A DNA stretch of 64,000 bases from Caulobacter sp. FWC26 (GTDB lineage: Bacteria; Pseudomonadota; Alphaproteobacteria; Caulobacterales; Caulobacteraceae). Shown piece by piece: positions 1 to 64,000 of this stretch. The DNA lies in the NCBI RefSeq assembly GCF_002742645.2, contig NZ_CP033873.1:62001-126000 (forward strand). The letters run 5' to 3'. The position numbers and the translations under genes are program-made. The notes under the pieces were generated by a model. That model was not told the DNA's origin, did not search any database, and saw nothing but the letters and a program-made list of their open reading frames with translations. Position 1 is the stretch's first letter; each line of letters opens with the position of its first letter.

Positions 1-1
1 C

Positions 2-535
2 AACCAGGGCGACAGCGGCCTCCTGGCGGTCGTCTACACCATTCTCAACAGGGTGGCCGACGGACGCTGGGGGCGCAGCATCGACCAGGTGCTCAACGCC
101 CGCGCCCAGTTCGAGCCGGTCTTGCGGGCAGGCGGCGACTGGCGCGGCCTGCCGGCCGCCAGCGCGGTGCAGCGGGCCCGTGTCGACACCCTCATCAACC
201 TGGTGGTGGACGGGCGCGCGCCCGACCTCACCGGCGGGGCGCTCTACTTCCAGAATCCGCGCATCGTCGCCGACCGCGCCGCCTCAGGCCAGGTCTCGCC
301 TCGGCTCGTTCATTTCGGGGGGCGCACGCCGAGCGCGGTGATCGGCGACCATGCGTTCTACCCGCCTCTGGAGCCGCCTCGCGCCGCGCCGGCGTCCGAG
401 CCGGCGGCGATCTTCGTGCCCAGGTCGCCGGCGGGCGAGGCGGGCGCCGCCGAGGCGACGGACCCGCCGCGCCAGGCGGGCGTGCGGGGGATCTTCGTGC
501 TGTCGGATGGGCGGACCGTCGAGAGCCGCCGATAG
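2..535 (+). CDS. SleB-type cell wall hydrolase, 5' end outside window
   Basis: The reading frame is open from the left edge, so the N-terminus is missing; 177 residues remain. The motif AVVYTILNRV followed by GRWGRSIDQVL and a QF pair is the core of the Hydrolase_2 (SleB/CwlJ) family, which cleaves peptidoglycan. The later segment GGALYFQNP also fits this fold. After roughly residue 120 comes a Pro/Ala-rich tail that looks like a linker. In mobile elements such hydrolases open the cell wall for assembly of the transfer machinery; that role here is inferred from the conjugation genes that follow. The gene ends just before the first structured-leader cassette. Confidence 0.75.
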   Translation, partial: NQGDSGLLAVVYTILNRVADGRWGRSIDQVLNARAQFEPVLRAGGDWRGLPAASAVQRARVDTLINLVVDGRAPDLTGGALYFQNPRIVADRAASGQVSPRLVHFGGRTPSAVIGDHAFYPPLEPPRAAPASEPAAIFVPRSPAGEAGAAEATDPPRQAGVRGIFVLSDGRTVESRR

Positions 536-653
536 GGGAGGGACCCCAAGAGGCGGTGACCGCGGTTCTCACGGGCGTGGGGCCGCGCGCCTGTCGGCCG
601 CGTCCCGCCGCGCCCATCGAAACGTCGTCTGGCGCGTGGGCCGGCCGTCCTGA

Positions 654-876
654 CGAGATCTCCATGAGATCTCGCCGCCGTCGTCTGGCGACGGCGTAGG
701 CCGGCCTACTGAGCCTGGGGGCGACGTCGTCCCATCGTGTCACGGCGCCCCGCCGGTCAACGGCTGCGCCGTTCCCCTGCGCGGCCGCATGGCCGCTCCG
801 GTGACAGGCGGGGACCCCGCCGTGTCCCGCCGGGTCAACGCCGCTCATCGGGAGCGGCCTGACGGAGGCTTTCACG
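654..876 (+). promoter_or_regulatory. Structured leader 1 of four
   Basis: First of four related leaders. Hairpins in order: stem A 654-661/667-674 (CGAGATCT pairs AGATCTCG); stem B 676-683/689-696 (CGCCGTCG pairs CGACGGCG); a palindrome at 697-708; the conserved core CTACTGAGCCTGGGGGCG from 706 and CCCATCG at 731; a closing stem TGTCAC 738-743 with GTGACA 801-806, which encloses stem D 759-763/769-773 and stem E 781-786/791-796; then stem F 841-846/852-857. The Shine-Dalgarno GGAGG lies at 864-868, in front of the ATG at 877. The 536-653 stretch upstream shows no gene. Confidence 0.65.
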
Positions 877-1185
877 ATGTTCAAGCTGATCGACACGCTG
901 ATGCGGATGCTGGGCGGCGCACCGCGGGTTCGGCTTGGGGAGCCGGCCGACGGCCATGTGGAGGCCTACTGGGACCACGTGGACCGCCAGATTTGGCAGC
1001 AGGAAGAGGCCGAGTGGGTCGCCGCGCGCGCGGCGCGGGAGGCCGAGTGGAACGCCCTGCCCGAGGCCGAACGCGAGGCGGTCATCGCCTGGTGCGACGA
1101 TCGCAACGCCGAGGGCAGGCTGGAGGATCACCGGTTCTACGCCCAGTGGCTGGCGCTGCGGATGCAGGGCTATGTCGGCGACTGA
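877..1185 (+). CDS. Small acidic hypothetical protein, cassette 1
   Basis: A 102-residue protein starting MFKLIDTLMRML. GGAGG stands 8 bases before the ATG. The middle (residues about 40-80) is a highly charged, probably helical stretch rich in Glu, Ala, Arg and Trp. The C-terminal part ends in the pattern EDHRFYAQWLALR. I do not recognise the family. The next cassette encodes a degraded relative with the same MFKLI start and a matching ADHMFFDQW end. It is transcribed alone, between a structured leader and its own terminator. Confidence 0.7.
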   Translation: MFKLIDTLMRMLGGAPRVRLGEPADGHVEAYWDHVDRQIWQQEEAEWVAARAAREAEWNALPEAEREAVIAWCDDRNAEGRLEDHRFYAQWLALRMQGYVGD

Positions 1186-1188
1186 GGC

Positions 1189-1212
1189 GGGGGGCGTAAG
1201 GCCCCCCTTTTT
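1189..1212 (+). terminator. Intrinsic terminator of cassette 1
   Basis: GGGGGGC at 1189-1195 pairs GCCCCCC at 1201-1207 around a 5-base loop, followed by five T. It starts 3 bases after the stop codon. Confidence 0.85.
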
Positions 1213-1387
1213 GTCCCTGGACGTGGTGAGGCAGGACCGGGCGGTCCGCGCGCCCTGGCGGGCGATGCGCGGGCGGCCCTACGGATGGGCCGGCGCTCGC
1301 CGTCCTCCCGGGCGCTGGCGCCCGCCGATGGCGGTCTGCCTTGGCGCCCGTCGGCCTGGCGTCCAGCGGCGGGCCCGGCCGTCCTGA

Positions 1388-1611
1388 CGAGATCTCCACG
1401 AGATCTCGCCGCCGTCGTCTGGCGACGGCGTAGGCCGGCCTACTGAGCCTGGTGGCGACGTCTTCCCATCGTGTCACGGACGACCCGAAGTCAACGGCTG
1501 CGCCGTTCCCCTCCACGCCCGCCTGGCGGGCGCTGCGGTGACTGCGGGACCCCGTCCGTGGCCCTCGGGTTCAACGTCGCTCACCCGGAGCGGCGGCCTG
1601 GAGATTTCACG
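1388..1611 (+). promoter_or_regulatory. Structured leader 2 of four
   Basis: This leader is very close to leader 1. Stem A is at 1388-1395/1401-1408 (same arms, loop CCACG), and stem B has the same arms and loop. The palindrome TAGGCCGGCCTA and the core CTACTGAGCC are present. The GTCAC and GTGAC pair closes stems D (AACGG/CCGTT) and E. Stem E at 1516-1521/1527-1532 is CGCCCG pairing CGGGCG, different from leader 1 but still complementary. GGAG stands before the ATG at 1612. The 1213-1387 stretch upstream holds no gene that I can see. Confidence 0.65.
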
Positions 1612-1840
1612 ATGTTCAAGCTGATTTTCAACCTGACCGCCCGCCCGGCGCGGCGCGCGCCCCTGGTCCTGACCGCGGCCGTGCCTGTCCTGGGTGATCG
1701 CGCCTTCGACCATCACGTCCGGGTGCGGGACGACCACTTCGAGACCCTTTACCTGGCTGAACACGGGCGGCAGGCTCGCGGATCACATGTTCTTCGACCA
1801 GTGGCAGGCGATCCGCAGGCGGGGCGCGGATCGCGACTGA
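1612..1840 (+). pseudogene. Frameshifted paralogue of the cassette 1 protein
   Basis: The ATG at 1612 opens with MFKLI, as in cassette 1. The sequence related to the C-terminal half of cassette 1 (GRLADHMFFDQW, matching GRLEDHRFYAQW) is in the next frame and stops at 1838-1840. A one-base indel therefore lies somewhere near 1740-1775. Read without the shift, the first frame runs on to 1962 through the terminator, which is unlikely. It may be a real pseudogene or a base-calling error; the intact product would be about 75 residues. Function unknown. Confidence 0.6.
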
Positions 1841-1843
1841 CCC

Positions 1844-1864
1844 GGGGGGCTTGGCCCCCCTTTT
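1844..1864 (+). terminator. Intrinsic terminator of cassette 2
   Basis: GGGGGG at 1844-1849 pairs CCCCCC at 1855-1860 around CTTGG, followed by four T. It follows the stop of the frameshifted ORF by 3 bases, which supports that frame as the original one. Confidence 0.8.
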
Positions 1865-2071
1865 GTCGCCATCGACACGCCGCGCTCGCTCCCCGGCCCG
1901 GCGGTCGGGGCCTATCGGCGCCCCCGACCGGCTGGGCGCGGTCGCGTCCTCCGCAAGCTTAGCGACCGTGTCGCTGGACCGGGTCTTCGACCAGGTCGCC
2001 GCCGATCCGGACGGATCGGCGCTCGGGGCGCCGGCGTCGCCGGCGCAAGTAGGGCTGGCGCAGGGTGGGGC

Positions 2072-2107
2072 CGGGGGCGCGACCTGCGGCGCGCGGACCC
2101 GGACTGA
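2072..2107 (+). repeat. 36-bp direct repeat, copy 1
   Basis: An identical 36-base block beginning CGGGGGCGCGACC is found here and at 2691-2726, about 90 to 125 bases before stem A of leaders 3 and 4. It lies in the 1865-2197 interval, which holds no gene that I can support. Partly similar sequence continues past the identical block (both copies have CTTGCCTC). It may be an outer part of the leader or its promoter region; it is absent before leaders 1 and 2. Confidence 0.8.
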
Positions 2108-2197
2108 AAGGCCGAGCGCGCTTGCCTCTCCGGGGCCGGCGCGGCGCGCCAGGCCCTGGTCGGCGCGCGTCTGGGGGAGGGCCCGGCCGGGCTGACA

Positions 2198-2419
2198 CGA
2201 TCGCCGCGCGATCGCGCCGCCGTCGTCCGGCGACGGCGTAGCCCGGCCTACTGAGCCTGGGGGCGCCTCTTCCCATCGCACCCTGTCACCCGAGCCCGTC
2301 AACCCGCTGACGCGGGTTCCCCTTGGGCGCGCGGCGCGCGCCCTGCGGTGACTGGCCGGGACCCGACAGGGGCAGGGGGGCAAGGCGCTCGCTGGGAGCG
2401 TCGTTCGGAGATCAGATCC
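2198..2419 (+). promoter_or_regulatory. Structured leader 3 of four
   Basis: This leader has the same order of elements with changed stems. Stem A at 2198-2203/2209-2214 is CGATCG pairing CGATCG. Stem B keeps its arms with loop TCCGG. The core CTACTGAGCCTGGGGGCG and TTCCCATCG are conserved. GTCACC pairs GGTGAC around stem D at 2301-2307/2312-2318 (AACCCGC/GCGGGTT) and stem E at 2325-2332/2336-2343 (GGGCGCGC/GCGCGCCC). Stem F is CGCTC/GAGCG. CGGAG at 2406-2410 precedes the ATG at 2420. Stems A, D and E differ from leader 1 on both arms. Confidence 0.65.
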
Positions 2420-2653
2420 ATGACCTTCTCACAGACGGAAAAGCGTGTTGTCGCGATCGGGATCAAGCTGTCGATCGTCCTCGGTTTTGTGGCCTGCCTG
2501 GGCCTCGTCGGCTCATGGTTCATGGGCCGACCGATCGGACCCAAGGTGATGGCGGGCTGCGGCTGCGGGCTGTCCTTGGCCCTGGTCTCGGCGCTGTATC
2601 TGGGCGTCTGCCAGTTCGTCATCGACGCTTGCGGCAAGAGGGAGGGGGCGTGA
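2420..2653 (+). CDS. Small two-helix membrane protein, cassette 3
   Basis: A 77-residue protein. Two hydrophobic segments, at about residues 12-35 (IGIKLSIVLGFVACLGLVGSW) and 44-68 (GCGCGLSLALVSALYLGVCQF), are joined by a short basic loop, so it is probably an inner-membrane protein with two spanning helices. CGGAG lies 9 bases before the ATG. No family is recognised, and the sequence is unrelated to the ORFs of the other cassettes even though the leader is shared. Its stop codon lies in the loop of the downstream terminator hairpin. Confidence 0.65.
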   Translation: MTFSQTEKRVVAIGIKLSIVLGFVACLGLVGSWFMGRPIGPKVMAGCGCGLSLALVSALYLGVCQFVIDACGKREGA

Positions 2654-2664
2654 GCCCCCTTTTT
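2644..2664 (+). terminator. Intrinsic terminator of cassette 3
   Basis: GGGGGC at 2644-2649 pairs GCCCCC at 2654-2659 around GTGA, followed by five T. The TGA stop is inside the loop. Confidence 0.85.
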
Positions 2665-2690
2665 GCGCCGGTGTCGCCAGGTGCGGTCCC

Positions 2691-2726
2691 CGGGGGCGCG
2701 ACCTGCGGCGCGCGGACCCGGACTGA
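2691..2726 (+). repeat. 36-bp direct repeat, copy 2
   Basis: Identical to 2072-2107, starting 619 bases downstream of it, in front of leader 4. Confidence 0.8.
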
Positions 2727-2814
2727 CAGGTCGCGCTCGCTTGCCTCCACGGCCCTGGCGCGAACGCGCAGGGTCCGGTCGGCGCGCGTCGGCCGGAGGG
2801 CCCGTCTCGCTGGC

Positions 2815-3043
2815 GGTCGCCCTGAAGGGCGACCGTCGCCGTCGACTGGCGACGGCGCGGCGTCGACTACTGAGCCTGGGGGCGCCTCTTCCCATCGTAT
2901 CCTGTCACCCAGCCCGTCAACCCGCTGGCGCGGGTTCCCCTCCAGGATCGCGCGGGCGCGATCCTTCCGGTGACGGGCCGGGGCCCGACAGGACCACAGG
3001 GACAAAGGCGCTCAAAGGGAGCGTCGGGAAAGCGGAGTGTCCC
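2815..3043 (+). promoter_or_regulatory. Structured leader 4 of four
   Basis: Stem A at 2815-2822/2827-2834 is GGTCGCCC pairing GGGCGACC with loop TGAA, a new sequence that is still fully paired. Stem B is CGCCGTCG/CGACGGCG with loop ACTGG. The core CTACTGAGCCTGGGGGCG is kept. GTCACC pairs GGTGAC around stem D at 2919-2925/2930-2936 and stem E at 2945-2952/2957-2964 (GGATCGCG/CGCGATCC). Stem F is CGCTC/GAGCG. GGAG stands 6 bases before the ATG at 3044. Confidence 0.65.
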
Positions 3044-3376
3044 ATGTCCTTCTCGCCCCATTTCGACCTGATCGACCGCGAGCTGATCGAGGCCCACATC
3101 GCCAGCGGCCAGCCTCGCTACAGCGTCACGCTCCACCTGGCGCGGGGCGGGTTCATCCGCCGGTGGAGCAACGATCGTGACGAGGCCCTGGCCGAGCATG
3201 GCGCGGCGATCAAGAGTCCGGACCTGGGCTGGGCCGTTACGTTCGACCATCTTGGCCTGGACTCGATCGCGGTCGATTTCCCGCCCGATGGCAAGACGGC
3301 CGAGCAACTGAGGGCCGAGTGCGACGCGGCGCTCGACGCGATGCTGGACCGCTGGGCGGCGCAGAGCCAACACTAG
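3044..3376 (+). CDS. Small hypothetical protein, cassette 4
   Basis: A 110-residue soluble protein, acidic overall, with no signal or membrane segment. The start at 3044 has GGAG 6 bases upstream and directly follows the structured leader. The middle (residues about 25-75) alternates short hydrophobic strands and polar turns, and the end (about 80-105) is a probable helix rich in Asp, Ala and Leu. I recognise no family. The leader and terminator place it in the same expression unit type as the three ORFs before it. Confidence 0.65.
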   Translation: MSFSPHFDLIDRELIEAHIASGQPRYSVTLHLARGGFIRRWSNDRDEALAEHGAAIKSPDLGWAVTFDHLGLDSIAVDFPPDGKTAEQLRAECDAALDAMLDRWAAQSQH

Positions 3377-3380
3377 GGAA

Positions 3381-3402
3381 GGGGGCGTCAGCCCCCTTTT
3401 TT
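3381..3402 (+). terminator. Intrinsic terminator of cassette 4
   Basis: GGGGGC at 3381-3386 pairs GCCCCC at 3391-3396 around GTCA, followed by six T. The stop of the convergent TraD-like gene falls inside it. Confidence 0.85.
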
Positions 3403-3936
3403 GCGCCGGCGAACCCCTGGCTTCGCCTCGGCGCCGGGCGCCTCGCGCGCCAGTCGATCGGCGGCCAGGGCCTCGAAGTCGGGCAGGGCCGGGACCTCGC
3501 GCGCCTTCACCGGCGCGATGGCCAGGCCCAGGGTCTCGGCGATGGCCAGGCGGTCGCGGGGCCGATGAACGCGGCTGTCGACGATGGCCATCAGCCGGGC
3601 CAGCAACGGGTCGTCCGGGTCGGCTGCGGCCTCGGCCAGCAGGGTCGTCCCCAGTACGATCTTGGCCCGGGTCTCGCGCTTGCGTTCGGTCTGGTCGAGT
3701 TGAGCTTCCAGCCGCTCGACCCGGGCGCGCCAGACGGCGAGGCGCTGATCGTCGTCCTCGATCTTCGCCAGAGGCTTGACGTTTGTTCGGTCGCGCGACG
3801 CCGAGCCGCTGATCCCGGCCAGCCGTTCGCGAGCCCGATGTTCGCGATCAGCCAGGGCCACGGCCTGGGCCAGGAGACGGCGCGTCCTGGCGGCGTCGCT
3901 CTCGGGTTTGCGGTGGGGGACGGCGGCGGAGGGCAT
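3388..3936 (-). CDS. TraD/TraC-like conjugal transfer accessory protein
   Basis: A 182-residue, strongly charged protein. Residues about 60-100 form a probable coiled coil (DDDQRLAVWRARVERLEAQL), followed by the segment ETRAKIVLGTTLLAEA. That segment recalls the KxxTRxKIxLGxxLL motif of Agrobacterium/Rhizobium TraC and TraD, which assist the relaxase at oriT. The gene is divergent from the relaxase and the oriT lies between them, the same layout as in Ti plasmids. The C-terminus is basic (RRRKKGG). The exact subfamily is uncertain. Confidence 0.6.
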   Translation of the reverse strand: MPSAAVPHRKPESDAARTRRLLAQAVALADREHRARERLAGISGSASRDRTNVKPLAKIEDDDQRLAVWRARVERLEAQLDQTERKRETRAKIVLGTTLLAEAAADPDDPLLARLMAIVDSRVHRPRDRLAIAETLGLAIAPVKAREVPALPDFEALAADRLAREAPGAEAKPGVRRRKKGG

Positions 3937-4018
3937 GGGGTTAAGCCGGGCGGGGTGGATGGAGGAGCGACTTGATCTTGGACCGGCATGAGGGTACGCC
4001 TAACCCGTCGGTGATGAC

Positions 4019-4048
4019 AAGGGCGCAGTTATGCATTGCAAGCAATGC
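4019..4048 (-). other. Predicted oriT with RSF1010-type nic site
   Basis: On the minus strand an inverted repeat, GCATTGC-TT-GCAATGC (plus 4033-4048), is followed directly by TAACTGCGCCCTT (plus 4019-4031). The order and sequence match the RSF1010/Ti nic region (inverted repeat, then TAAGTG^CGCCCT). By that analogy the cut falls between plus positions 4025 and 4026 on the minus strand. The 5' end then reads towards lower coordinates, so the cassette side would enter the recipient first. It sits between the TraD-like gene and the relaxase, as expected for a MOBQ system. Confidence 0.85.
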
Positions 4049-4054
4049 CTGCGG

Positions 4055-4100
4055 CCGGGGTCGTCCCAACGACCCCGGAAAGCCAAGGGGCGAGCCCCTT
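4055..4100 (+). other. Two strong hairpins in the relaxase leader
   Basis: CCGGGGTCGT at 4055-4064 pairs ACGACCCCGG at 4069-4078, and AAGGGG at 4085-4090 pairs CCCCTT at 4095-4100. They lie between oriT and the relaxase start. A shorter pairing (GCGCC/GGCGC) follows near 4112-4124. No T run follows, so they are not simple terminators; they may regulate relaxase translation or serve as binding sites at oriT. Confidence 0.5.
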
Positions 4101-4140
4101 AGCGATCCCCAGCGCCAAGGCGCCAGGCAGAGGAGAAAGC

Positions 4141-5652
4141 GTGGCCCAGTTCCGGCTCGAGGTGCAGGCGATCAAGCGCGCGGACGGCCGTTCAGCCGTC
4201 GCCGCCGCGGCCTATCGCGCCGCCACGAGCCTGCACGACGCTCGCCTGGAGATGACCTTCGACTACACCGCCAAGGGCGGGGTGGTGTTCGCCGGCGTCA
4301 TGGCGCCGGAGGGCGCGCCGGCGTCGTTTCTGAACCGCGAGACGCTGTGGAACGCCGCCGAAGCGGCCGACAAGCGGGCTGACTCCCGTACCGCCCGCGA
4401 AGTGCTGATCTCCCTGCCGCACGAACTGAGCGACGATCAGCGCCACGATCTGGTGCGCGCCTTCGTGGCCGACAGCCTGGTGGCGCGCGGCATGATCGCT
4501 GACTACGCCATCCACGATCCGGACGCCCATGGCGACCAGCGCAATCATCACGCCCATATCCTGGTCACCACCCGCCGAGTGGCCCCCGAGGGGTTTGGCC
4601 TGAAGGGTCGCGAATGGGACAATCCCGACGCCGTCGCGGCCTTGCGCCTTGAGTGGTGCGCCATCCAGAACCAGCATCTGCGCGAGCGTCTTGGTCCTGA
4701 CGCGCCTCAAGTCTCGCACCTGAGCCTGGACCGCCGGGGCGAAGACCAAGAACCGACCATCCATCTGGGGCCAGCGGCCTCGGGCATGGAGCGGCGCGGC
4801 GAGGCCACCGACCGCGGCGACATCAACCGCCGGATCGAGGCGCGCAACAACGCCCGCAAGGAGGGCCCCAAGAAGGTCCGCGATCTGGAGGACCGCATGG
4901 CCCAGGGCTTGGAGCGGGGGCCCTATCCGATTGGCGCGGTGATCCGCGAGTTCGAGACCATCCATGCCACTATGGTCCAGGAACGCGACGGCTGGGCGCG
5001 GGCGCTGGGCGGCCTGCAGCGTCCGGCTCCGCCTCGCGCCAGCGAGATCGTGCGGGAAATCCTGGCGGAGGCGGGGACGGCGCGAGCGGCGGCCAAGGCC
5101 AGGCTGGCGGCCACCGAGCGTCGGATCGCGCGCGGACGGACGCGGCGCGCCAGCCTGCTGCGTTGGATCAACAATCCGGCGCGGATGATCTGGGCGGCGC
5201 ATGCCGAACTCAATGCGCTGGTCCGCGACCGACAGGCCGCGCGCCTGGCCGAGATCCGCTACACGGTGCGCCGAGACTGGCTGGGCGGAACCGACGGGCG
5301 TTCGTACCTGGCCGCGCGCCTCAATCCCGAGAAGCAGGCCGCCGAGACGGCGCGCCGCGACGCGCGGACCCTCGAGCGCAAGATCAAGCGGGCCGACAAG
5401 CGCATCGAGGCGGTCTCGCGCACCCGCACCCGACTGCTGGTCGCCCAGGCGCTCGGCGAGCAGACCCTGGTGGCGCCGGCGCAGATGGGGCTGGGCGTGG
5501 GGCAGGCGGTGCGGGAGGTCGATCGGCGCGCGGTCGAGGCCATCGCCCGGCATCCGCTCGCCGACCAGCAGAAGGGCCTGCAGCAGGTGCTGGCGCTGGC
5601 GCGCGGCAAATCACCGTTCCCAGGACCCGAGCCATCGGGTCCCGGGCGCTAG
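4141..5652 (+). CDS. mobA: MobA/MobL-family (MOBQ) relaxase
   Basis: A 503-residue relaxase that cuts oriT and leads the strand to the recipient. The GTG at 4141 is preferred because AGGAGA lies just upstream and the protein then begins with the family pattern FRLEVQAIKR...GRSAVAAAAYRA, placing Tyr at residue 25 as in RSF1010 MobA. Motif III is NHHAHI (residues 135-140), the metal-binding histidines. IHLGP...MERRGEATDRGDINRRI is the conserved follow-on segment. The C-terminal half (about 270-500) is Arg-rich and helical. Unlike Ti TraA it has no fused helicase; a separate SF1 helicase gene ends 3 bases away on the other strand. Confidence 0.9.
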   Translation: MAQFRLEVQAIKRADGRSAVAAAAYRAATSLHDARLEMTFDYTAKGGVVFAGVMAPEGAPASFLNRETLWNAAEAADKRADSRTAREVLISLPHELSDDQRHDLVRAFVADSLVARGMIADYAIHDPDAHGDQRNHHAHILVTTRRVAPEGFGLKGREWDNPDAVAALRLEWCAIQNQHLRERLGPDAPQVSHLSLDRRGEDQEPTIHLGPAASGMERRGEATDRGDINRRIEARNNARKEGPKKVRDLEDRMAQGLERGPYPIGAVIREFETIHATMVQERDGWARALGGLQRPAPPRASEIVREILAEAGTARAAAKARLAATERRIARGRTRRASLLRWINNPARMIWAAHAELNALVRDRQAARLAEIRYTVRRDWLGGTDGRSYLAARLNPEKQAAETARRDARTLERKIKRADKRIEAVSRTRTRLLVAQALGEQTLVAPAQMGLGVGQAVREVDRRAVEAIARHPLADQQKGLQQVLALARGKSPFPGPEPSGPGR

Positions 5653-5655
5653 GCG

Positions 5656-8364
5656 TCAGCGCCAATCGGCCGCGAAATCGGCCGACAGGGCCTCCAGTTT
5701 GCCTGGCAGGACGGACCCGCTCGTCGTCAGGCCCAGATAGGTCGCCGCCCGGGTGGCCCCGACATAGAGGTACTTGTCGAAGAGTTCAGGTTGCGCGCGG
5801 GCCAGGTCATCGACCCCGACGAAGAACACCGCCTCAAACTCCAGGCCCTTGATGTGCTGGACATCGAAGACCCGAACGTCGCGGTCGCGGCCGCGCACCA
5901 GACCTCGCGGGCAGGGTTCGCAGTTGACGTTGATCGCCTCGAGCGCTCGGTTCAGCGCCTCGGCCAAGGGGATGACCTGGGCTTCGCTGTTGACGAGGAC
6001 GGCCACCGACGGCAGGTCGCCGGCCAGGGCGCGGTTGATCTCGCCGATCCGCGCTGCCAGCCAGGAGACCAGGGCCTCATCGGCCAGGTCACGGCCCACG
6101 ACCGGCGAAAACCCGTCGTTGGGCATGTCGTCGGGCAGGATGGCCGCATGGGTGTGGTCGCTGGCGAGGTTGGCGGCCAGGGCGGCCATCTGCCGGCTGT
6201 GGCGATAGCTGCGCACGATGGGGCGGATGTCCAGGTCGGGAAACACCCACTTCAGGTCCTCGGCCGAGCGGCTGCCCCAGGCGGTGATGCGCTGGTTGAA
6301 GTCGCCGCAGGCGACGAAGCCGTTGGTGGCCGGGTCCGACAACTGAGCCATGCAGGCCAGTTGCAGCGGCGAGAAGTCGGTGGCCTCGTCGACGACGATC
6401 TGGACGCGGAACAGGTCCCTGATCGTCGCCAGGATCGAGAACCGCGGTTCGTCGGCCAGGGCGGCGATGCGCGCGTCGCTAAGCAGGGTGCGTCCGGCCG
6501 AGAGCATGGCCAGGATCAGCGCGTCGACCTCGAGCGGCGAAAGATCATTGGGGCCGAACGGCGTGGCGGCGTACCAGCGTTGCTCGGCTAGGCGCTCGCG
6601 CCGGAACTTGCGGTACCGCCGGGGCATGCCCTCGATGTAGAGGCGCAGCGGATTGGCGAAGCCGCGCAGCGCCGCCAGCACGAGCACTGATTGGCCGATG
6701 CTCTGGCGCTGGGCTTCGTCCAGTCCGCGGTCACCCAGCCACTCGAGGATCCGGCCGTTGGGCGTGCGCCGGCCGATCGAGCGCTTCTGGACGCTGGCGC
6801 GGGCCTGGGCGCGGACGGCCCGGGTATAGGCGGCGAAGGCCTCGGTCAGGGCGCCCTTGGCGACCGGGACTTCCTCTTCGTCCTCGTCGTCGGCGTCGGG
6901 ATCTTCCGTGGTCTCGCCGACATCGTCGAGGGTGGCCAGGAAGGCCAGCAGCGCGTTGGGCAGGCCCGGATCGGCGCGCATGCGATCGGAGAAGGCCTTG
7001 CGCAGGGTCTGCTCCAGGTGCGCGCTCAGGCGCGCGACCTGCTCGCCGAACGCTTCGCGCAGGTCGGCGATCGCGGCGAAGGGTTCGGCGCTGAGGCGCG
7101 CGCCGCCGCCGGCCAGAACCTGCTCGACCCGGCGCCCCAGCCGCGCGATGTCCGGCTCGTCGGCCGCCGACAGCAGGGCCGCCCGCCGCGCGAGCTCGGC
7201 CCAGAAGTCGCCAGCCTGGTGGGCCTGGAAGTCGGCGTACCAGCCGGTCTGGTCGGCCAGGGTCTGGGTCGTCAGATTTTGCAGATCGTCCTTCTGGAAC
7301 GGGCCGCGACCGCTGGCGCCCAGAACGCCGAGGCGTTGACGGGCCAGTTCTCGCCGCTGTTCGCCCCAGGTGCGGATGCGCAGGTCCGAGGCGGCGATTT
7401 CCTCGCGGTTGAAGGCCTCCTTGACGTACTGGCGCAGCAGTTCTGTGGGCGTGAACATCAGCCAGCTGGACGCCAGGCCGGCAAGGCCCGCGACGGTCCT
7501 GGTGACGGCCTGCCGCTCGTCGGCGAGCAGGTGGTCGGCGTCGAGCTTCAGGCCCAGCCGCTTGATTAGGGTCGTGGTCTTGCCGGTGCCCGGCGGGCCC
7601 AGGATCGCCAGGCGCGCGCCGAGTGGTTCGCGGAAGATGTCGTCCTGGTAGCGATCGAGCAGCGGGCGGTCTCGCAGACCCATCTTGGTGATGACATCGC
7701 GCATGCGGCCATCGACCACGATGCGCGCGGCCGCCTCGGCCCGCAGTTGCGCCTCGAACGCGTCGAGGACTTCGTCGTCCAGCGCGAAGGCGGCCAGGAA
7801 TTCGCGCAGGGAGGTGATGGTGACCGGCCCGGCGTCCTGGCTCTTGAACACCGTGCGCAGGGCGTCCCACTGGCCGGCGGAGAGGACCGGGCGAAGCTCG
7901 GCCCGCTCGACGACTTCCAGGGTCTTGGTCGCCCCGCCGATCCGCACGTCCAGGTCGTCGCCGATGTCGAGCGTGGCCAGTCGTCCCAGTGGCGAGCGGT
8001 AGCTGGCGGCCAGGGCGCCGGGGAAGCCGGTGGGCTGGGGCGAGGCGCGGGCGATGAAGATCGTCTCGCGACGACCTTCCGCATCGATCGCGACGATGCG
8101 GGCGATGGCCGGCTCCTGGGCGAGGCGCTGAAGATTCTGGCGGGTGTCGTCGCTGATGCTGGCCAGATTGCGTTGGGCCGCACCCGAGGTCATGGCGTTG
8201 GCCTGGATCAAGGCGCCGGCGCCATCGACGCCGCGGTTTTCGAGCGTCTTGGTCGCGCTCGCGGCCGTGGCTTCGAAGAAGCTCAGGGTCTGGTTGGCGA
8301 CGGGCTTGAGCGCCTCGTGCAACTGCTCGGTATCGGTCTGATCAGTCGGATCGCCCAGCGCCAC
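5656..8364 (-). CDS. SF1 (UvrD/Rep-like) helicase with a GreA-like N-terminal segment
   Basis: A 902-residue protein with a GTG start and GAGG about 8 bases upstream. Walker A GPPGTGKTT is at residues 256-264, Walker B VVDEATD at 657-663, the GDFNQRI motif at 687-693 and SYRHSRQM at 719-726. Near the C-terminus are GLEFEAVFFVGVDD and YVGATRA, the UvrD_C_2 motifs V and VI. An insertion with a highly acidic stretch lies near 485-500. Residues about 122-160 (SYRSPLGRLA, IGDDLDV, then a TLEVVE pattern) resemble the C-terminal domain of GreA/GreB; this is by eye and uncertain. It could act in conjugation, replacing the helicase domain missing from the relaxase, or be a separate cargo gene. Confidence 0.8.
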   Translation of the reverse strand: MALGDPTDQTDTEQLHEALKPVANQTLSFFEATAASATKTLENRGVDGAGALIQANAMTSGAAQRNLASISDDTRQNLQRLAQEPAIARIVAIDAEGRRETIFIARASPQPTGFPGALAASYRSPLGRLATLDIGDDLDVRIGGATKTLEVVERAELRPVLSAGQWDALRTVFKSQDAGPVTITSLREFLAAFALDDEVLDAFEAQLRAEAAARIVVDGRMRDVITKMGLRDRPLLDRYQDDIFREPLGARLAILGPPGTGKTTTLIKRLGLKLDADHLLADERQAVTRTVAGLAGLASSWLMFTPTELLRQYVKEAFNREEIAASDLRIRTWGEQRRELARQRLGVLGASGRGPFQKDDLQNLTTQTLADQTGWYADFQAHQAGDFWAELARRAALLSAADEPDIARLGRRVEQVLAGGGARLSAEPFAAIADLREAFGEQVARLSAHLEQTLRKAFSDRMRADPGLPNALLAFLATLDDVGETTEDPDADDEDEEEVPVAKGALTEAFAAYTRAVRAQARASVQKRSIGRRTPNGRILEWLGDRGLDEAQRQSIGQSVLVLAALRGFANPLRLYIEGMPRRYRKFRRERLAEQRWYAATPFGPNDLSPLEVDALILAMLSAGRTLLSDARIAALADEPRFSILATIRDLFRVQIVVDEATDFSPLQLACMAQLSDPATNGFVACGDFNQRITAWGSRSAEDLKWVFPDLDIRPIVRSYRHSRQMAALAANLASDHTHAAILPDDMPNDGFSPVVGRDLADEALVSWLAARIGEINRALAGDLPSVAVLVNSEAQVIPLAEALNRALEAINVNCEPCPRGLVRGRDRDVRVFDVQHIKGLEFEAVFFVGVDDLARAQPELFDKYLYVGATRAATYLGLTTSGSVLPGKLEALSADFAADWR

Positions 8365-8393
8365 GTGCCTGCCTCGAACTCTGCTTTGCGGCC

Positions 8394-8415
8394 CCTCCCG
8401 GCCGGGCCCGGGAGG
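8394..8415. other. GC-rich hairpin in the divergent helicase/virD4 interval
   Basis: CCTCCCGG at 8394-8401 pairs CCGGGAGG at 8408-8415 around CCGGGC. It lies in the 199-bp gap between the helicase start and the virD4 start, so it could be an operator or lie in a leader transcript. There is no T run. Confidence 0.4.
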
Positions 8416-8563
8416 CTGGCCGAGGACGGCCGGGCGGTCAACTGAAGCTTGAGCTTATTTTGAGGATCGCGGGATGGGGGCGCTCGCCCATCCCCCTAGA
8501 ATTGGCGGGTTGCCCCACCGGGCGCGGCTTGCTCGATTGCCTGGGGGGGCTTGGAGGCGATGG

Positions 8564-10486
8564 ATGGCCAAGGGGCCCAAGGCGCTCGCGATCCTGGTCC
8601 TGGCGGCTCTGGGCCTGGCGCTGGGCATGGCGGCGGCCACCCAATCGACGGCCCATCAGTTCGGCTATCCCGCCGCCTTCGGAGACGGGTGGGCGCGGCT
8701 GGGAAGCGTCCGGATCTACCCGCCTTGGGCGTTTCTTCAGTGGTACGGGGGCTACGCAGGCGCCTATCCGCAGGCCTTCGACCAGGCGAGCCTTCTGGGG
8801 CTTGGGGTGTTTCTCTGGCCGCTGTTGATCGTGATCGGCCTGACGCGCCGGTTCGTGGCCCGGCCCCGTCCGTTCGGGCAGGCCGCCTGGGGCGGGCTGG
8901 CCGATGCGCGCAAGGCCGGGCTCGTGGCGGGCCCCAGGTTGACTGGACGGGTCCTGGGCCGGCTGAAGAACCGGATCCTGACCTTCCGAGGCCCCGAGCA
9001 CTGCATCATCGTGGGCGCTTCGCGCTCGGGCAAGGGCGCGGGCCACGTGGTGCCCTCATTGATCAGTTGGGGTCAAAGCGCCTTCACCTACGACCGCAAG
9101 GGCGAGCTTTGGCATATCACCGCCGACCATCGGCGCACCTTCTCACACACCTTCTACTTCGCGCCGACCGACCCCAACACCGCGCGCTGGAACCCGTTGT
9201 TCGAGGTCCGGAAGGGCGCGATGGAGATCGCAGACATCCAGAACATCGTCGGCATCCTCGTCGATCCGATCGGCCTGAAGGGCGGCAATCTCGACTTCTT
9301 CGACCAGAGCGCGGCCAACTTCTTCACCGGGGTCATCCTGCATTGCCTTTATGCCGAGCCCGACGAGCACAAGACCCTGGCCCATGTCCGCCGACTGCTG
9401 ATCGACATCGAGCCGACCCTGGACGCGATGCTGGCCACCAAGCATCGCTGGAAGCCCGATCTGGCCGCCGCCGATGGCCTGGCGCGCGACGCCGACGGCG
9501 CAACGATCGCCGAGACGCATCCAGAGGTGTGGCTCGGCGCGACGGCGTTTCGGGGGATGGAGCCCAGGGTGCGGTCCAGCGTCCTGGCGACCGCCCAGAA
9601 GTCTCTGGCCCTGTGGGCCGACCCCCTGGTCTGCCATGCGACCGGCGCCTCGGACTTCTGCATCGGCGACCTGGTCTGCGCCGAGGCGCCGGTCAGCCTC
9701 TATCTCATCACGCCCCAGGCCCATGCCGACCGTCTGGCCTTCCTGGTGCGGGTGATGCTGCGCCAGAGCCTCAACAGCCTGATGGAAGCGGTCGACACCG
9801 ACAGTCGCGGGCGGCCCAAGCTCCACGGTCAGATGCTGATGCTGGACGAGTTTCCCAAGTTGGGACCGTTGCCCTTCTTGGAGAACGCCGTGGGGGAGAT
9901 GGCCGGCTACGGGATCTCGGCCCACCTGATCTGCCAGTCGTTCAATGACGTCTTCAAGTACTACGGCGTCCACACCTCGATCTTCGACAACTGCCACATC
10001 ACGGCCGCCTTCGCGACCTCGGAGCCGACCAGCATCGAGCGGGTGGTCAAGCGGGCCGGCCGCGCTCTGGAGATGCGTGAAAGCTTCAGCGATCCCCGAC
10101 TGGCGTTCGGCAAGGGCCATCGCAGTCGCAGCCAGGCCGAGGTCGAGCGCTACATTCTCGGCGAACAGGACGTGCGAGGTCTGCCGGTCGACAAGCAGTT
10201 CCTGTTCGTCAACAACGCCAAGCCGTTCGTCGCCGACAAGCTGCGCTATTACGACGAGCCGGTGTTCCAGGCCCGCACGCGCAATTTCTACGCCGGCGAA
10301 CGGGCCAAGTTCGTGCAAACGCCCGAAACGCTGGATGTGCCGGGTCCGCCGCCGATCGACTGGCTGGGGGTCCGGGCCGTCGAGCCGTGCGGCGCGCCCC
10401 TCAAGCCTGTTCCTCCAACCAAGACGGCCGCGCCGCCGATCGCGGCGCTGTCGGTGGCCGACCTGACCTTCAGCTTCGAGGATTGA
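8564..10486 (+). CDS. virD4: VirD4/TraG-type coupling protein, copy 1
   Basis: A 640-residue type IV coupling protein ATPase that hands the relaxase-DNA complex to the secretion channel. The ATG at 8564 has GGAGG at 8553-8557, and the same start fits the second copy. Two N-terminal membrane segments lie at about residues 5-25 and 78-98. Walker A is GASRSGKGAG (about 146-155) and Walker B is LMLDEFPKLG (about 425-434). FYFAPTD and DPIGLKGGNLDFFDQSA are conserved family segments. A 2-base gap to trbB indicates one operon. The coupling protein of the second block is similar along its whole length. Confidence 0.92.
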   Translation: MAKGPKALAILVLAALGLALGMAAATQSTAHQFGYPAAFGDGWARLGSVRIYPPWAFLQWYGGYAGAYPQAFDQASLLGLGVFLWPLLIVIGLTRRFVARPRPFGQAAWGGLADARKAGLVAGPRLTGRVLGRLKNRILTFRGPEHCIIVGASRSGKGAGHVVPSLISWGQSAFTYDRKGELWHITADHRRTFSHTFYFAPTDPNTARWNPLFEVRKGAMEIADIQNIVGILVDPIGLKGGNLDFFDQSAANFFTGVILHCLYAEPDEHKTLAHVRRLLIDIEPTLDAMLATKHRWKPDLAAADGLARDADGATIAETHPEVWLGATAFRGMEPRVRSSVLATAQKSLALWADPLVCHATGASDFCIGDLVCAEAPVSLYLITPQAHADRLAFLVRVMLRQSLNSLMEAVDTDSRGRPKLHGQMLMLDEFPKLGPLPFLENAVGEMAGYGISAHLICQSFNDVFKYYGVHTSIFDNCHITAAFATSEPTSIERVVKRAGRALEMRESFSDPRLAFGKGHRSRSQAEVERYILGEQDVRGLPVDKQFLFVNNAKPFVADKLRYYDEPVFQARTRNFYAGERAKFVQTPETLDVPGPPPIDWLGVRAVEPCGAPLKPVPPTKTAAPPIAALSVADLTFSFED

Positions 10487-10488
10487 CC

Positions 10489-11460
10489 ATGGACGCTCCG
10501 GATCCGGCGACCGAGGCGCGCAAGACCGAGGCGCTGTTACACGCGCTGGGTCCGACGATCGGCGCGGCCCTGACCGAGCCGGCGGTCGAGGAGGTGATCG
10601 TCAACGCCGACGGGGCGATCTGGATCGATCGGCGAGGATCGGGCCGCCTCTTCAGCGGCGTGACCATGGCGCGAGCCGACGCCGAGCGCGTCCTGCGGCT
10701 GGTCGCCGATCACGCCGGCGAGGTCGTGACCCATGACCAACCGTTGATTGGGACGTCCCTGCCGGGAGGCGAGCGGTTTCAGGGCGTCTATGGACCGGTC
10801 GCCAAGGGGCCCAGCTTCGTCATCCGCAAGCGATCGTCGGTGATCCTCACGCTGGACGACTATGTCGATCAGGCCGTGATGACCAGGAGGCAGGCGCAGG
10901 TGCTGGCCGAGGCGTCCGAGGCTTGCGAGAACATCCTGATCGCCGGCGGCACCGGGTCGGGCAAGACCACCCTGGCCAATACGGTTCTCGATCTACCCGC
11001 CTTCAGGCGGGACCGCGTGGTCGTGCTCGAAGACACAGAAGAACTGCGATGCGCCGCCCCCGACCATTTGGCGCTGCTCACTCGACGGGCCGATCCGGCC
11101 GTGACCATGGCCGACCTCGTGAAGGTCTCGCTCCGCCTGCGGCCCGATCGGATCGTGATCGGCGAGGTGCGCGACGGCAGCGCGCTGGATCTGCTCAAGG
11201 CCTGGAACACGGGCCATCCTGGAGGCTTGGCGACGCTGCACGCCAACAGCGCCGCCGAGGCCCTCGATCGGCTGGAGGATCTGATCGGCGAGGTCAGCCA
11301 GACGATCCCGCGACGGGCGATCGGCCAAGCCATCGGTCTGATCGCCTACCTGACGCGTGCGCCGGCCGGCCGCGTCCTTCAACGTCTTGTCCGGGTCAAA
11401 GGCTGGCGGGAAGGAACGGGCTACGAGCTCGAAGAGGTCGAGACCGGTGCGCCGGCCTGA
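10489..11460 (+). CDS. trbB: TrbB/VirB11-type secretion ATPase, copy 1
   Basis: A 323-residue hexameric ATPase of the mating-pair formation system. Walker A GGTGSGKTTLAN is at about residues 151-162, the Asp box LEDTEELR and Walker B IVIGEVRDGSALDLLKAWNTGHPG follow, and then the His box GGLATLHANS. The ATG at 10489 follows the virD4 stop by 2 bases. In complete elements trbC onwards would come next; instead the strand switches to ohr. The module is therefore truncated here or its trb genes lie elsewhere. Confidence 0.9.
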   Translation: MDAPDPATEARKTEALLHALGPTIGAALTEPAVEEVIVNADGAIWIDRRGSGRLFSGVTMARADAERVLRLVADHAGEVVTHDQPLIGTSLPGGERFQGVYGPVAKGPSFVIRKRSSVILTLDDYVDQAVMTRRQAQVLAEASEACENILIAGGTGSGKTTLANTVLDLPAFRRDRVVVLEDTEELRCAAPDHLALLTRRADPAVTMADLVKVSLRLRPDRIVIGEVRDGSALDLLKAWNTGHPGGLATLHANSAAEALDRLEDLIGEVSQTIPRRAIGQAIGLIAYLTRAPAGRVLQRLVRVKGWREGTGYELEEVETGAPA

Positions 11461-11475
11461 CTCCGGCGCGGGGCC

Positions 11476-11901
11476 CTAGAGCAGGGTGAGGGTGACGTTG
11501 ATGTTGCCCTGGGTGGCGTTGGAATAGGGGCAGACGACGTGTGCGCGGCGCACCAGGTCTTCGGCCAGCGCGCGATCGAGGCCGGGGAGCGAGATCCGCA
11601 GCTCGGCCTCGATCCCGAATCCTGTCGGGATCGGACCGATGCCGACGCGGCCCTCGACGCTCGCCTCGGCGGGTAGTTTTTGGCGCTGCTGGTTGGCGAC
11701 GAAATTGAGCGCCCCCAGAAAACAGGCCGAATAGCCGGCGGCGAACAGTTGCTCGGGATTGGCGCCGGGCGCGCCATTGCCGCCCAGCTCGCGCGGCATG
11801 GTCAGTTTGACGTCGAGCACGTGGTCGTCGGTATGGGCACGCCCTTCGCGTCCGCCGCTGGCGCGGGCTTGGCCGACATAGAGGACGGTTTCAACAGGCA
11901 T
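11476..11901 (-). CDS. ohr: Organic hydroperoxide resistance protein (Ohr/OsmC family)
   Basis: A 141-residue thiol peroxidase that reduces organic hydroperoxides. The two redox cysteines are visible in YSACFLGAL (about residue 58) and HVVCPYSNAT (about 122). The ATG at 11901 has GGAAGG about 8 bases upstream and gives the usual length of the family; the in-frame GTG at 11910 is less likely. No OhrR regulator is adjacent. It is an ordinary chromosomal-type gene lying between two conjugation fragments, so it marks either captured DNA or a deletion junction. Confidence 0.9.
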   Translation of the reverse strand: MPVETVLYVGQARASGGREGRAHTDDHVLDVKLTMPRELGGNGAPGANPEQLFAAGYSACFLGALNFVANQQRQKLPAEASVEGRVGIGPIPTGFGIEAELRISLPGLDRALAEDLVRRAHVVCPYSNATQGNINVTLTLL

Positions 11902-11992
11902 GGGAAACACCTTCCGGGGCAGGCCCCGCGTGCGCCGGCTCGCCTTGAGCGACGAGCCGGCTGTGGACAGCAGAAGCGGGACGAGGTGACGA

Positions 11993-12089
11993 TCAGCGGG
12001 TCGGGCGAGCGACGCCGAACGGATTGTCGATGGCGTAGATCCACGTGCCGTCGGCGCGGCGACGCACCACGTCCGCGCCGGTGCCGGCC
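11993..12089 (-). pseudogene. C-terminal remnant of a SnoaL/NTF2-like protein
   Basis: The minus-strand frame ending with the stop at 11993-11995 reads ADVVRRRADGTW followed by IYAIDNPFG. This is the usual ending of SnoaL-like (NTF2 fold) proteins, where DGxWxxxIDNPFG forms the last strand. About 30 codons remain. The frame loses meaning at about 12090, exactly where similarity to the relaxase begins on the other strand, so that point looks like a recombination junction. Confidence 0.5.
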
Positions 12090-13376
12090 GCGGCCGAGGC
12101 GGCCGACAAGCGCGCGGACTCGCGCACCGCTCGCGAGATCCTGGTGTCGCTGCCCCACGAGCTGTCCGACGATCAGCGCCACGGCCTCGTCCGCGCCTTC
12201 ATCGCCGAGAGCCTGGTGGGCAAGGGCATGATCGCCGACTACGGCATCCACTATCCCGACGCCCACGGCGACGAGCGAAACCATCACGCCCACATCCTGG
12301 TGACGACCCGCCGTGTCGGGCCTGAAGGCTTCGGCTTCAAGGCTCGGGAGTGGGACAACCCGGACGCAGTGAAAGCCCTGCGCCTGGAGTGGGAGCAGAT
12401 CCAGAACCTGCATCTGCGGCAGCATCTTGGTCAGGAGGCGCCGCAGGTCACCAGCCGCAGTCTGAACGATCAGGGCCTGGACCAGGAGCCGACCATCCAC
12501 CTGGGGCCGGCCGCCTCGGGGATGGAGCGGCGCGGGGAGGCGTCCGATCGCGGCGATATCAACCGCCGGGTCCAGACCCGCAACGCCGAGCGCCAGACGC
12601 GCCCCGTTCAGGTGCGCGAGCTCGAGGACCAGATGGCGGCCGGACGTCCGCGCCAGGCCTATCCGATCGATGCGGTGATCCGCGAGTTCGAGGCCATCCA
12701 CCAGACCATGGTTCGCGAGCGCGACAGCTGGGCCCGCGCCCAGGCGCGCGTCACCGCGCCGATCGAGGTTCCTACGGCCCGGTCCGTGGTGAGCGAGGTG
12801 ATGGGCGAGGCCCTTTCGCGACGGGCGGCGGCGGCCCGGCGACTGGACTGGACCCAGAACCGCATCGAGCAGGGCAGGGCGCGTCGCCAGACCCTGGTGC
12901 GATGGGTCCGCAACCCGGTCCGGATGATCTGGGCGGCGCATGCCGAGATGAACGCGGTCGATCGGGCGCGCGCGGCGGACCGGCGCGCGGAGGTCGATCT
13001 GAAGGTTCGCCAGGAGTGGCTGCGCAGCGAGGCCGGCCGGGTCTATCTCGCCTCCCGCCTGGATCCTCCGCGGCAGGCGGCGGCGGATGCGCGGCGCGAA
13101 GCTCGGACCCTTGAGCGCAAGATCAAGCGCGCCGACCGCCGCATCGAGGCGGTCGCGCGCACCCGAGTGAAGCTACTGGTGGCCCGGGAGCTAGGGCATG
13201 ACAAGATGGTCGCGCCCACTCGCATGGACCTGGGCGTGGGGCAGGCGGTGCGCGAGGTCGATCGCCGGGCGGTCGATGTCGTCAAGGCGCACGCGCCGCT
13301 CGCCCAGGAGCGGGCGCTGAGTAAGGTCATGGCGCTTGTGCAGGGCAAGGTCCCAGGGATCGGGCCAGATCGCTGA
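12090..13376 (+). pseudogene. mobA: N-terminally truncated MobA/MobL relaxase, copy 2
   Basis: From 12090 to the end this frame closely follows the relaxase at 4141-5652, from its residue 72 (AAEAADKRADSRTARE) to the end. The first 71 residues, including the catalytic Tyr25, are absent and replaced by unrelated sequence. The metal site NHHAHI and the HLGP...MERRGE segment remain. Without the tyrosine it cannot cut DNA, and no oriT is seen upstream of it. An ATG at 12045 could still allow expression of a 443-residue product, but I treat the gene as a relic. Confidence 0.8.
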
Positions 13377-13385
13377 GAGTGCGCG

Positions 13386-14392
13386 TTAGGTCGGCGCTGT
13401 TCGCATGGCCAAGACCCAATCACGCAGTTTCCCGCGGTCGATCGCCTCCACCGGATAGGCGCGCGCCTGGCGCACGCCGTCGGTCCCGGGAGACAGCTCC
13501 GTGGTGGTGACGATCAGGCCTGACCCAGCCTTCTCCCAGAGCACGTCGGCATAGACCGACTTGAGCAGGGTCTTGCCGATCTTGCGCTTCTCACGCTTGC
13601 ACTGGACGATGATCAGGGGCGGGAGGCTCGGATTGTCGTCCTTGGGAAAGACGCGGACGTCTATGCCGTCATCGTTCCGACCCGGCCCGAGCTCGACGCG
13701 AAAGCCCTGCTTCTCGAAATGCTCGGCGGTCAGCGCCTCAAACTGGCGCCAATGGACGTCGTCGATCTCCTCGTCGAAGTTGCGGGCGATGTAGTCGATG
13801 AAACGCTGGTCGAAGAACTTGCCGTACAACGTCTCGAGGTTTTCGCTTTTGAAGAGATCCTCGAGCTGGCGCGTATCGGCCCAGTCGGTGCGACGGATGC
13901 GCGTCCAGGGATCGATCTGCTGATTGACGTCGATTCCGCGCAGGTAGGCCATGGCGACGTCGAGCCCGGGCCCGCCGAATTTCTCGGCCGCGCGCTTCAT
14001 GAACGGGGTCGGGTCCAGGCCGCTGGCGGGCGCCGGCCCGGACAGAGCCGTGTCCATCCATTCCACCAGCATCTCGCCGATCGGGCCGGTGAGCTTCCCG
14101 CGGACCGGATCGCCCTTGTATCGATGATAGACCCCGCGACCGGCGGCAGGACCGTCGGGGTGGCCACGTATCCGACCTTGTACAGCAGATAGGTGGCCGC
14201 CTCCTGATAGGTTGTCGATTCCACGCGCATCAGGCGCGCCTCGGGCCACACGAGCCGCTCCGCCAGCTTGACGTCGTAGTCCTTGAGCATCGCGCCGATC
14301 CGCGTACGCGAGAGCGCCAGGCCGGCCTTGAAGCCTACGACTTCGGCCAGGCTGTCGGCCAGATCGTGGTTATCCATCCAGATGCCGCCCAT
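13386..14392 (-). pseudogene. Mrr-like restriction endonuclease, frameshifted
   Basis: The ATG at 14392, with AGGAG 7 bases upstream, opens a frame beginning MGGIWMDNHDLADSL. This is sensible to about 14150; the continuation (VYHRYKGDPVRGKLTGPIGE and onward) lies in another frame and runs to the stop at 13386. A one-base indel therefore lies near 14130-14150. The C-terminal part holds the Mrr-type nuclease core: HWRQFEALTAEHFEKQGF, then DDGIDVRVF and IIVQCKRE, the D...QxK catalytic pattern. Repaired length would be about 335 residues. It lies tail-to-tail with the truncated relaxase, in the slot that the helicase fills in the first block. Confidence 0.65.
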
Positions 14393-14510
14393 CGACGTCT
14401 CCTGCTCGGCTCCCCGGACCTTAGCCGGCAAGGGCGGGGCCGGCGCAAGCGCCCAGACCCTTGAGAAATGCGGAATTGGCCCGCCGCGCCGCCTGGGCTC
14501 TGCTGACCAT

Positions 14511-16430
14511 ATGAGCATGTCCGTCAAGGCCCGCTGGCTCGCGCCCCTATGCCTGTTGCTGGCGCTGATCGGGCTTTGGGCCGCGACCCAGACGGCGGCC
14601 CATCTCTTCGCCTATCCCAGACCGTTCGGGGCGGGTTGGGGCGAACTTGGCCCGATAAGGATCTATGCGCCCTGGTCGATCCTGACCTGGTATGGCCGTT
14701 GGGCCGCGAGGCACCCGCAGGCCTTCGATCAGGCGGCGCTGGTCGGCCTCTGCGTGTTCGTCTGGCCGATCCTTTTGATCGCCGGCTTGACGCAGCGGTT
14801 CGTCGCTCGGCCCCAGCCCTTCGGGACGGCGGCGTGGGGCGGCTTGGCCGAGGCCAAGGCCGCGGGCCTGCTCAATGGCGAACGGCTCACCGGCCGGGTG
14901 CTGGGACGGCTTAAGGGCAGGCTCCTCACCTTCACCGGGGTGGAGCATTGCATCTTGGTGGGCGCATCGCGGTCGGGGAAGGGCGCGGGCCATGTGGTGA
15001 CATCTGAGACCGCCTGGGGCGAGAGCCAGTTCACCTACGATCGCAAAGGCGAGCTCTGGCATATCACCGCCGATCATCGCCGCAATTTCTCCCACACCTT
15101 CTACTTCGCGCCGACGGACATCAACACCGCCCGCTGGAACCCGCTGTTCGAGGTGCGCAAGGGGCCCATGGAAATCGCCGACATCCAGAACATCGTCGGC
15201 ATTCTGGTCGATCCGATCGGGCTCAAGCAGGGCAATCTCGACTTCTTCGACCAGAGCGCGGCCAACTTCTTCACCGGGGTGATCCTCCACGCCCTCTACA
15301 CCGCCCCCGACGAGCTGAAGAACCTCACCTACGTCCGCCGGCTGCTGATCGACATCAACGCCACCTTGGACGCCATGCTGGGGACCAAGCATCGCTGGCG
15401 CCCCGATCCGCAGGCCGCCGACGGCCTGGCGCGGGACGCGGACGGCGAGCCGATCGCCGAGGTGCATCCGGAGGTGTGGCTAGGAGCGACGGCCTTTCGC
15501 AGCATGGAACCCCGGGTGCGCTCCAGCGTCCTAGCCACGGCGCAGAAGTCGCTGGCCTTGTGGGCCGATCCCCTGGTCTCCCACGCCACGTCCTGGTCGG
15601 ACTTCTGCATCGGCGACCTGGTCTGCGCCGAGGCGCCGGTCAGCTTCTACCTGATCACGCCCCAGGCCCATGCCGATCGCCTGGCGTTTCTCGTGCGGGT
15701 TATGCTGCGCCAAAGCCTCAACAGCCTGATGGAGACCATCGACGCCGACAGCCGCGGCCGCAAGAAGCGCCATCGGCTGCTGATGATGTTGGACGAGTTC
15801 CCCAAGCTCGGAGCGCTGCCATTCCTGGAGAACGCCCTTGGCGAGATGGCCGGCTACGGGGTCACCGCCCATCTGATCTGCCAATCGTTCAACGACGTGT
15901 TCAAGCACTACGGCGTGCACACTTCGATCTTCGACAACTGCCACATCACCGCCGCCTTCGCGACCTCCGAGCCGACCAGCATCGAACGGATCATCAAGCG
16001 GGCCGGGCGCTTCTTGGAAATGCGCGAGAGTTTCAGCGATCCGAGACTGATGTTCGCCAAGGGACACCGCAGCCGCAACCAGGCCGAGGTCGAGCGCTAT
16101 GTCCTGGCCGAGCAGGATGTTCGGGCCCTGCCAGGTGGTAAGCAGTTTCTGTTCGTCAACAATGCCAAGCCCTTCCTGGCCGACAAGATCCGCTTCTGGG
16201 AAGAACCATTGTTCTCGGTCCACTGCCGCGACTTTTTTCACGGAGAAAAGGCCGGGTTCGTCCAGACGCCCGAGACCCTGGACGTTCCAGGAAAGCCCCC
16301 AATCGACTGGCTGGGCGTGCGCGCCATCGAGGAATACGCCCCGCCCATGCGCGGCGCCGATGTCGCCATGACTCTCGCCTGCGCGGACGGGCTCAGCATC
16401 CTCGACCTCGTCTACAACGAGGAGGACTAG
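14511..16430 (+). CDS. virD4: VirD4/TraG-type coupling protein, copy 2
   Basis: A 639-residue coupling protein, a diverged duplicate of the one at 8564. It has the same pair of N-terminal membrane helices, Walker A GASRSGKGAG, Walker B MMLDEFPKLG and the same DPIGLKQGNLDFFDQSA block. The ATG at 14511 (a second ATG follows at 14517) has no strong Shine-Dalgarno. The ATG of the Mrr-like gene lies 118 bases away on the opposite strand, so a divergent promoter is expected between them. The gene appears intact although its relaxase partner is broken. Confidence 0.9.
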   Translation: MSMSVKARWLAPLCLLLALIGLWAATQTAAHLFAYPRPFGAGWGELGPIRIYAPWSILTWYGRWAARHPQAFDQAALVGLCVFVWPILLIAGLTQRFVARPQPFGTAAWGGLAEAKAAGLLNGERLTGRVLGRLKGRLLTFTGVEHCILVGASRSGKGAGHVVTSETAWGESQFTYDRKGELWHITADHRRNFSHTFYFAPTDINTARWNPLFEVRKGPMEIADIQNIVGILVDPIGLKQGNLDFFDQSAANFFTGVILHALYTAPDELKNLTYVRRLLIDINATLDAMLGTKHRWRPDPQAADGLARDADGEPIAEVHPEVWLGATAFRSMEPRVRSSVLATAQKSLALWADPLVSHATSWSDFCIGDLVCAEAPVSFYLITPQAHADRLAFLVRVMLRQSLNSLMETIDADSRGRKKRHRLLMMLDEFPKLGALPFLENALGEMAGYGVTAHLICQSFNDVFKHYGVHTSIFDNCHITAAFATSEPTSIERIIKRAGRFLEMRESFSDPRLMFAKGHRSRNQAEVERYVLAEQDVRALPGGKQFLFVNNAKPFLADKIRFWEEPLFSVHCRDFFHGEKAGFVQTPETLDVPGKPPIDWLGVRAIEEYAPPMRGADVAMTLACADGLSILDLVYNEED

Positions 16431-16432
16431 GC

Positions 16433-17392
16433 GTGACGTCTTCGTCCCAGGAATCGCTCGACCGCAAGCATACGGCCCTGCGGCAAGCCATGGGGCCGGT
16501 GATCGCCGCCGCCCTGGCCGAGGCTTCGGTGGTGGAGGTGATGGTCAATCCAGACGGCGCGATCTGGGTCGAGCGGATCGGCCAGGGCCGGGTCTTCAGC
16601 GGGGAGCGCATGGCGCCGGCCGACGCCGAGCGGATCCTGCGGCTGGTGGCCGACCATGTGGGAGAGGTGGTCACCCGTGACCAGCCCTTGGTCAGCGCCA
16701 CCCTGCCCAGGTCAGGCGAGCGCTTTCAGGGCGTGTTCATGCCGGTGTCGACCGCGCCGGCCTTCACCATCCGCAAGCGGCCGGAGGTGATCTTCACCCT
16801 CGACGACTATGTGAAGACGGGCGTCATGACCGACGCGCAGGCCCAAGCGCTGCGCGCGGCCGCCGAGGGCCGCGACAACATCCTGATCGCCGGGGGCACG
16901 GGCAGCGGCAAGACCACCCTGGCCAATGCGGTTCTGGCTGAGCCCGCCTTCGCCGCCGATCGGGTGCTGATCGCCGAGGACACGCCTGAACTGCAGTGCT
17001 CGGCCAAGGATCAGATCGCCCTGCTGACCAAGCGCACGGAGCCGGCGGTGACCATGGCCGATCTGGTTCGAGCCGCGCTGCGCCTGCGCCCGGACCGCAT
17101 CATCATCGGCGAGGTCCGCGACGGCAGCGCGCTCGACATGCTCAAGGCCTGGAACACCGGGCATCCCGGCGGCCTGGCCACGCTTCACGCCAACAGCGCG
17201 CGAGAGGCGCTCAGCCGCCTGGAAGACCTGATCGGCGAGGTCGCGCCGCGTGTGCCCCATCGGGCGATCGGCCAGGCCGTCAACCTGGTGGCGTTCATCC
17301 GTCGCGCGCCGGCCGGCCGGTGTCTGGAGAGCCTCGTTCGGGTCGAGGGCTGGATTGACGGCGATTATCGCCTAACGCCCGTCGCGCAATGA
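16433..17392 (+). CDS. trbB: TrbB/VirB11-type secretion ATPase, copy 2
   Basis: A 319-residue ATPase. The GTG start comes 2 bases after the virD4 stop. GGTGSGKTTLAN, LIAEDTPELQ, GEVRDGSALDMLKAWNTGHPGG and the His box TLHANS are all intact. As in copy 1 there is no trbC after it. The stop codon is followed immediately by the first palindrome of the AbiEi-like gene. Confidence 0.9.
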   Translation: MTSSSQESLDRKHTALRQAMGPVIAAALAEASVVEVMVNPDGAIWVERIGQGRVFSGERMAPADAERILRLVADHVGEVVTRDQPLVSATLPRSGERFQGVFMPVSTAPAFTIRKRPEVIFTLDDYVKTGVMTDAQAQALRAAAEGRDNILIAGGTGSGKTTLANAVLAEPAFAADRVLIAEDTPELQCSAKDQIALLTKRTEPAVTMADLVRAALRLRPDRIIIGEVRDGSALDMLKAWNTGHPGGLATLHANSAREALSRLEDLIGEVAPRVPHRAIGQAVNLVAFIRRAPAGRCLESLVRVEGWIDGDYRLTPVAQ

Positions 17393-17422
17393 CGTCCGAA
17401 ACTTGTATACAAATTTCGGACG
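17393..17422. promoter_or_regulatory. Operator palindrome 1 before the AbiEi-like gene
   Basis: CGTCCGAAA at 17393-17401 is the inverted repeat of TTTCGGACG at 17414-17422, and the centre TTGTATACAA (17403-17412) is itself palindromic. It is paired with a second site 46 bp downstream, centre to centre. AbiEi antitoxins are known to repress their own promoter through two inverted repeats, which fits this arrangement. Confidence 0.7.
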
Positions 17423-17438
17423 CTCTGTGGGTTGCCAA

Positions 17439-17468
17439 TGTCCGAAATTTGTCTACACATTTCGGACA
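17439..17468. promoter_or_regulatory. Operator palindrome 2 before the AbiEi-like gene
   Basis: TGTCCGAAAT at 17439-17448 is the inverted repeat of ATTTCGGACA at 17459-17468, with centre TTGTCTACAC. It shares the GTCCGAAA half-site with palindrome 1. Its last base is the A of a possible ATG at 17468, which argues for the later start at 17501. Confidence 0.7.
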
Positions 17469-17500
17469 TGACCAGCGGCCGATCACAACTGACCTCGACC

Positions 17501-18133
17501 ATGGACGACCGGATCGCCAAGGCGGCCGGCCGCCAGGTGTGGACGCCGTCGGACTTCACCGACCTCGGCGGTCGCGACGCTGTGGACAAGGCGCTGCAAC
17601 GCCGGCTGGCGCAGGGCGTGCTGCGCCGGATCGACCGGGGACTCTACGACAAACCCAAGCTCAACAGCCTGACCCAGCAGCTGAGTCCGCCCGACCCGGC
17701 CGCCGTGATCGACGCGGTGGCCCGCCGCGACCACATCCGGCTGCTGATCGACGGCATGACGGCGGCCAACGACCTGGGCTTCACCAACGCCGTGCCGGCC
17801 AAGATCGTGGTCCATGCCGACGCGCGGCTGCGGTCGATAAAGCTTGGCCAGATGGCCATCACCTTCCGGCCGACCGCGGCCAGCAAGCTCTATTGGGCCG
17901 GCCGGCCAGCCATGCGCCTGGTCCAGGCGCTGCACTGGCTGCGCGACACGCTTGGCCAGGACGACGTCGGCCAGGACTACGCGCGGCGGGTGGGCAATCT
18001 GCTCGCCGATCCCAAGACGGGGCCGGCACTGCGCCGGGACCTGGCCGACGGATTCGCCGCCCTGCCCAGCTGGATGCAGGACCTGATCCGCCCGCACATC
18101 GCCGATGAGTTGGCCCAGGCGCCGGCGCCATGA
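17501..18133 (+). CDS. AbiEi-like / DUF6088 antitoxin and transcriptional repressor
   Basis: A 210-residue protein from the ATG at 17501 (MDDRIAKAAG); an in-frame ATG at 17468 overlaps the operator. The N-terminal winged-helix region has the pattern WTPSDFTDLGGRDAVDKALQ followed by LRRIDRGLYDKPK, typical of AbiEi-type antitoxins. The remainder matches their C-terminal domain (SKLYWAGRPAMRLVQALHWL). It would neutralise an AbiEii nucleotidyltransferase toxin and repress its own operon. Its stop overlaps the next ATG (ATGA at 18130), the usual coupling with the toxin gene, but that gene is only a stub here. Confidence 0.75.
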   Translation: MDDRIAKAAGRQVWTPSDFTDLGGRDAVDKALQRRLAQGVLRRIDRGLYDKPKLNSLTQQLSPPDPAAVIDAVARRDHIRLLIDGMTAANDLGFTNAVPAKIVVHADARLRSIKLGQMAITFRPTAASKLYWAGRPAMRLVQALHWLRDTLGQDDVGQDYARRVGNLLADPKTGPALRRDLADGFAALPSWMQDLIRPHIADELAQAPAP

Positions 18134-18282
18134 TGAATCCAGCCTTCGATCAGGTCATCGGCGCCGACGCCGAAACGCGCCTTGGGCCTCGGACGCCAGT
18201 GCGGTGGAACATCGGCCTAGCCAGAGATGGCTTTTGGGGACGCCCGGGCCGGTGCCGCTCAGCGAAGTCCTCTCAGCGCTGA
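18130..18282 (+). pseudogene. AbiEii-like toxin stub
   Basis: The ATG overlaps the antitoxin stop. The first residues MMNPAFDQVIGADAETRLG look like the beginning of AbiEii/DUF1814 nucleotidyltransferase toxins. The frame then loses similarity and stops at 18282 after 50 codons, so the nucleotidyltransferase core is absent. The antitoxin therefore has no functional partner in this window. The identification rests on a short N-terminal match and on gene order. Confidence 0.5.
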
Positions 18283-18384
18283 GGCGCCTGGACCGCGACA
18301 CGTTCTCCTAAGCGTAGGGGTGGTCGGCCGGCCAGCGGAGGACCGGCCGCCACTTCGTCATTCTACTGTTTCTGCGTTGTAGCC

Positions 18385-18636
18385 ATGCCTTGCTTTGTCT
18401 TTGTCGCGCCGTCGGGAGACGGCTGGATCGTTCGCGGCGATTTCGACGACGGCCCCCTGGAATTCGCTACCGGCGTCCGCGCCGAGCAGGCCGCGCGTGA
18501 TCTTTGTCACCGATTGTCCGACGCGGGCGAGCCGGTGGTTTTGGAAATCCGCCTGCGCAACGGCGAACGCGCTGGACGTTTCCTCTTTCCAGCCTATCTG
18601 GCCGAACCCACGATGCCCGTGGCGCTGCGGGCCTAG
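18385..18636 (+). CDS. Small hypothetical protein (83 residues)
   Basis: A soluble 83-residue ORF starting MPCFVFVAPSGDGW. Alternating strands, a helix at about residues 30-48 (VRAEQAARDLCHRLSDAG) and a final strand pattern suggest a small alpha/beta fold like many DUF2188-sized proteins, but I cannot assign a family. Codon use is normal for the region. There is no clear Shine-Dalgarno. It stands alone between the toxin stub and another small ORF. Confidence 0.45.
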   Translation: MPCFVFVAPSGDGWIVRGDFDDGPLEFATGVRAEQAARDLCHRLSDAGEPVVLEIRLRNGERAGRFLFPAYLAEPTMPVALRA

Positions 18637-18664
18637 CCTGGTCTAGGCGGCCACCCGCCAAGTC

Positions 18665-18913
18665 GTGACCTATGAACTGAAGCTGCCCAACGAGGCCGTT
18701 GTGGCGGCGGTCGGCGCGCCTGACCAGCTGCGTGACGCGCGCGACCAACTGCAGCTCGTCGTGGCCCTGACCGGCGGGGCGGTCGCGAAGTTTCCCTGCG
18801 GCCTGATCGCTCGCGTGTCGATGCCGGCGGTCGGCCGGTTCGAGACCTTGGCCAAGCCGCTGCTCGAAGCCTTCCTGGTGGCGATGCGCCTTGACGAAGC
18901 CCCCTGCGCCTAG
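18665..18913 (+). CDS. Small hypothetical protein (82 residues)
   Basis: The GTG at 18665 opens an 82-residue ORF, MTYELKLPNEAVVAAVGAP. It is mostly hydrophobic and Ala-rich without a clear membrane helix. It follows the previous small ORF by 28 bases and may share its transcript. No family is recognised; coding potential rests on length and composition only. Confidence 0.4.
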   Translation: MTYELKLPNEAVVAAVGAPDQLRDARDQLQLVVALTGGAVAKFPCGLIARVSMPAVGRFETLAKPLLEAFLVAMRLDEAPCA

Positions 18914-18951
18914 CACCCGAGGGCGCCCAACGAGGATCGCCGCCGATGCGG

Positions 18952-20207
18952 TCAGGCGGGCAGCTCGATGGAGTCGGCTTCCTGGGCCAGGCGTTCAGAC
19001 GTCTTAAACTCGCGGCGCTTGAACGCCGCCGTCGCCGCTCGGCGCAGCAACTGATGCGCGGCGACCGGAAAACGACGGCGCAGCTTGCCCGCCCAAAGCT
19101 CGGCCTTTTCGGCGTCGACCTTGATGTCGTCGGGCCGGCTCAGGATCATGCGGCTGGCCTCGGCCAAGGCAGGCCATTGCATCAGAAAGTACAGGCCCCG
19201 CTCGAAGTCGGCGTGCTGGGCGGCGTAATCAAAGGCCTGGGCTTCGGCCGCCACGTCGTCGAAATCGTCGAGCGCCCCGGCGAAGGCCTTGGCCCGACCG
19301 ATGTCGAGGGTTCTCTGAAACGAGGCCCAGCGGATCGCCTGGGCGGCTTCGGCTTGGCCGGCGGCCTGAAGATAGTCGATCCAGGCGGTCTCCCAGTCGA
19401 AGTCCGGCGCAGGGACCGACCCAGAAGGCCCGGCTTGGGCGCGGCTTGGCGCAACGCCTCCCCGGCGTCGTCGAGCTCGCCGACCGCGAGATGGCGTCGG
19501 GCGATCTGGACCGCGACCGCCGGGGTCTTCAGGGCGGCGGGACTATAGGTCGACTTGACCGCCTCGATGTCGCCGGCGGCGTCGGCGAGATGGCGCAGGA
19601 CCAAGGACCAGCCCGGCGCACTGACCTTCAGGGCCAGGGCCTCGACGAGCGCCAAGGCGGCTGTGGCGGGTAGCACCGGTTCGAGAGCGGCGGGCAGCCA
19701 TCGGGCCCAGCCCTGGGGGCGGGCCGCGGCGGCTTCGACCAGGGCGTTGGCGGTCAGTTGGGGATCGCGCAGAGCCAACAGGTAGCCAAGGTCGGCGGCC
19801 GCCCGAAGGTAGACGGCCTCCACGGCGTCCTCGCGCTCGCGAAGGCGGCGTCCGACCTGGGGCTCGGCGGCTAGGAAACGCCACAAGCGTTCGGCGGCGG
19901 CGTCGGGTTCGCCGCGCGCCAGACGGACGATCAGCGCGCGCAGGGCGTCGAGGTCGCGGATGAAGGCCGGCTTCTGGCGCCAGGTGATCTGGCCCTTGCT
20001 GGTCTCGAAAGCCTGGAGCCGCTTGTAGATCTCGGGAACGAGGTGTTCGGGACCAAGATCGGCGGCCAGCTCCATGCGCAGCCGGCGCTTGAGGTCGACG
20101 CGCGTCTCGGCCACCTCGGCCAGGATTTCGGCCAGGCGCTCGGCCCCAAGACCGATGAGGTTCTCAGGCGTGACCTTCTTGAGGCTGGCGGCGGACGGCT
20201 TCTTCAT
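18952..20207 (-). pseudogene. DUF6880 family protein, frameshifted
   Basis: The ATG at 20207 opens MKKPSAASLKKVTPENLIGLGAERLAEIL, then KRRLRMELAAD and WRQKPAFIRDLDALR, which I recognise as DUF6880. The frame is consistent down to about 19445. From there the sensible continuation (PAPDFDWETAWIDYLQAAG, QRTLDIGRAKAFAGALDDF, AEAQAFDYAAQHADFERGL) lies in another frame and ends at 18952. One indel near 19420-19450 would explain it. The repaired product would be about 418 residues. The function of the family is unknown to me. Confidence 0.7.
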
Positions 20208-20264
20208 TGTGGCGAGGTGCGCGGCATGGCGGGATAACGCCCGCGCTAGCGCGCCGTTCAGCGC

Positions 20265-20528
20265 CTACCGCAGCTGGCTGTCCTTGCTGCCCCGACGGTT
20301 GATGGCGCTGAACACCACACGAGCGTCGCGTCCTGATTGGCACTCCACGCAGGTGCGCGCCCCGGGCAGGGCCTTGCGCCGCGCCTCGGGGATCGGTTCA
20401 CCGCACTCGTCGCAGAACGCCGCGCCGTCGCCGGACGGCAGACGCGCGCGCGCCGACAGGACGCCGTCGGTGATCGTGTCGGTAATCTGGTCAAGTACGC
20501 CGTCGGCATGCGTCCAACCGGTCGCCAT
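20265..20528 (-). CDS. DksA/TraR C4-type zinc-finger protein
   Basis: An 87-residue protein from the ATG at 20528 (MATGWTHADGVLDQITDTI). The zinc knuckle is CDECGEPIPEARRKALPG followed by CVEC, the DksA/TraR pattern CxxC...CxxC. A short C-terminal tail follows. Small members of this family are common on plasmids, conjugative elements and phages and can act on RNA polymerase like DksA. GAGGA lies about 13 bases upstream of the start. It is transcribed towards the DUF6880 gene. Confidence 0.8.
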   Translation of the reverse strand: MATGWTHADGVLDQITDTITDGVLSARARLPSGDGAAFCDECGEPIPEARRKALPGARTCVECQSGRDARVVFSAINRRGSKDSQLR

Positions 20529-20670
20529 GGTCGTCGAAATCCTCTTTGTGGTGAGCCACTTAGATAGGAAATCTGAACCGGCGGACCAGGGGCTGGGGAC
20601 CGGCGAATTGCCGCAGCGACGCTCATGGGTCAGCAATCCACCGACCTGCAGTCGCAACCAGCGGGTCCGG

Positions 20671-21054
20671 TCAGGATCCTCCGGCGGGTGCGCTGACGCC
20701 GTTCTCGGTCTTCAACCAGATCCTGGCATGCCACCAGCCGCGTGGCGCGGCCTCGGGATGACCCACGGCGTCGACGAACATCTCCACACACTCGGCCCGG
20801 GGATGCTCGGTCAAGGCCTGGCACGGTTTGCCCGGTCCATTCAGCTCGACCTCCGGCGGCCGCTCTGGCGCCTGGGCGATGCGCGTCAGAGGTGCGTCGA
20901 TGGCGTCGTCGATGAAGACCCTAAAGCCACCGTCGACAAGGGCCTCGACGTGGCGCACCCACGGGTGGGTGGCGAGAAATCGAGGATCGCCGAGGCCGCT
21001 TCAAGCTCCACGGCGGTCAGCGGCTCGGCGGTGACATGGCGGACGTGTTCTGTG
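20671..21054 (-). pseudogene. SOS-box-associated small gene, probably frameshifted
   Basis: The strongest frame runs from about 20990 down to 20671: DPRFLATHPWVRHVEALVD, FIDDAIDAPLTRIAQAPERP, then PRGWWHARIWLKTENG. Upstream of 20990 the sensible frame shifts to EHVRHVTAEPLTAVELEAA. This suggests one gene of about 125 residues with an indel near 20985-20995. No good start codon is seen between the SOS box and this frame; a GTG at 20958 would give a 95-residue product. I do not recognise the family. The location just after a LexA-type box implies DNA-damage control. Confidence 0.4.
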
Positions 21055-21069
21055 GAACAAATATAGAAC
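21055..21069 (-). promoter_or_regulatory. LexA (SOS) box
   Basis: The minus strand reads GTTCTATATTTGTTC, an exact match to the alphaproteobacterial LexA operator GTTC-N7-GTTC. It lies 44 bases after the stop of the exonuclease III gene and directly before the small minus-strand gene, so it should control the latter. Confidence 0.7.
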
Positions 21070-21112
21070 AAAATATTTCAGAGGGGGAGTCTCGTCCAGA
21101 CCGACGCCACCG

Positions 21113-21886
21113 CTATCGGTCCAGATGAATCCAGGCGGGCGCATGGTCGCTGGCGTCTTCCTGCCAGCGGACCCAGCGATCGACGCCGGCGTCGGCCAGC
21201 TGATCGGCCAGGTCAGGGGTCAGCAGGAGGTGATCGAGGCGAAGGCCCTGGTCGTTGGGCCAGCGGTTGCGCAGATAGGCCCAGAACGTCCAGGGCGGGG
21301 CTTTTGGGTGCTGGGCCTGAAGCGCGTCGGTCCAGCCCTGGTCCAGGAGGCGCTGGTAGGCGGCCCGCACTTGAGGCTGCAACAGGGCGTCGTCCTGCCA
21401 GCGGTGCGGCTGGTAGATGTCGGCCTCCGTGGGCACGACATTGTAGTCGCCGGCCAGGATCACTGGGGCGCCGGTCGCTCTTAGCTCGGCGGCGTGGGCG
21501 ATAAGGCGCTCGAACCACGCCAGCTTGTAGTCGTACTTGGGGCCAGGCCTGGGATTGCCGTTGGGCAAGTAAATCGAGGCGACCAGCACGCCGTTCACCG
21601 CCGCCTCGATGTAGCGAGCCTGGTTGTCGGTGCGGTCGCCGGGCAGGGCGGTCCGGGTCACGACCGGCGCGGCGCCGCGCGCCAGGATCGCTACGCCGTT
21701 CCAAGTCGGTTGGCCTTTCCAGGCCGCGTGATAGCCAAGCTGCTCCAGCGGCTCAGCTGGAAAGGCTTTGTCCTCGGTCTTCAACTCCTGCAGACAGACG
21801 ATGTCGGGCTCGGACTCGGCCAGCCAGTCGATCAGGTTGTCCAGCCGTTTGCGGACGTTGTTGATGTTGAAGGTGGCGATGCGCAC
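21113..21886 (-). CDS. xthA: Exodeoxyribonuclease III (AP endonuclease)
   Basis: A 257-residue Mg-dependent nuclease that removes 3' blocks and cuts at abasic sites. VRIATFNINNVRKRL, the metal-binding Glu in CLQELKTED, GDYNVVPTEADIY, and the C-terminal RLDHLLLTP and SDHAPAWI are the exonuclease III/EEP signature segments. The GTG at 21886, preceded by AGGGGG, gives the family's normal start and length; upstream ATG codons would add about 32 unrelated residues. It is divergent from the small ORF at 21985. Confidence 0.9.
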   Translation of the reverse strand: MRIATFNINNVRKRLDNLIDWLAESEPDIVCLQELKTEDKAFPAEPLEQLGYHAAWKGQPTWNGVAILARGAAPVVTRTALPGDRTDNQARYIEAAVNGVLVASIYLPNGNPRPGPKYDYKLAWFERLIAHAAELRATGAPVILAGDYNVVPTEADIYQPHRWQDDALLQPQVRAAYQRLLDQGWTDALQAQHPKAPPWTFWAYLRNRWPNDQGLRLDHLLLTPDLADQLADAGVDRWVRWQEDASDHAPAWIHLDR

Positions 21887-21984
21887 GCCCCCTAAATCGC
21901 AAGGCAGGCCAGACGTTCCGGCCTTAACCACCGGTCTGTCGTAAACGTGACCGATGAAGCTTCGGACCTTTGCTAAGCTCAAGC

Positions 21985-22257
21985 ATGGCTTACGTGGAGA
22001 CCTTCACCTTCGTCTGCCTGGCTCCTAAACAAGAAGCCACGCACGTCGATATCCAGACCCTGACGCGCGACGCGGTTCGGGCTCATGCCTTCGGCCTGCT
22101 GCGAGAGCACGCCAGCGCCGAGACAATCGAGGTCTGGCGGGAGGACGCCATCGTGGCGGCCATCGACCGCGACGGCGTGCGTACCTGGCCCCCGGTTCTC
22201 GATCCGTCCCGAACGACCATGGCCGCCGACGAAACCCGGCAGGATCAATCCTCGTAG
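21985..22257 (+). CDS. Small hypothetical protein (90 residues)
   Basis: The ATG at 21985 starts MAYVETFTFVCLAPKQEATH. The first 17 residues are moderately hydrophobic, and the rest is mixed with a helix around residues 28-48. It is divergent from xthA with about 98 bp between starts. The last 13 bases overlap the convergent small ORF at 22245-22508. No family is recognised. Confidence 0.45.
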   Translation: MAYVETFTFVCLAPKQEATHVDIQTLTRDAVRAHAFGLLREHASAETIEVWREDAIVAAIDRDGVRTWPPVLDPSRTTMAADETRQDQSS

Positions 22258-22508
22258 GGATAGGTGACCTGCGAGAGGCGGGCGGCCGGCGTGTCCTTGA
22301 TCTCCCGCCATAGGCGCTCGAGCAGCAGACCTTGATAGATGGCCTGTTCCCGGGCAGCCGGACCCATTTCCAGGCTGGCGGACAACGCCTCGCGGGCGGC
22401 CCATGCGGCAGAGCTGGACTCCACGGCGATCAGCTTGTGGATCTCCATGGCGGCGTGGGCGGCTCGGCGCACCGATCCCTCCTGCGGGGCCACCAGCTCG
22501 GCCATCAT
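22245..22508 (-). CDS. Small hypothetical protein (87 residues)
   Basis: An Ala/Glu-rich, probably all-helical 87-residue protein starting MMAELVAPQEGSVRRAAHAA. No signal or membrane segment. It overlaps the end of the opposite ORF by 13 bases. I do not recognise it; the coding call rests on composition and length. Confidence 0.4.
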   Translation of the reverse strand: MMAELVAPQEGSVRRAAHAAMEIHKLIAVESSSAAWAAREALSASLEMGPAAREQAIYQGLLLERLWREIKDTPAARLSQVTYPYED

Positions 22509-22941
22509 CCAGGTTTCGCCGCTGTGCCGGCCAGATTAAGCTTGGCCTGCACGACGGCCTCTGGAACGCGCCTATCAAGACTTGGCGCGGGTCCAAGGCC
22601 GGCGTCCGTGACCGGGTGCTCGCCGACCTGATCAAGGACCCGAGAACCGCCATCTGACGATCGACAGCATCTGGTCCGCGCTCGCCAACAGACCGCGACC
22701 AAGAAGGGTGGCCCGGATCAGGCTCTAGGGTGCTCCCGAAGCGAGCGGGCCATCAAGAACCATCGGGCGAGCCGATGCCGCAGGCCAATGCAACCGTTTG
22801 CCGCCGACGCTAGGCCGGAGCGGCAACGCTGGCGCGCGGACTTCCAGTCCCAGACGGTGTTGACTGGCACAGCCTACCATCCTGTCGTTGAGGCGTGCGA
22901 TGCGCGGCAACAGCTTCAGCTTAGCGAGTGTCCGTTGAGCC
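22509..22941. other. 433-bp stretch without a supported gene
   Basis: Only weak ORFs are present. A short plus-strand frame ending at 22657 (HDGLWNAPIKTWRGSK, then LADLIKDPRTAI) reads like the tail of a protein but has no start of its own. No tRNA, repeat or terminator is evident. This is the transition from mobile-element DNA to the catabolic cluster. Confidence 0.5.
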
Positions 22942-24525
22942 TCAGTTCGTCGGTTCGGCCTTGTCCAGCACCGGCGCGCCCGCTGCAGGCTGGTGCGAGC
23001 GCAGGGGCAGGGCCGGGATGAACAGGATCGTCACCAGGCCGGCGGCGATCACGAACAGAGCCGCGACCATCACGCCGCTGACCGCTTGGATCAGGGCGCT
23101 TTGCAGGAACGGATCAGCATGAGCCGCTTGACCGGTGGCGGCGGCCTTGATCGCCATTCCTTCGAGCTTTCCCAGATCCAGGCCCCCGCCCGGTAAGTTG
23201 GCCAGGCGCGCGGTCAGCAGGGTCCCGGCCAGGGCCGCGCCGACGGTCGAGCCGATCTGGCGGAAGAACTGGTTGGAGCTGGTGGCCACGCCGATATCGC
23301 GCGGATCGACGGCGTTCTGGGTGGCGATGTTGAACAGGCTCTGACCCGGCCCGAGGCCCAGGCCCACGAAGGCCAGCAGCAGGCACAGCAGGCCCAGGTG
23401 CGTGATCCTCGACAGGTCGTGCAGCATGAAGACGCCGATCAGCAGAATGACCGCGCCGCCGATCATGAACGGTTTGTACTGGCCGGTTTTGGTGACCATC
23501 TGGCCGGCGATCGTGCTGCCGGCGATCAGCCCGGCCATCAGCGGCAGCATGGTCATGCCGCTGACCGTGGCCGGCACGCCCCGACCCAGCTGCAGGAACA
23601 GCGGCAGGAACATCACCACGCCCATGAAGGCCATGGAGATCAGGAAGCCGGCCAGGTTCGCCGTGGTGAACACCCGGTTCTGGAACAGGTGCATCGGCAG
23701 GATCGGGTTGGAGACCTTGGTCTCGACGAAGACGAACGCGGCCAGCGAGGCGGTGGCCAGGGCGAAGAGCCCCAGGCTCTGCGGCGAACTCCAGGCGAAG
23801 TCGTGGCCGCCCAGGCTGAGCGCCAGCAGCAGCGGCACGAAGGCGGCGATCAGCAGGGCCGCGCCCAGGAAGTCAATCTTGCCGGAGCGGCGATGCTCCA
23901 GCGGCGGCATCTTCACGATGACCATGAACAGCGACAGCAAGCTGAGCGGCAGGTTGACGTAGAACACCCAGCGCCAGCCGGCGACCGTGTGGGTCCCGAT
24001 CTGCACCGTGCCGTGGTCGGTGAAATAGCCGCCGATGATGGGCCCCAGCACGCTGGCCAGGCCGAACACCGAGCCGAAGATGCCGGCGAACTTGCCCCGC
24101 TCGCGCGGCGGATAGAGGTCGGCGATGATGGCGAAGGCGGTGGTGAACAGCGCCCCGCCGCCGATGCCCTGCAGGGCTCGGAAGACGATCAGCTGCACCA
24201 TGCCGGGCATGCCCAGGATCGTCCCGAACTCGCCCGACAGGCCCGATAGCCACGAGCCGGCCAGGAACAGGCTGATGCCGGTGATCAGCACGGGCTTGCG
24301 GCCGAAGATGTCGCCCAGCTTGCCCCAGATCGGCACCATCACCGTCGAGCTCAGCAGATAGGCCGTCGTCACCCAGGAATAGAGGTTGAGGCCGTTCAGC
24401 TCGGAGATGATGCGCGGCATGGCCGTCGAGACGATCGTCTGGTCCAGCGCGCTGAGCAGGAACACGATCATCAGCGCCGCCAGGGTCAGGCGGCGATCCG
24501 CATCGGTGAAGGTCTGGGAAGTCAT
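22942..24525 (-). CDS. MFS drug/metabolite exporter, DHA2 (EmrB/QacA) family
   Basis: A 527-residue inner-membrane proton antiporter with about 14 hydrophobic segments. Motif A appears as GKLGDIFGRKP (about residues 68-78) and motif C-like glycines in GLASVLGPIIGGYF, as in the 14-helix DHA2 group. ALDQTIVSTAMPRI in helix 1 is the typical DHA2 D1 motif. Its start overlaps the stop of the oxidoreductase gene by one base (TGATG), so the two are co-transcribed. It may export the compound handled by the cluster or a toxic intermediate; the substrate cannot be read from sequence. Confidence 0.9.
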   Translation of the reverse strand: MTSQTFTDADRRLTLAALMIVFLLSALDQTIVSTAMPRIISELNGLNLYSWVTTAYLLSSTVMVPIWGKLGDIFGRKPVLITGISLFLAGSWLSGLSGEFGTILGMPGMVQLIVFRALQGIGGGALFTTAFAIIADLYPPRERGKFAGIFGSVFGLASVLGPIIGGYFTDHGTVQIGTHTVAGWRWVFYVNLPLSLLSLFMVIVKMPPLEHRRSGKIDFLGAALLIAAFVPLLLALSLGGHDFAWSSPQSLGLFALATASLAAFVFVETKVSNPILPMHLFQNRVFTTANLAGFLISMAFMGVVMFLPLFLQLGRGVPATVSGMTMLPLMAGLIAGSTIAGQMVTKTGQYKPFMIGGAVILLIGVFMLHDLSRITHLGLLCLLLAFVGLGLGPGQSLFNIATQNAVDPRDIGVATSSNQFFRQIGSTVGAALAGTLLTARLANLPGGGLDLGKLEGMAIKAAATGQAAHADPFLQSALIQAVSGVMVAALFVIAAGLVTILFIPALPLRSHQPAAGAPVLDKAEPTN

Positions 24526-26099
24526 CAGTTCCTCGAGCGGAGATAGGTCGAGACCCGCTGTGAGACCAGGCGGCCGGGGCCGCCGGAGACGCCGCCGCCG
24601 GGGTGGATGCCCGCGCCGCCCAGGAAGAAGCCCGGCACGAGAGGTGCGGGGCCGCCAAGGCCCACCGCCGGTCGGCGACTACCACTGCGCAGGGCGCCGA
24701 AGTCGACATGGGTGACGCAGCCTTTGGTGACGTTGGCGCGCACCGCACGTTCTGGGCAGGTTTCGAACCAGCGGCCCAGCTCACTTTCGAAGCCGTCATA
24801 GAATTCCGCCGCGCGCGCGATGATGGCTTCGGCCGCGGGAGCCTTGGCGACCGCCCACCCCTCGTTCACCTCCACTGGAAAAATGGGCAGGTAGATGTAG
24901 GCGGTTCCCTGTCCCGCAGGCGCCTGGCTCGGGTCCCAATTGGTCGCGGCCGAGACGGAGAAGACGGGCGACGAAGGGGTAAGGCCACGCCGGGCCTGCG
25001 CCAACGCTAAGCGAAGTTCGTCGGCGGTTCCGATCAGACCCACCGCCTGGTTAAGATCGACGCCATCATGACGTTGATCTTGGTGCCGTTTCAGGCGGAA
25101 GGGGCGGGACGAAGCCAGGTTGATCAGAGAGGGTCCAACATTGGCGCGGTGCGCCGGGGCGTATTCTAGGCGGGTCCGGGTGACGCGATCCAAACCGCCT
25201 GGCGTGGTCAGTCGCGCCGCCGTCTGAGGGTCGCAGGTAGCGATGACGGCCATGGCTTCAAGGCGGCGCCCGTCCGCCAGGCGGACGCCACGCGCCTCGC
25301 CGTCGCCGATAATTATCTCGGTCACCTCCGCGTCCAGAACTAACTCTCCGCCGCTGGCGGCGTAGGCTCGGACGAGCGTGTCGGCCAGCATACGCATGCC
25401 GCCGATCGGCTTGGAGACACCGACGCGGTGCAACAGCCCGAACAAGGCATAGGCCACAGCGTTGCCATCGGTGTCGAAGGGACCTGCGCCGGCGACCACT
25501 CCCAGCAGCAGGGCCTGAGCCGCGTCGCTCTCAAACCACTCGGCCGCGAGCTGGTCGGCGGGCGCGGCGCTGATTAGCTGCAACTTATCCTTCAATCGAC
25601 GATTGCGGATGGCCGCCTTGGCGATGTCCAGATATTTGCTTGGTTTCGTGACGCCGGGATCGCCTTTGTTCATCGCTCCGGCGAAGTCGAGCAAAGCGTC
25701 GATGAGGCCGATAAATTCAAGATAGGCCTTCGCGTCCTTCCTTGAAAACCGCGCGATATCCTCGGCTGTGCGCCTAGGATCCCTGAACAGCGCTATCGAG
25801 CCGCCGTCCGGCGCCAGGTAGGCATAGGTCGGATCGGTCTCGACCGTGTTCCAGCCGTGTTGGCGCAGGTCCAATTCGTGCATCACCGGCGAGGCGCGGA
25901 TATGGATCAATTCCACCGCCCCCGTGTTGATCATATGGCCGGGCGCTTCAGGAATAACGGGATCGGAGCGTGACAAACCGCCGGCGACGGCGCTGCGCTC
26001 GAGCACCACCACCTTGCGGCCCGCCTTGGCCAGATAACTGCCGGCGACCAGACCATTGTGACCGCCGCCAACGATGATGACGTCGTACTTATCGGTCAT
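24525..26099 (-). CDS. CrtI-like FAD-dependent oxidoreductase (COG1233)
   Basis: A 524-residue flavoprotein. The FAD-binding Rossmann motif DVIIVGGGHNGLVAGSYLA is at residues 5-23, followed by VVLERSAVAGGLSRSD. Near the C-terminus FFLGGAGIHPGGGVSGGPG is the usual phytoene-dehydrogenase/amine-oxidase FAD contact. These enzymes desaturate or isomerise long hydrophobic molecules. No carotenoid genes are adjacent, so the substrate is more likely the unknown compound of this cluster. The ATG at 26099 is chosen because it directly precedes the FAD motif. Confidence 0.8.
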   Translation of the reverse strand: MTDKYDVIIVGGGHNGLVAGSYLAKAGRKVVVLERSAVAGGLSRSDPVIPEAPGHMINTGAVELIHIRASPVMHELDLRQHGWNTVETDPTYAYLAPDGGSIALFRDPRRTAEDIARFSRKDAKAYLEFIGLIDALLDFAGAMNKGDPGVTKPSKYLDIAKAAIRNRRLKDKLQLISAAPADQLAAEWFESDAAQALLLGVVAGAGPFDTDGNAVAYALFGLLHRVGVSKPIGGMRMLADTLVRAYAASGGELVLDAEVTEIIIGDGEARGVRLADGRRLEAMAVIATCDPQTAARLTTPGGLDRVTRTRLEYAPAHRANVGPSLINLASSRPFRLKRHQDQRHDGVDLNQAVGLIGTADELRLALAQARRGLTPSSPVFSVSAATNWDPSQAPAGQGTAYIYLPIFPVEVNEGWAVAKAPAAEAIIARAAEFYDGFESELGRWFETCPERAVRANVTKGCVTHVDFGALRSGSRRPAVGLGGPAPLVPGFFLGGAGIHPGGGVSGGPGRLVSQRVSTYLRSRN

Positions 26100-26154
26100 G
26101 GCTTGTGCGATACGGCGTCGTAGGGGATCGACAAGTCCTGGCCAGCGATGAGGC

Positions 26155-27189
26155 TCATGAAATGTCGGATCCAGGTCCGTTACGGGTGTTACCGTTGCGG
26201 CGATCGGTTTCGCCCCAAGCCATCCAATGCGAAGGCGTGCGCGTGTCGCCGACCCGCCGCCACCGGCCCTCCTGCTGGGCCGTGATGGGAAAGCCACCGA
26301 TGAAGTCCACCATACGCCCCTTAGGATCGGGCAGGAATTCCCACTCCTCGTTGTCCTCTAGGACAATACGGGCGTCCTCGGCGAAATAGCTGTCGGGCGC
26401 ATGTCGTGAGACGCCCTCGATCTTGGTGGTGGTGCGCACCTCGCCCTTCTCATTCTGGAAGATGGCGTAGCCGAGGTTCTGGTGACCGACGATGAAGGAG
26501 CCCACGTCGTAGCTGCCGTCATCGTAAACGGTGGCGAAGTTCCACCAGATGACGTGCATCCCGTTATTCACCACCAGATCCTTCTGGTAGTGGATCGCCC
26601 CGCCCTCGGCCAGATAGGCCTGGTCGATCGAGATGACGCCCTTGACCGGTCTGCCGAGGCAATGACCGGTGACTTCGTACATCTGAGCCACATAGAAGGT
26701 GCCCCAATCCACCCCCGGAAGGTACCATTGCATGCCGCTACCGAGCAGGCGGCCACCGACCTCGAACAGGCCTTCTTCGACCCAGTCCATGCGCGCGCCC
26801 GAAGCCGAAAGTCGCCAAGGCGCGCCGGCGTCCTCGGGCTGTGACCGCCAGGTGCAGATATCGCCTTCCAAGGTTTGAATGGGGCGGGCGGTTTGGGCCT
26901 GGGCGGCCATCCGCGGCCGATCCATTTTCAAGTTCGCGCCGTCAAGCCGTGTGGACTGGTAGAAGAAGGTCGTGGGGTTGGGCGTGCCGCTGGGCGACAT
27001 GACAGAGCGAACCGCAGCGTAGATGTGGCCTTCGTCGTCGCGCAGGCAGCCGAACGGAATGGTCTTGTTCAAGACCAGGCCAAAGTAGCCCCGGACGCTA
27101 TTGAGCGCTTCGCCGCTGACTTTGTGAGGCCCAACCAGAACCTGGTAGCCGAAATCCGCGCGCGGCGGAATTTGGCGATGATAACGCAT
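26155..27189 (-). CDS. Unrecognised 344-residue protein, possibly lipocalin-like
   Basis: The start at 27189 gives MRYHRQIPPRADF. There is no signal peptide. The sequence is rich in Trp, Tyr and Gly with many short strand patterns (WRLSASGARMDWVEEGLF, MQWYLPGVDWGTFY, VIWWNFATVYDDGSYDVGSFI). This points to a large beta-barrel, as in CrtC/AttH-type lipocalin-like enzymes, but I cannot name the family. It is upstream of the CrtI-like gene on the same strand (55-base gap) and divergent from the TetR gene. One TTGAC-N5-GTCAA site lies 91 bases before its start. Confidence 0.6.
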   Translation of the reverse strand: MRYHRQIPPRADFGYQVLVGPHKVSGEALNSVRGYFGLVLNKTIPFGCLRDDEGHIYAAVRSVMSPSGTPNPTTFFYQSTRLDGANLKMDRPRMAAQAQTARPIQTLEGDICTWRSQPEDAGAPWRLSASGARMDWVEEGLFEVGGRLLGSGMQWYLPGVDWGTFYVAQMYEVTGHCLGRPVKGVISIDQAYLAEGGAIHYQKDLVVNNGMHVIWWNFATVYDDGSYDVGSFIVGHQNLGYAIFQNEKGEVRTTTKIEGVSRHAPDSYFAEDARIVLEDNEEWEFLPDPKGRMVDFIGGFPITAQQEGRWRRVGDTRTPSHWMAWGETDRRNGNTRNGPGSDIS

Positions 27190-27279
27190 CCTGGCTCTGC
27201 TCCTCTGACCGGCCGCGAACCGGCCTTGTTTCTGGGCCGGCACCATCCCCGTCGTCACTAACCGCAGCAACCTGTTCCA

Positions 27280-27296
27280 TTTGACCGCGGGTCAAA
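27280..27296. promoter_or_regulatory. TTGAC-N5-GTCAA operator, site 1
   Basis: TTTGACCGCGGGTCAAA is a 17-bp palindrome, 27 bases before the TetR start and 91 bases before the divergent gene at 27189. Two more sites with the same half-sites and spacing occur at 31514 and 32953. It is probably the operator of the adjacent TetR-family repressor. Confidence 0.7.
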
Positions 27297-27322
27297 CCGT
27301 GTGCATCTCTGCGCACCAAACA

Positions 27323-28003
27323 ATGTACGGCGACCGTCTGGTGACGACCGACAACATCAATCTGGGAGTGAAGGCGCGGGGGCGATCTTCGAGCAAGGCC
27401 GACACCATCGCGCGGCTGCTGGAGGCCGCGCGGCGTGAGTTCGCCATCAACGGCATCGCGCGCGCGAACATGGAAACCATCGCCCGCTCAGCGGGCGTGA
27501 CCAAACAGCTCCTCTACCAATACTACGAGAGCAAACACCACCTGTTCTCCGCAGTGCTTGATCAGACCTCGGGTGTGGTCATGACCGAGTTGCTGGCCAC
27601 CAATTTTGACGATCTACCGCCGGTACAGGCGCTGCAGGCTTTCACCGACGCGGTGTTTGATCAATATCGCGTGGACCCGCTGCTGGGCCGCCTGGCCCGC
27701 GAGGGATTGGGCTTCCACGAAGATCACCACTCGTCCCACAATCGGTTCATCCAGCTGAAGCCAGCCCTAGCGCAAAAGCTCGAAGGCATTTTGCGGCGGG
27801 GCGAGGCGTGCGGCGACTTCCGCCAAGACCTGGATGTGCGCGCGACCCTCGCCTTGATTTCGCTCGTCATGACAGGAGGCTTCACCAACAGCTACCTGTT
27901 GTCGGTCATCCTCGAGAGAGACACCGCGACAGGTGAGGGTAGGGAAGCTTGGCGGCGCATGGCCAGCGAGTTTGTCCTCGAAGCCATCCGCCGCAAGGCC
28001 TAG
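27323..28003 (+). CDS. TetR-family transcriptional regulator
   Basis: A 226-residue repressor from the ATG at 27323. The N-terminal helix-turn-helix is seen in ARREFAINGIARANMETIARSAGVTKQLLYQYYESK (the segment is longer than 20; key residues GIA-ANM-ETIA-GV-K-LLYQYY at about 42-75). The C-terminal ligand domain is helical and ends LEAIRRKA. Its position in the cluster, divergent from the catabolic genes and next to a palindrome shared by two other cluster promoters, makes it the likely local regulator of that set. Confidence 0.88.
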   Translation: MYGDRLVTTDNINLGVKARGRSSSKADTIARLLEAARREFAINGIARANMETIARSAGVTKQLLYQYYESKHHLFSAVLDQTSGVVMTELLATNFDDLPPVQALQAFTDAVFDQYRVDPLLGRLAREGLGFHEDHHSSHNRFIQLKPALAQKLEGILRRGEACGDFRQDLDVRATLALISLVMTGGFTNSYLLSVILERDTATGEGREAWRRMASEFVLEAIRRKA

Positions 28004-28011
28004 TAGGCCCG

Positions 28012-29328
28012 CTAGAGGTCCAGAGCGATGTCTCGTGGAGCGCGCCAAGCCGAGATCAGGAAAAAGACGACCGCCAGGGCATTGAGCGACATGCCCGTGA
28101 GGATTGCCCAGCGCAAGGAGTTGGGACCGCCGTAGAAGTCGCTGAGCATCCCCACCAGAAAGGGCCCGAGGCCGGCGCCGACGAGGGAGGCGATCATCTG
28201 CAGCCCTCCCACGACCTGGCCGCGCATGCGTGGACGAAGCAAGGTGACGATGAAGGCGTTGGCTGGACCGTTATGCGCCAGCATGAGCCCGCACCACAGC
28301 AGCATGGCGCCGATCGCCACGGCAGGGTTGGGGCTTAGGGCGGCGAGTGATCCGGAAATGACCACGCCGGTCATCGTGCAGGCGCTGAGCAGCGGGAGCC
28401 GGCCCGGCCGGGACCCCGCCTTCGGCGCGGCGAAGTGGTCGCCGAAGATGCCCGCCGCGAGGGGGATGACCGTGCCGAACCCGGCGAAGGCCAGGGCGAT
28501 CCACATCGCCGCGACCGGCAGATCGACATGGTGGACGCGGACCAGAAAGGACACCGACCAGAGGCCGAACGCCGAACTCATCGCACCACCCATGACGATG
28601 GACGTCATGGCGCAGAGAACTGACGGCCGACGCAGCACGAATAGCAGGGACTCGCGGGGCGTGGCCGGCGCCTCGTCTCCCGGCTGTGGCGATGCCTCGA
28701 CCTTAAGTGTCTCGGCCGCGCCGCGACGGGGCTCACGCACGCTCAGGAGCAGGATGAGGGCCACCAGGAAACCGGGTAGGGCGGCGACGAAAAACACCGT
28801 GCGCCAACCGAACGTCTTGGCCAGGAAGCCACCGGCAAGGAATATGATGCCGGTGCCGACGCCAGCGCTGAGATACCAGATGCCCAGCGCCGTGGAGCGG
28901 TTCTTGGGGCCGAAGAAGTCGGACACCATCGACATGGCCGTGGGTGAGCCTCCGGCTTCGGCGGCGCCGACGCCCATGCGCGCAAACACCAGGTGAGCGA
29001 AGTTGTTGGCCCCCCCGCCCAGCGCCGTCATGCCGCTCCAAATCGCCAGAATCGCGGCCAGCAGGTTGCGACGACTGACGCGGTCCACGAGATAGCCCAT
29101 GGGCAGGGCTGCGACCGCGAAGGCGATGGCGTAGGCCAGGGTGCCCATCAGACCCACCTGGGAATCGGTGAGGTGAAACTCTGCGCGGATGGGCTCGGCC
29201 ACCACCGAGATGACGTTGCGATCGATGTGATGGCACGCTTGGGCGGCGGTAAGCACCGCCAGCGCCCACCAGCGGTTGGTCATGCCCCGGCTCGCGGCGC
29301 TTCCGTCCGGGGTGGCCTCCAAGGTCAC
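28012..29328 (-). CDS. MFS transporter, 12-helix
   Basis: A 438-residue transporter with about 12 hydrophobic segments split 6+6 by a charged loop near residues 200-225. Helix 1 has ACHHIDRNVISVVAEPI, and motif A-like GYLVDRVSRR follows helix 2, resembling the anion/sugar:proton symporter and Spinster-type MFS groups that import acids. A GTG at 29328 is the first start; ATG at 29283 (MTNRWWALAVL) is a good alternative. Last gene of a minus-strand operon of phosphotransferase, two SDRs and a SnoaL-like protein, so it may import the substrate. Confidence 0.85.
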   Translation of the reverse strand: MTLEATPDGSAASRGMTNRWWALAVLTAAQACHHIDRNVISVVAEPIRAEFHLTDSQVGLMGTLAYAIAFAVAALPMGYLVDRVSRRNLLAAILAIWSGMTALGGGANNFAHLVFARMGVGAAEAGGSPTAMSMVSDFFGPKNRSTALGIWYLSAGVGTGIIFLAGGFLAKTFGWRTVFFVAALPGFLVALILLLSVREPRRGAAETLKVEASPQPGDEAPATPRESLLFVLRRPSVLCAMTSIVMGGAMSSAFGLWSVSFLVRVHHVDLPVAAMWIALAFAGFGTVIPLAAGIFGDHFAAPKAGSRPGRLPLLSACTMTGVVISGSLAALSPNPAVAIGAMLLWCGLMLAHNGPANAFIVTLLRPRMRGQVVGGLQMIASLVGAGLGPFLVGMLSDFYGGPNSLRWAILTGMSLNALAVVFFLISAWRAPRDIALDL

Positions 29329-29358
29329 TAGCGTTCTCCACCGATCACAGATTGCACG

Positions 29359-29724
29359 TCATTGAACCGGCGTCGGGACGTAGAAATAGCGAATGAAAAG
29401 CCGGCCTTCTTCGAAGCGATAGGTCTCGATGCTGGGATTGACCACGCCGCTGGCGAGGCGAAGGTTGCGGTGGTGGCAAGCGCCTTCCGAACCGTTGACC
29501 AGCATCAGATCTACCTCGACACGGACCTTGCCGCCGAAGGTGTCCCACATGTGTTCGAAGGTCCGCCAACCATCGCCGACGGGCTGGCCGACATATTCGA
29601 TCACCAGCTCCTTCGCGGCGAAGCGGCGGTAAAGAGCAGTCTGCTCCTCGCGCTTTCCAGCGTTCCACAGTTCGATCTGCTCATGGAGGAAGTGGCGGAT
29701 CTCGTCTTCGGTGGGAACGGCCAT
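29359..29724 (-). CDS. SnoaL/NTF2-like protein
   Basis: A 121-residue single-domain protein from the ATG at 29724 (MAVPTEDEIRHFLHEQIELW). The alpha-helix at the start, the YRRFAAKELVIEYVGQPVGDGW segment in the middle and the closing RYFYVPTPV strand fit the SnoaL-like fold, used by ketosteroid isomerases, limonene-epoxide hydrolases and polyketide cyclases. Catalytic residues cannot be assigned by eye. It lies 10 bases after an SDR gene and before the MFS gene in one operon. Confidence 0.65.
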   Translation of the reverse strand: MAVPTEDEIRHFLHEQIELWNAGKREEQTALYRRFAAKELVIEYVGQPVGDGWRTFEHMWDTFGGKVRVEVDLMLVNGSEGACHHRNLRLASGVVNPSIETYRFEEGRLFIRYFYVPTPVQ

Positions 29725-29734
29725 GGGTGTGATC

Positions 29735-30535
29735 TCAGAGTTGCGATTGAATGTACTGGGCAAGGTCGTGGGTATGCGGCTGGTGGGCCAAGGACCCGCC
29801 ATTGCAGCAGATGGTCTCGCCGTTGATGAAGCCGGCGTCCTCCGACGCCAGAAAGGCCACGACCGCCGCGACGTCCTCGGGTGTGCCCAAACGCGGCGTC
29901 AACACGTGATTGGAGATCATGCTGATCAGTTCGGGGACGCCCTGCTTAGACGCCTCGGTGAGGATCAGTCCGGGAGCGACGGCGTTGCATCGGATCCCCT
30001 GGCGACCGTACTGGGTGGCGACGTGGCGGGTCATGGCCACGGCCCCCGCCTTGGAGGCGCCATAGGCGATGCGGCTGAGATCGCCGGTGAGGCCAGACCC
30101 CGACGCGGTGTTGATGATCGCCCCGCCGCCATTTCTTAGCATGACCGGGATGACGTATTTGCACCCGGCCAGATAGCCGCGCAGATTTACCGCCATGACC
30201 CTGTCCCAGGTCTCGAAGGTAATGTCGGCGGCGGTGGTGTCCTCGCGTTGAATCTGCGGCGTGGTGATGGCGGCGTTGTTGAGAAGGATATCGACACGAC
30301 CGTGCCGCCGCACCGTTTCGGCCACCATGGCCTCGATCGTTTCGACCTTTTCGGCGTCATAGAAAAGCGCGCTGGCGTCCCCGCCGATCTTGGCGGCGGC
30401 CGCCTCGGCCCTGGCAAGATCAATGTCGGCCAAAACCACCACGGCGCCTTCGTCGGCAAGCCGGCGCCCGGTGGCGACGCCGATACCACCAGCGCCTCCG
30501 GTCACGATGGCGATTTTGCGCTCGAGCCGTCTCAT
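29735..30535 (-). CDS. SDR-family oxidoreductase (classical)
   Basis: A 266-residue NAD(P)-dependent dehydrogenase. The TGGAGGIG cofactor motif is at residues 12-19, LADID follows the second strand (Asp suggests NAD preference), NNAA is at about 86-89, and the catalytic YGASK at about 157-161 with Ser upstream in NTASGSG. It lies 6 bases after the preceding SDR gene. It probably oxidises a hydroxyl group of the cluster's substrate. Confidence 0.88.
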   Translation of the reverse strand: MRRLERKIAIVTGGAGGIGVATGRRLADEGAVVVLADIDLARAEAAAAKIGGDASALFYDAEKVETIEAMVAETVRRHGRVDILLNNAAITTPQIQREDTTAADITFETWDRVMAVNLRGYLAGCKYVIPVMLRNGGGAIINTASGSGLTGDLSRIAYGASKAGAVAMTRHVATQYGRQGIRCNAVAPGLILTEASKQGVPELISMISNHVLTPRLGTPEDVAAVVAFLASEDAGFINGETICCNGGSLAHQPHTHDLAQYIQSQL

Positions 30536-30541
30536 GGCGCG

Positions 30542-31366
30542 CTATTCCGGTCCGTAGAAATTGTTGAGAAACTCACTCTGCCAAACCACTCGCTCGCGGC
30601 GCAGGCGGCGAGAGAGAAGAGGGTTGTCGTCATTGTCCAAGGCGTTCAGCACCACGGTGGGGCCATCGCCCAGAGCGCCTAACCCCACCCGAGCAACTTC
30701 CGCAGGCGGGGTCAGCGGCACGGCGTCGTGGGCCAAGCCATTCTTGGCGAAGACGGTGCGCAGTTTGGGCGTGTCCGTGGCGCCGATCAGGAGGTTGAGC
30801 ACGTCTACGCCCTTGGGCTTGAGCTCGCGCCACAGGCTTTCGCCGAGGTTCAGGGCATAGCCCTTGGTGGCGGTGTAGAGCGCCAAACGGCCGATCCCCT
30901 GAAGGGCGGCTTCCGAGCCGACCAGAACAATGCCACCTCGGCCGCGGTCGACAAAGTAGCTCGCGAAGCGGTGACAAGCCTCGGTCAGAAGGTCGATGTT
31001 GCGCTGAAGCAGCACGCGCCACTGCTCATAGCTGCTGTCCAAAAAGCGCCCGCCGACACTATCGCCGCCCGCATTGAAGACCACGAGACCCAAATCCTTG
31101 CCGGCGGCCGCCGCCTGAAGCGACGCCGCTGCCCCCGGTAGCGATAGGTCGATGGACTGGATGGCGACTTCGACGCCGTAAGTGTCTTGTATCGTCGCGG
31201 CCAACTCCTCGAGCTTGTCCACGCGGCGAGCGACGAGGATGACGTTGGCGCCCCTGGACGCAGCCTGTAGCGCGAACGCGGCGCCGGTGCCTTCCGAGGC
31301 GCCGGAAACCAGCACCCACGGTCCGTAGCGTTCAAGGAATTTCGCGTCGCGTTCGGAGGGGCTCAC
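30542..31366 (-). CDS. SDR-family oxidoreductase
   Basis: A 274-residue protein from the GTG at 31366, chosen because AAGGA lies upstream and the cofactor motif SGASEGTG then falls near residue 20. ARRVDKLEEL (Arg-rich, NADP type), NAGGD and YTATKGYALNLGESL (catalytic YxxxK) are present. It is closer to the DltE/17-beta-HSD-like group that works on lipid or steroid substrates; this is inference. The 309-base gap to the upstream phosphotransferase gene contains operator site 2. Confidence 0.85.
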   Translation of the reverse strand: MSPSERDAKFLERYGPWVLVSGASEGTGAAFALQAASRGANVILVARRVDKLEELAATIQDTYGVEVAIQSIDLSLPGAAASLQAAAAGKDLGLVVFNAGGDSVGGRFLDSSYEQWRVLLQRNIDLLTEACHRFASYFVDRGRGGIVLVGSEAALQGIGRLALYTATKGYALNLGESLWRELKPKGVDVLNLLIGATDTPKLRTVFAKNGLAHDAVPLTPPAEVARVGLGALGDGPTVVLNALDNDDNPLLSRRLRRERVVWQSEFLNNFYGPE

Positions 31367-31513
31367 CGGCTGTCCTTCAACTACGGGCGGCGCGGAAGAT
31401 CGGCGGTCGGCGAAGCCGCAGCCTCGCACTGTCCTCCCCCTCGCCGGCTTCGGTCGGCTCTTGTTTCGGTCTTTGGCGTAAGGGGATCGCCTTGAACCGG
31501 CAACGATCGCGGT

Positions 31514-31528
31514 TTGACTGGCAGTCAA
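31514..31528. promoter_or_regulatory. TTGAC-N5-GTCAA operator, site 2
   Basis: TTGACTGGCAGTCAA lies 148 bases before the SDR start at 31366 and downstream of the phosphotransferase stop at 31676. It is the only notable signal in this 309-base gap and suggests a second promoter for the SDR/SDR/SnoaL/MFS genes. Confidence 0.65.
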
Positions 31529-31675
31529 GCGGGCCTCGCCCGGCTCCTGGCGGGGGACGCCCAATCGGACGCGGCCATGCGCTTTACTGGCGAGCGGGCG
31601 GGCATGGCCTGACGGTCGGATATATCGCCGACCGCACCCCAGCCGGCGTGGACGAGACCTGGGCTAAGCTCCGCC

Positions 31676-32860
31676 TTACAGCAGAGCACGCAGACCCGAG
31701 GCGATCTCGCGGGCGCCTTCTCCCAGCTTGACCTGACGGCGCGGGGCCTTGCCACGTGTCAGCCCCTCGATCGTGCCGTAATCCTCCATGGCGCTGAAGA
31801 AGCGCTCCACCATGGCGAGGCCCCCCTGGCCCCATTGATCGACATTGGCCAGCCAAGCCTGGGCGCCGTAGACCGGCCAGCGCCGCACTTGTTCAAACGC
31901 GGCGTCTTTTGCGAGCACGCCGCGAGCGCCCGTGGCCGTGAGTGCTTCACAATAGTGGGTCACCAGGTCGCGGTCCCATCGCCGCCGTTCCTCCACGGTC
32001 AAGGCGCCCAACATGAGATAGGTGACGTCGCGCCAGGGACGGCCCTTCCGAACAAGCTGCCAGTCGTGCCAGACCCGTTCGCCATCGGTCCGAAGGAAGC
32101 TGTTGCCTTGGTGGGCGTCACCATGAACCAGGCAGCGGGGCGTCGTCTGGGCCCTCTCGAAGGCCGCGAGTTCATCATAGGCGTGGCTGAACAGCTCGGG
32201 TGTCTCGTACAGCCAATGAGGCAAAACGGCCCTGTACTCGGGCTTTGGGAGGTTCAGCCCGATGTAGTTGTACATGCGCAGGAGTTGGTCGGTATCGACT
32301 GGAGTGTCCATGGAGGCATGCAGCCAGGCCTGCTCGTCCAGCTGGGGGCTGTCCCACAGGGCGCCGTGCAATATGGCAAGACTTTCCAAGGCCTTGGCGA
32401 CCCCATCGACGCCTAGATGATGCGAACTGTGACCGAACTGCCCGGGGGACGCGCCCAGGTCTTCCATGATGACAAGGCCGCGCCCGCCACCGTCGCCATC
32501 CCAGTCGGCATAGTAGCTCCGTACGACGGGTGCGCTGAGCTGCTCGCGCATGAAATAGTAGAACCGGGCTTCCAGTTCGCAAATGTTCCCGCTCTCGAAA
32601 CCCTCAGACCAGTTTGACTTAAGGCAGACCTGGCGAGGGACACCGGCCGCCCGCCCGACAGCGTTCAGCTGCAGCTCCAAGCGCAGCTTGGTGGTGTGGC
32701 CGTTCCTGACCTCGACTATTTTGGCGGCCTCGACCACGAGACCGGGATAACGGTGCGACATCAGGCCGGTGAGCCAGGGCGCCGTCACTTCTTCCAGGTG
32801 GCGCGGCAAGCGCCCCTCGCGGGCGGGGTAGGGACGATCGCTGCTGGAAGGTGCGGCCAT
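31676..32860 (-). CDS. Ecdysteroid-kinase-like phosphotransferase
   Basis: A 394-residue protein kinase-fold phosphotransferase. The catalytic loop LVHGDAHQGN is at about residue 260, and the metal-binding Asp follows in VWHDWQLVRKGRPWRDVTYL. An N-terminal lobe has VCLKSNW (Lys for ATP) and GLVIMEDLG hinge residues. This is the EcKinase/CHK-like branch of the APH family, members of which phosphorylate sterol-like alcohols or short acids. Within this cluster a hydroxylated hydrophobic substrate is plausible. The ATG at 32860 is 92 bases from operator site 3. Confidence 0.8.
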   Translation of the reverse strand: MAAPSSSDRPYPAREGRLPRHLEEVTAPWLTGLMSHRYPGLVVEAAKIVEVRNGHTTKLRLELQLNAVGRAAGVPRQVCLKSNWSEGFESGNICELEARFYYFMREQLSAPVVRSYYADWDGDGGGRGLVIMEDLGASPGQFGHSSHHLGVDGVAKALESLAILHGALWDSPQLDEQAWLHASMDTPVDTDQLLRMYNYIGLNLPKPEYRAVLPHWLYETPELFSHAYDELAAFERAQTTPRCLVHGDAHQGNSFLRTDGERVWHDWQLVRKGRPWRDVTYLMLGALTVEERRRWDRDLVTHYCEALTATGARGVLAKDAAFEQVRRWPVYGAQAWLANVDQWGQGGLAMVERFFSAMEDYGTIEGLTRGKAPRRQVKLGEGAREIASGLRALL

Positions 32861-32952
32861 CAGTCTTCCTGTTCTGTGTCTGGCGCGCCGGGTGGGGCGT
32901 CGTTTGTTTTCCAGATGAGGCCCGACGTCACTTCCGCGCAGCCGAGCCCAGG

Positions 32953-32967
32953 TTGACTCGCGGTCAA
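32953..32967. promoter_or_regulatory. TTGAC-N5-GTCAA operator, site 3
   Basis: TTGACTCGCGGTCAA lies between the divergent phosphotransferase (start 32860) and SnoaL-like gene (start 33132). It can serve both promoters. Confidence 0.65.
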
Positions 32968-33131
32968 GCCGAGCCGCCGCAGGTGGCGTTGTCGGTGATC
33001 GGGCGACATGGAACCTTCCGATCATTCACCAGCGCTTCACGAGCGCTCAAGCGACGGCGCCTCCGCCCTGGCTGGCGCGCCCTGCGGTCGCTGGCGGGGT
33101 CGGCAACCACCCCGAACGATAGGAGGACGAC

Positions 33132-33694
33132 ATGGGCGCGAAACAGGAAGCCGTGGTGCGGGAGATGCTGGGCGCATGGGGTGAAGGGGCCTACGAGCCG
33201 GATGTTGACCGGATCGTCGCCTGCTTTGCTCCCGAAGCGGTGTGGACCCTCTACATGCCCGACGGTCCCTCCATCCGCGGGCGGGAGGCCATTCGCCAAG
33301 AGATCGAGCGGCAATTGCAGTACGTCGGAGGCTTCATGTGCAAGATCCTCCATATCGCGTCGAGCGAGGACACCGTCATCGCCGAACGCGAGGACTCCTT
33401 CATCCGCAACGGCAAGCCTCTGACGCAATACATCGCTGGAGTGTTCGAGGTGGATGAGGACAATCTGATCACCGCCTACCGCGACTATTTCGACCTGAAG
33501 GATTTCGTCGAGCATACGGGCGCCAATATCGACGCCGTATCAGGCCTAGAAGGTGCGGCGGAGAGCTATCGACCGGTTCCCGAGGCGAGCGAGGGCGGCG
33601 CGATCACAGCGTCCCTGCAGTCTCCCGCCACGTCCGAACAGCGGTTCGTGCAGGATTTCTGTGATGCGTGGGGCGATGGTTCGGACGCCAGCAG
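33132..33694 (+). pseudogene. Tandem SnoaL-like gene, 5' part, split by an IS21 element
   Basis: GGAGG precedes the ATG at 33132. The first SnoaL domain is complete (about residues 5-130: EMLGAWGEGAYEPDVDRIVACF, ending YRDYFDLKDFVEH). A linker of about 30 residues follows, and a second domain begins at FVQDFCDAWGDGSDAS, where the insertion falls. The frame then runs 33 codons into the IS and stops at 33794, giving a 220-residue product that may still have one working domain. Removing the IS and one target repeat restores a 305-residue ORF with the part at 36253-36607. Confidence 0.85.
33686..33694. repeat. 9-bp target-site duplication, left
   Basis: CGCCAGCAG directly precedes the IS left end and is repeated at 36244-36252 after the right end. 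Confidence 0.85.
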
Positions 33695-33892
33695 TGTCAA
33701 ACGGCGTCCAAAGCTGACCCCCAATATGCGTCCAAAGTTGACCCCTCTACGCTCTGTTCCCGGACCGGCGGCGAGGCGCGTAGCGGTCAGCTAGCGCAGC
33801 GCGTCGCCGCCTAGTGAGCCACTGATCTTTCAGCTGCCCGGAGGGGGTCTGGGGGAGGTTGAACAAGTTGTGGATGACGCTGGGCGCGCCGG

Positions 33893-34621
33893 TCAGGCGC
33901 GGTTCCTGAGCCGCCAGCTGTCATTGCCGGTCTCGACGATGTCGCAGTGATGAGTCAGGCGGTCGAGCAGCGCCGTGGTCATCTTGGCGTCGCCGAAGAC
34001 GGTGGGCCACTCCCCGAAGGTCAGGTTGGTGGTGATGATCACCGAGGTGCGCTCGTAGAGCTTGCTGATCAGGTGGAACAGGCGCTGGCCGCCGGACTGG
34101 GCGAACGGCAGGTAGCCCAGCTCGTCGAGCACCACGACGTCCAGACGTGAGAGCTGGGCGGCCAAGGCGCCGGTCTTGCCGCGCCGGGCCTCGTCCTCAA
34201 GGCGGTTCACCAGATCGACGGTGTTGAAGTAGCGGCCACGGGCGCCGGCCCGCACGACGTTGGCGGTGATGGCGATGGCCAGGTGGGTCTTGCCGGTGCC
34301 CGTGCCGCCGACCAGGACGATGTTGCGGTGATCGGCCAGGAACGAGCCGCTGTGCAGGGCGCGGACCAGGCCCTCATTGATCGGCGAGCCGTCGAAGGTG
34401 AAGCGCGCCAGATCCTTCATCGCCGGCAGCTTGGCGGCGGTGATCCGGTAGCGGATGGAGGCGGCCTGGCGGTGCGCGGTCTCGGCCTTGAGCAGGTCGG
34501 CCAGCATCTCCAAGGCGGTGCGGTTGCGCTGCAGGCCCGTGGTCACCGCGTCGTCGAACGCGGCGGCCATGCCCTTCAGGCCCAGCTGACCCAGGGCCTC
34601 GATCATCTCATGCCGCTGCAC
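33893..34621 (-). CDS. istB: IS21 transposition helper ATPase IstB
   Basis: A 242-residue AAA+ ATPase. Walker A is [13 protein letters not shown] (about residues 105-117) and Walker [11 protein letters not shown]. The N-terminal [20 protein letters not shown] helix pattern is typical of IstB. It overlaps the istA end by 14 bases, the normal arrangement for translational coupling in this family. IstB assembles with IstA and selects the target DNA. Confidence 0.95.
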
Positions 34622-36146
34622 GGGGACCTCGCAGCAGGTCGTAGCGGGCGCAGTCGGCGATCGGCGGATGACGCAAGGCCAAGGCCTGTGACGTGGTGAT
34701 CGCCTCGGGCCTGGGCGGTTCGCGCCGTCGGGCCAGGATGTTGAGGATCACCTCGTCACTGGCGGCGCCGGCGTCGAGGGCCTCGCGGACCGCGTCGTCC
34801 ACGGCGTCCAGGCCGTCGTCGAGGACGCTGGCCAGCACCCGAACGAAGCGCCGATCGGCCTCGTCGCCCGAGCCCAGTCGCTTGCGCAGCCGGGTCAGGG
34901 CGGGCGGCAGAGACCAGTCCTGGAACGGCGCGCCGTTGCGCAGCGCCCCAGGCTTGCGTGCCAGGACAGGCAGATAGTGCCAGGGGTCATAGACGGTGTG
35001 GTCGCGCCCAAAGCCGCGGGGATGATCGGCCACGACCTCGCCGTCGCACAGGACCATGACCCGGTCGGCATAGGCTCGGATCTGCACCGCCCGGCGCGCC
35101 GCCCTGGCCTCCACCGAGTAGCGGTTGCGGTCGAAGTTGATCAGGCAGGTGGCCTGGGCGACGGCCTCGACCTGGTGGAAGCCGTCGAAGGGCCCTACGA
35201 ACGGCGCCAGGAACGGCCGCTCAGCCTCGAACACCTCCTGGACTGTGCGGTCGCGATACTCGGGGTGACGGTCGTTGCGGGCCCGGCGCTCGCACTCGGC
35301 TTCCAGCCAGCCGTTCAGCTCCTCCAGGGTCCTGAACCGAGGGCGCGGCTTGAAGATGTTGTCGCGGGCGTAGCCGACCTGGTTCTCCACCTGGCCCTTC
35401 TCCCAGCCCGAGGCCGGGGTGCAGGCCACAGGCTCGATCAGGTAGTGGGAGCACATCTGCTCGAAGCGCCGGTTGAAGCGCCGGGTCTTGCCGGCGAACA
35501 CCGCCTCCACGGCGGTCTTCATGTTGTCGTAGATGCCCCGCCGGGTGACACCGCCAAACAGCGCGAAGGCCCGGGCATGGGCGTCGAACACCATCTCCTG
35601 GGTCTCGCGCGGATAGGCCCGGATGTAGAAGCGGCGGCTGTGGCTGAGCCGCAGGTGGGCCACCTTCACCGTCAGCGGCGTGCCGCCGATCTCCACCTGG
35701 TCGTGGCTCCAGTCGAACTGGTAGGCGTCGCCCGGCGCGAAGCTCAGGGGCACGAAGGCCTCGACCGGCGAGCTGACGCCCCGGCGCTGATCAGCCCAGC
35801 GGCTCGCGTAGCGCCGAACCGCATCATAGCTACCGTCGTATCCCTCACGACTTAGTAGGTCGGCGATCCGTGTCAGCGTCAGCCGGTCTTTACGAGGGCC
35901 CGAGGCATTGGCCTCCAACATGCCCTCCAGGCGCTCGATGAAGGTCCCAAGCTTGGGGTGCGGCTGCTCGCGCCGCTCGTAGACCAGAGAGGTCTCTCCC
36001 GATCTCAAGACCTTGCGCACCGTGTTGCGCGCCAGGCCCATCTCCCGCGCGATCGTCTTCACGCCCTTACCCCGCGCGAAATGCTCGCGCCGGATCTTCG
36101 CCACCGTCTCCAATACCAACATCCCTGTCTCGATCCGCAGCTCCAC
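34608..36146 (-). CDS. istA: IS21 transposase IstA
   Basis: A 512-residue DDE transposase with a GTG start. An N-terminal helix-turn-helix ([20 protein letters not shown]) is followed by the catalytic core: the first Asp in YQFDWSHD, the second in IYDNMKTA, and the Glu in [11 protein letters not shown]. The C-terminal Mu-transposase-like segment has NRYSVEARA. The start lies about 97 bases inside the right end of the element, after the binding repeat. The reading frame is complete. Confidence 0.95.
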
Positions 36147-36243
36147 AAGCCGCCGATCTGGCCATCAAAGCCTCAAGGATAGGGGGTCAACTTTGGACGC
36201 CTATCTCCCCGAGAAGGGGGTTAGTTTTGCAAGCCGGAACACA

Positions 36244-36252
36244 CGCCAGCAG
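36244..36252. repeat. 9-bp target-site duplication, right
   Basis: CGCCAGCAG, the second copy of the IS21 target duplication, directly after the right end. Confidence 0.85.
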
Positions 36253-36607
36253 GCCTGACGTCGAACGCATCGTAGCGATGATGGCGCCCGACGCGGAGTG
36301 GCGTCTTTGGATGCCCGGTGGTCCGGTGGTCCGGGGGCGCGAAGCCCTCCGCGCGGAAATCCTGCGCCAGATGCGATACGCCTCGAACAACAAGTGTAAC
36401 ACGCTGCGGGCGGTCTCGACCCCCAGGGTCGTGCTGCAGGAACGCTCCGACTGGGCGGTGATGCGCGGCGGCGCCTGTCCCCATCAGATGGTCGCCGTCT
36501 ACGAGCTGAATGAAGACGGCCGCATCAGCCGATGGCGCGAGTACATCAACATGGCCGATCTCGACCGCAAACGGGGTGTGGCCGCTGTGGACGCTCACCT
36601 GGCCTAG
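36253..36607 (+). pseudogene. Tandem SnoaL-like gene, 3' part, separated by IS21
   Basis: Directly after the right target repeat the frame reads RPDVERIVAMMAPDAEWRLW, then MPGGPVVRGREALRAEIL, and ends with WREYINMADLDRKRG. These are the same landmarks as in the first domain (DVDRIVACFAPEAVWTLYMP, RGREAIRQEI), so it is the rest of the second SnoaL domain. It joins in frame to the part ending at 33694. It has no start codon of its own in a good context. Confidence 0.85.
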
Positions 36608-36683
36608 CCTGCGCCAAGCTTAGGATCCGTTCAGGGAGGCCGCGCTCATGTCTCGGATCGCATCCGACTTGGTCGCGCAACGG

Positions 36684-37376
36684 CTATCGATCGGTGCTTT
36701 CGACGGAACTGGCTGCCAAGCCGGACAATCGTTCAGCAGCGGCGATAGCCGCACGGGCGTCGCGGTCAAATACGGCCTGGGCGAGCGCGATATACGCGGT
36801 TTTCCACTCCTCGCGATTGGAGTCGTATCGGCTCAGCACGCCGGGCTCCGAGAGCGAGATGTAGCGGAATACGCGCAAGAACAGCGCCAAGGGAGCGTTT
36901 CCGGCCAAGCTCGCCATCTGATCGGTGAGCCGTTCGGCCACAACGATGAAGGCGTCGCGGCCGAGAGATTCCTCAGAACCGCGCCACTCTTCCAGCATCT
37001 CCCCCAGGCGGGCCCGTTCCGCATCATTGTCGGAGAGAGCCGCGCGCTTCAGTACTTCGGCGTTGATGGCCTGAGCGGCGCTATAGACCTCCTCGATCGG
37101 AGTGTTCTGTAGGTTGAGGAACAGGGCGGCCGAGCGCGCCACTGTTTCGGCGCTGGGGCGACGGCCGAAGAAGCCGCCGCCGACGCCCCGACGAATGACC
37201 AGCAGTTCCTCATGTTCGAGCAGTCGCGCGGCCTGTCGCAGCGTTGGCGCGCTGACGCCGATGCGGGCGATCAATTCGGTTTCCGAGCCGATAAAAGCGC
37301 CGGCCGGAAGCCGCAAGATAATGTCGCGCAGTACGGGGAGGGCCCGTAGCACCGCTGAGCGGCCAATGTCAGCCAT
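36684..37376 (-). CDS. GntR-family regulator, FCD type
   Basis: A 230-residue regulator. The N-terminal winged helix has the GntR pattern (GSETELIARIGVSAPTLRQA and LEHEELLVIRRGVGGGFFG, residues about 30-70), and the helical C-terminal FCD domain binds an organic acid ligand. It is divergent from the Tat-type SnoaL gene at 37539 and likely controls it and itself; an imperfect palindrome sits in the gap at 37443. The FCD metal-binding residues are not clear by eye. Confidence 0.85.
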   Translation of the reverse strand: MADIGRSAVLRALPVLRDIILRLPAGAFIGSETELIARIGVSAPTLRQAARLLEHEELLVIRRGVGGGFFGRRPSAETVARSAALFLNLQNTPIEEVYSAAQAINAEVLKRAALSDNDAERARLGEMLEEWRGSEESLGRDAFIVVAERLTDQMASLAGNAPLALFLRVFRYISLSEPGVLSRYDSNREEWKTAYIALAQAVFDRDARAAIAAAERLSGLAASSVESTDR

Positions 37377-37442
37377 AAGTCCTCATCGCCCTTGCAAACC
37401 TCGCATAACCGAGAAGTCGGCGCCAGACGAGGGTTGAATTGA

Positions 37443-37463
37443 CTAATTGGTATATAGGATTAG
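37443..37463. promoter_or_regulatory. Possible GntR operator
   Basis: CTAAT at 37443-37447 and ATTAG at 37459-37463 form a palindrome with an 11-base AT-rich centre, in the 162-bp divergent gap between the GntR gene and the SnoaL-like gene. GntR operators commonly have such short symmetrical half-sites. There is only one copy. Confidence 0.4.
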
Positions 37464-37538
37464 ACATTGGGAAAGCGCCACCGGCAGCAGTGGCCGCCGA
37501 GCGAATCGAAAGGCTCGGATTTTTTAAGGGGGAAATCC

Positions 37539-38441
37539 ATGGATCCGCACCGGCGACAGCTGCTGCAAACCAGCCTCTCCGCGCCGGTTCTCGGGCTCGC
37601 AGGACAGGCGCTGGCCGAGGCGGCGGAGCCCCGCTCCCGCAACAAGGCTCTGGTGAAGGCTTACATCGAAGCCACCGATCGCGGTGATATAGCGGCCGTC
37701 GAAGCCCTGGTGTCTCCAGAAGTCAAATGGTGGATCGTTTCGCGTGGCGACTTCGACCGAGCGACGATCATGGCCATCAATCGTCGCCGTTTCGACCAGG
37801 CGATCAGCCGCAAGTCTTCGATCCTTGGCATGGCGGCGCAGGATGACCGGGTCGCGGTCGAGTATGAGACCGCGACCGTGGAAAACGGCGAGCCCATCTT
37901 CATCGTCTATCACCACCTGTTCCAGGTGCGGGACAACCATATCGTCTCGGTGCGCGAGTGGACCGATCCGCGCGCGCGGCCCCCGCGTTTCAAGGTCTCC
38001 CAGGCGGTTCCTCCCGGCCTTGATCCCTGGCCCGCGGCCCGTCCCGACGATATCGATGAGGCCAAGACCCGCGCCGTGGCCGAGGCTTTTCTCGCCCCAG
38101 GTCCGACCAACCTGGCGCGGGAGCTCACCGCACCCGGCTTCCGTTGGTGGGTGAACGGCCGCGGCTATGACGACATGTTCGATTTCTTCGCCAAGCTGAT
38201 GCCGAAAATGGCCGCCATGGGCCCGCCGGTCTCCCCGGTGCGTTACAGCAAGGTGATTTCAGGCATGACGGTTGAAGGCGACAGGGCGTCGGTCCTGATC
38301 AACACCGACGTCATCTACCCCACCTACGACTACATCAATCGCTTTCACTGCGTGGCGATCGTGCGCGGCGGCAAGATCATCGAGATGCACGAGCACACTG
38401 ATCGTAACGCCTCGATAAAGGCTGGCTTTCCGGAGATCTGA
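37539..38441 (+). CDS. Exported tandem SnoaL-like protein (Tat-type signal)
   Basis: A 300-residue protein with AAGGGGGA before the ATG at 37539. Residues 1-30 form a twin-arginine-like signal (DPHRRQLLQTSLSAPVLGLA, then ALAEA as the cleavage region), so it probably acts in the periplasm. Two SnoaL domains follow, at about 33-150 (AYIEATDRGDIAAVEALV, WWIVSRGDFDR) and 175-295 (FLAPGPTNLARELTAPGFRW, WWVNGRGYDDM). Tandem domains resemble the split gene at 33132, but that one has no signal. It is convergent with a TetR gene. Confidence 0.75.
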   Translation: MDPHRRQLLQTSLSAPVLGLAGQALAEAAEPRSRNKALVKAYIEATDRGDIAAVEALVSPEVKWWIVSRGDFDRATIMAINRRRFDQAISRKSSILGMAAQDDRVAVEYETATVENGEPIFIVYHHLFQVRDNHIVSVREWTDPRARPPRFKVSQAVPPGLDPWPAARPDDIDEAKTRAVAEAFLAPGPTNLARELTAPGFRWWVNGRGYDDMFDFFAKLMPKMAAMGPPVSPVRYSKVISGMTVEGDRASVLINTDVIYPTYDYINRFHCVAIVRGGKIIEMHEHTDRNASIKAGFPEI

Positions 38442-38447
38442 CCGTGA

Positions 38448-39110
38448 TCAACCCGCGGCGCGAAGGCGCTCGCGGGGGGCATCGGCCTCGACCGGCGCTT
38501 TCCCAAGATAAGTGGCCAGCTGTCTGGCGCCCTCGGCCGAGACAAGCGGCAGGAAGGCGCGTTCAACCAGCTTCATCACGTCCACCGCCTTTTCGTCGCC
38601 GTAGAGCAAGCCATAGACCACCGGCTCGTAGGCGGTCACCGCCATGACGGTGTAGACGATCAGATGCGGCTCGAGGGGGCGAATGACCCCGCTCTCGACG
38701 CAATGAACGACCTCGGCCTGTAGGAGCCGGGCGACCTCGCCGCACTGTTGGTGCGCCAACATGTCGATCAGGGGCGATGCCAGATCGATCTGGGAACTGA
38801 TCGCTCTGACCGCGCCGCGCCGGACCGGATTGGCCAAGGCTCGGATGCGGGCTTCGGCGAAGCTCAGCAGAATATGGAGTGACGGCCGCTGCTCAGGGGA
38901 GGGGCGAGGGGCGGTGGTCTTCAGCAGATGAGACATCGCGTTCAGAAACAAGGCCTCCTTGTTTCCGAAGACCGCGTAAATGGTGGAGGTCGAACACCGC
39001 GCGACCTCTGAGATCTCGCTGATCGAGACATCGTTGAACTTGCGACAGGCGAAGGCCTCGCCAGCCACCTCGATGACGCGTTGCAGCGACCGAACTTTTT
39101 TGTCCGACAT
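38448..39110 (-). CDS. TetR-family transcriptional regulator (second)
   Basis: A 220-residue regulator. The N-terminal HTH reads FNDVSISEISEVARCSTSTI then YAVFGNKEALF, at about residues 25-55, and the ligand domain resembles TetR_C_33-type helices (GAVRAISSQIDLASPLIDML). It ends 6 bases from the stop of the Tat-type SnoaL gene on the other strand. Its promoter points towards the SnoaL-like gene at 39287 but both are on the same strand; the regulated target is unclear. Confidence 0.85.
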   Translation of the reverse strand: MSDKKVRSLQRVIEVAGEAFACRKFNDVSISEISEVARCSTSTIYAVFGNKEALFLNAMSHLLKTTAPRPSPEQRPSLHILLSFAEARIRALANPVRRGAVRAISSQIDLASPLIDMLAHQQCGEVARLLQAEVVHCVESGVIRPLEPHLIVYTVMAVTAYEPVVYGLLYGDEKAVDVMKLVERAFLPLVSAEGARQLATYLGKAPVEADAPRERLRAAG

Positions 39111-39286
39111 TGGCGACCACGCTGTTTCCTCGCCTCGCGGCTCTTGTGGCCGCTTCAGCTATTACCCCACGATAGACCTTGGACGCGAACGCACAAGACC
39201 TAACGGGCGGCGCGAGAATATCTGACGAGTTGATCGCGTTGGGCTGGCGCTATCGTATTTCGCGATACTCCGATGTCGTTCTATCT

Positions 39287-39691
39287 TTACGGTGCGCTTG
39301 CCGTTATCTGCGCTTCGATATCCGCCAGATCCCAGTATTCGCGCCAATAGTGGATCTTCCCGTTGTCGTCGATATCGAAGACAGCGCAGACCAGCACGGT
39401 CACGTTACGGTCGTCCTTGCGCATGGTCACGGTGTCGGCCCGTTCGGTGAAGACTTGCGCGCCGTTGGACGCCACGGACAAGATTTGGCAGCGACAATCG
39501 CGATAGCGTGAAAATTGACTGCGCAGTTCCTCTTCGATCGCCGCCCGCCCCCGCAGGGGCTCGGCGTGCCTTACGCGGCTAAAATAACGCGCGTCGGCGC
39601 TGAAGTAGGCCATCAGCCGCGCCAAGTCCGGCTGCTCCATATCTAATTGGGACAGAAACTCGGCGACGGTGTCTTCGGCTCGTGCGGGCAT
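39287..39691 (-). CDS. SnoaL-like / limonene-epoxide-hydrolase-type protein
   Basis: A 134-residue single-domain protein from the ATG at 39691 (a TTG at 39697 is possible). FLSQLDMEQPDLARLMAYF, DARYFSRVRHAEPLRGRAAI and the final YWREYWDLADI match the SnoaL_2/LEH layout closely; the last segment parallels WREYINMADL in the split gene. It is divergent from the TonB receptor gene, with 188 bp between starts. Confidence 0.7.
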   Translation of the reverse strand: MPARAEDTVAEFLSQLDMEQPDLARLMAYFSADARYFSRVRHAEPLRGRAAIEEELRSQFSRYRDCRCQILSVASNGAQVFTERADTVTMRKDDRNVTVLVCAVFDIDDNGKIHYWREYWDLADIEAQITASAP

Positions 39692-39879
39692 GGGCAATCC
39701 CTGATGATGTCGGCGGCAATGGGTCCGCTAGGGCGCGCTCAGGCAATAGATAAAAAGAAATATGGGTTTTACGATTTTGCCCCCGCGGACCCCGGCGCAG
39801 GGCTATCAAGGACAGACGCCTAAGGCGATCGACTTACGAAGCATAAGACGGGCCGTCCAAGGTGCGTCAGGGGGAAACG

Positions 39880-42126
39880 ATGACGAAGCAATGGTTGCAG
39901 GCGGCCAGCCTATTGGCGCTCGCGATGGGGACCTCGGCTTTCGCCGGGGCTGCATTTGCCCAGGCCAAGCCCCAGAACAACGAGTTGGAGGAGGTGGTCG
40001 TCACCGCCCGCCGGGCTGAGGAGCAGGCCCAGTCCGTACCGGTCACTGTGACCGCCATCTCCGCTGAGAGCCTGCAGAAGAATGTTATCCAGTCCGGCCT
40101 GGATCTGCAAAAGATGGTGCCGACGCTCAGCGTCGTGATGGGCACCCAGGCCAATGGCGCATCCTACTCCTTGCGGGGGATCCGCACCGGGGTCGTCACC
40201 TATCTCAACGAGGTGCCCACACCCAGCGGCCAGGCGGGCGCCTCGGCGGTGAACCTGCAGCTCTACGACCTATCCTCCGTCCAGGCCGTCTCAGGTCCGC
40301 AAGGGACGCTGTTCGGCCGCAACTCGACGGGCGGCGCCATTCTCTTCACGCCCAAAAAGCCGACCGACGTCTTCGAAGGCTCGGTCGCTGGCGAACTGGG
40401 CAACTATGATCGGCGCCAGTTCACCGGCGTGCTGAACATCCCGGTCAGCGACATGCTGAAGGTACGCCTGGGGGCCCAGATCACCGATCGCGGCGGCGTG
40501 GTGGAAAACACGCTCGGCGATGACGCCCAAGACATTGTTCGCCAAGCCTATCGGGTTGGCGTGCTGTTCACGCCTACCGACAAGATCAACAACTACACGT
40601 TGGCGGACTACGGCAAGACCGGCGGCCATCTCTTCGCGGCCATCACCTACCACTATCCCGGCGGCGCTTGTCCTGCGACCTACGCGGCGTGCGTCTACGG
40701 CCCCACCCTGCTGGTTGGCCTCCAGCAGCAACAGGAAGCATTCGGCATACGTAAGATCGCCAGCGCGTTTCCGGCCTATTCGCACGGCGAAGAGGTCGGC
40801 TTCCAGAACGTCTTGACCTATGACCTGACCGACGACCTGAGCCTGAAGTACATCGCATCCTATCGGAAGAGCCAGAGCAAGAACCTCTCCAACAAGACTT
40901 CGTTCAACGTCCCGTTCGTCTATGGTCAGGACTACAATCGGACCCACGAGTGGATCCAGGAAGTCCAGGGGCGGGCCAAGCTGCTGGACGGTCGACTCGA
41001 CCTCGTCGGGGGCGTGTTCCTAAGACATGTGATTTCCAACAACGAAAACTCGCTGCAGATCCTGAACCCGGTCGGCGCTCCGTTCGGTCCGGCGACGGCG
41101 CAGACCTCGCCCTCGCACGCCGACAACCGCTCAACCGCCTTCTATGCCCAAGGCAACTTCAAGCTGACCGACCGGTTGTCCCTCACCGCCGGTCTGCGGC
41201 AAACCAACGATGATCAGAAGAACGTCGCATCCAGCATCTTGCCGGGCCTGAAATGCGGGCTGAATCCGGCCGTGCCGGGCGTCAATTTCGCAGCGTGCCA
41301 GCAGCGCCAAGCGGCGAAGTTCGATGCGCTGACCTATCTGGTCTCACTAGACTATCAAGTGACGCCGGACCTGCTGGTCTACGCCACGACGCGGACGGGC
41401 TACAACGCCGGGGGCTTCAACCAGGGGATCATCAACACCGACCTTGGCAGCTACGCCCCTGAGCACCTCACGGACTACGAGGTGGGTGTCAAGGCCGACT
41501 GGCATCTGGGTGACATGCCCGTGCGGACCAACCTCGCGGCCTTCCAAGGCAAGTACAAAGACATCCAGCGCAGCGTGGTGCGCTTCGTCAACAACGTGAC
41601 CATCGCGGGCACGTTCAACGCCGCAGAAGCGACCATCAAAGGCGCCCAGCTCGAGATCCAGGCGCGGCCCAGTTCGATGTTCGACGTCAATGGCTCGTTG
41701 GGCCTGCTAGACACGGTGTACGATCGGTTCGACGCCACGGCGATCTCAGGCAGCGCCACCGGCAATCGCTTCGCCCAAGCGCCAAAGGTGACCTACAACC
41801 TCTCGGGCACCTTCCACCACGACCTGTCGTTCGGCGAGCTGTCGGCCAGCCTAAGCTACGCCTACGTCGGTGATGTGACCTTCACGGACAGCAATATCGG
41901 CCAACCCTACGCCTTTACCAACGGCTACGGTCTGCTCGATCTCAATATCGAGGTTCGCAACATCGGCGGCCGCCCGATCACCGCCGGGGTTTGGGCCAAG
42001 AACCTCGCCGACAAGGACTACATCGTGAACATCAGCGACCAGTCCAAGTCGCTCGGCTTCACCTCCAACATCTACGGCGACCCGCGCACCTTTGGCGTGT
42101 CCCTGCGCTACGCCTTCGGCTCTTGA
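39880..42126 (+). CDS. TonB-dependent outer-membrane receptor
   Basis: A 748-residue outer-membrane transporter. AGGGGGA precedes the ATG at 39880. Residues 1-27 are a Sec signal peptide ending AFAGAAFAQ. The TonB-box region ELEEVVVTARR is followed by the plug domain (LQKMVPTLSVVMG, LYDLSSVQAVSGPQGTLFGR). The beta-barrel ends in the usual aromatic-rich strand SLRYAFGS. In Caulobacterales such receptors import plant- or sterol-derived molecules. It directly precedes two unknown paralogues and probably brings in the cluster's substrate. Confidence 0.93.
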   Translation: MTKQWLQAASLLALAMGTSAFAGAAFAQAKPQNNELEEVVVTARRAEEQAQSVPVTVTAISAESLQKNVIQSGLDLQKMVPTLSVVMGTQANGASYSLRGIRTGVVTYLNEVPTPSGQAGASAVNLQLYDLSSVQAVSGPQGTLFGRNSTGGAILFTPKKPTDVFEGSVAGELGNYDRRQFTGVLNIPVSDMLKVRLGAQITDRGGVVENTLGDDAQDIVRQAYRVGVLFTPTDKINNYTLADYGKTGGHLFAAITYHYPGGACPATYAACVYGPTLLVGLQQQQEAFGIRKIASAFPAYSHGEEVGFQNVLTYDLTDDLSLKYIASYRKSQSKNLSNKTSFNVPFVYGQDYNRTHEWIQEVQGRAKLLDGRLDLVGGVFLRHVISNNENSLQILNPVGAPFGPATAQTSPSHADNRSTAFYAQGNFKLTDRLSLTAGLRQTNDDQKNVASSILPGLKCGLNPAVPGVNFAACQQRQAAKFDALTYLVSLDYQVTPDLLVYATTRTGYNAGGFNQGIINTDLGSYAPEHLTDYEVGVKADWHLGDMPVRTNLAAFQGKYKDIQRSVVRFVNNVTIAGTFNAAEATIKGAQLEIQARPSSMFDVNGSLGLLDTVYDRFDATAISGSATGNRFAQAPKVTYNLSGTFHHDLSFGELSASLSYAYVGDVTFTDSNIGQPYAFTNGYGLLDLNIEVRNIGGRPITAGVWAKNLADKDYIVNISDQSKSLGFTSNIYGDPRTFGVSLRYAFGS

Positions 42127-42149
42127 CCATGGAAGATTGGGGACACGTC

Positions 42150-43178
42150 ATGAGTGACACCACCAAGCACCCGCAATTGGCCAAGGTCCGCCTCGCGGGC
42201 GGCGCGCCGCCCCTGCTGCCCGATCTGGCGGACGTGATGCCCGCCGATCCGGCCTTGGCCGACGCCCTGGCGACGGAGTTTGCATCGACGGCGACGACCC
42301 TGTCGACGCCCCAGGCCTATTGGGCGGGCTTGAACGGCTGGATGACCGACCGTCTTTCCGGTCCGGTCATGGAGGGGAAGGTCAGCCCCGAGCAGCTCGG
42401 CGCCCAGGCTTGGGCCATCTACGCGTCCAGCTATTGGGGCGGGCTGGAGTTGCGCGAACATTGGGGCATGCCCCCGGTGATCGCCAAGATGGGGATCAAG
42501 TTCTCGCCGCCGTTCGCCGACGTGCAAATGGGCATATTGGCCCAGATGCGTCAGCGCATGGCGGCGGTGAATGCCGGCGGCGAGGCGTGCCTTGCCCTAC
42601 TGCCGTCCCTGATGCGTGAAGGCGGCACCTCCGGCACAGTCTATGGCATCGCCTACAATGCCGGCGTCCAAGTGGTGAAGACCGAGGATCCGCCGATCGG
42701 TCAACGACGACCGCACCGCCAGCCCAAGCCCGCGGCGTTACGCATCAACGGTCGTGACTTCATGCGGGTCGACTACGACCTGCCGACGCCGCACTACCTG
42801 AAGGTCTGGCGCTCGGCTTACGAGCGCGCGGTCACCGCCAATCCCGAGGCCTACGAGAGGGTCATCGTCGGCGAAGCCGGTCAGACTGACCTGCGCGACC
42901 TATGGCGCAAAGGCGTTGCGTTCGGGAACACCACCTGGGGCGGGGATTCTCAGGACAATTGGACCGACGCCTATTTCGACGAAACCATTCGCTGGAGCTC
43001 GATCCTGACCTTCGGCATGGAGGCCGTCGGCCTCGCCGCGATCGCGGCTGTGATCAATCAGGATCCCGAGGCGGCCAAGCTCGCCGTAATGGGCAACGCC
43101 CTCTACCTCGGCGCGACCCCGGGCTGGCTGCTCGGCCTTATCGACACGGGCGCGCACCTTCCCACCGTGACGGCTTAG
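42150..43178 (+). CDS. Unknown-family protein, paralogue A (no signal)
   Basis: A 342-residue protein from the ATG at 42150, with GGGGA 7 bases upstream. It lies 23 bases after the TonB receptor gene. It shares most of its length with the next gene: NGWMTDRLS, GAQAWAIYASS, VQVVKTEDPP, RDFMRVDYDLP, LKVWRS, INQDPEAA, GATPGW. No signal peptide or membrane helix is present, so it should be cytoplasmic. It has no family I recognise, no cofactor motif is visible, and conserved Trp, Tyr and Asp residues suggest an enzyme or binding protein. Confidence 0.7.
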   Translation: MSDTTKHPQLAKVRLAGGAPPLLPDLADVMPADPALADALATEFASTATTLSTPQAYWAGLNGWMTDRLSGPVMEGKVSPEQLGAQAWAIYASSYWGGLELREHWGMPPVIAKMGIKFSPPFADVQMGILAQMRQRMAAVNAGGEACLALLPSLMREGGTSGTVYGIAYNAGVQVVKTEDPPIGQRRPHRQPKPAALRINGRDFMRVDYDLPTPHYLKVWRSAYERAVTANPEAYERVIVGEAGQTDLRDLWRKGVAFGNTTWGGDSQDNWTDAYFDETIRWSSILTFGMEAVGLAAIAAVINQDPEAAKLAVMGNALYLGATPGWLLGLIDTGAHLPTVTA

Positions 43179-43225
43179 CGATCGGCTTTGGCGGACACAG
43201 CGATCAAATTCATAAGGCGACAAAC

Positions 43226-44323
43226 ATGCAATACGACAGGCGCACCATTCTCGCCGGAGCAGGCTCCGCGGCGCTGGCGATGAGCCTCCCGGCAGCGGCG
43301 CAGGCAGTGACTAGCGCCGGGGCCGCCCGGTTCGCCGGCGCCGCGCCCCTCGGTCCTGAGCTCGCCAAGGTTATGCCGGAGTCTCCGGCGTTGATGGAGG
43401 CCCTTGCGGCCGAGTTCGCTCCGACTGCGGCCCGGTTGCAGAGCCAGGACATCTACTGGCTGGGATTCAACGGCTGGATGACGGACCGTTTGTCGGCCTC
43501 GATCATGGATGGGACCTTGGACGCCAAGGATATCGGACCCCAGGCCTGGGCGATCTATGCTTCCAGCGTCTGGGGTGGGGTTGAGCTGCGGCGTTTACGC
43601 GAAAAGTGGGACAGCGCGCCCGCCATGCCCGACGCTGTCGTTCAGCAGGCCGCGGCCCGCCTGGCCAGGAGCCAGCAAGACATGGCCGAAAAGATGACTC
43701 TGCGCCTAAACGCCCTGGCCGGCGGTCCCGCCAGCTGCCTCAGCATTCTGCCAACCCTGATCCGCGATGACTCCACCACCGGGCCGGTGCACGGCATGGC
43801 CTATAATGCCGGTGTGCAGGTGGTGAAGACCGAAGATCCCCCGGTGGGCCGCCGTCGTCCGCAACGCCCGGCCAAGCCCAGTTCCGTACGGATCAATGTT
43901 CGGGATTTCATGCGGGTCGACTACGATCTGCCGTCGCCGCTCTACCTGAAGGTCTGGCGTTCCAAATTCGAAGGCGCCGTGACCGGCAATCCGGACGCCT
44001 ACGAGAAGATCATTCGCGGCGAGCCTGGGCAGGAAAATCTGCGCGATCTTTGGAAGCGGGCGGTGTTGCTGGGCCTGAAGACATGGGGCGGCGAATCCAA
44101 CGACAAGTGGTCCGACGCCTACTTCGAAGGCGCCTTGCATTGGAGTTCGGTGCTCAACTTTGGTCTTGAAGCCATGGGATTGGCGACCTTCGTGGCGCTG
44201 ATCAATCAAGATCCCGAAGCGGCGCGCCGAGCTGTGCTCGTCAACACCCTCTATGTCGGCGCCACGCCCGGTTGGGGCGTGGGTCTCTTCGACAAGAACG
44301 CGACCTTGCCCGCGAAGGCCTGA
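43226..44323 (+). CDS. Unknown-family protein, paralogue B (Tat-type signal)
   Basis: A 365-residue protein. Residues 1-27 form a twin-arginine-like signal (DRRTILAGAGSAALAMSLPA then AAQA), so the mature protein should be periplasmic. The remainder is clearly homologous to paralogue A over almost its full length, with the same NGWMTDRLS, AWAIYASS, VQVVKTEDPP, RVDYDLPSP and NQDPEAA landmarks. The gene follows paralogue A by 47 bases in the same operon. One exported and one internal copy of the same protein behind a TonB receptor suggests action on the same ligand on both sides of the inner membrane. Confidence 0.7.
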   Translation: MQYDRRTILAGAGSAALAMSLPAAAQAVTSAGAARFAGAAPLGPELAKVMPESPALMEALAAEFAPTAARLQSQDIYWLGFNGWMTDRLSASIMDGTLDAKDIGPQAWAIYASSVWGGVELRRLREKWDSAPAMPDAVVQQAAARLARSQQDMAEKMTLRLNALAGGPASCLSILPTLIRDDSTTGPVHGMAYNAGVQVVKTEDPPVGRRRPQRPAKPSSVRINVRDFMRVDYDLPSPLYLKVWRSKFEGAVTGNPDAYEKIIRGEPGQENLRDLWKRAVLLGLKTWGGESNDKWSDAYFEGALHWSSVLNFGLEAMGLATFVALINQDPEAARRAVLVNTLYVGATPGWGVGLFDKNATLPAKA

Positions 44324-44433
44324 TGCAAAGGATCGTCGCCAGCTAGCGCTCGGTGACGGCGGTGTCCGTCGCCGTGCGCTAGCCAGACTTGGCGGCGCTG
44401 CAGCGTCATGTCGACCGAACCGGCCGCAACGCC

Positions 44434-45846
44434 CTAAGTTTCAAGAGAGAAAGGCACCGAGCGGCGTTCATGTTCGAGCACCTCGAAGGCTCGATCCACG
44501 GGCGGGAAAGCCCGTTGCGAGCAGTCGTTACGCTCGCAAATCCGACAGCTAACCCCAATCCGGGCCGGCGGACCTTTCAGGTCCAAGCCTTGTGCATAGA
44601 CGAGACTGTCAGCGTACTGCACTTCACAACCTAAACCCAGCGCGTAGCGCCGATCGGGCTGTAGGTAAGCGCCCGAGGGTTTGACGACGCCCTTGGCGAT
44701 GCTGACATAGCCGACGCCATCCGGCATTTCGGCCAGTTGTACGAGCCACTTGTCGGGGGTGGCGAAGGCGTCGTGCACGTTCCACAGCGGGCAGGTCCCG
44801 CCAAAGCGGGCGAACTGAAGCCGTGTGGCGCTGTGGCGCTTGGTGATGTTGCCGGCTTGATCGACACGCACGAAATAGAACGGCACGCCCCGCGCGCCGG
44901 GTCGCTGGAGCGTCGAGAGCCGATGGAAAACCTGTTCCAAGCTCGTCTGGAACATGAGGCTCAGGCGCTCAGTGTCGTGTCGCGTTGCGAGTGCGGCTTC
45001 GCGGAAACGCTCATACGGCAAGAGCATCGCGCCCGCCGCATAGTTCAACAGCGCGGTGCGGCAAACCTTGGCCGCGCCCTCGCTACGAAAGCCCGCCGCC
45101 CCCAACTCCATTTCGACCGTATCAGAGAGCGATGCGGCGACGATCTGATAGGCCATTTGGAACGATCGCGTGGCGGGGCCCTGGGGCGCGCCGAGGGTCA
45201 AAAGGCCCGCTGCCGGATCGAACCGGCGTAGAAGATCCGGCTCGGCTGATCGTGTCACGCCTATGCCCTGTTTTTCCCTCAACCAGCGCTCCAGCACCGT
45301 CTCGACAGGCTCGGGGCCATCCAAGCCGAGTTCGGCCGAGAGGGCTTCAGCGGCAACGTCCAGGCTATGAACGTAGTTGTTCTTGTAGTGGAAGAAGTCG
45401 CGGACTTCCTCATAGGGCAGGAGGGCGCTGGCCGCGCCCCGCTCGTCCAGGGATACCGCTTCCTCGGTCGTCTTGAGGCGCTCATCAAGTCGACGATAGG
45501 CGTGATGTAGCGCCAGGAAGGCCCGGGCCAGGTTCGGCGTGTTGGCGACTGCCGACTTCAGTTCCTGCAGCCCCGGAGGCTCGCCGCCGGGGATCGTGTC
45601 GGCCGTAGCCTCGCGTAGATCCGCGACCATCCGTTGGTCGTCGGCGACATCGAGGGTCGCGGCCTCGACCTCGAAGACCCGCATCACATCGATCACAACC
45701 CGCGCGGTCACCGGCCGCTGATTGGCTTCGATTTGCGAGAGATAGCTTGCCGACAAGCCAAGCCGTGTGGCGCAGGCCTCCAAATTCCAGCCTTTCGCTT
45801 GGCGCAGCAGGCGGAGCTTGGGGCCGATGAACAGTTTATCTCGCAT
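44434..45846 (-). CDS. ScfR/PrpR/RamB-type short-chain fatty acyl regulator
   Basis: A 470-residue regulator. An N-terminal XRE helix-turn-helix (LRLLRQAKGWNLEACATRLG, then SASYLSQIEANQRPVT) is followed by an IrrE/DUF955-like segment and a C-terminal cysteine-containing domain (VSCRICERNDCSQRAFPP). This is the layout of PrpR, RamB and MccR, which sense propionyl-, acetyl- or related CoA esters and control the matching pathway. It is divergent from pccB, so control of propionyl-CoA carboxylase is the natural prediction. The ATG at 45846 is used; a GTG lies two codons upstream. Confidence 0.85.
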   Translation of the reverse strand: MRDKLFIGPKLRLLRQAKGWNLEACATRLGLSASYLSQIEANQRPVTARVVIDVMRVFEVEAATLDVADDQRMVADLREATADTIPGGEPPGLQELKSAVANTPNLARAFLALHHAYRRLDERLKTTEEAVSLDERGAASALLPYEEVRDFFHYKNNYVHSLDVAAEALSAELGLDGPEPVETVLERWLREKQGIGVTRSAEPDLLRRFDPAAGLLTLGAPQGPATRSFQMAYQIVAASLSDTVEMELGAAGFRSEGAAKVCRTALLNYAAGAMLLPYERFREAALATRHDTERLSLMFQTSLEQVFHRLSTLQRPGARGVPFYFVRVDQAGNITKRHSATRLQFARFGGTCPLWNVHDAFATPDKWLVQLAEMPDGVGYVSIAKGVVKPSGAYLQPDRRYALGLGCEVQYADSLVYAQGLDLKGPPARIGVSCRICERNDCSQRAFPPVDRAFEVLEHERRSVPFSLET

Positions 45847-45932
45847 TTTCACAACTTTGCAGCTTTACAGATTTCGCTCACTCAATCTGGCTTCAAAGCT
45901 TGATTTTGATCCGGTTTTTGTTGCCGGCAAGC

Positions 45933-45950
45933 GCAAAAATCGCATTTTGC
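45933..45950. promoter_or_regulatory. Possible ScfR/PrpR operator
   Basis: GCAAAA at 45933-45938 and TTTTGC at 45945-45950 form an inverted repeat with a 6-base spacer, and TTGCAA follows at 45947-45952. RamB/PrpR-type regulators bind TTTGCAAA-like sites. It lies in the 232-bp gap between the regulator and pccB. Confidence 0.45.
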
Positions 45951-46078
45951 AATAGAGCGATGTTTTTACAGCGTTCCTCCCACCCAGCCGGAGCCCACCT
46001 CCGGAAACCTAGGCCGCCGAGCCGCTTGTCGGCTTGGCGGCCGGTTCTTTGCGATCCCATTGCGAGAGATCCGTCGCC

Positions 46079-47611
46079 TTGCAGCACATTCTCGAGGAAC
46101 TCGACCGCCGTCGCGAGCAGGCCAAGGCCGGCGGCGGCGCAAAACGCGTCGAAGCCCAGCACGCCAAGGGCAAGCTGACCGCTCGCGAGCGCATCGATCT
46201 GTTGCTGGACGAGGGCTCGTTCGAAGAGTTCGACATGTTCGTCGAGCATCGCAGCGCCGACTTCGGCATGCAGGACCAGAAGATCCCCGGCGACGGCGTC
46301 GTCACCGGCTGGGGCACGATCAACGGCAAGGTCGTCTACGTCTTCTCCAAGGATTTCACCGTGTTCGGCGGGAGCCTGTCGGGCGCTCACGCGGCCAAGA
46401 TCGTCAAGGTCCAGCGCCAGGCCATGAAGGTCGGCGCGCCGATCATCGGCCTGTTCGACGCCGGCGGGGCGCGCATCCAGGAGGGCGTCGACTCCCTCGC
46501 CGGCTACGCCGACATCTTTCTCGAGAACGTCATGGCCTCGGGCGTCGTCCCGCAGATCAGCGTGATCATGGGCCCCTGCGCCGGCGGCGATGTCTATTCA
46601 CCGGCCATGACCGACTTCATCTTCATGGTGAAGGACACGAGCTACATGTTCGTGACGGGCCCCGACGTCGTGAAGACCGTCACCAACGAGGTCGTCACCG
46701 CCGAGGAACTTGGCGGCGCCCGGGTCCACGCGGCCAAGTCGGGCGTCGCGGAAGGCGCGTTCGAGAACGACCTGGAAGCCATGACCCAGGTCCGTCGCCT
46801 GGTCGATTTCCTGCCGTCCTCCAACCGCGAGGCCGCTCCTGAGCGCCAGAGCTTCGACGAACCTCTGCGCGACGAGCCCAGCCTGGACACCCTGATCCCG
46901 GCCGACGCGACCAAGCCCTACGACATGAAGGAACTGATCCTGAAGATCGTCGACGAGGCGGACTTCTTCGAGATCTCCAGCGAATGGGCCAAGAACATCA
47001 TCTGCGGCTTTGCCCGCATGGACGGCGAGAGCGTCGGCATTGTCGCCAATCAGCCCCAGGTGCTGGCCGGGGTGCTGGACATCGACAGCTCGCGGAAGGC
47101 CGCGCGCTTCGTGCGCTTCTGCGACGCCTTCAACATCCCGATCATCACCCTCGTGGACGTTCCGGGGTTCATGCCGGGGACCAAGCAGGAGTATGGCGGC
47201 CTGATCAAGCACGGCGCCAAGCTCTTGTTCGCCTATGCCGAGGCCACTGTGCCGAAGATCACGGTCATCACCCGCAAGGCCTATGGCGGGGCCTATGACG
47301 TGATGAGCTCCAAGCACCTGCGCGGCGACCTCAACTACGCCTGGCCGACCGCCGAGATCGCGGTGATGGGCGCCAAGGGCGCGGTGGAGATCATCTTCCG
47401 CCAGGAGGCCAAGGATCCCGAGGCCCTGGCCGTCCGCGAGGCCGAGTACAAGGACCGCTTCGCCAACCCGTTCGTCGCCGCCCAGCGCGGCTATGTGGAT
47501 GACGTGATCATGCCGCATGGCACGCGCCGCCGGATCGTGCGGGGGCTCTGGAGCCTGAAGGGGAAGGAACTGTCCAACCCCTGGAAGAAGCACGACAACA
47601 TTCCGCTTTAG
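46079..47611 (+). CDS. pccB: Propionyl-CoA carboxylase, beta (carboxyltransferase) subunit
   Basis: A 510-residue carboxyltransferase. A TTG start at 46079 ([11 protein letters not shown]) gives the standard N-terminus, and no ATG is available nearby. Crotonase-like halves are visible: [33 protein letters not shown] (substrate loop) and, in the second half, [20 protein letters not shown] with [15 protein letters not shown]. It transfers CO2 from biotin to propionyl-CoA, giving methylmalonyl-CoA. pccA lies 1.2 kb downstream, separated by an SDR and a small ORF. Confidence 0.95.
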
Positions 47612-47625
47612 GGCCGGGGATCCCC

Positions 47626-48408
47626 ATGCAACTCAATTCCGACATCGCGGCCATTGTGACGGGGGGCGCTTCCGGCCTTGGCGAAGCCACGGCGCGACGC
47701 TTGGCGGCCGAAGGCGTGAAGGTGGCGATCTTCGACATGAATCTTGAGCGGGCTCAGATGGTCGCGGCCGAATGCGGCGGCCTCGCCTGTCGGGTTGACG
47801 TCACGAGCGATGCGGACGTGATCGCGGGCCTCGCGGAGGCTCGCGCAAGTCACGGTCAGGAGCGCATCCTCGTGAACTGCGCGGGCATCGTGATCGGCGC
47901 CAAGACCGTGTCCCGGCGAAAAAGCGATGGGGCGCTGACGGCCGCGTCGACGGATGATTTCGATCGTGTTCTTCGCGTCAATCTGGGCGGCACGTTTCGA
48001 TGTATCGCACTGTCGACTTTGGGGATGGTCTCGCTTGAGCGCCTAGCAAATGGCGAGCGCGGAGTGGTCGTTTCGACGGCGTCCGTCGCATCCGAGGACG
48101 GGCAGGTCGGACAGGCCGCCTATGCGGCGTCGAAGGCGGGTGTTCAAGGGATGGCCCTTCCCATCGCCCGCGACTTGGCCAGTGAGGGCATACGAGTCAA
48201 CACCATTCTCCCGGGACTTTTCGAAACGCCGATGATGGCGAGCTTGCCACCGGCCGTACGCGAAAGCCTTGCAACGAGCGTACCGTTCCCGGCGCGGCTG
48301 GGAACGGGCGCTGAATACGCCTCACTGGTCGTCGAAATCTGCAGCAACGCCTACTTGAACGCGGCGGCGATCCGGCTTGATGGCGCTATTCGGCTGGCGC
48401 CTCGATGA
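47626..48408 (+). CDS. SDR, 3-hydroxyacyl-CoA dehydrogenase type 2-like (HSD10)
   Basis: A 260-residue dehydrogenase. TGGASGLG is at residues 12-19, FDMN suits NAD, VNCAG at about 84-88, and catalytic YAASK at about 166-170. The hydroxyacyl-CoA dehydrogenase type 2 family has this length and the same spacing. Such enzymes oxidise 2-methyl-3-hydroxybutyryl-CoA in isoleucine breakdown, whose product feeds propionyl-CoA carboxylase, so the location between pccB and pccA makes sense. Codon use is less biased than in the flanking genes. Confidence 0.75.
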   Translation: MQLNSDIAAIVTGGASGLGEATARRLAAEGVKVAIFDMNLERAQMVAAECGGLACRVDVTSDADVIAGLAEARASHGQERILVNCAGIVIGAKTVSRRKSDGALTAASTDDFDRVLRVNLGGTFRCIALSTLGMVSLERLANGERGVVVSTASVASEDGQVGQAAYAASKAGVQGMALPIARDLASEGIRVNTILPGLFETPMMASLPPAVRESLATSVPFPARLGTGAEYASLVVEICSNAYLNAAAIRLDGAIRLAPR

Positions 48409-48537
48409 GAAGCGGGGCGTTGGCGGTCGACAGGTCTTGCATCATCAGCGGGACGATCGGGCCGAAAATCTCCCGCGAGGCGGATCTCAAAACTCAAGTG
48501 GGTCGCAGACGCCTGGCGGGAGCGGCGGGGATTCGCC

Positions 48538-48861
48538 GTGACTGAAACGACCGATCCTTCAGAACGGGACGCGCTCGGCTGGATCCTGGCAGGATATGGC
48601 GATGGCCGTTGGCCGGGAATGCTCGACGCACGGTGCGGTCGGCTCTTTCGTCTCGGCGTGTGGTGGAAGCATAGCGGCGCGTCTCCGCCAACATTCGTCG
48701 ATGAGATCAACAGCCAAGTACTGATGATTAACAACCGCGTGCTGGTCATCGATGACTATGGCGACGTCGTCATGACGGTCGAAGTCGGCGCTGACGATCA
48801 GTCCTCAATCCCACCTCCAATGCCTGTCAGCGAGCGCGGTCCATGTTCGAAAAACTCCTGA
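48538..48861 (+). CDS. Small hypothetical protein overlapping pccA
   Basis: A GTG at 48538 with GGGGA upstream opens a 107-residue ORF (MTETTDPSERDALGWILAGY). Trp-rich middle (LFRLGVWWKHSG) and a strand-rich end (VLMINNRVLVIDDYGDVVMT). It overlaps the pccA start by 19 bases, implying coupling. The codon use differs from pccA. No family is recognised. Confidence 0.5.
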   Translation: MTETTDPSERDALGWILAGYGDGRWPGMLDARCGRLFRLGVWWKHSGASPPTFVDEINSQVLMINNRVLVIDDYGDVVMTVEVGADDQSSIPPPMPVSERGPCSKNS

Positions 48862-50837
48862 TCGCCAACCGTGGCGAAATCGCCGTCCGCGTGATCAAGA
48901 CCTGCCGCCGCCTGGGCATCAAGACGGTGGTGGTCTATTCCGACGCCGACGCCGGCAGCCTGGCCGTCGAGATGGCCGACGAGAGCGTGCACATCGGGGC
49001 CTCGCCTGCCAATCAGAGCTATCTGGTGGCCGACAAGATCATCGCGGCGTGCAAGGCCACGGGCGCTGAGGCCCTGCATCCGGGCTTCGGCTTCCTGTCC
49101 GAGAACGCGGGCTTTGCCCAGCGCTGCGCCGACGAGGGGATCGTGTTCATCGGCCCCAATCCCGGCGCCATCCAGGCCATGGGCGACAAGATCGAGAGCA
49201 AGAAGTTCGCCCAGGCCGCCGGCGTCTCCTGCGTCCCTGGCCATATCGGCGAGATCGCCGACACCGCCGAGGCCGTGAAGATTTCGGAAGAGATCGGCTA
49301 TCCGGTGATGATCAAGGCCTCGGCGGGCGGCGGCGGCAAGGGCATCCGCGTGGCCTGGAACCGCAAGGACGTCGAGGAAGGCTTCCCGGCCGTGCGCGCC
49401 GAGGCCAAGGCCAGCTTCGGCGACGACCGCATCTTCATCGAGAAATTCATCGAGAGCCCGCGCCACATCGAGATCCAGGTGCTGGGCGACAAGCACGGCA
49501 ACGTCGTCCACCTGTTCGAGCGCGAATGCTCGATCCAGCGCCGCAACCAGAAGGTCATCGAGGAAGCGCCCAGCCCGCTGCTGGACGAGGCCACCCGCAA
49601 CGCCATGGGCGCCCAGGCCGTCGCCCTGGCCAAGGCCGTGAACTACGACTCCGCCGGCACAGTCGAGTTCGTCGCCGGCCAGGACAAGAGCTTCTACTTC
49701 CTGGAGATGAACACCCGCCTGCAGGTCGAGCACCCGGTGACCGAGCTGATCACCGGCCTGGACCTGGTCGAGCAGATGATCCGCTCGGCCTACGGGGAGA
49801 AGATGGCCTTTGGCCAGTCGGACCTGAAGATCAATGGCTGGGCCATCGAGAGCCGCATCTACGCCGAGGATCCCTACCGCAAGTTCCTGCCGTCGATCGG
49901 CCGCCTAGTCCGCTACGACCCGCCGGAAGAGGGCGAGCACGGCGCCTACACGATCCGCAACGACGCCGGCGTCCGCGAGGGCGATGAGATCTCGATGTAC
50001 TACGACCCGATGATCTCCAAGCTGTGCAGCTGGGCGCCGACCCGCATCGCGGCGATCGACGGCATGGGCCGGGCGCTGGAGGACTTCCACATCGAGGGCC
50101 TGGGCCAGAACATCCCGTTCCTGGCGGCGGTGATGGACCAGGAGCGCTTCCGCTCGGGCAAGATCTCGACCAACTACATCAAGGACGAGTTCGCGGACGG
50201 CTTCCAGGGCACGGAGCCGACGGCCGACCAGATCGACATCCTGACCGCCGTCGGCGCGGCGATGCAGCGGGTCTACGCCACGCGAGCCCGCTCCTACGCC
50301 TCGGGCCTGATCGGGCCGGCGCGTGACGAGTGGGTGGTCGCGGTTGGCCACGCCAAGCGTTCCGTGAAGGTCTCCGGCGAGGCCGACGTGATCGTCGCGC
50401 TTCTTGACGAGAACCGCGCCCTGACCCTGACCGACATCGACTGGCGTCCAGGCAAGCCGGTGTTCCGCGCCGCACTGAACGGCAAGGCCTTCACCGTCCA
50501 GGTCGCACCGGCCGCCGAGGGTTTCGACATCCGCCACCGCGCCACCAAGGCCCGGGTGCTGGTCCTGACGCCGCGCTCGGCCGAACTGCACAACAAGCTG
50601 CCCGAGAAGCAGGCCGCGGACACCTCCAAGCTGGTGCTCTCGCCGATGCCGGGCTTGGTGGTCTCGATGGACGTCGCCGCCGGCCAGCAGGTCCGCGAGG
50701 GTGAGGTCGTCTGCGTGCTCGAGGCCATGAAGATGCAGAACATCATCCGCGCCGAGCGCGATGGCGTCGTGAAGGCCGTCAACGCCAAGGGCGGCGATCC
50801 GGTCGCGGCCGACGAGGTGCTGGTGGAGTTCTCATGA
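48843..50837 (+). CDS. pccA: Propionyl-CoA carboxylase, alpha (biotin carboxylase/BCCP) subunit
   Basis: A 664-residue biotin-dependent enzyme. Biotin carboxylase domain: [23 protein letters not shown]-grasp loop [27 protein letters not shown] central BT domain follows, then the C-terminal biotinyl domain with EAMKMQN, where the Lys carries biotin. It carboxylates biotin for PccB. Strong codon bias indicates high expression. The stop overlaps the ATG of the next gene (ATGA at 50834). Confidence 0.95.
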   Translation: MFEKLLIANRGEIAVRVIKTCRRLGIKTVVVYSDADAGSLAVEMADESVHIGASPANQSYLVADKIIAACKATGAEALHPGFGFLSENAGFAQRCADEGIVFIGPNPGAIQAMGDKIESKKFAQAAGVSCVPGHIGEIADTAEAVKISEEIGYPVMIKASAGGGGKGIRVAWNRKDVEEGFPAVRAEAKASFGDDRIFIEKFIESPRHIEIQVLGDKHGNVVHLFERECSIQRRNQKVIEEAPSPLLDEATRNAMGAQAVALAKAVNYDSAGTVEFVAGQDKSFYFLEMNTRLQVEHPVTELITGLDLVEQMIRSAYGEKMAFGQSDLKINGWAIESRIYAEDPYRKFLPSIGRLVRYDPPEEGEHGAYTIRNDAGVREGDEISMYYDPMISKLCSWAPTRIAAIDGMGRALEDFHIEGLGQNIPFLAAVMDQERFRSGKISTNYIKDEFADGFQGTEPTADQIDILTAVGAAMQRVYATRARSYASGLIGPARDEWVVAVGHAKRSVKVSGEADVIVALLDENRALTLTDIDWRPGKPVFRAALNGKAFTVQVAPAAEGFDIRHRATKARVLVLTPRSAELHNKLPEKQAADTSKLVLSPMPGLVVSMDVAAGQQVREGEVVCVLEAMKMQNIIRAERDGVVKAVNAKGGDPVAADEVLVEFS

Positions 50838-51235
50838 CGCCGGACGTCTCCTCCACCGACATGTTTCTGTCGATCAGCGCGATGGCCGCGCGACTGGGTG
50901 TGTCGCAACGCGCTCTGCGCCACTACGAGGCGGTCGGTCTTATCCAGTCGTACCGTCTCTACAAGAGCGCTCGTAGCTATGATCCTGAAACCGTCGATCG
51001 TCTAACCGTCATAGCGCTTCTGCGAAAGGCGGACGTCCCGATCGCCACCATCCGGGCGATCATGTCGCTTCGGCCTGACGAGGCCGCCTATCTGCGTGCG
51101 GTGCGTGAAGCGCTCTTGTCCGCCCAAGATCAGAAAACGCGTGAACTGGCGATGATTCGGCAGCTGCTCGGCGACTTGAAAACCGTCTTCACGGCCAGCG
51201 CCCAAGCCAGTCGCAGTCCTAGGGAAGTCCGATGA
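50834..51235 (+). CDS. MerR-family regulator inserted between pccA and etfB
   Basis: A 133-residue protein. The N-terminal MerR helix-turn-helix is [20 protein letters not shown], then [20 protein letters not shown], residues about 12-55, followed by a helical dimerisation part. No metal-binding cysteines are present, so it is probably not a metal sensor. It overlaps pccA (ATGA) and etfB (ATGA at 51232), so it is fully coupled to both. Its weaker codon bias suggests a later insertion into the operon. Confidence 0.8.
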
Positions 51236-51978
51236 AGGTCCTGGTCCCGGTCAAACGGGTTATCGATTACAACGTGAAGGCCCGCGTGAAGGCGGACCAG
51301 ACGGGTGTCGACCTTGCCAACGTCAAGATGTCGATGAACCCCTTCTGCGAGATCGCGGTCGAGGAAGCCGTGCGTCTCAAGGAGAAGGGCGTGGCGACCG
51401 AGGTCGTCATCGTCAGCATTGGTCCGGCGCAAGCCCAGGAAACCATCCGCACGGCGCTGGCCATGGGCGGTGACCGCGGGATCCTGATCACCTCCGACGC
51501 CGACCTCGAGCCGCTGGCCGTGGCCAAGCTGCTCGCGGCCGTGGTCGCCGAGGAAAATCCGAACCTGGTCCCGATGGGCAAGCAGGCCATCGACGGCGAC
51601 AACAACGCCGTGGGCCAGATGCTGTCGGCCCTGCTGGGCTGGCCGCAGGCCACCTACGCCTCGGCCGTGGACATCTCGGGCTCGACCGCCAAGGTCACCC
51701 GTGAAGTCGACGGCGGTCTGCAGACCCTGGACGTCGACCTCCCGGCCGTCGTCACCGCCGACCTGCGCCTCAACGAGCCGCGCTACGCTTCGCTGCCCAA
51801 CATCATGAAGGCGAAGAAGAAGGAAATCGCGAGCAAGACCGTCGCCGACTACGGCGTCGACGTCGCGTCGCGCCTCAAGGTCGTGAAGGTCACCGAACCG
51901 GCCAAGCGCTCGGCCGGCATCAAGGTTGGAACCGCCGCCGACCTGGTCTCGAAGCTCAACACCGCGGGGGTGCTGTAA
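51232..51978 (+). CDS. etfB: Electron transfer flavoprotein, beta subunit
   Basis: A 248-residue subunit beginning [20 protein letters not shown]. The AMP/FAD-binding segment and the ETF-beta signature ([20 protein letters not shown], then [18 protein letters not shown]) are present. With EtfA it carries electrons from acyl-CoA dehydrogenases, such as the isovaleryl-CoA dehydrogenase encoded downstream, to the quinone pool. The stop and the etfA start overlap (TAATG). Confidence 0.95.
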
Positions 51979-52907
51979 TGGCTGTTCTCGTCGTCGCCGA
52001 TAACGACAACGCGCACCTGCGCGATGGCACCCACAAGACCGTCACCGCCGCCCTGAAGATCTCGGGCGACGTGGACGTGCTGGTCCTTGGCAGGGGCGCC
52101 AAGGGCGTGGCCGACGCCGCCGCCAAGATCGCCGGCGTCCGCAAGGTGCTGCTGGCCGAGTCCGACGCCCTGGGCCACGGCGTCGCCGAAGCCCAGGCCG
52201 ACGCCGTGCTGGCCCTGGCCGGCAATTACGACGCGATCCTGGTTCCGGCCACCTCGGGCGGCAAGAACTTCGCGCCGCGCGTCGCCGCCAAGCTGGACGT
52301 CGCCCCGATCAGCGACATCATCGAGGTCGTCTCGGCCGACACCTTCACGCGCCCGATCTATGCCGGCAACGCGCTGGAGACCGTCCAGTCGTCGGACGCC
52401 AAGAAGGTGATCACCGTCCGTCCGACCGCCTTCGCGGCGGCGGCTGAAGGCGGCTCCGCCTCGGTGGAGAGCGTGTCGGGCGCCGACGCGGCCAAAACCC
52501 GCTTCGTCAGCGAAGAGATGGTCAAGTCGGACCGTCCGGAACTGGCCGCGGCCAAGATCGTCGTCTCCGGCGGTCGCGCCATGGGTTCGGCCGAGGAGTT
52601 CCAGCGCGTGATCGAGCCGCTGGCCGACAAGCTGGGCGCCGCCGTCGGCGCCTCGCGCGCGGCCGTCGACGCCGGCTACGCCCCGAACGACTACCAGGTC
52701 GGCCAGACCGGCAAGGTCGTGGCCCCGCAGCTCTATGTCGCCATCGGCATCTCGGGCGCGATCCAGCACCTGGCCGGCATGAAGGACTCCAAGGTGATCG
52801 TCGCGATCAACAAGGACGCCGACGCCCCGATCTTCCAGGTGGCCGACTTCGGCCTGGTCGCCGACTACAAGACGGCCGTGCCGGAGCTGATGGACTCCCT
52901 GACCTGA
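51978..52907 (+). CDS. etfA: Electron transfer flavoprotein, alpha subunit
   Basis: A 309-residue subunit. The C-terminal FAD-binding signature is clear: [20 protein letters not shown] then [39 protein letters not shown] segments (here [20 protein letters not shown]) form domain I. It pairs with EtfB immediately upstream. High codon bias matches the core-metabolism neighbours. Confidence 0.95.
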
Positions 52908-52933
52908 CGACCGCCAAACAAAGGATATCCGGG

Positions 52934-53644
52934 ATGACTGCTCGCGCCGACTATGTCGGACCGATCACCAAGTCGGCCGAAGCCATGTTCGCTCGCGCCG
53001 AACGCAAGACGATAGCTCGCAAACTCACTGCCCCGCCGCCGTCGGCGCTGCGTGAGATCATCACGTCTTTCGGCCTCAGTCCGACCATCATCAGGCGTTG
53101 GGAAGAGGCCGGCCTTGTCGCGTTCGAGCGGCAAGGTGGGCGCGTCGTTGTCAACGATACGACGCGAGAGCATTTGGCCACGGTCATCGAACTTCGCGCC
53201 GCCGGCTTCTCGGTCAAGGAAATCGCCTGGATCTCCGAGACCTTACCGCCGACCATCAAGCAGATGCGTGACGCGCTTGCGGCCCGCCAAGCTCAAACCG
53301 TGAGCAAGCCGTCGACCCAGCTCGGGTCGGCGTTCCGCGAGACCATCAAGGCCTTTGGCCTCAGCCTGACCGTCGTCAAGCATTGGGAAAATGCCGGTGT
53401 CGTCGCCTTCGCACGCCAAGGCGGACGCGTCGTGGTCGACGACGCCATGCGTGAGAGCCTAGCCATGGTGATCGAGCTTCGGCGCGCCGGCTTCTCGGTC
53501 AAGGAGATCACTTGGATTTCCGACACCTTGCCGCCGACCGTTTCGCAGATGCGCCAAGCCCTCCAGGCGCGCCTCGCCCAAAGCGAAGCCGCGCGCGCGC
53601 GCTCGATCGCGGGAGCGATCGTCGCGGGCTGCTCTCGGGGCTAG
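52934..53644 (+). CDS. Protein with two tandem MerR-like DNA-binding domains
   Basis: A 236-residue protein with an internal duplication. Copy 1 (about residues 36-106): [55 protein letters not shown]. Copy 2 (about 135-200): [55 protein letters not shown]. Each is a MerR-type winged helix without the long dimerisation helix. A single chain with two heads could bind a palindrome as a monomer. It lies between etfA and bioB on the same strand. Target unknown. Confidence 0.7.
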
Positions 53645-53669
53645 CCCCTTCATTTCGCCGGAGTCGACG

Positions 53670-54701
53670 ATGTTCACCGGAACGCCGCACCCCCGCCATG
53701 ACTGGACGCTCGCCGAGACGGAGGCTCTCTTCGACCTGCCGTTCATGGAGCTGGTGTTCCAGGCCGCCAGCGTGCACCGCGCCTGGTTCGACCCCTCCGA
53801 GGTGCAGTTGTCGCAGCTCCTGTCGGTCAAGACCGGCGGCTGCGCCGAGAACTGCGGCTATTGCAGCCAGTCGGCCCACTTCAAGACCGGCCTCAAGGCC
53901 GAGAAGCTGATGGCAACCGAGGACGTGGTCGCCAAGGCCCGCGCCGCCCGCGACGGCGGGGCCCAGCGCTTCTGCATGGGCGCGGCCTGGCGCGAGCTGA
54001 AGGACCGCGACCTGCCCAAGCTCGCCGAGATGATCGGCGAGGTGAAGGCCCTGGGCCTGGAGACCTGCGCCACCCTGGGCATGCTGACCGCCGACCAGGC
54101 CAAGGCCCTGAAGGACGCGGGGCTCGACTACTACAACCACAACCTCGACACCGGTCCGGACTACTACAAGGACGTGGTGACCACGCGCACCTACCAGGAG
54201 CGCCTCGACACCCTGGCCCATGTCCGCGACGCCGGCATGAGCACCTGCTGCGGCGGCATCGTCGGCATGGGCGAGCAGCGCCGCGACCGCGCCGGCCTGC
54301 TGCATCAGCTGGCCACCCTGCCGGCTCATCCCGACAGCCTGCCGATCAACGGCCTGGTGCCGGTCAGCGGCACGCCGCTGGGCGACAAGGTGCTCAGCGA
54401 AGGCAAGGCGATCGACGCCATCGAGTTCATCCGCACCATCGCCGTCGCCCGCATCGTCTGCCCGAAGTCCATGGTCCGCCTGTCGGCCGGTCGCGAGGGC
54501 ATGAGCCGCGAGCTGCAGGCCCTGTGCTTCATGGCCGGCGCCAATTCGATCTTCGTCGGCGGCAAGCTGCTGACCACCCCGCTGCCGGGCCTGGACGAGG
54601 ACTCAAAGCTGTTCCAGGACCTGGACCTGAGGCCGATGCACGCGGCGGGTCCGATGGATCAAGGCCTCCTTGACCTGGAGCTGCTGATGGGGATTGCGTG
54701 A
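53670..54701 (+). CDS. bioB: Biotin synthase
   Basis: A 343-residue radical SAM enzyme that inserts sulfur into dethiobiotin. The CxxxCxxC cluster motif is CAENCGYC (about residues 53-60), followed by [30 protein letters not shown] and the second cluster ligands ([25 protein letters not shown]) are typical. No other bio gene is adjacent; location between the two sets of biotin carboxylase genes suggests it supplies cofactor to PccA and MccA. Convergent with the Lrp-type gene. Confidence 0.95.
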
Positions 54702-54717
54702 CCGTAGCGTCGAGGGC

Positions 54718-55191
54718 CTATCGGATCGGAAGGGCCGTCGTCATCTTAACCGGACCCAAGGACATGGTGGAGTTGATCTCCTGAACGGTCGGAAGGGTCA
54801 AAAGCCTGCCAAACGCCAGTTCGCGGTAGTCCTCGACATCCCGCGTGACGATCCGCAGCAAGAAGTCGAACGGTCCCATCGTGGGATGGACCTCCATCAC
54901 TTCGGGGATGCGCGACACCGCCTCGATGAACTCGTTGAGATTGCTCTGGCCGTGGGCGGAGAGCTTTACGTTGGCGAAGATGTTCGTGCGCAGGCCGAGC
55001 CTTTCCGCGGAAAGGCGGGTGACCTGATCGACGATATAGCCTTCCTCCTTCAAACGGGTGAGGCGGCGCCAGCAGGGCGATTGCGACATGCCCACATGCT
55101 CGGCCAGCTCCGCTGTGGTCATCGGCGGATTGCGCTGGATGGTGTCCAGAATTTTCAGATCGGTTTCATCGAGGTCGTTCAGAAAGGCCAT
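54718..55191 (-). CDS. Lrp/AsnC-family regulator (BkdR-type)
   Basis: A 157-residue regulator from the ATG at 55191 (MAFLNDLDETDLKILDTIQR). The N-terminal HTH is MTTAELAEHVGMSQSPCWRR, followed by the RAM effector domain (VMEVHPTMGPFDFLLRIVTR). Lrp-type BkdR proteins activate branched-chain 2-oxoacid dehydrogenase genes in response to branched-chain amino acids. This gene is divergent from the E1alpha gene with a 192-bp gap, the classic arrangement. Confidence 0.85.
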   Translation of the reverse strand: MAFLNDLDETDLKILDTIQRNPPMTTAELAEHVGMSQSPCWRRLTRLKEEGYIVDQVTRLSAERLGLRTNIFANVKLSAHGQSNLNEFIEAVSRIPEVMEVHPTMGPFDFLLRIVTRDVEDYRELAFGRLLTLPTVQEINSTMSLGPVKMTTALPIR

Positions 55192-55383
55192 GAGAATCTC
55201 GCGGCTAGGCAATCATCGTTCGACGTCATTGATCCAATCTTGTGGCGAGTTTCGCAATACGAAGCGGAAAAAATGCTCGATCGCGCATCCGCCAATGCGT
55301 TTGGGTCGACATATCGTTCCAAATAGATAATCCAATTTCTGACATCAGAAGGCAGATTGGGGCACCTCATTCAGTGGCCCGTC

Positions 55384-56613
55384 ATGAAAAATCGCCCCAC
55401 GCTTCGCCTACACATCCCAGAACCGGCCGCCCGGCCTGGCGATGCGCCCTCGTTCGATCGTGCGCTGATCCCGTCGGCCGGAGCCACGCGACGGCCCGAG
55501 ACCAACGCTCTCGAAGCGGAGATGCGCGATCTGCCCTTCGGCTTGGTTCGTGTCCTCGACGATGCGGGCGAGGCCACGGGGCCCTGGAATCCCAATCTCT
55601 CGACGAGCACGCTACTGGCGGGACTTCGCGCCATGCTGCTGACGCGTGTGTTCGACGAGCGACTGTTTCGCGCGCATCGTCAGGGCAAGACCAGCTTCTA
55701 CATGAAGTCGACCGGGGAGGAGGCGATCGGTGCGGCGCAGTCCTTGTTCCTGGACCGTGACGACATGTGTTTCCCGACCTATCGCGTGCTCAGCTGGTTG
55801 ATGGCGCGCAACTACCCGCTGATCGATCTGTGCAATCAGATCTTCTCCAACGAGAAGGATCCGCTGAAGGGGCGCCAGCTTCCGATCCTCTATTCGGCGC
55901 GGAAATACGGGTTCTATTCCCTGTCAGGCAATGTCGGCAGCCGCTTTGGTCACGCCGTCGGCTGGGCCATGGCCTCGGCGTTCAAGGGCGGCGATTCCAT
56001 CGCGCTGGCCTATATCGGCGAAGGCACAACGGCCGAAGGCGACTTCCACGAGGCCCTGACCTTCGCCAGTGTCTACAAGGCGCCGGTCATCCTGTGCGTG
56101 ACCAACAACCAATGGGCTATCTCCAGTTTTTCGGGCATCGCCGGGGCCAATGAAACCACCTTCGCGGCCAAGGCGCTTGCCTATGGCCTGCCGGGGCTTC
56201 GGGTCGACGGCAACGACTTTCTGGCCATCTGGGCGGCCACTGAATGGGCGGCCGAACGGGCGCGCCAGAACCTCGGCGCCACGCTGATCGAGCTCTACAC
56301 CTATCGCGCGTCTGGCCATTCGACCTCGGACGATCCGACCAAATATCGACCGGCCGACGAAGCCGAGGCCTGGCCTCTGGGAGACCCGCTCGACCGCCTG
56401 AAGACGCACCTCATCGCGCTCGGCGCCTGGGACGAGGAGCGCCACGCGGCCCTGGCGGCCGAACTGGACGCCGAGGTGCGCGCAGCGGTCAAGGAGGCAG
56501 AGGCGGTCGGCACGCTCGGCAAGTCCAAGCCGAGCGTGAAGGAAATGTTCGAGGGCGTCTTCAAGGACCCCGACTGGCGCGTCACTGAACAGCGCCGCGA
56601 GCTGGGGATCTGA
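55384..56613 (+). CDS. bkdA1: Branched-chain 2-oxoacid dehydrogenase E1 alpha
   Basis: A 409-residue thiamine-diphosphate enzyme subunit. The TPP motif is IGEGTTAEGDFHEALTFASV continuing to TNNQWAIS. The conserved phosphorylation-loop-like segment YRASGHSTSDDPTKYRP and the long N-terminal extension (MKNRPTLRLHIPEP) mark the branched-chain form rather than pyruvate dehydrogenase. The ATG at 55384 is the second in frame and starts the family's usual N-terminus. First gene of the degradation operon. Confidence 0.92.
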   Translation: MKNRPTLRLHIPEPAARPGDAPSFDRALIPSAGATRRPETNALEAEMRDLPFGLVRVLDDAGEATGPWNPNLSTSTLLAGLRAMLLTRVFDERLFRAHRQGKTSFYMKSTGEEAIGAAQSLFLDRDDMCFPTYRVLSWLMARNYPLIDLCNQIFSNEKDPLKGRQLPILYSARKYGFYSLSGNVGSRFGHAVGWAMASAFKGGDSIALAYIGEGTTAEGDFHEALTFASVYKAPVILCVTNNQWAISSFSGIAGANETTFAAKALAYGLPGLRVDGNDFLAIWAATEWAAERARQNLGATLIELYTYRASGHSTSDDPTKYRPADEAEAWPLGDPLDRLKTHLIALGAWDEERHAALAAELDAEVRAAVKEAEAVGTLGKSKPSVKEMFEGVFKDPDWRVTEQRRELGI

Positions 56614-56617
56614 CGCC

Positions 56618-57631
56618 ATGCCCACCATGAATATGATCCAGGCGCTGAACTCCGCGCTCGACGTCGTCCTGACCGAGGACCCCGACACCCTGATCTTTGG
56701 CGAGGACGTCGGCTATTTCGGTGGCGTGTTTCGCGTCACCGACGGGCTTCAGAAGAAGCACGGCCTGACCCGCTGCTTTGACGCCCCGATATCCGAAGGC
56801 GGCATCGTCGCCGCGGCGATCGGCATGGGGGCCTATGGCTTGCGCCCAATCCCCGAAATTCAATTCGCCGACTACATTCTACCAGCCTTCGATCAGCTAG
56901 TGTCGGAAGCCGCGCGCCTGCGCTATCGTTCGAATGGCGAATTTTGGGCTCCGATCACGGTGCGCTCGCCGTATGGCGGCGGGATCTTTGGCGGCCAGAC
57001 CCACAGCCAGTCGCCCGAAGCGATCTTCGCCCATATTACCGGCCTGAAGACCGTCATCCCGTCCAATCCCTACGACGCCAAGGGTCTTTTGATCGCATCG
57101 ATCGAGGACGATGATCCGGTGATCTTCCTGGAGCCGAAGAGGCTCTACAACGGACCATTCGACGGACGTCACGACCAGGCGCTGAAGACCTGGGCCGGCG
57201 ATCCGAAGGCCGAGGTCCCCGCCGAACGCTACACCGTGCCACTCGGCAAGGCCGCGATCGTGCGCGAGGGACGCGAGGCCACCGTGTTGGCTTATGGCAC
57301 GATGGTCCACGTCGCCTTGGCCGGGATCGAAGACAGCGGCGTGGACGCCGAACTGATCGACTTGCGCTCCATCGTGCCGCTCGACGTTGAGGCGATCGTG
57401 GCCTCGGTCAAGAAGACCGGACGATGTGTCATCCTTCACGAGGCCTCGCGGTTCGGGGGCTTCGGCGGAGAGCTGTCGGCCCTGGTTCAGGAGCGCTGCT
57501 TCTACCACCTCAAGAGCGCCGTGCGCCGGGTCGCGGGTTGGGACACGCCTTATCCGCACGCGTTCGAGTGGGACTATTTCCCGGGACCGGCGCGACTGGC
57601 CGCGGCGCTCAAAAGCGCGATGGAGGACTAG
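56618..57631 (+). CDS. bkdA2: Branched-chain 2-oxoacid dehydrogenase E1 beta
   Basis: A 337-residue partner of E1 alpha. MNMIQALNSALDVVLTEDPD, FGEDVGYFGGVFRVTDGLQ and FDAPISEGGIVAAAIGMGAYG are the transketolase-like motifs of E1 beta, and the C-terminal half carries IDLRSIVPLDVEAI. It follows E1 alpha by 4 bases. Together they decarboxylate the keto acids of Leu, Ile and Val. Confidence 0.93.
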   Translation: MPTMNMIQALNSALDVVLTEDPDTLIFGEDVGYFGGVFRVTDGLQKKHGLTRCFDAPISEGGIVAAAIGMGAYGLRPIPEIQFADYILPAFDQLVSEAARLRYRSNGEFWAPITVRSPYGGGIFGGQTHSQSPEAIFAHITGLKTVIPSNPYDAKGLLIASIEDDDPVIFLEPKRLYNGPFDGRHDQALKTWAGDPKAEVPAERYTVPLGKAAIVREGREATVLAYGTMVHVALAGIEDSGVDAELIDLRSIVPLDVEAIVASVKKTGRCVILHEASRFGGFGGELSALVQERCFYHLKSAVRRVAGWDTPYPHAFEWDYFPGPARLAAALKSAMED

Positions 57632-57634
57632 GCC

Positions 57635-58891
57635 ATGGGGCGCTATCTGTTCCGCTTGCCCGATATCGGCGAAGGCGTCGCCGAGGCCGAGATCGTCGCC
57701 TTGCTCGTCAAGATCGGGGACAAGGTCGAGGAAGACCAGAACGTGGCCGAGGTGATGACCGACAAGGCCACGGTCGAACTAAGCTCGCCCGTCGCGGGCG
57801 TTGTAACCGCCGTTCATGGCGACATTGGCGGCATGATGCCCGTCGGCGCCGTACTGATCGAATTCGACAGCGAGGCAGGCGAGGCTGAGCCTATCGCCGT
57901 TCCAGCGGCTTCTCCCGCCGCGCCGGTTTCCGCCAAGGCGAGCGCGCCGTCCGCCCCCGAACCCACGCGGACCGCGCCGGTTGCGCCGCCGCGTCCGGCC
58001 GCTTCGTCCGGCCGCCCGGCTGGAGAGGCGCCGCTTGCCGCGCCCTCGACCCGCCGGCGCGCGCTCGATCTGGGCGTGACGCTCGCCCAAGTGCCTGGCA
58101 GCGGCCCTGGCGGCCGGATCACGCCCGACGATCTGGACGCCTTCCTGGCGTCCGATGGAAAGAGCGTCGGCGCCTCGGGTCTGGTTGCCCGCACCGGCGT
58201 CCAGGACACGCGTATCATCGGTCTGCGCCGCAAGATCGCTGAGAAGATGCAAGAGGCCAAGCGCCGCATTCCGCACATCAACTATGTCGAGGAATGCGAC
58301 CTGACGGAGCTGGAGGCGCTGCGGCTCGACCTCAACGAACACCGCGCTGAAGATCAGCCCAAGCTGACGCTGTTGCCGTTCATCATGCGAGCGATGGTCA
58401 AGGCATTGCCGGATTTTCCTCAGGTCAACGCGCTCTATGACGACGATAACGGCGTGCTGCGCGCTCACCAGGGCGTGCACATCGGCATCGCCACCCAGAC
58501 GCCGAACGGCCTGATTGTTCCGGTCGTGCGCCACGCCGAAGCGCGAGACCTTTGGGATTGCGCCCGTGAGGTCGCCCGGTTGGCCAAGGCCGTCCGCGAC
58601 GGCTCGGCGTCGCGCGACGAGCTCTCTGGATCGACCATCACGCTCACCAGCATGGGACCCCTGGGCGGCATCGTCTCGACGCCGGTCATCAACCATCCCG
58701 AGGTCGCCATCCTCAATCCCAACAAGCTGGTGGATCGACCGATGGTTCAAGGCTCGTTCGTCACCATCCGCAAGATGATGAACCTCTCCTCGGCCTTCGA
58801 TCACCGCATCGTCGACGGCTACGACGCCGCCCTGTTCGTCCAGCGCGTGAAGCGGCTGCTCGAACATCCCGCCCTGATCTTCATGGACTGA
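57635..58891 (+). CDS. bkdB: Branched-chain 2-oxoacid dehydrogenase E2 (lipoamide acyltransferase)
   Basis: A 418-residue acyltransferase. Lipoyl domain at residues 1-78 with the lipoylated Lys in MTDKATVE; an Ala/Pro-rich linker; the peripheral subunit-binding domain at about 130-165 (STRRRALDLGVTLAQVPGSG); and the catalytic domain ending in FDHRIVDGYDAA with the active His. Only one lipoyl domain is present, as usual for the branched-chain E2. It starts 3 bases after the E1 beta stop. Confidence 0.93.
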   Translation: MGRYLFRLPDIGEGVAEAEIVALLVKIGDKVEEDQNVAEVMTDKATVELSSPVAGVVTAVHGDIGGMMPVGAVLIEFDSEAGEAEPIAVPAASPAAPVSAKASAPSAPEPTRTAPVAPPRPAASSGRPAGEAPLAAPSTRRRALDLGVTLAQVPGSGPGGRITPDDLDAFLASDGKSVGASGLVARTGVQDTRIIGLRRKIAEKMQEAKRRIPHINYVEECDLTELEALRLDLNEHRAEDQPKLTLLPFIMRAMVKALPDFPQVNALYDDDNGVLRAHQGVHIGIATQTPNGLIVPVVRHAEARDLWDCAREVARLAKAVRDGSASRDELSGSTITLTSMGPLGGIVSTPVINHPEVAILNPNKLVDRPMVQGSFVTIRKMMNLSSAFDHRIVDGYDAALFVQRVKRLLEHPALIFMD

Positions 58892-58895
58892 TGCG

Positions 58896-60299
58896 ATGAC
58901 CGAGACTCTCAGACCCAAGGTCCTGGTCATCGGCGGCGGCCCGGGCGGCTACGTGGCGGCCATCCGCGCCGGCCAGCTGGGGCTGGACACGGTGCTCGTC
59001 GAAAGCGGTCGGTTGGGCGGCGCCTGCCTGACGCGGGGCTGCATTCCGTCCAAGGCCCTGATCCATGCGGCCGGTCTCTATGAAGAGGCGGTAATGGCGA
59101 GCGCCGAGACGGGGAGGTTCGGCATTCACTTGAATCAGGCGCCGACCTTGCGGTTCGAGGAGACCGTCGGGTGGAAGGACGCGATCGTTGATCGGCTCAG
59201 CGGCGGCGTCGGCGGATTGCTGCGCAAGGCCAAGGTGAAGTCCGTGGTCGGTTGGGCGAGTTTCTCCGACGCCAAGACCTGCACCGTCGAAACCCCCGAA
59301 GGGCCGGTCACGATCCGGCCGGAGCACGTGATCCTGGCGACCGGTGCGACCGCCGTCGAGCTGCCGTTCCTGCCCTTTGGGGGCCGGGTGATCTCCTCGA
59401 CCGAGGCGCTGTCGCTGCCCGAGGTCCCAGCGACCCTGGCCGTGGTCGGGGGCGGCTATATCGGCCTGGAACTGGGGATCGCGTTCGCCAAGCTGGGCTC
59501 GAAGGTCACGATCATCGAGGCAATGGATCGGCTCCTACCTCTCTACGACGCCCAGTTGACTGCGCCCGTGGCGCGTTGGCTCGAAAAGCATGGCGTCACG
59601 GTCTATCTCGGCGCGAAGGCCCTGGGTCAGGACCAGGAGGGCCTGCTGATCCAGACGGCGGGGGGCGAGCGCCAACTGGTCGTGCCGGCCGAGCGCATCC
59701 TCGTGACCGTGGGCCGCAAGCCCCAAACCGAGGGCTGGGGGCTCGACCAAATGGCGCTGGCGATGGACGGGCCATTCGTAAGGGTCGATGAGCGCTGTGC
59801 GACGTCCACCACCAACGTCTGGGCGATCGGCGATTTGGTCGGGGAGCCCATGTTGGCCCACAAGGCGTCAGCCCAGGGCGAGATGGTCGCCGAGATCATC
59901 GCGGGCCGCCGGCGCCGGTTCGAACCGGTCGCCATCGCGGCGGTGTGTTTCACCGAGCCGGAGATCGTCAGCGTTGGGCTGACGCCCGATCAGGCTCCTG
60001 AAGGCGTCGAGACCGTCGTGGGTCAATTCCCGTTCCAGGCCAATGGCCGCGCGCTGTCGATGCAGGCTGGGGACGATGGCGGCTTTGTTCGGATCCTGGC
60101 GCGCAAGTCCGATCATCGGATCCTCGGCATTCAGGCCGTCGGCCGCCACTGTTCGGAATTGGCCGGGGAGTTCGCCACCCTGATGGAAGTGGGCGGCGTC
60201 CTGGAGGACGTCGCCGGCGTCATCCATGTCCATCCCACCCTGGGCGAGGCCATCCACGAGAGCGCCCTTAAGGCGCTCGGTCACGCCATTCACATTTGA
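58896..60299 (+). CDS. lpdV: Dihydrolipoamide dehydrogenase (E3)
   Basis: A 467-residue flavoprotein. FAD motif [20 protein letters not shown]; redox-active disulfide [17 protein letters not shown] motif [20 protein letters not shown]; and the C-terminal active base [11 protein letters not shown]. It reoxidises the lipoyl group of the branched-chain complex, and the location inside the operon identifies it as the dedicated E3. Gap to E2 is 4 bases. Confidence 0.93.
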
Positions 60300-60315
60300 C
60301 GCCCGGAACCTGATC

Positions 60316-61479
60316 ATGAGCATTCCCTTCGCGCCCCAGTCGATGGAGTTCGGCTTGGGCGAAACCGTCGATATGATCCGCGATACGACCGCGCGCTGGG
60401 CCGCCGACCGGCTGGCGCCGCGCGCCGCCGAGATCGACGAAACCAACACCTTCGCGCGCGACCTGTGGCCCGAGATGGGCGCGCTGGGCCTGCATGGCGT
60501 CACGGTCGAGGAAGAGTTCGGCGGCCTGGGCCTAGGCTATCTCGAGCACGTCGTGGCCATGGAGGAAGTGTCGCGCGCCTCGGCCTCGATCGGACTGAGC
60601 TACGGCGCTCACTCCAATCTCTGCGTCAATCAGATTCGGCGCTGGGGCACGCCCGAACAGAAGCGCAGATACCTGCCCAAGCTGATTTCAGGCGAACACC
60701 TTGGATCGCTGGCCATGTCGGAGGCCGGTTCGGGATCGGACGTCATGTCCATGCGGACGCGAGCCGAGAAGAGGGGCGACCGCTACGTGCTGAACGGCAC
60801 GAAATTCTGGATCACCAATTCTCCGACCGCGGACACCCTGGTCGTCTATGTGCGCACGGGGGAGGGGAGCGGTGGCGTCACGACCTTCCTGATCGAGAAG
60901 GGGATGAAGGGCTTCAGCGTTTCCAAGAAGCTCGACAAGATGGGCATGCGCGGGTCGGACACCGCCGAGCTGGTGTTTGAGGACTGCGAGGTCCCGGAGG
61001 AAAACGTCATGGGTCCCGTCGGCGGCGGGGCGGGGATCTTGATGAGCGGCCTCGACTACGAGCGTACGGTCCTGTCCGGCGGCCCGCTCGGTATCATGCA
61101 GGCGGCCCTCGACGTGGTCCTGCCCTACATCCGCGAAAGAAGGCAATTCGGCAAGGCGATCGGTTCATTCCAGCTGATGCAGGCCAAGGTCGCCGACATG
61201 TACGTCGCCCTAAACTCGGCCCGAGCCTACGTCTATGCGGTGGCGCGGGCCTGCGACGCGGGCAAGACCACGCGCTTCGACGCGGCGGGGGCGATTTTGC
61301 TGGCTTCGGAGAACGCCGTGAAGGTCAGCCTGGAGGCTGTGCAGGCTTTGGGCGGCGCCGGCTACACTAAGGAGTGGCCCGTCGAACGGCTCGTTCGGGA
61401 CGCGAAGCTCTATGACATCGGCGCCGGCACCAACGAGATTCGCCGTTTCCTGATCGGCCGGGAGCTGCTGGGCTCGTGA
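60316..61479 (+). CDS. liuA: Isovaleryl-CoA dehydrogenase
   Basis: A 387-residue acyl-CoA dehydrogenase. The catalytic Glu of this group sits in [15 protein letters not shown] rather than near the C-terminus, which points to isovaleryl-CoA dehydrogenase. [12 protein letters not shown] and [15 protein letters not shown] are FAD-binding segments, and [20 protein letters not shown] and GAGTNEIRR close the fold. It passes electrons to the ETF encoded upstream. The last four bases overlap the next start (GTGA). Confidence 0.93.
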
Positions 61480-63092
61480 GCGCGCCGGTCCTGACATCGT
61501 CGCTCTCGCCCCAGAGCGACACGTTCTTGGCCAATGCGCGCCATAACCGCGCTCTGGTCGACGCCCTCCGCGCCGCTGTCGGCAAGGCAAGCCTGGGCGG
61601 AGACGCGCGCGCTCGAGAGCGCCATGTCTCTCGCGGCAAGCTGCTGCCGCGCGACCGCGTCGATCGGCTCCTGGACCCCGGGTCGCCTTTCCTGGAGATC
61701 GGCCAGTTGGCCGCCAACGGCATGTACGCGACCGCCGCGGACGCCGAAGGCGCGCCAGGCGCTGGGATGATCTGCGGCATTGGCCGAGTGGCGGGGCGCC
61801 AGGTGATGATCGTCTGCAATGACCCGACCGTGAAGGGCGGCGCCTATTTTCCGATGACGGTGAAGAAGCACCTGCGCGCCCAGGAGATCGCCGAGCAGAA
61901 CTATCTGCCCTGCGTCTATCTGGTCGACAGCGGCGGCGCCAACCTGCCCCATCAGGCCGAAGTGTTCCCCGACCGCGAGCACTTTGGCCGCATCTTCTTC
62001 AACCAGGCGAACATGTCCGCCAAGGGCATCCCGCAGATCGCCTGTGTCATGGGCTCCTGCACCGCCGGCGGCGCCTATGTCCCAGCGATGAGCGACGAAA
62101 CGGTCATCGTCCGTAACCAGGGCACCATCTTTCTCGCCGGGCCGCCGCTGGTGAAGGCGGCCACGGGCGAGGTCATCTCGGCCGAGGATTTGGGCGGGGC
62201 CGACACCCACGGGCGCAAATCCGGCGTCGTCGATCATGTCGCCGACAATGACGAGCACGCCCTGACCATCGTTCGCGACATCGTCTCGACCCTGCCGCCG
62301 CAGGCCACGCCGCCGATCAACCTTTCGGCCGTACAGCCGCCGAAATACGCGGCCGAGGAGCTTTATGGCGTGACGCCGCAGGATGTGCGCGCCCCCTACG
62401 ATGTGCGCGAGGTGATCGCCCGGATCGTCGACGGCTCGGCGTTCCATGAGTTCAAGGCGCTGTACGGCGCGAGCCTGGTCTGCGGCTTCGCCCACATCTG
62501 GGGCCTGCCCGTGGCGATCCTGGCCAACAACGGCGTCCTGTTCTCCGAAAGCGCCCAGAAGGGCGCGCACTTCATCGAGCTGGCCTGTCAGCGCAAAGTC
62601 CCGCTGTTGTTCCTGCAGAACATCTCGGGCTTCATGGTCGGCGGCAAGTACGAAGCCGAGGGCATTGCCAAGCATGGCGCCAAGCTGGTCACGGCCGTGG
62701 CCACGGCCAGCGTGCCGAAGATCACCGTCCTGATCGGGGGCTCGTTCGGCGCTGGCAATTACGGCATGTGCGGTCGGGCCTACAGTCCGCGTTTCCTGTT
62801 CACCTGGCCCAATTCGCGGATTTCGGTGATGGGCGGCGAACAGGCCGCCAGCGTGCTGGCCACCGTCCACCGCGACGCGGCCAAGTGGACGCCCGAGGAG
62901 GCCGAGGCCTTCAAGGCGCCGATCCGTCAAAAGTACGAAGACGAGGGCAACCCCTACTACGCGACCGCCCGGCTGTGGGACGACGGCATCATCGACCCGG
63001 CTCAAACGCGCGACGTGCTGGGGCTGGCCTTGGCCGCCACGCTGAACGCGCCCCTGCCCGAACGCCCCGCGTTCGGTGTGTTCCGGATGTGA
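61476..63092 (+). CDS. liuB: Methylcrotonyl-CoA carboxylase, beta subunit
   Basis: A 538-residue carboxyltransferase. A GTG at 61476 overlaps the previous stop. [57 protein letters not shown] and [19 protein letters not shown] are characteristic of the methylcrotonyl-CoA form rather than PccB. It carboxylates 3-methylcrotonyl-CoA in leucine breakdown, together with the alpha subunit that follows. Confidence 0.94.
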
Positions 63093-63097
63093 CGTCC

Positions 63098-64000
63098 ATG
63101 ATCGAGTCCCTGCTTATCGCCAATCGCGGCGAGATCGCCTGTCGCATCATCCGGACGGCCCGGGCGTTGGGCGTGCGCACCATCGCGGTCTATTCCGACG
63201 CTGACGGCGCGGCCCTGCATGTCCGGCTCGCCGACGAGGCCGTGCATATCGGCCCGTCGCCGGCTCGAGAATCCTATCTGCTTGGCGAGCGCATCATCGC
63301 CGCCGCCAAAGCGACCAGGGCCCAGGCCATTCACCCAGGCTATGGCTTCCTGTCTGAGAACGCCGACTTCGCCGATGCGGTGCAGGCCGCTGGCCTGATA
63401 TGGGTCGGCGCGCCCGCGTCTTCGATCCGGGCCATGGGTCTCAAGGATTCGGCCAAGGCGTTGATGCTCGCCGCTGGCGTGCCCGTGACCCCCGGCTACA
63501 TGGGCGACAACCAAGATCCCGACCACCTCAGAGCACAGGCCGACGCCATCGGCTATCCGGTCCTGATCAAGGCCGTCGCGGGCGGCGGCGGCAAGGGTAT
63601 GCGCAAGGTCGAGGCCTCCGCCGAGTTCCTCGATATGCTCGCCTCATGCAAGCGGGAGGCGACCGCGTCGTTCGGTGATGATCGGGTCCTGATCGAGAAG
63701 TTCATCCTGTCGCCGCGGCACATCGAGGTACAGGTCTTTGGCGACACTCACGGCGACGTCGTGCACCTGTTCGAACGCGACTGCTCCTTGCAGCGACGCC
63801 ATCAGAAGGTGATCGAGGAAGCGCCTGCGCCGGGCATGACGGCCGATGTACGCCAAGCCGTCTGCGCGGCGGCGGTAAAGGCGGCCAAGGCCGTCGACTA
63901 CGTTGGGGCCGGCACGATCGAGTTCATCGCCGACGCCTCGGACGGCCTGCGGTCCGACCGCATCTGGTTCATGGAAATGAACACACGGCTGCAAGTCGAG
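63098..64000 (+). CDS. liuD: Methylcrotonyl-CoA carboxylase, alpha subunit, 3' end outside window
   Basis: The first 301 residues of a biotin carboxylase subunit. [50 protein letters not shown] and EMNTRLQVE (last residues in the window) are the biotin carboxylase motifs. The C-terminal biotinyl domain lies beyond 64000. It starts 5 bases after the beta subunit stop. It is clearly related to pccA in the same window but is placed by neighbourhood in leucine degradation. Confidence 0.93.

Follow-up and report, generated by a model that had tools for sequence, protein, structure and literature searches.

Four copies of a structured element, each in front of a small open reading frame, were found in the window, i.e. 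the whole 64,000-nucleotide stretch of Caulobacter sp. FWC26 DNA analysed here. Each copy is probably a Frpo-like single-stranded-DNA promoter of a conjugative leading region, combined with a short mRNA hairpin. We also think it likely that the copies represent a covariance-defined family of single-stranded-DNA promoters, with no detected sequence relation to Frpo, common to MOBQ, MOBF and VirD2-like (MOBP) conjugative elements across Caulobacteraceae. In this family the folding strand would be legible from the direction of the wobble pairs (G.T in the DNA strand that is transferred, G.U in the following mRNA hairpin), and the -10 would sit at the hairpin base, in a loop that is open from the outset. 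The structure, the folding strand, the orientation, the link to relaxases and the promoter-like motif are supported by computation.

The cores of the four copies lie on the minus strand at 715..858 (copy 1) and 1449..1594 (copy 2), both of subtype I, and at 2257..2402 (copy 3) and 2876..3025 (copy 4), both of subtype II. In copy 1 the A/B hairpins lie upstream, from ~641. An earlier note on this DNA had described four structured copies, each before a small ORF; all four are present where it placed them, and the stems A, D and E and the core CTACTGAGCC...CCCATCG that it quoted are readable in them. It gave a unit of ~220 nt with six hairpins; the unit common to the whole family is a ~146-nt core. 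The CTACTGAGCC sequence is a feature of the Caulobacter MOBQ group and was not seen in the remaining groups. Hairpin B, or A and B together, is missing from 2 of the 13 copies that were compared first.

Folded singly as RNA, copies 1, 3 and 4 gave z-scores of -5.5, -3.4 and -3.5, and for each of them 0 of 200 shuffles was equally stable. Covariation with pairing kept, another claim of the earlier note, was confirmed in an alignment of 81 distinct homologues, in which 26 of 33 pairs have changed on both sides; this alignment follows the model structure, to which it was fitted, and is biased in its favour. In the same alignment paired cells make up 92.1%. Covariation scores 0.428 there, compared with 0.111 (sd 0.007) when the 3' letters are shuffled and 0.03-0.07 with slid partners. 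Selection on a secondary structure is supported, and so is a cis-acting position. As the note had supposed, no named RNA family was matched: Rfam at gathering thresholds returned 0 matches in the window.

The direction of the non-Watson-Crick pairs points to the strand that folds. Read on the plus strand, the upstream helices contain 39 A.C and 7 G.U pairs, an A.C pair on the plus strand being a G.T pair on the minus strand. The bias is reversed in the last hairpin before the ribosome-binding site (A.C 2 vs G.U 36). Related sequences are not independent, and the counts were also made on clustered sequences. After collapse at 85% identity, the A.C:G.U ratio was 34:7 upstream against 2:19 in the last hairpin (Fisher p 2e-8), and at 70% the contrast shrank to 16:7 against 2:9 (p 0.009). 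From column composition alone, an A.C to G.U ratio of 100 to 71 is expected for the upstream helices and one of 21 to 52 for the last hairpin; part of the wobble direction is thus compositional. A recount with symmetric scoring agreed for E and was weak and noisy for P1/P2 (49 to 31), where it ran beyond the helix ends.

Folding energies were also compared between the strands. Of 80 copies folded as DNA, 77 are more stable as the minus strand, 2 are less so and 1 is equal; among control segments the minus strand was the more stable in 192 of 448. Predicted minimum-free-energy folds of the T (transferred) strand recover the model pairs of P1-P3, D and E more often. In the F plasmid, used as a control, the T strand is barely more stable (-76.7 vs -73.4 and -72.4 vs -71.6). 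On account of the wobble asymmetry and the folding energy, we place P1, P2, D and E, as modelled, on the strand complementary to the mRNA, i.e. the presumed transferred DNA strand. RNA-like behaviour appears limited to the last hairpin before the ribosome-binding site, found on the plus strand at 840..858, 1576..1594 (with U.G), 2384..2402 (with G.U) and 3007..3025 (with G.U) in copies 1 to 4, respectively.

The minus strand of every copy contains the -35-like sequence TTGAC, located at 756..760 (copy 1, at the stem D/P3 junction), 1490..1494 (copy 2), 2298..2302 (copy 3) and 2916..2920 (copy 4). It is followed, 15 nt from the -35 hexamer, by a -10-like CACGAT at 734..739 in copy 1 and 1468..1473 in copy 2, and by TACGAT at 2894..2899 in copy 4; copy 3 has no xAxxAT, and its TGCGAT at spacer 16 is without A at position 2. 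Across the family, xAxxAT stands exactly 15 nt past the TTGAC hexamer on the T strand in 62 of 80 copies and is missing there in 18, window copy 3 included; one of the 18 has a spacer of 13. TTGAC occurs in 80 of 80 copies, a figure that is partly built in because the motif was the alignment anchor. The usual -35/-10 spacer is 17 nt, and the 15 nt of the element is shorter. The published Caulobacter RpoD -35 consensus is TTGaCgS and the published -10 is GCTANAWC; the -10-like motif of the element fits the latter poorly. A scan for double-stranded sigma-70-like promoters of the E. coli type found none at 500-4150, a weak result, as such a scan is ill-suited to GC-rich DNA and had 0.1 hits expected by chance.

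All four units are read on the plus strand. Unit 1 (877..1185) encodes an acidic protein of 102 aa (computed pI 4.8; family I) ending in GYVGD. The unit 2 ORF (1612..1962) is a mechanical reading that resembles family I and, by eye, departs in frame from that of a relative (L029). Unit 3 (2420..2653) encodes a hydrophobic protein of 77 aa (family II), a membrane protein as judged by eye, and unit 4 (3044..3376) an acidic one of 110 aa (computed pI 5.0; family III). The proteins of units 1, 3 and 4 had no match above the curated cut-offs of Pfam and NCBIfam, and none in PADLOC. Intrinsic-terminator-like hairpins with a T run were detected by a terminator scanner at 1189..1212 (unit 1) and 1844..1864 (unit 2); those at 2644..2664 (unit 3) and 3381..3402 (unit 4) came from a pattern search and were absent from the scanner output. 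In relatives, DUF4326 and genes for a Gp49-like toxin and a PAPS-reductase-like protein are among those immediately behind a copy; RadC comes second in its unit, and ssb lies within the region. Published work describes leading regions as enriched in anti-defence, SSB and toxin-antitoxin genes. The small proteins may act in establishment or counter-defence.

A covariance model of the kind proposed in the earlier note was built and searched, and it found homologues across the family, with matches in 86 of 390 Caulobacteraceae genomes. In a class-wide sample of 385 genomes, the element occurred in the window's own genome and in none of the 384 others. It is also present on other plasmids and integrated elements, with up to nine copies per plasmid, and among the matches listed a copy usually stands directly before an ORF. 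A relaxase gene was found at 40 of the 47 loci examined, which were hand-picked from the matches with strong ones favoured; 78 of the 92 copies lie on those 40 loci. Of these, 75 face the relaxase on the same strand as its gene (MOBQ 29/29, MOBF 25/28, DUF3363 relaxase-like 19/19, other VirD2-like 2/2). The remaining 3/78 are recurring far-end copies in some MOBF plasmids, which have the opposite orientation and point away from the relaxase, so the T strand would not be the template there.

The window carries a MobQ relaxase gene at 4141..5652 on the plus strand (MobA_MobL 2.3e-61; NCBIfam NF041496, 243 bits vs a cut-off of 200). A MOBQ nic-like sequence, TAACTGCGCCCTT, lies upstream of it at 4019..4031 on the minus strand. 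The transferred strand was assigned from the cleavage polarity that we take to hold at MOBQ nic; the nic-like site suggests that this is the minus strand. Such a site lies opposite the gene strand in 11 of 12 MOBQ loci and was not found in 1 of the 12; it agrees with the published MOBQ consensus at 14 of 17 specified letters. The copies would accordingly stand in the leading region before genes templated by the T strand, a placement whose nic-like basis comes from the MOBQ loci. A cell wall hydrolase-like ORF (53..535, plus strand; Hydrolase_2 8e-06, 26.9 bits vs a cut-off of 27), present in four relatives, occupies the far end of what is presumed to be the leading region. A 182-aa ORF on the opposite strand (3388..3936, minus) adjoins the presumed oriT and occurs in four relatives with 62-74% identity.

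From these features we infer the nicking, the transfer polarity, the transcription from single-stranded DNA, its start site and its switch-off. Nicking would take place at the plasmid's MOBQ-type oriT (~4019-4031), from where the minus strand would pass into the recipient 5' end first, so that positions below 4019 would form the leading region. Once single-stranded, the element would fold on itself, with stem D stacked on P3, P2 and P1, a fold that may rebuild the -35 (TTGAC) and bring the -10-like YANGAT to the base of P1, which is open. The folded element would be bound there by the host's RNA polymerase, which would transcribe the T strand in the direction of oriT; copy 1, for instance, would fold on the minus (T) strand and drive the plus-strand gene. 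The product would be a short mRNA with its 5' end near the hairpin base, carrying the small 5' hairpin and the ribosome-binding site, encoding one small protein and ending at its own terminator. The genes behind the elements would turn on once the DNA enters a new cell, and second-strand synthesis would switch the promoter off.

The earlier note had read the element as an RNA leader, possibly cis-regulatory; on such a reading transcription starts upstream of the stems, and a 5' UTR of ~220 nt folds and controls translation. The plus strand does fold stably as RNA in three copies, covariation is strong, the element runs up to the ribosome-binding site, and the last hairpin shows RNA-type G.U changes. 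This reading was not borne out by P1, P2, D and E (G.U 7 vs A.C 39) or by the minus-strand DNA, which folds better in 77/80 copies, and a generic RNA switch predicts neither the tie to relaxases nor the orientation. A riboswitch or leader was rejected on the wobble direction, and we consider it quite unlikely. What is supported of the related proposal, a cis-regulator of transfer-accessory genes, is the cis position and the conjugation-linked genes; the RNA leader as the regulator is not supported.

Strand and polarity would be the same for an ssi site whose main task is to prime synthesis of the second strand on the transferred one, with a lesser role in gene expression, and Frpo is reported to serve both transcription and primer synthesis. 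Such a role is improbable: one priming site would presumably do where up to nine copies occur, copies usually stand directly before an ORF among the matches listed, and a terminator-like hairpin lies behind every window unit. The motif (TTGAC...YANGAT) is in the ordinary -35/-10 order on the minus strand, as expected of a conventional double-stranded promoter giving antisense RNA upstream of each unit. Such a promoter could do without covarying stems (D, E, P1 and P2) and without a near-constant position ahead of start codons on the opposite strand, which makes it very improbable. Integron-like cassette sites were rejected by inspection, each gene having the repeat in front of it and relaxase genes being nearby. 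A phage origin was rejected too: in a viral collection, 3 stretches had the exact D-hairpin pattern, with model R2 E-values of 0.03 to 0.11.

The preferred reading, a single-stranded promoter, has a precedent in the Frpo/ssi promoters reportedly described by Masai and Arai in 1997, as cited in PMC9849209 and PMC11541004. Like those of F, ColIb-P9 and related plasmids, the element occurs in several copies in the presumed leading region, upstream of genes for which the transferred strand would be the template; it is predicted to form a T-strand hairpin, with -35-like and -10-like sequences, and ssb is found in the region of some plasmids. Unlike Frpo, it is GC-rich, has a ~146-nt core and a branched top with hairpins D and E, serves one gene per unit in the window, and lies beside MOBQ, MOBF and VirD2-like (MOBP) relaxases of Caulobacteraceae. 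Homology to Frpo was rejected, as no sequence relation was found: in the leading region of F, the best hit of model R2 had an E-value of 0.51. A search of a plasmid collection with two copies found Caulobacteraceae plus one short Sphingobium match, and no enterobacterial plasmid. The relaxase family and the nic-like sequence resemble those of RSF1010 / Ti TraA-type MOBQ transfer regions, from which the repeated element, not found in the 384 other class genomes sampled, sets the locus apart; RSF1010 and Ti plasmids were covered so far as they are present in the searched plasmid collection.

In the literature consulted, single-stranded promoters were studied by experiment in the enterobacterial plasmids F and ColIb-P9. 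A large survey (PMC11541004) sought such promoters by similarity to five known sequences and also applied a structure-and-consensus search in a few islands. Our literature search found no paper joining Frpo with Alphaproteobacteria; the supplementary lists of PMC11541004, outside its reach, may hold a Caulobacteraceae entry. Nor did it find one joining single-stranded-DNA promoter, conjugation and Caulobacter, and among the matches listed single-stranded DNA promoter and Alphaproteobacteria were not joined.

The test of wobble direction could be used elsewhere, as it needs alignments alone to ask whether selection acts on the DNA of one strand or on the RNA of the other. If the proposed reading is true, an unrelated-looking family with strong covariation in another bacterial class would suggest that expression upon single-stranded DNA entry is more widespread, or arose repeatedly. 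The element would then provide a structural signature for finding further single-stranded promoters, and many uncharacterised first-in genes would become candidates for establishment or anti-defence functions.

The region at ~641-3402 of the window, part of a contig of 298 kb in total, contains four units, in each of which an intergenic element is accompanied by a single small ORF and by a hairpin plus T run resembling a terminator. The element cores (715-858, 1449-1594, 2257-2402 and 2876-3025) are 144-150 nt long, and RNA folding of three of the four copies gave z values of -3.4 to -5.5. BLAST and a covariance model identified full matches in the strain's own genome at these four places alone, the short extra BLAST matches having E values of 0.01 and above. 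Nine additional copies were found on contigs of four relatives, where the order is unchanged and a hydrolase gene and the relaxase gene flank the copies; the core spans 144-151 nt across these first 13 copies, from which covariance model R1 was built. By eye, the ORF frame of unit 2 seems to diverge from that of relatives at 1612-1860. Also by eye, a further repeat, GCGCGACCTGCGGCGCGCGGACC..., is common to the intergenic stretches 1868-2180 and 2667-2794, before units 3 and 4, and is present in two further loci (L023/L030). This repeat lies upstream of the core, and conservation may extend beyond the covariance model.

R1 matched 86 of 390 genomes of Caulobacteraceae, spread over 9 of 22 genera, while in a class-wide sample of 385 genomes, drawn evenly, with thin coverage of each family, and searched with strict filters that lose weak matches, the window's own genome was the sole match of both R1 and the broader model R2. 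The exact pattern of the D hairpin occurred in 56 stretches of a genome contig collection, 50 of which are titled Caulobacteraceae, a genus of it, or Caulobacterales. Five are titled only as Alphaproteobacteria MAGs (one contig twice), and one is an Ignavibacteriae MAG, with an R2 E value of 0.16, near chance. Among 81 distinct copies, taken from 46 loci that we selected from the matches rather than from the full match set, both sides change in 26 of 33 pairs.

The type of wobble pair indicates which strand folds, since a G.T pair on the minus strand reads as A.C on the plus strand, while a G.U pair in the mRNA corresponds to G.T on the plus strand. In the upstream helices P1, P2, P3, D and E, plus-strand wobbles comprised 39 A.C and 7 G.U, compared to 2 A.C and 36 G.U in the last hairpin, before the ribosome-binding site (other mismatches: 135 and 23, respectively). 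Infernal priors favour G.U, and therefore alignment bias should run against the A.C excess upstream. The A.C:G.U contrast persisted in clusters of 85% identity (39 clusters; 34:7 upstream vs 2:19 in the last hairpin, p 2e-8), 75% (14 clusters; 20:7 vs 2:14, p 1e-4) and 70% (4 clusters; 16:7 vs 2:9, p 0.009). Shuffled columns lean the same way (100:71 upstream, 21:52 in the last hairpin), so composition explains part of it. A recount with symmetric scoring gave 19:7 for E and 5:48 for the last hairpin; the ratio was only 49:31 in P1/P2, where the arm alignment overran the helices.

Folding energies, a comparison independent of the wobble counts, were calculated for 80 copies. Under DNA parameters, the promoter part folded more stably on its minus strand in 77, less stably in 2 and equally in 1 (median -4.5 kcal/mol), compared to 192 of 448 (median +0.4) for random control segments of the same loci and orientation, which lay no closer than 400 nt to the copy concerned, although some may touch other copies. 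With RNA parameters, the mRNA form of the last hairpin was more stable in 68 copies and less stable in 12. In the MFE folds, pairs that the model assigns to P1-P3, D and E were commoner on the minus strand than on the plus strand, while those of the last hairpin were rarer.

On the presumed transferred (T) strand, TTGAC, which served as the alignment anchor, is present in all 80 long copies, at the junction of stem D and P3. The YANGAT that follows at a fixed distance (A 93%, G 85%, A 80%, T 95%) sits at the P1 base, and xAxxAT lies 15 nt past the TTGAC hexamer in 62 of the 80. When compared with the Caulobacter RpoD consensus quoted in PMC8144410 (TTGaCgS / GCtANAWC), the -35 of the element fits and its -10 does not; the candidate -10 is poor and the spacer short. 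In the fold, the 3' arm would act as the non-template and the 5' arm as the template, and transcription would therefore proceed toward oriT and into the ORF.

On the plus-strand axis, the units are followed on their 3' side by a minus-strand ORF of 182 aa, beyond which lie a nic-like sequence (4019-4031) and a MobQ relaxase gene (4141-5652). The nic-like site agrees with the MOBQ consensus NWACCNNTAAGTGCGCCCTYNN, as quoted in PMC3832669, at 12 of the 13 letters that span TAAG to Y, and at 14 of the 17 specified letters overall. The same nic-like TAACTGCGCCCTT lies opposite the genes' strand in 11 of 12 MOBQ loci; it was not found in the remaining one (L089). Cleavage at a MOBQ nic site presumably leaves the 5' end CCCT leading. 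On the basis of the nic-like site and this polarity, the minus strand would be the transferred one, the leading region would contain the elements, and the transferred strand would serve as template for their genes. Most leading genes of F likewise face the transfer genes, the gene adjoining traM being reversed. A second MobQ-like relaxase stretch (12105-13370) on the same strand shares 66% identity with residues 77-497 of the first relaxase; a single nic-like site was found in the window. By eye, a minus-strand ORF among the transfer genes (11476-11910) resembles an OsmC/Ohr family protein.

The linkage to relaxases was examined by tblastn at 47 loci with 92 copies (83 that are rows of alignment A5, plus 9 from a Brevundimonas nasdae plasmid). 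A relaxase was present within the fetched stretch at 40 loci. Five of the other seven are stretches or contigs of 2.5 to 10.5 kb, and at two (L065, L105) another part of the contig encodes a MOBF relaxase. At the 40 loci, which are partly non-independent (L091 and L092 are near-identical in this region, and L166 is from the same species as L064 and L065), 75 of 78 copies were on the relaxase's strand and facing it. By relaxase type, part of the proteins being scanned with Pfam, this was the case for 29/29 copies with MOBQ, 25/28 with MOBF, 19/19 with DUF3363 relaxase-like proteins and 2/2 with other VirD2-like relaxases.

The copies facing away (L063:1041-1188, L075:6047-6187 and L166:41607-41753) are at the far end of the leading region in MOBF plasmids, beyond ssb where ssb was seen, and those of L063 and L075 stand before related small genes. 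They constitute a recurring exception that a Frpo-like single-stranded-DNA promoter leaves without explanation. A like-oriented copy with no relaxase in reach (L065:9615-9762) perhaps belongs to the same class. The B. nasdae plasmid (L166, NZ_CP080035) has nine model matches, two of them weak or partial, and also carries mobF, radC, a RelE/ParE toxin gene and ssb; it is typed non-mobilizable by PLSDB. At 18 loci with 19 copies, L101:9744-12432 among them, the surroundings look like integrated elements, with ParB-, SSB- and GcrA-like genes upstream (by eye).

In these integrated-type loci, the copy is followed by a YspA-like SLOG gene (assignment checked with Pfam in L101 alone) and then by a DUF3363 relaxase-like gene, mostly 1.2-1.3 kb away. 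Other genes that immediately follow a copy in relatives include those for DUF4326, a PAPS-reductase-like protein and a Gp49-like toxin, the last with its likely partner gene next. RadC is the second gene of its unit, ssb is within the region in some relatives, and of the three ORF families of the window, I and III are acidic. A published survey (PMC11541004) describes leading regions as rich in neither one class alone but as holding genes for anti-defence, SSB and toxin-antitoxin functions, which in its terms lie on the T strand; its Frpo-like promoters were identified mostly through similarity. In the F plasmid, deletion of Frpo1 or Frpo2 is reported to leave leading-gene reporters with no significant early rise in recipients (PMC9849209), and Frpo has been linked to PsiB plasmids (PMC12826799). 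The present element resembles these in layout while, as far as tested, standing outside the Frpo sequence family.
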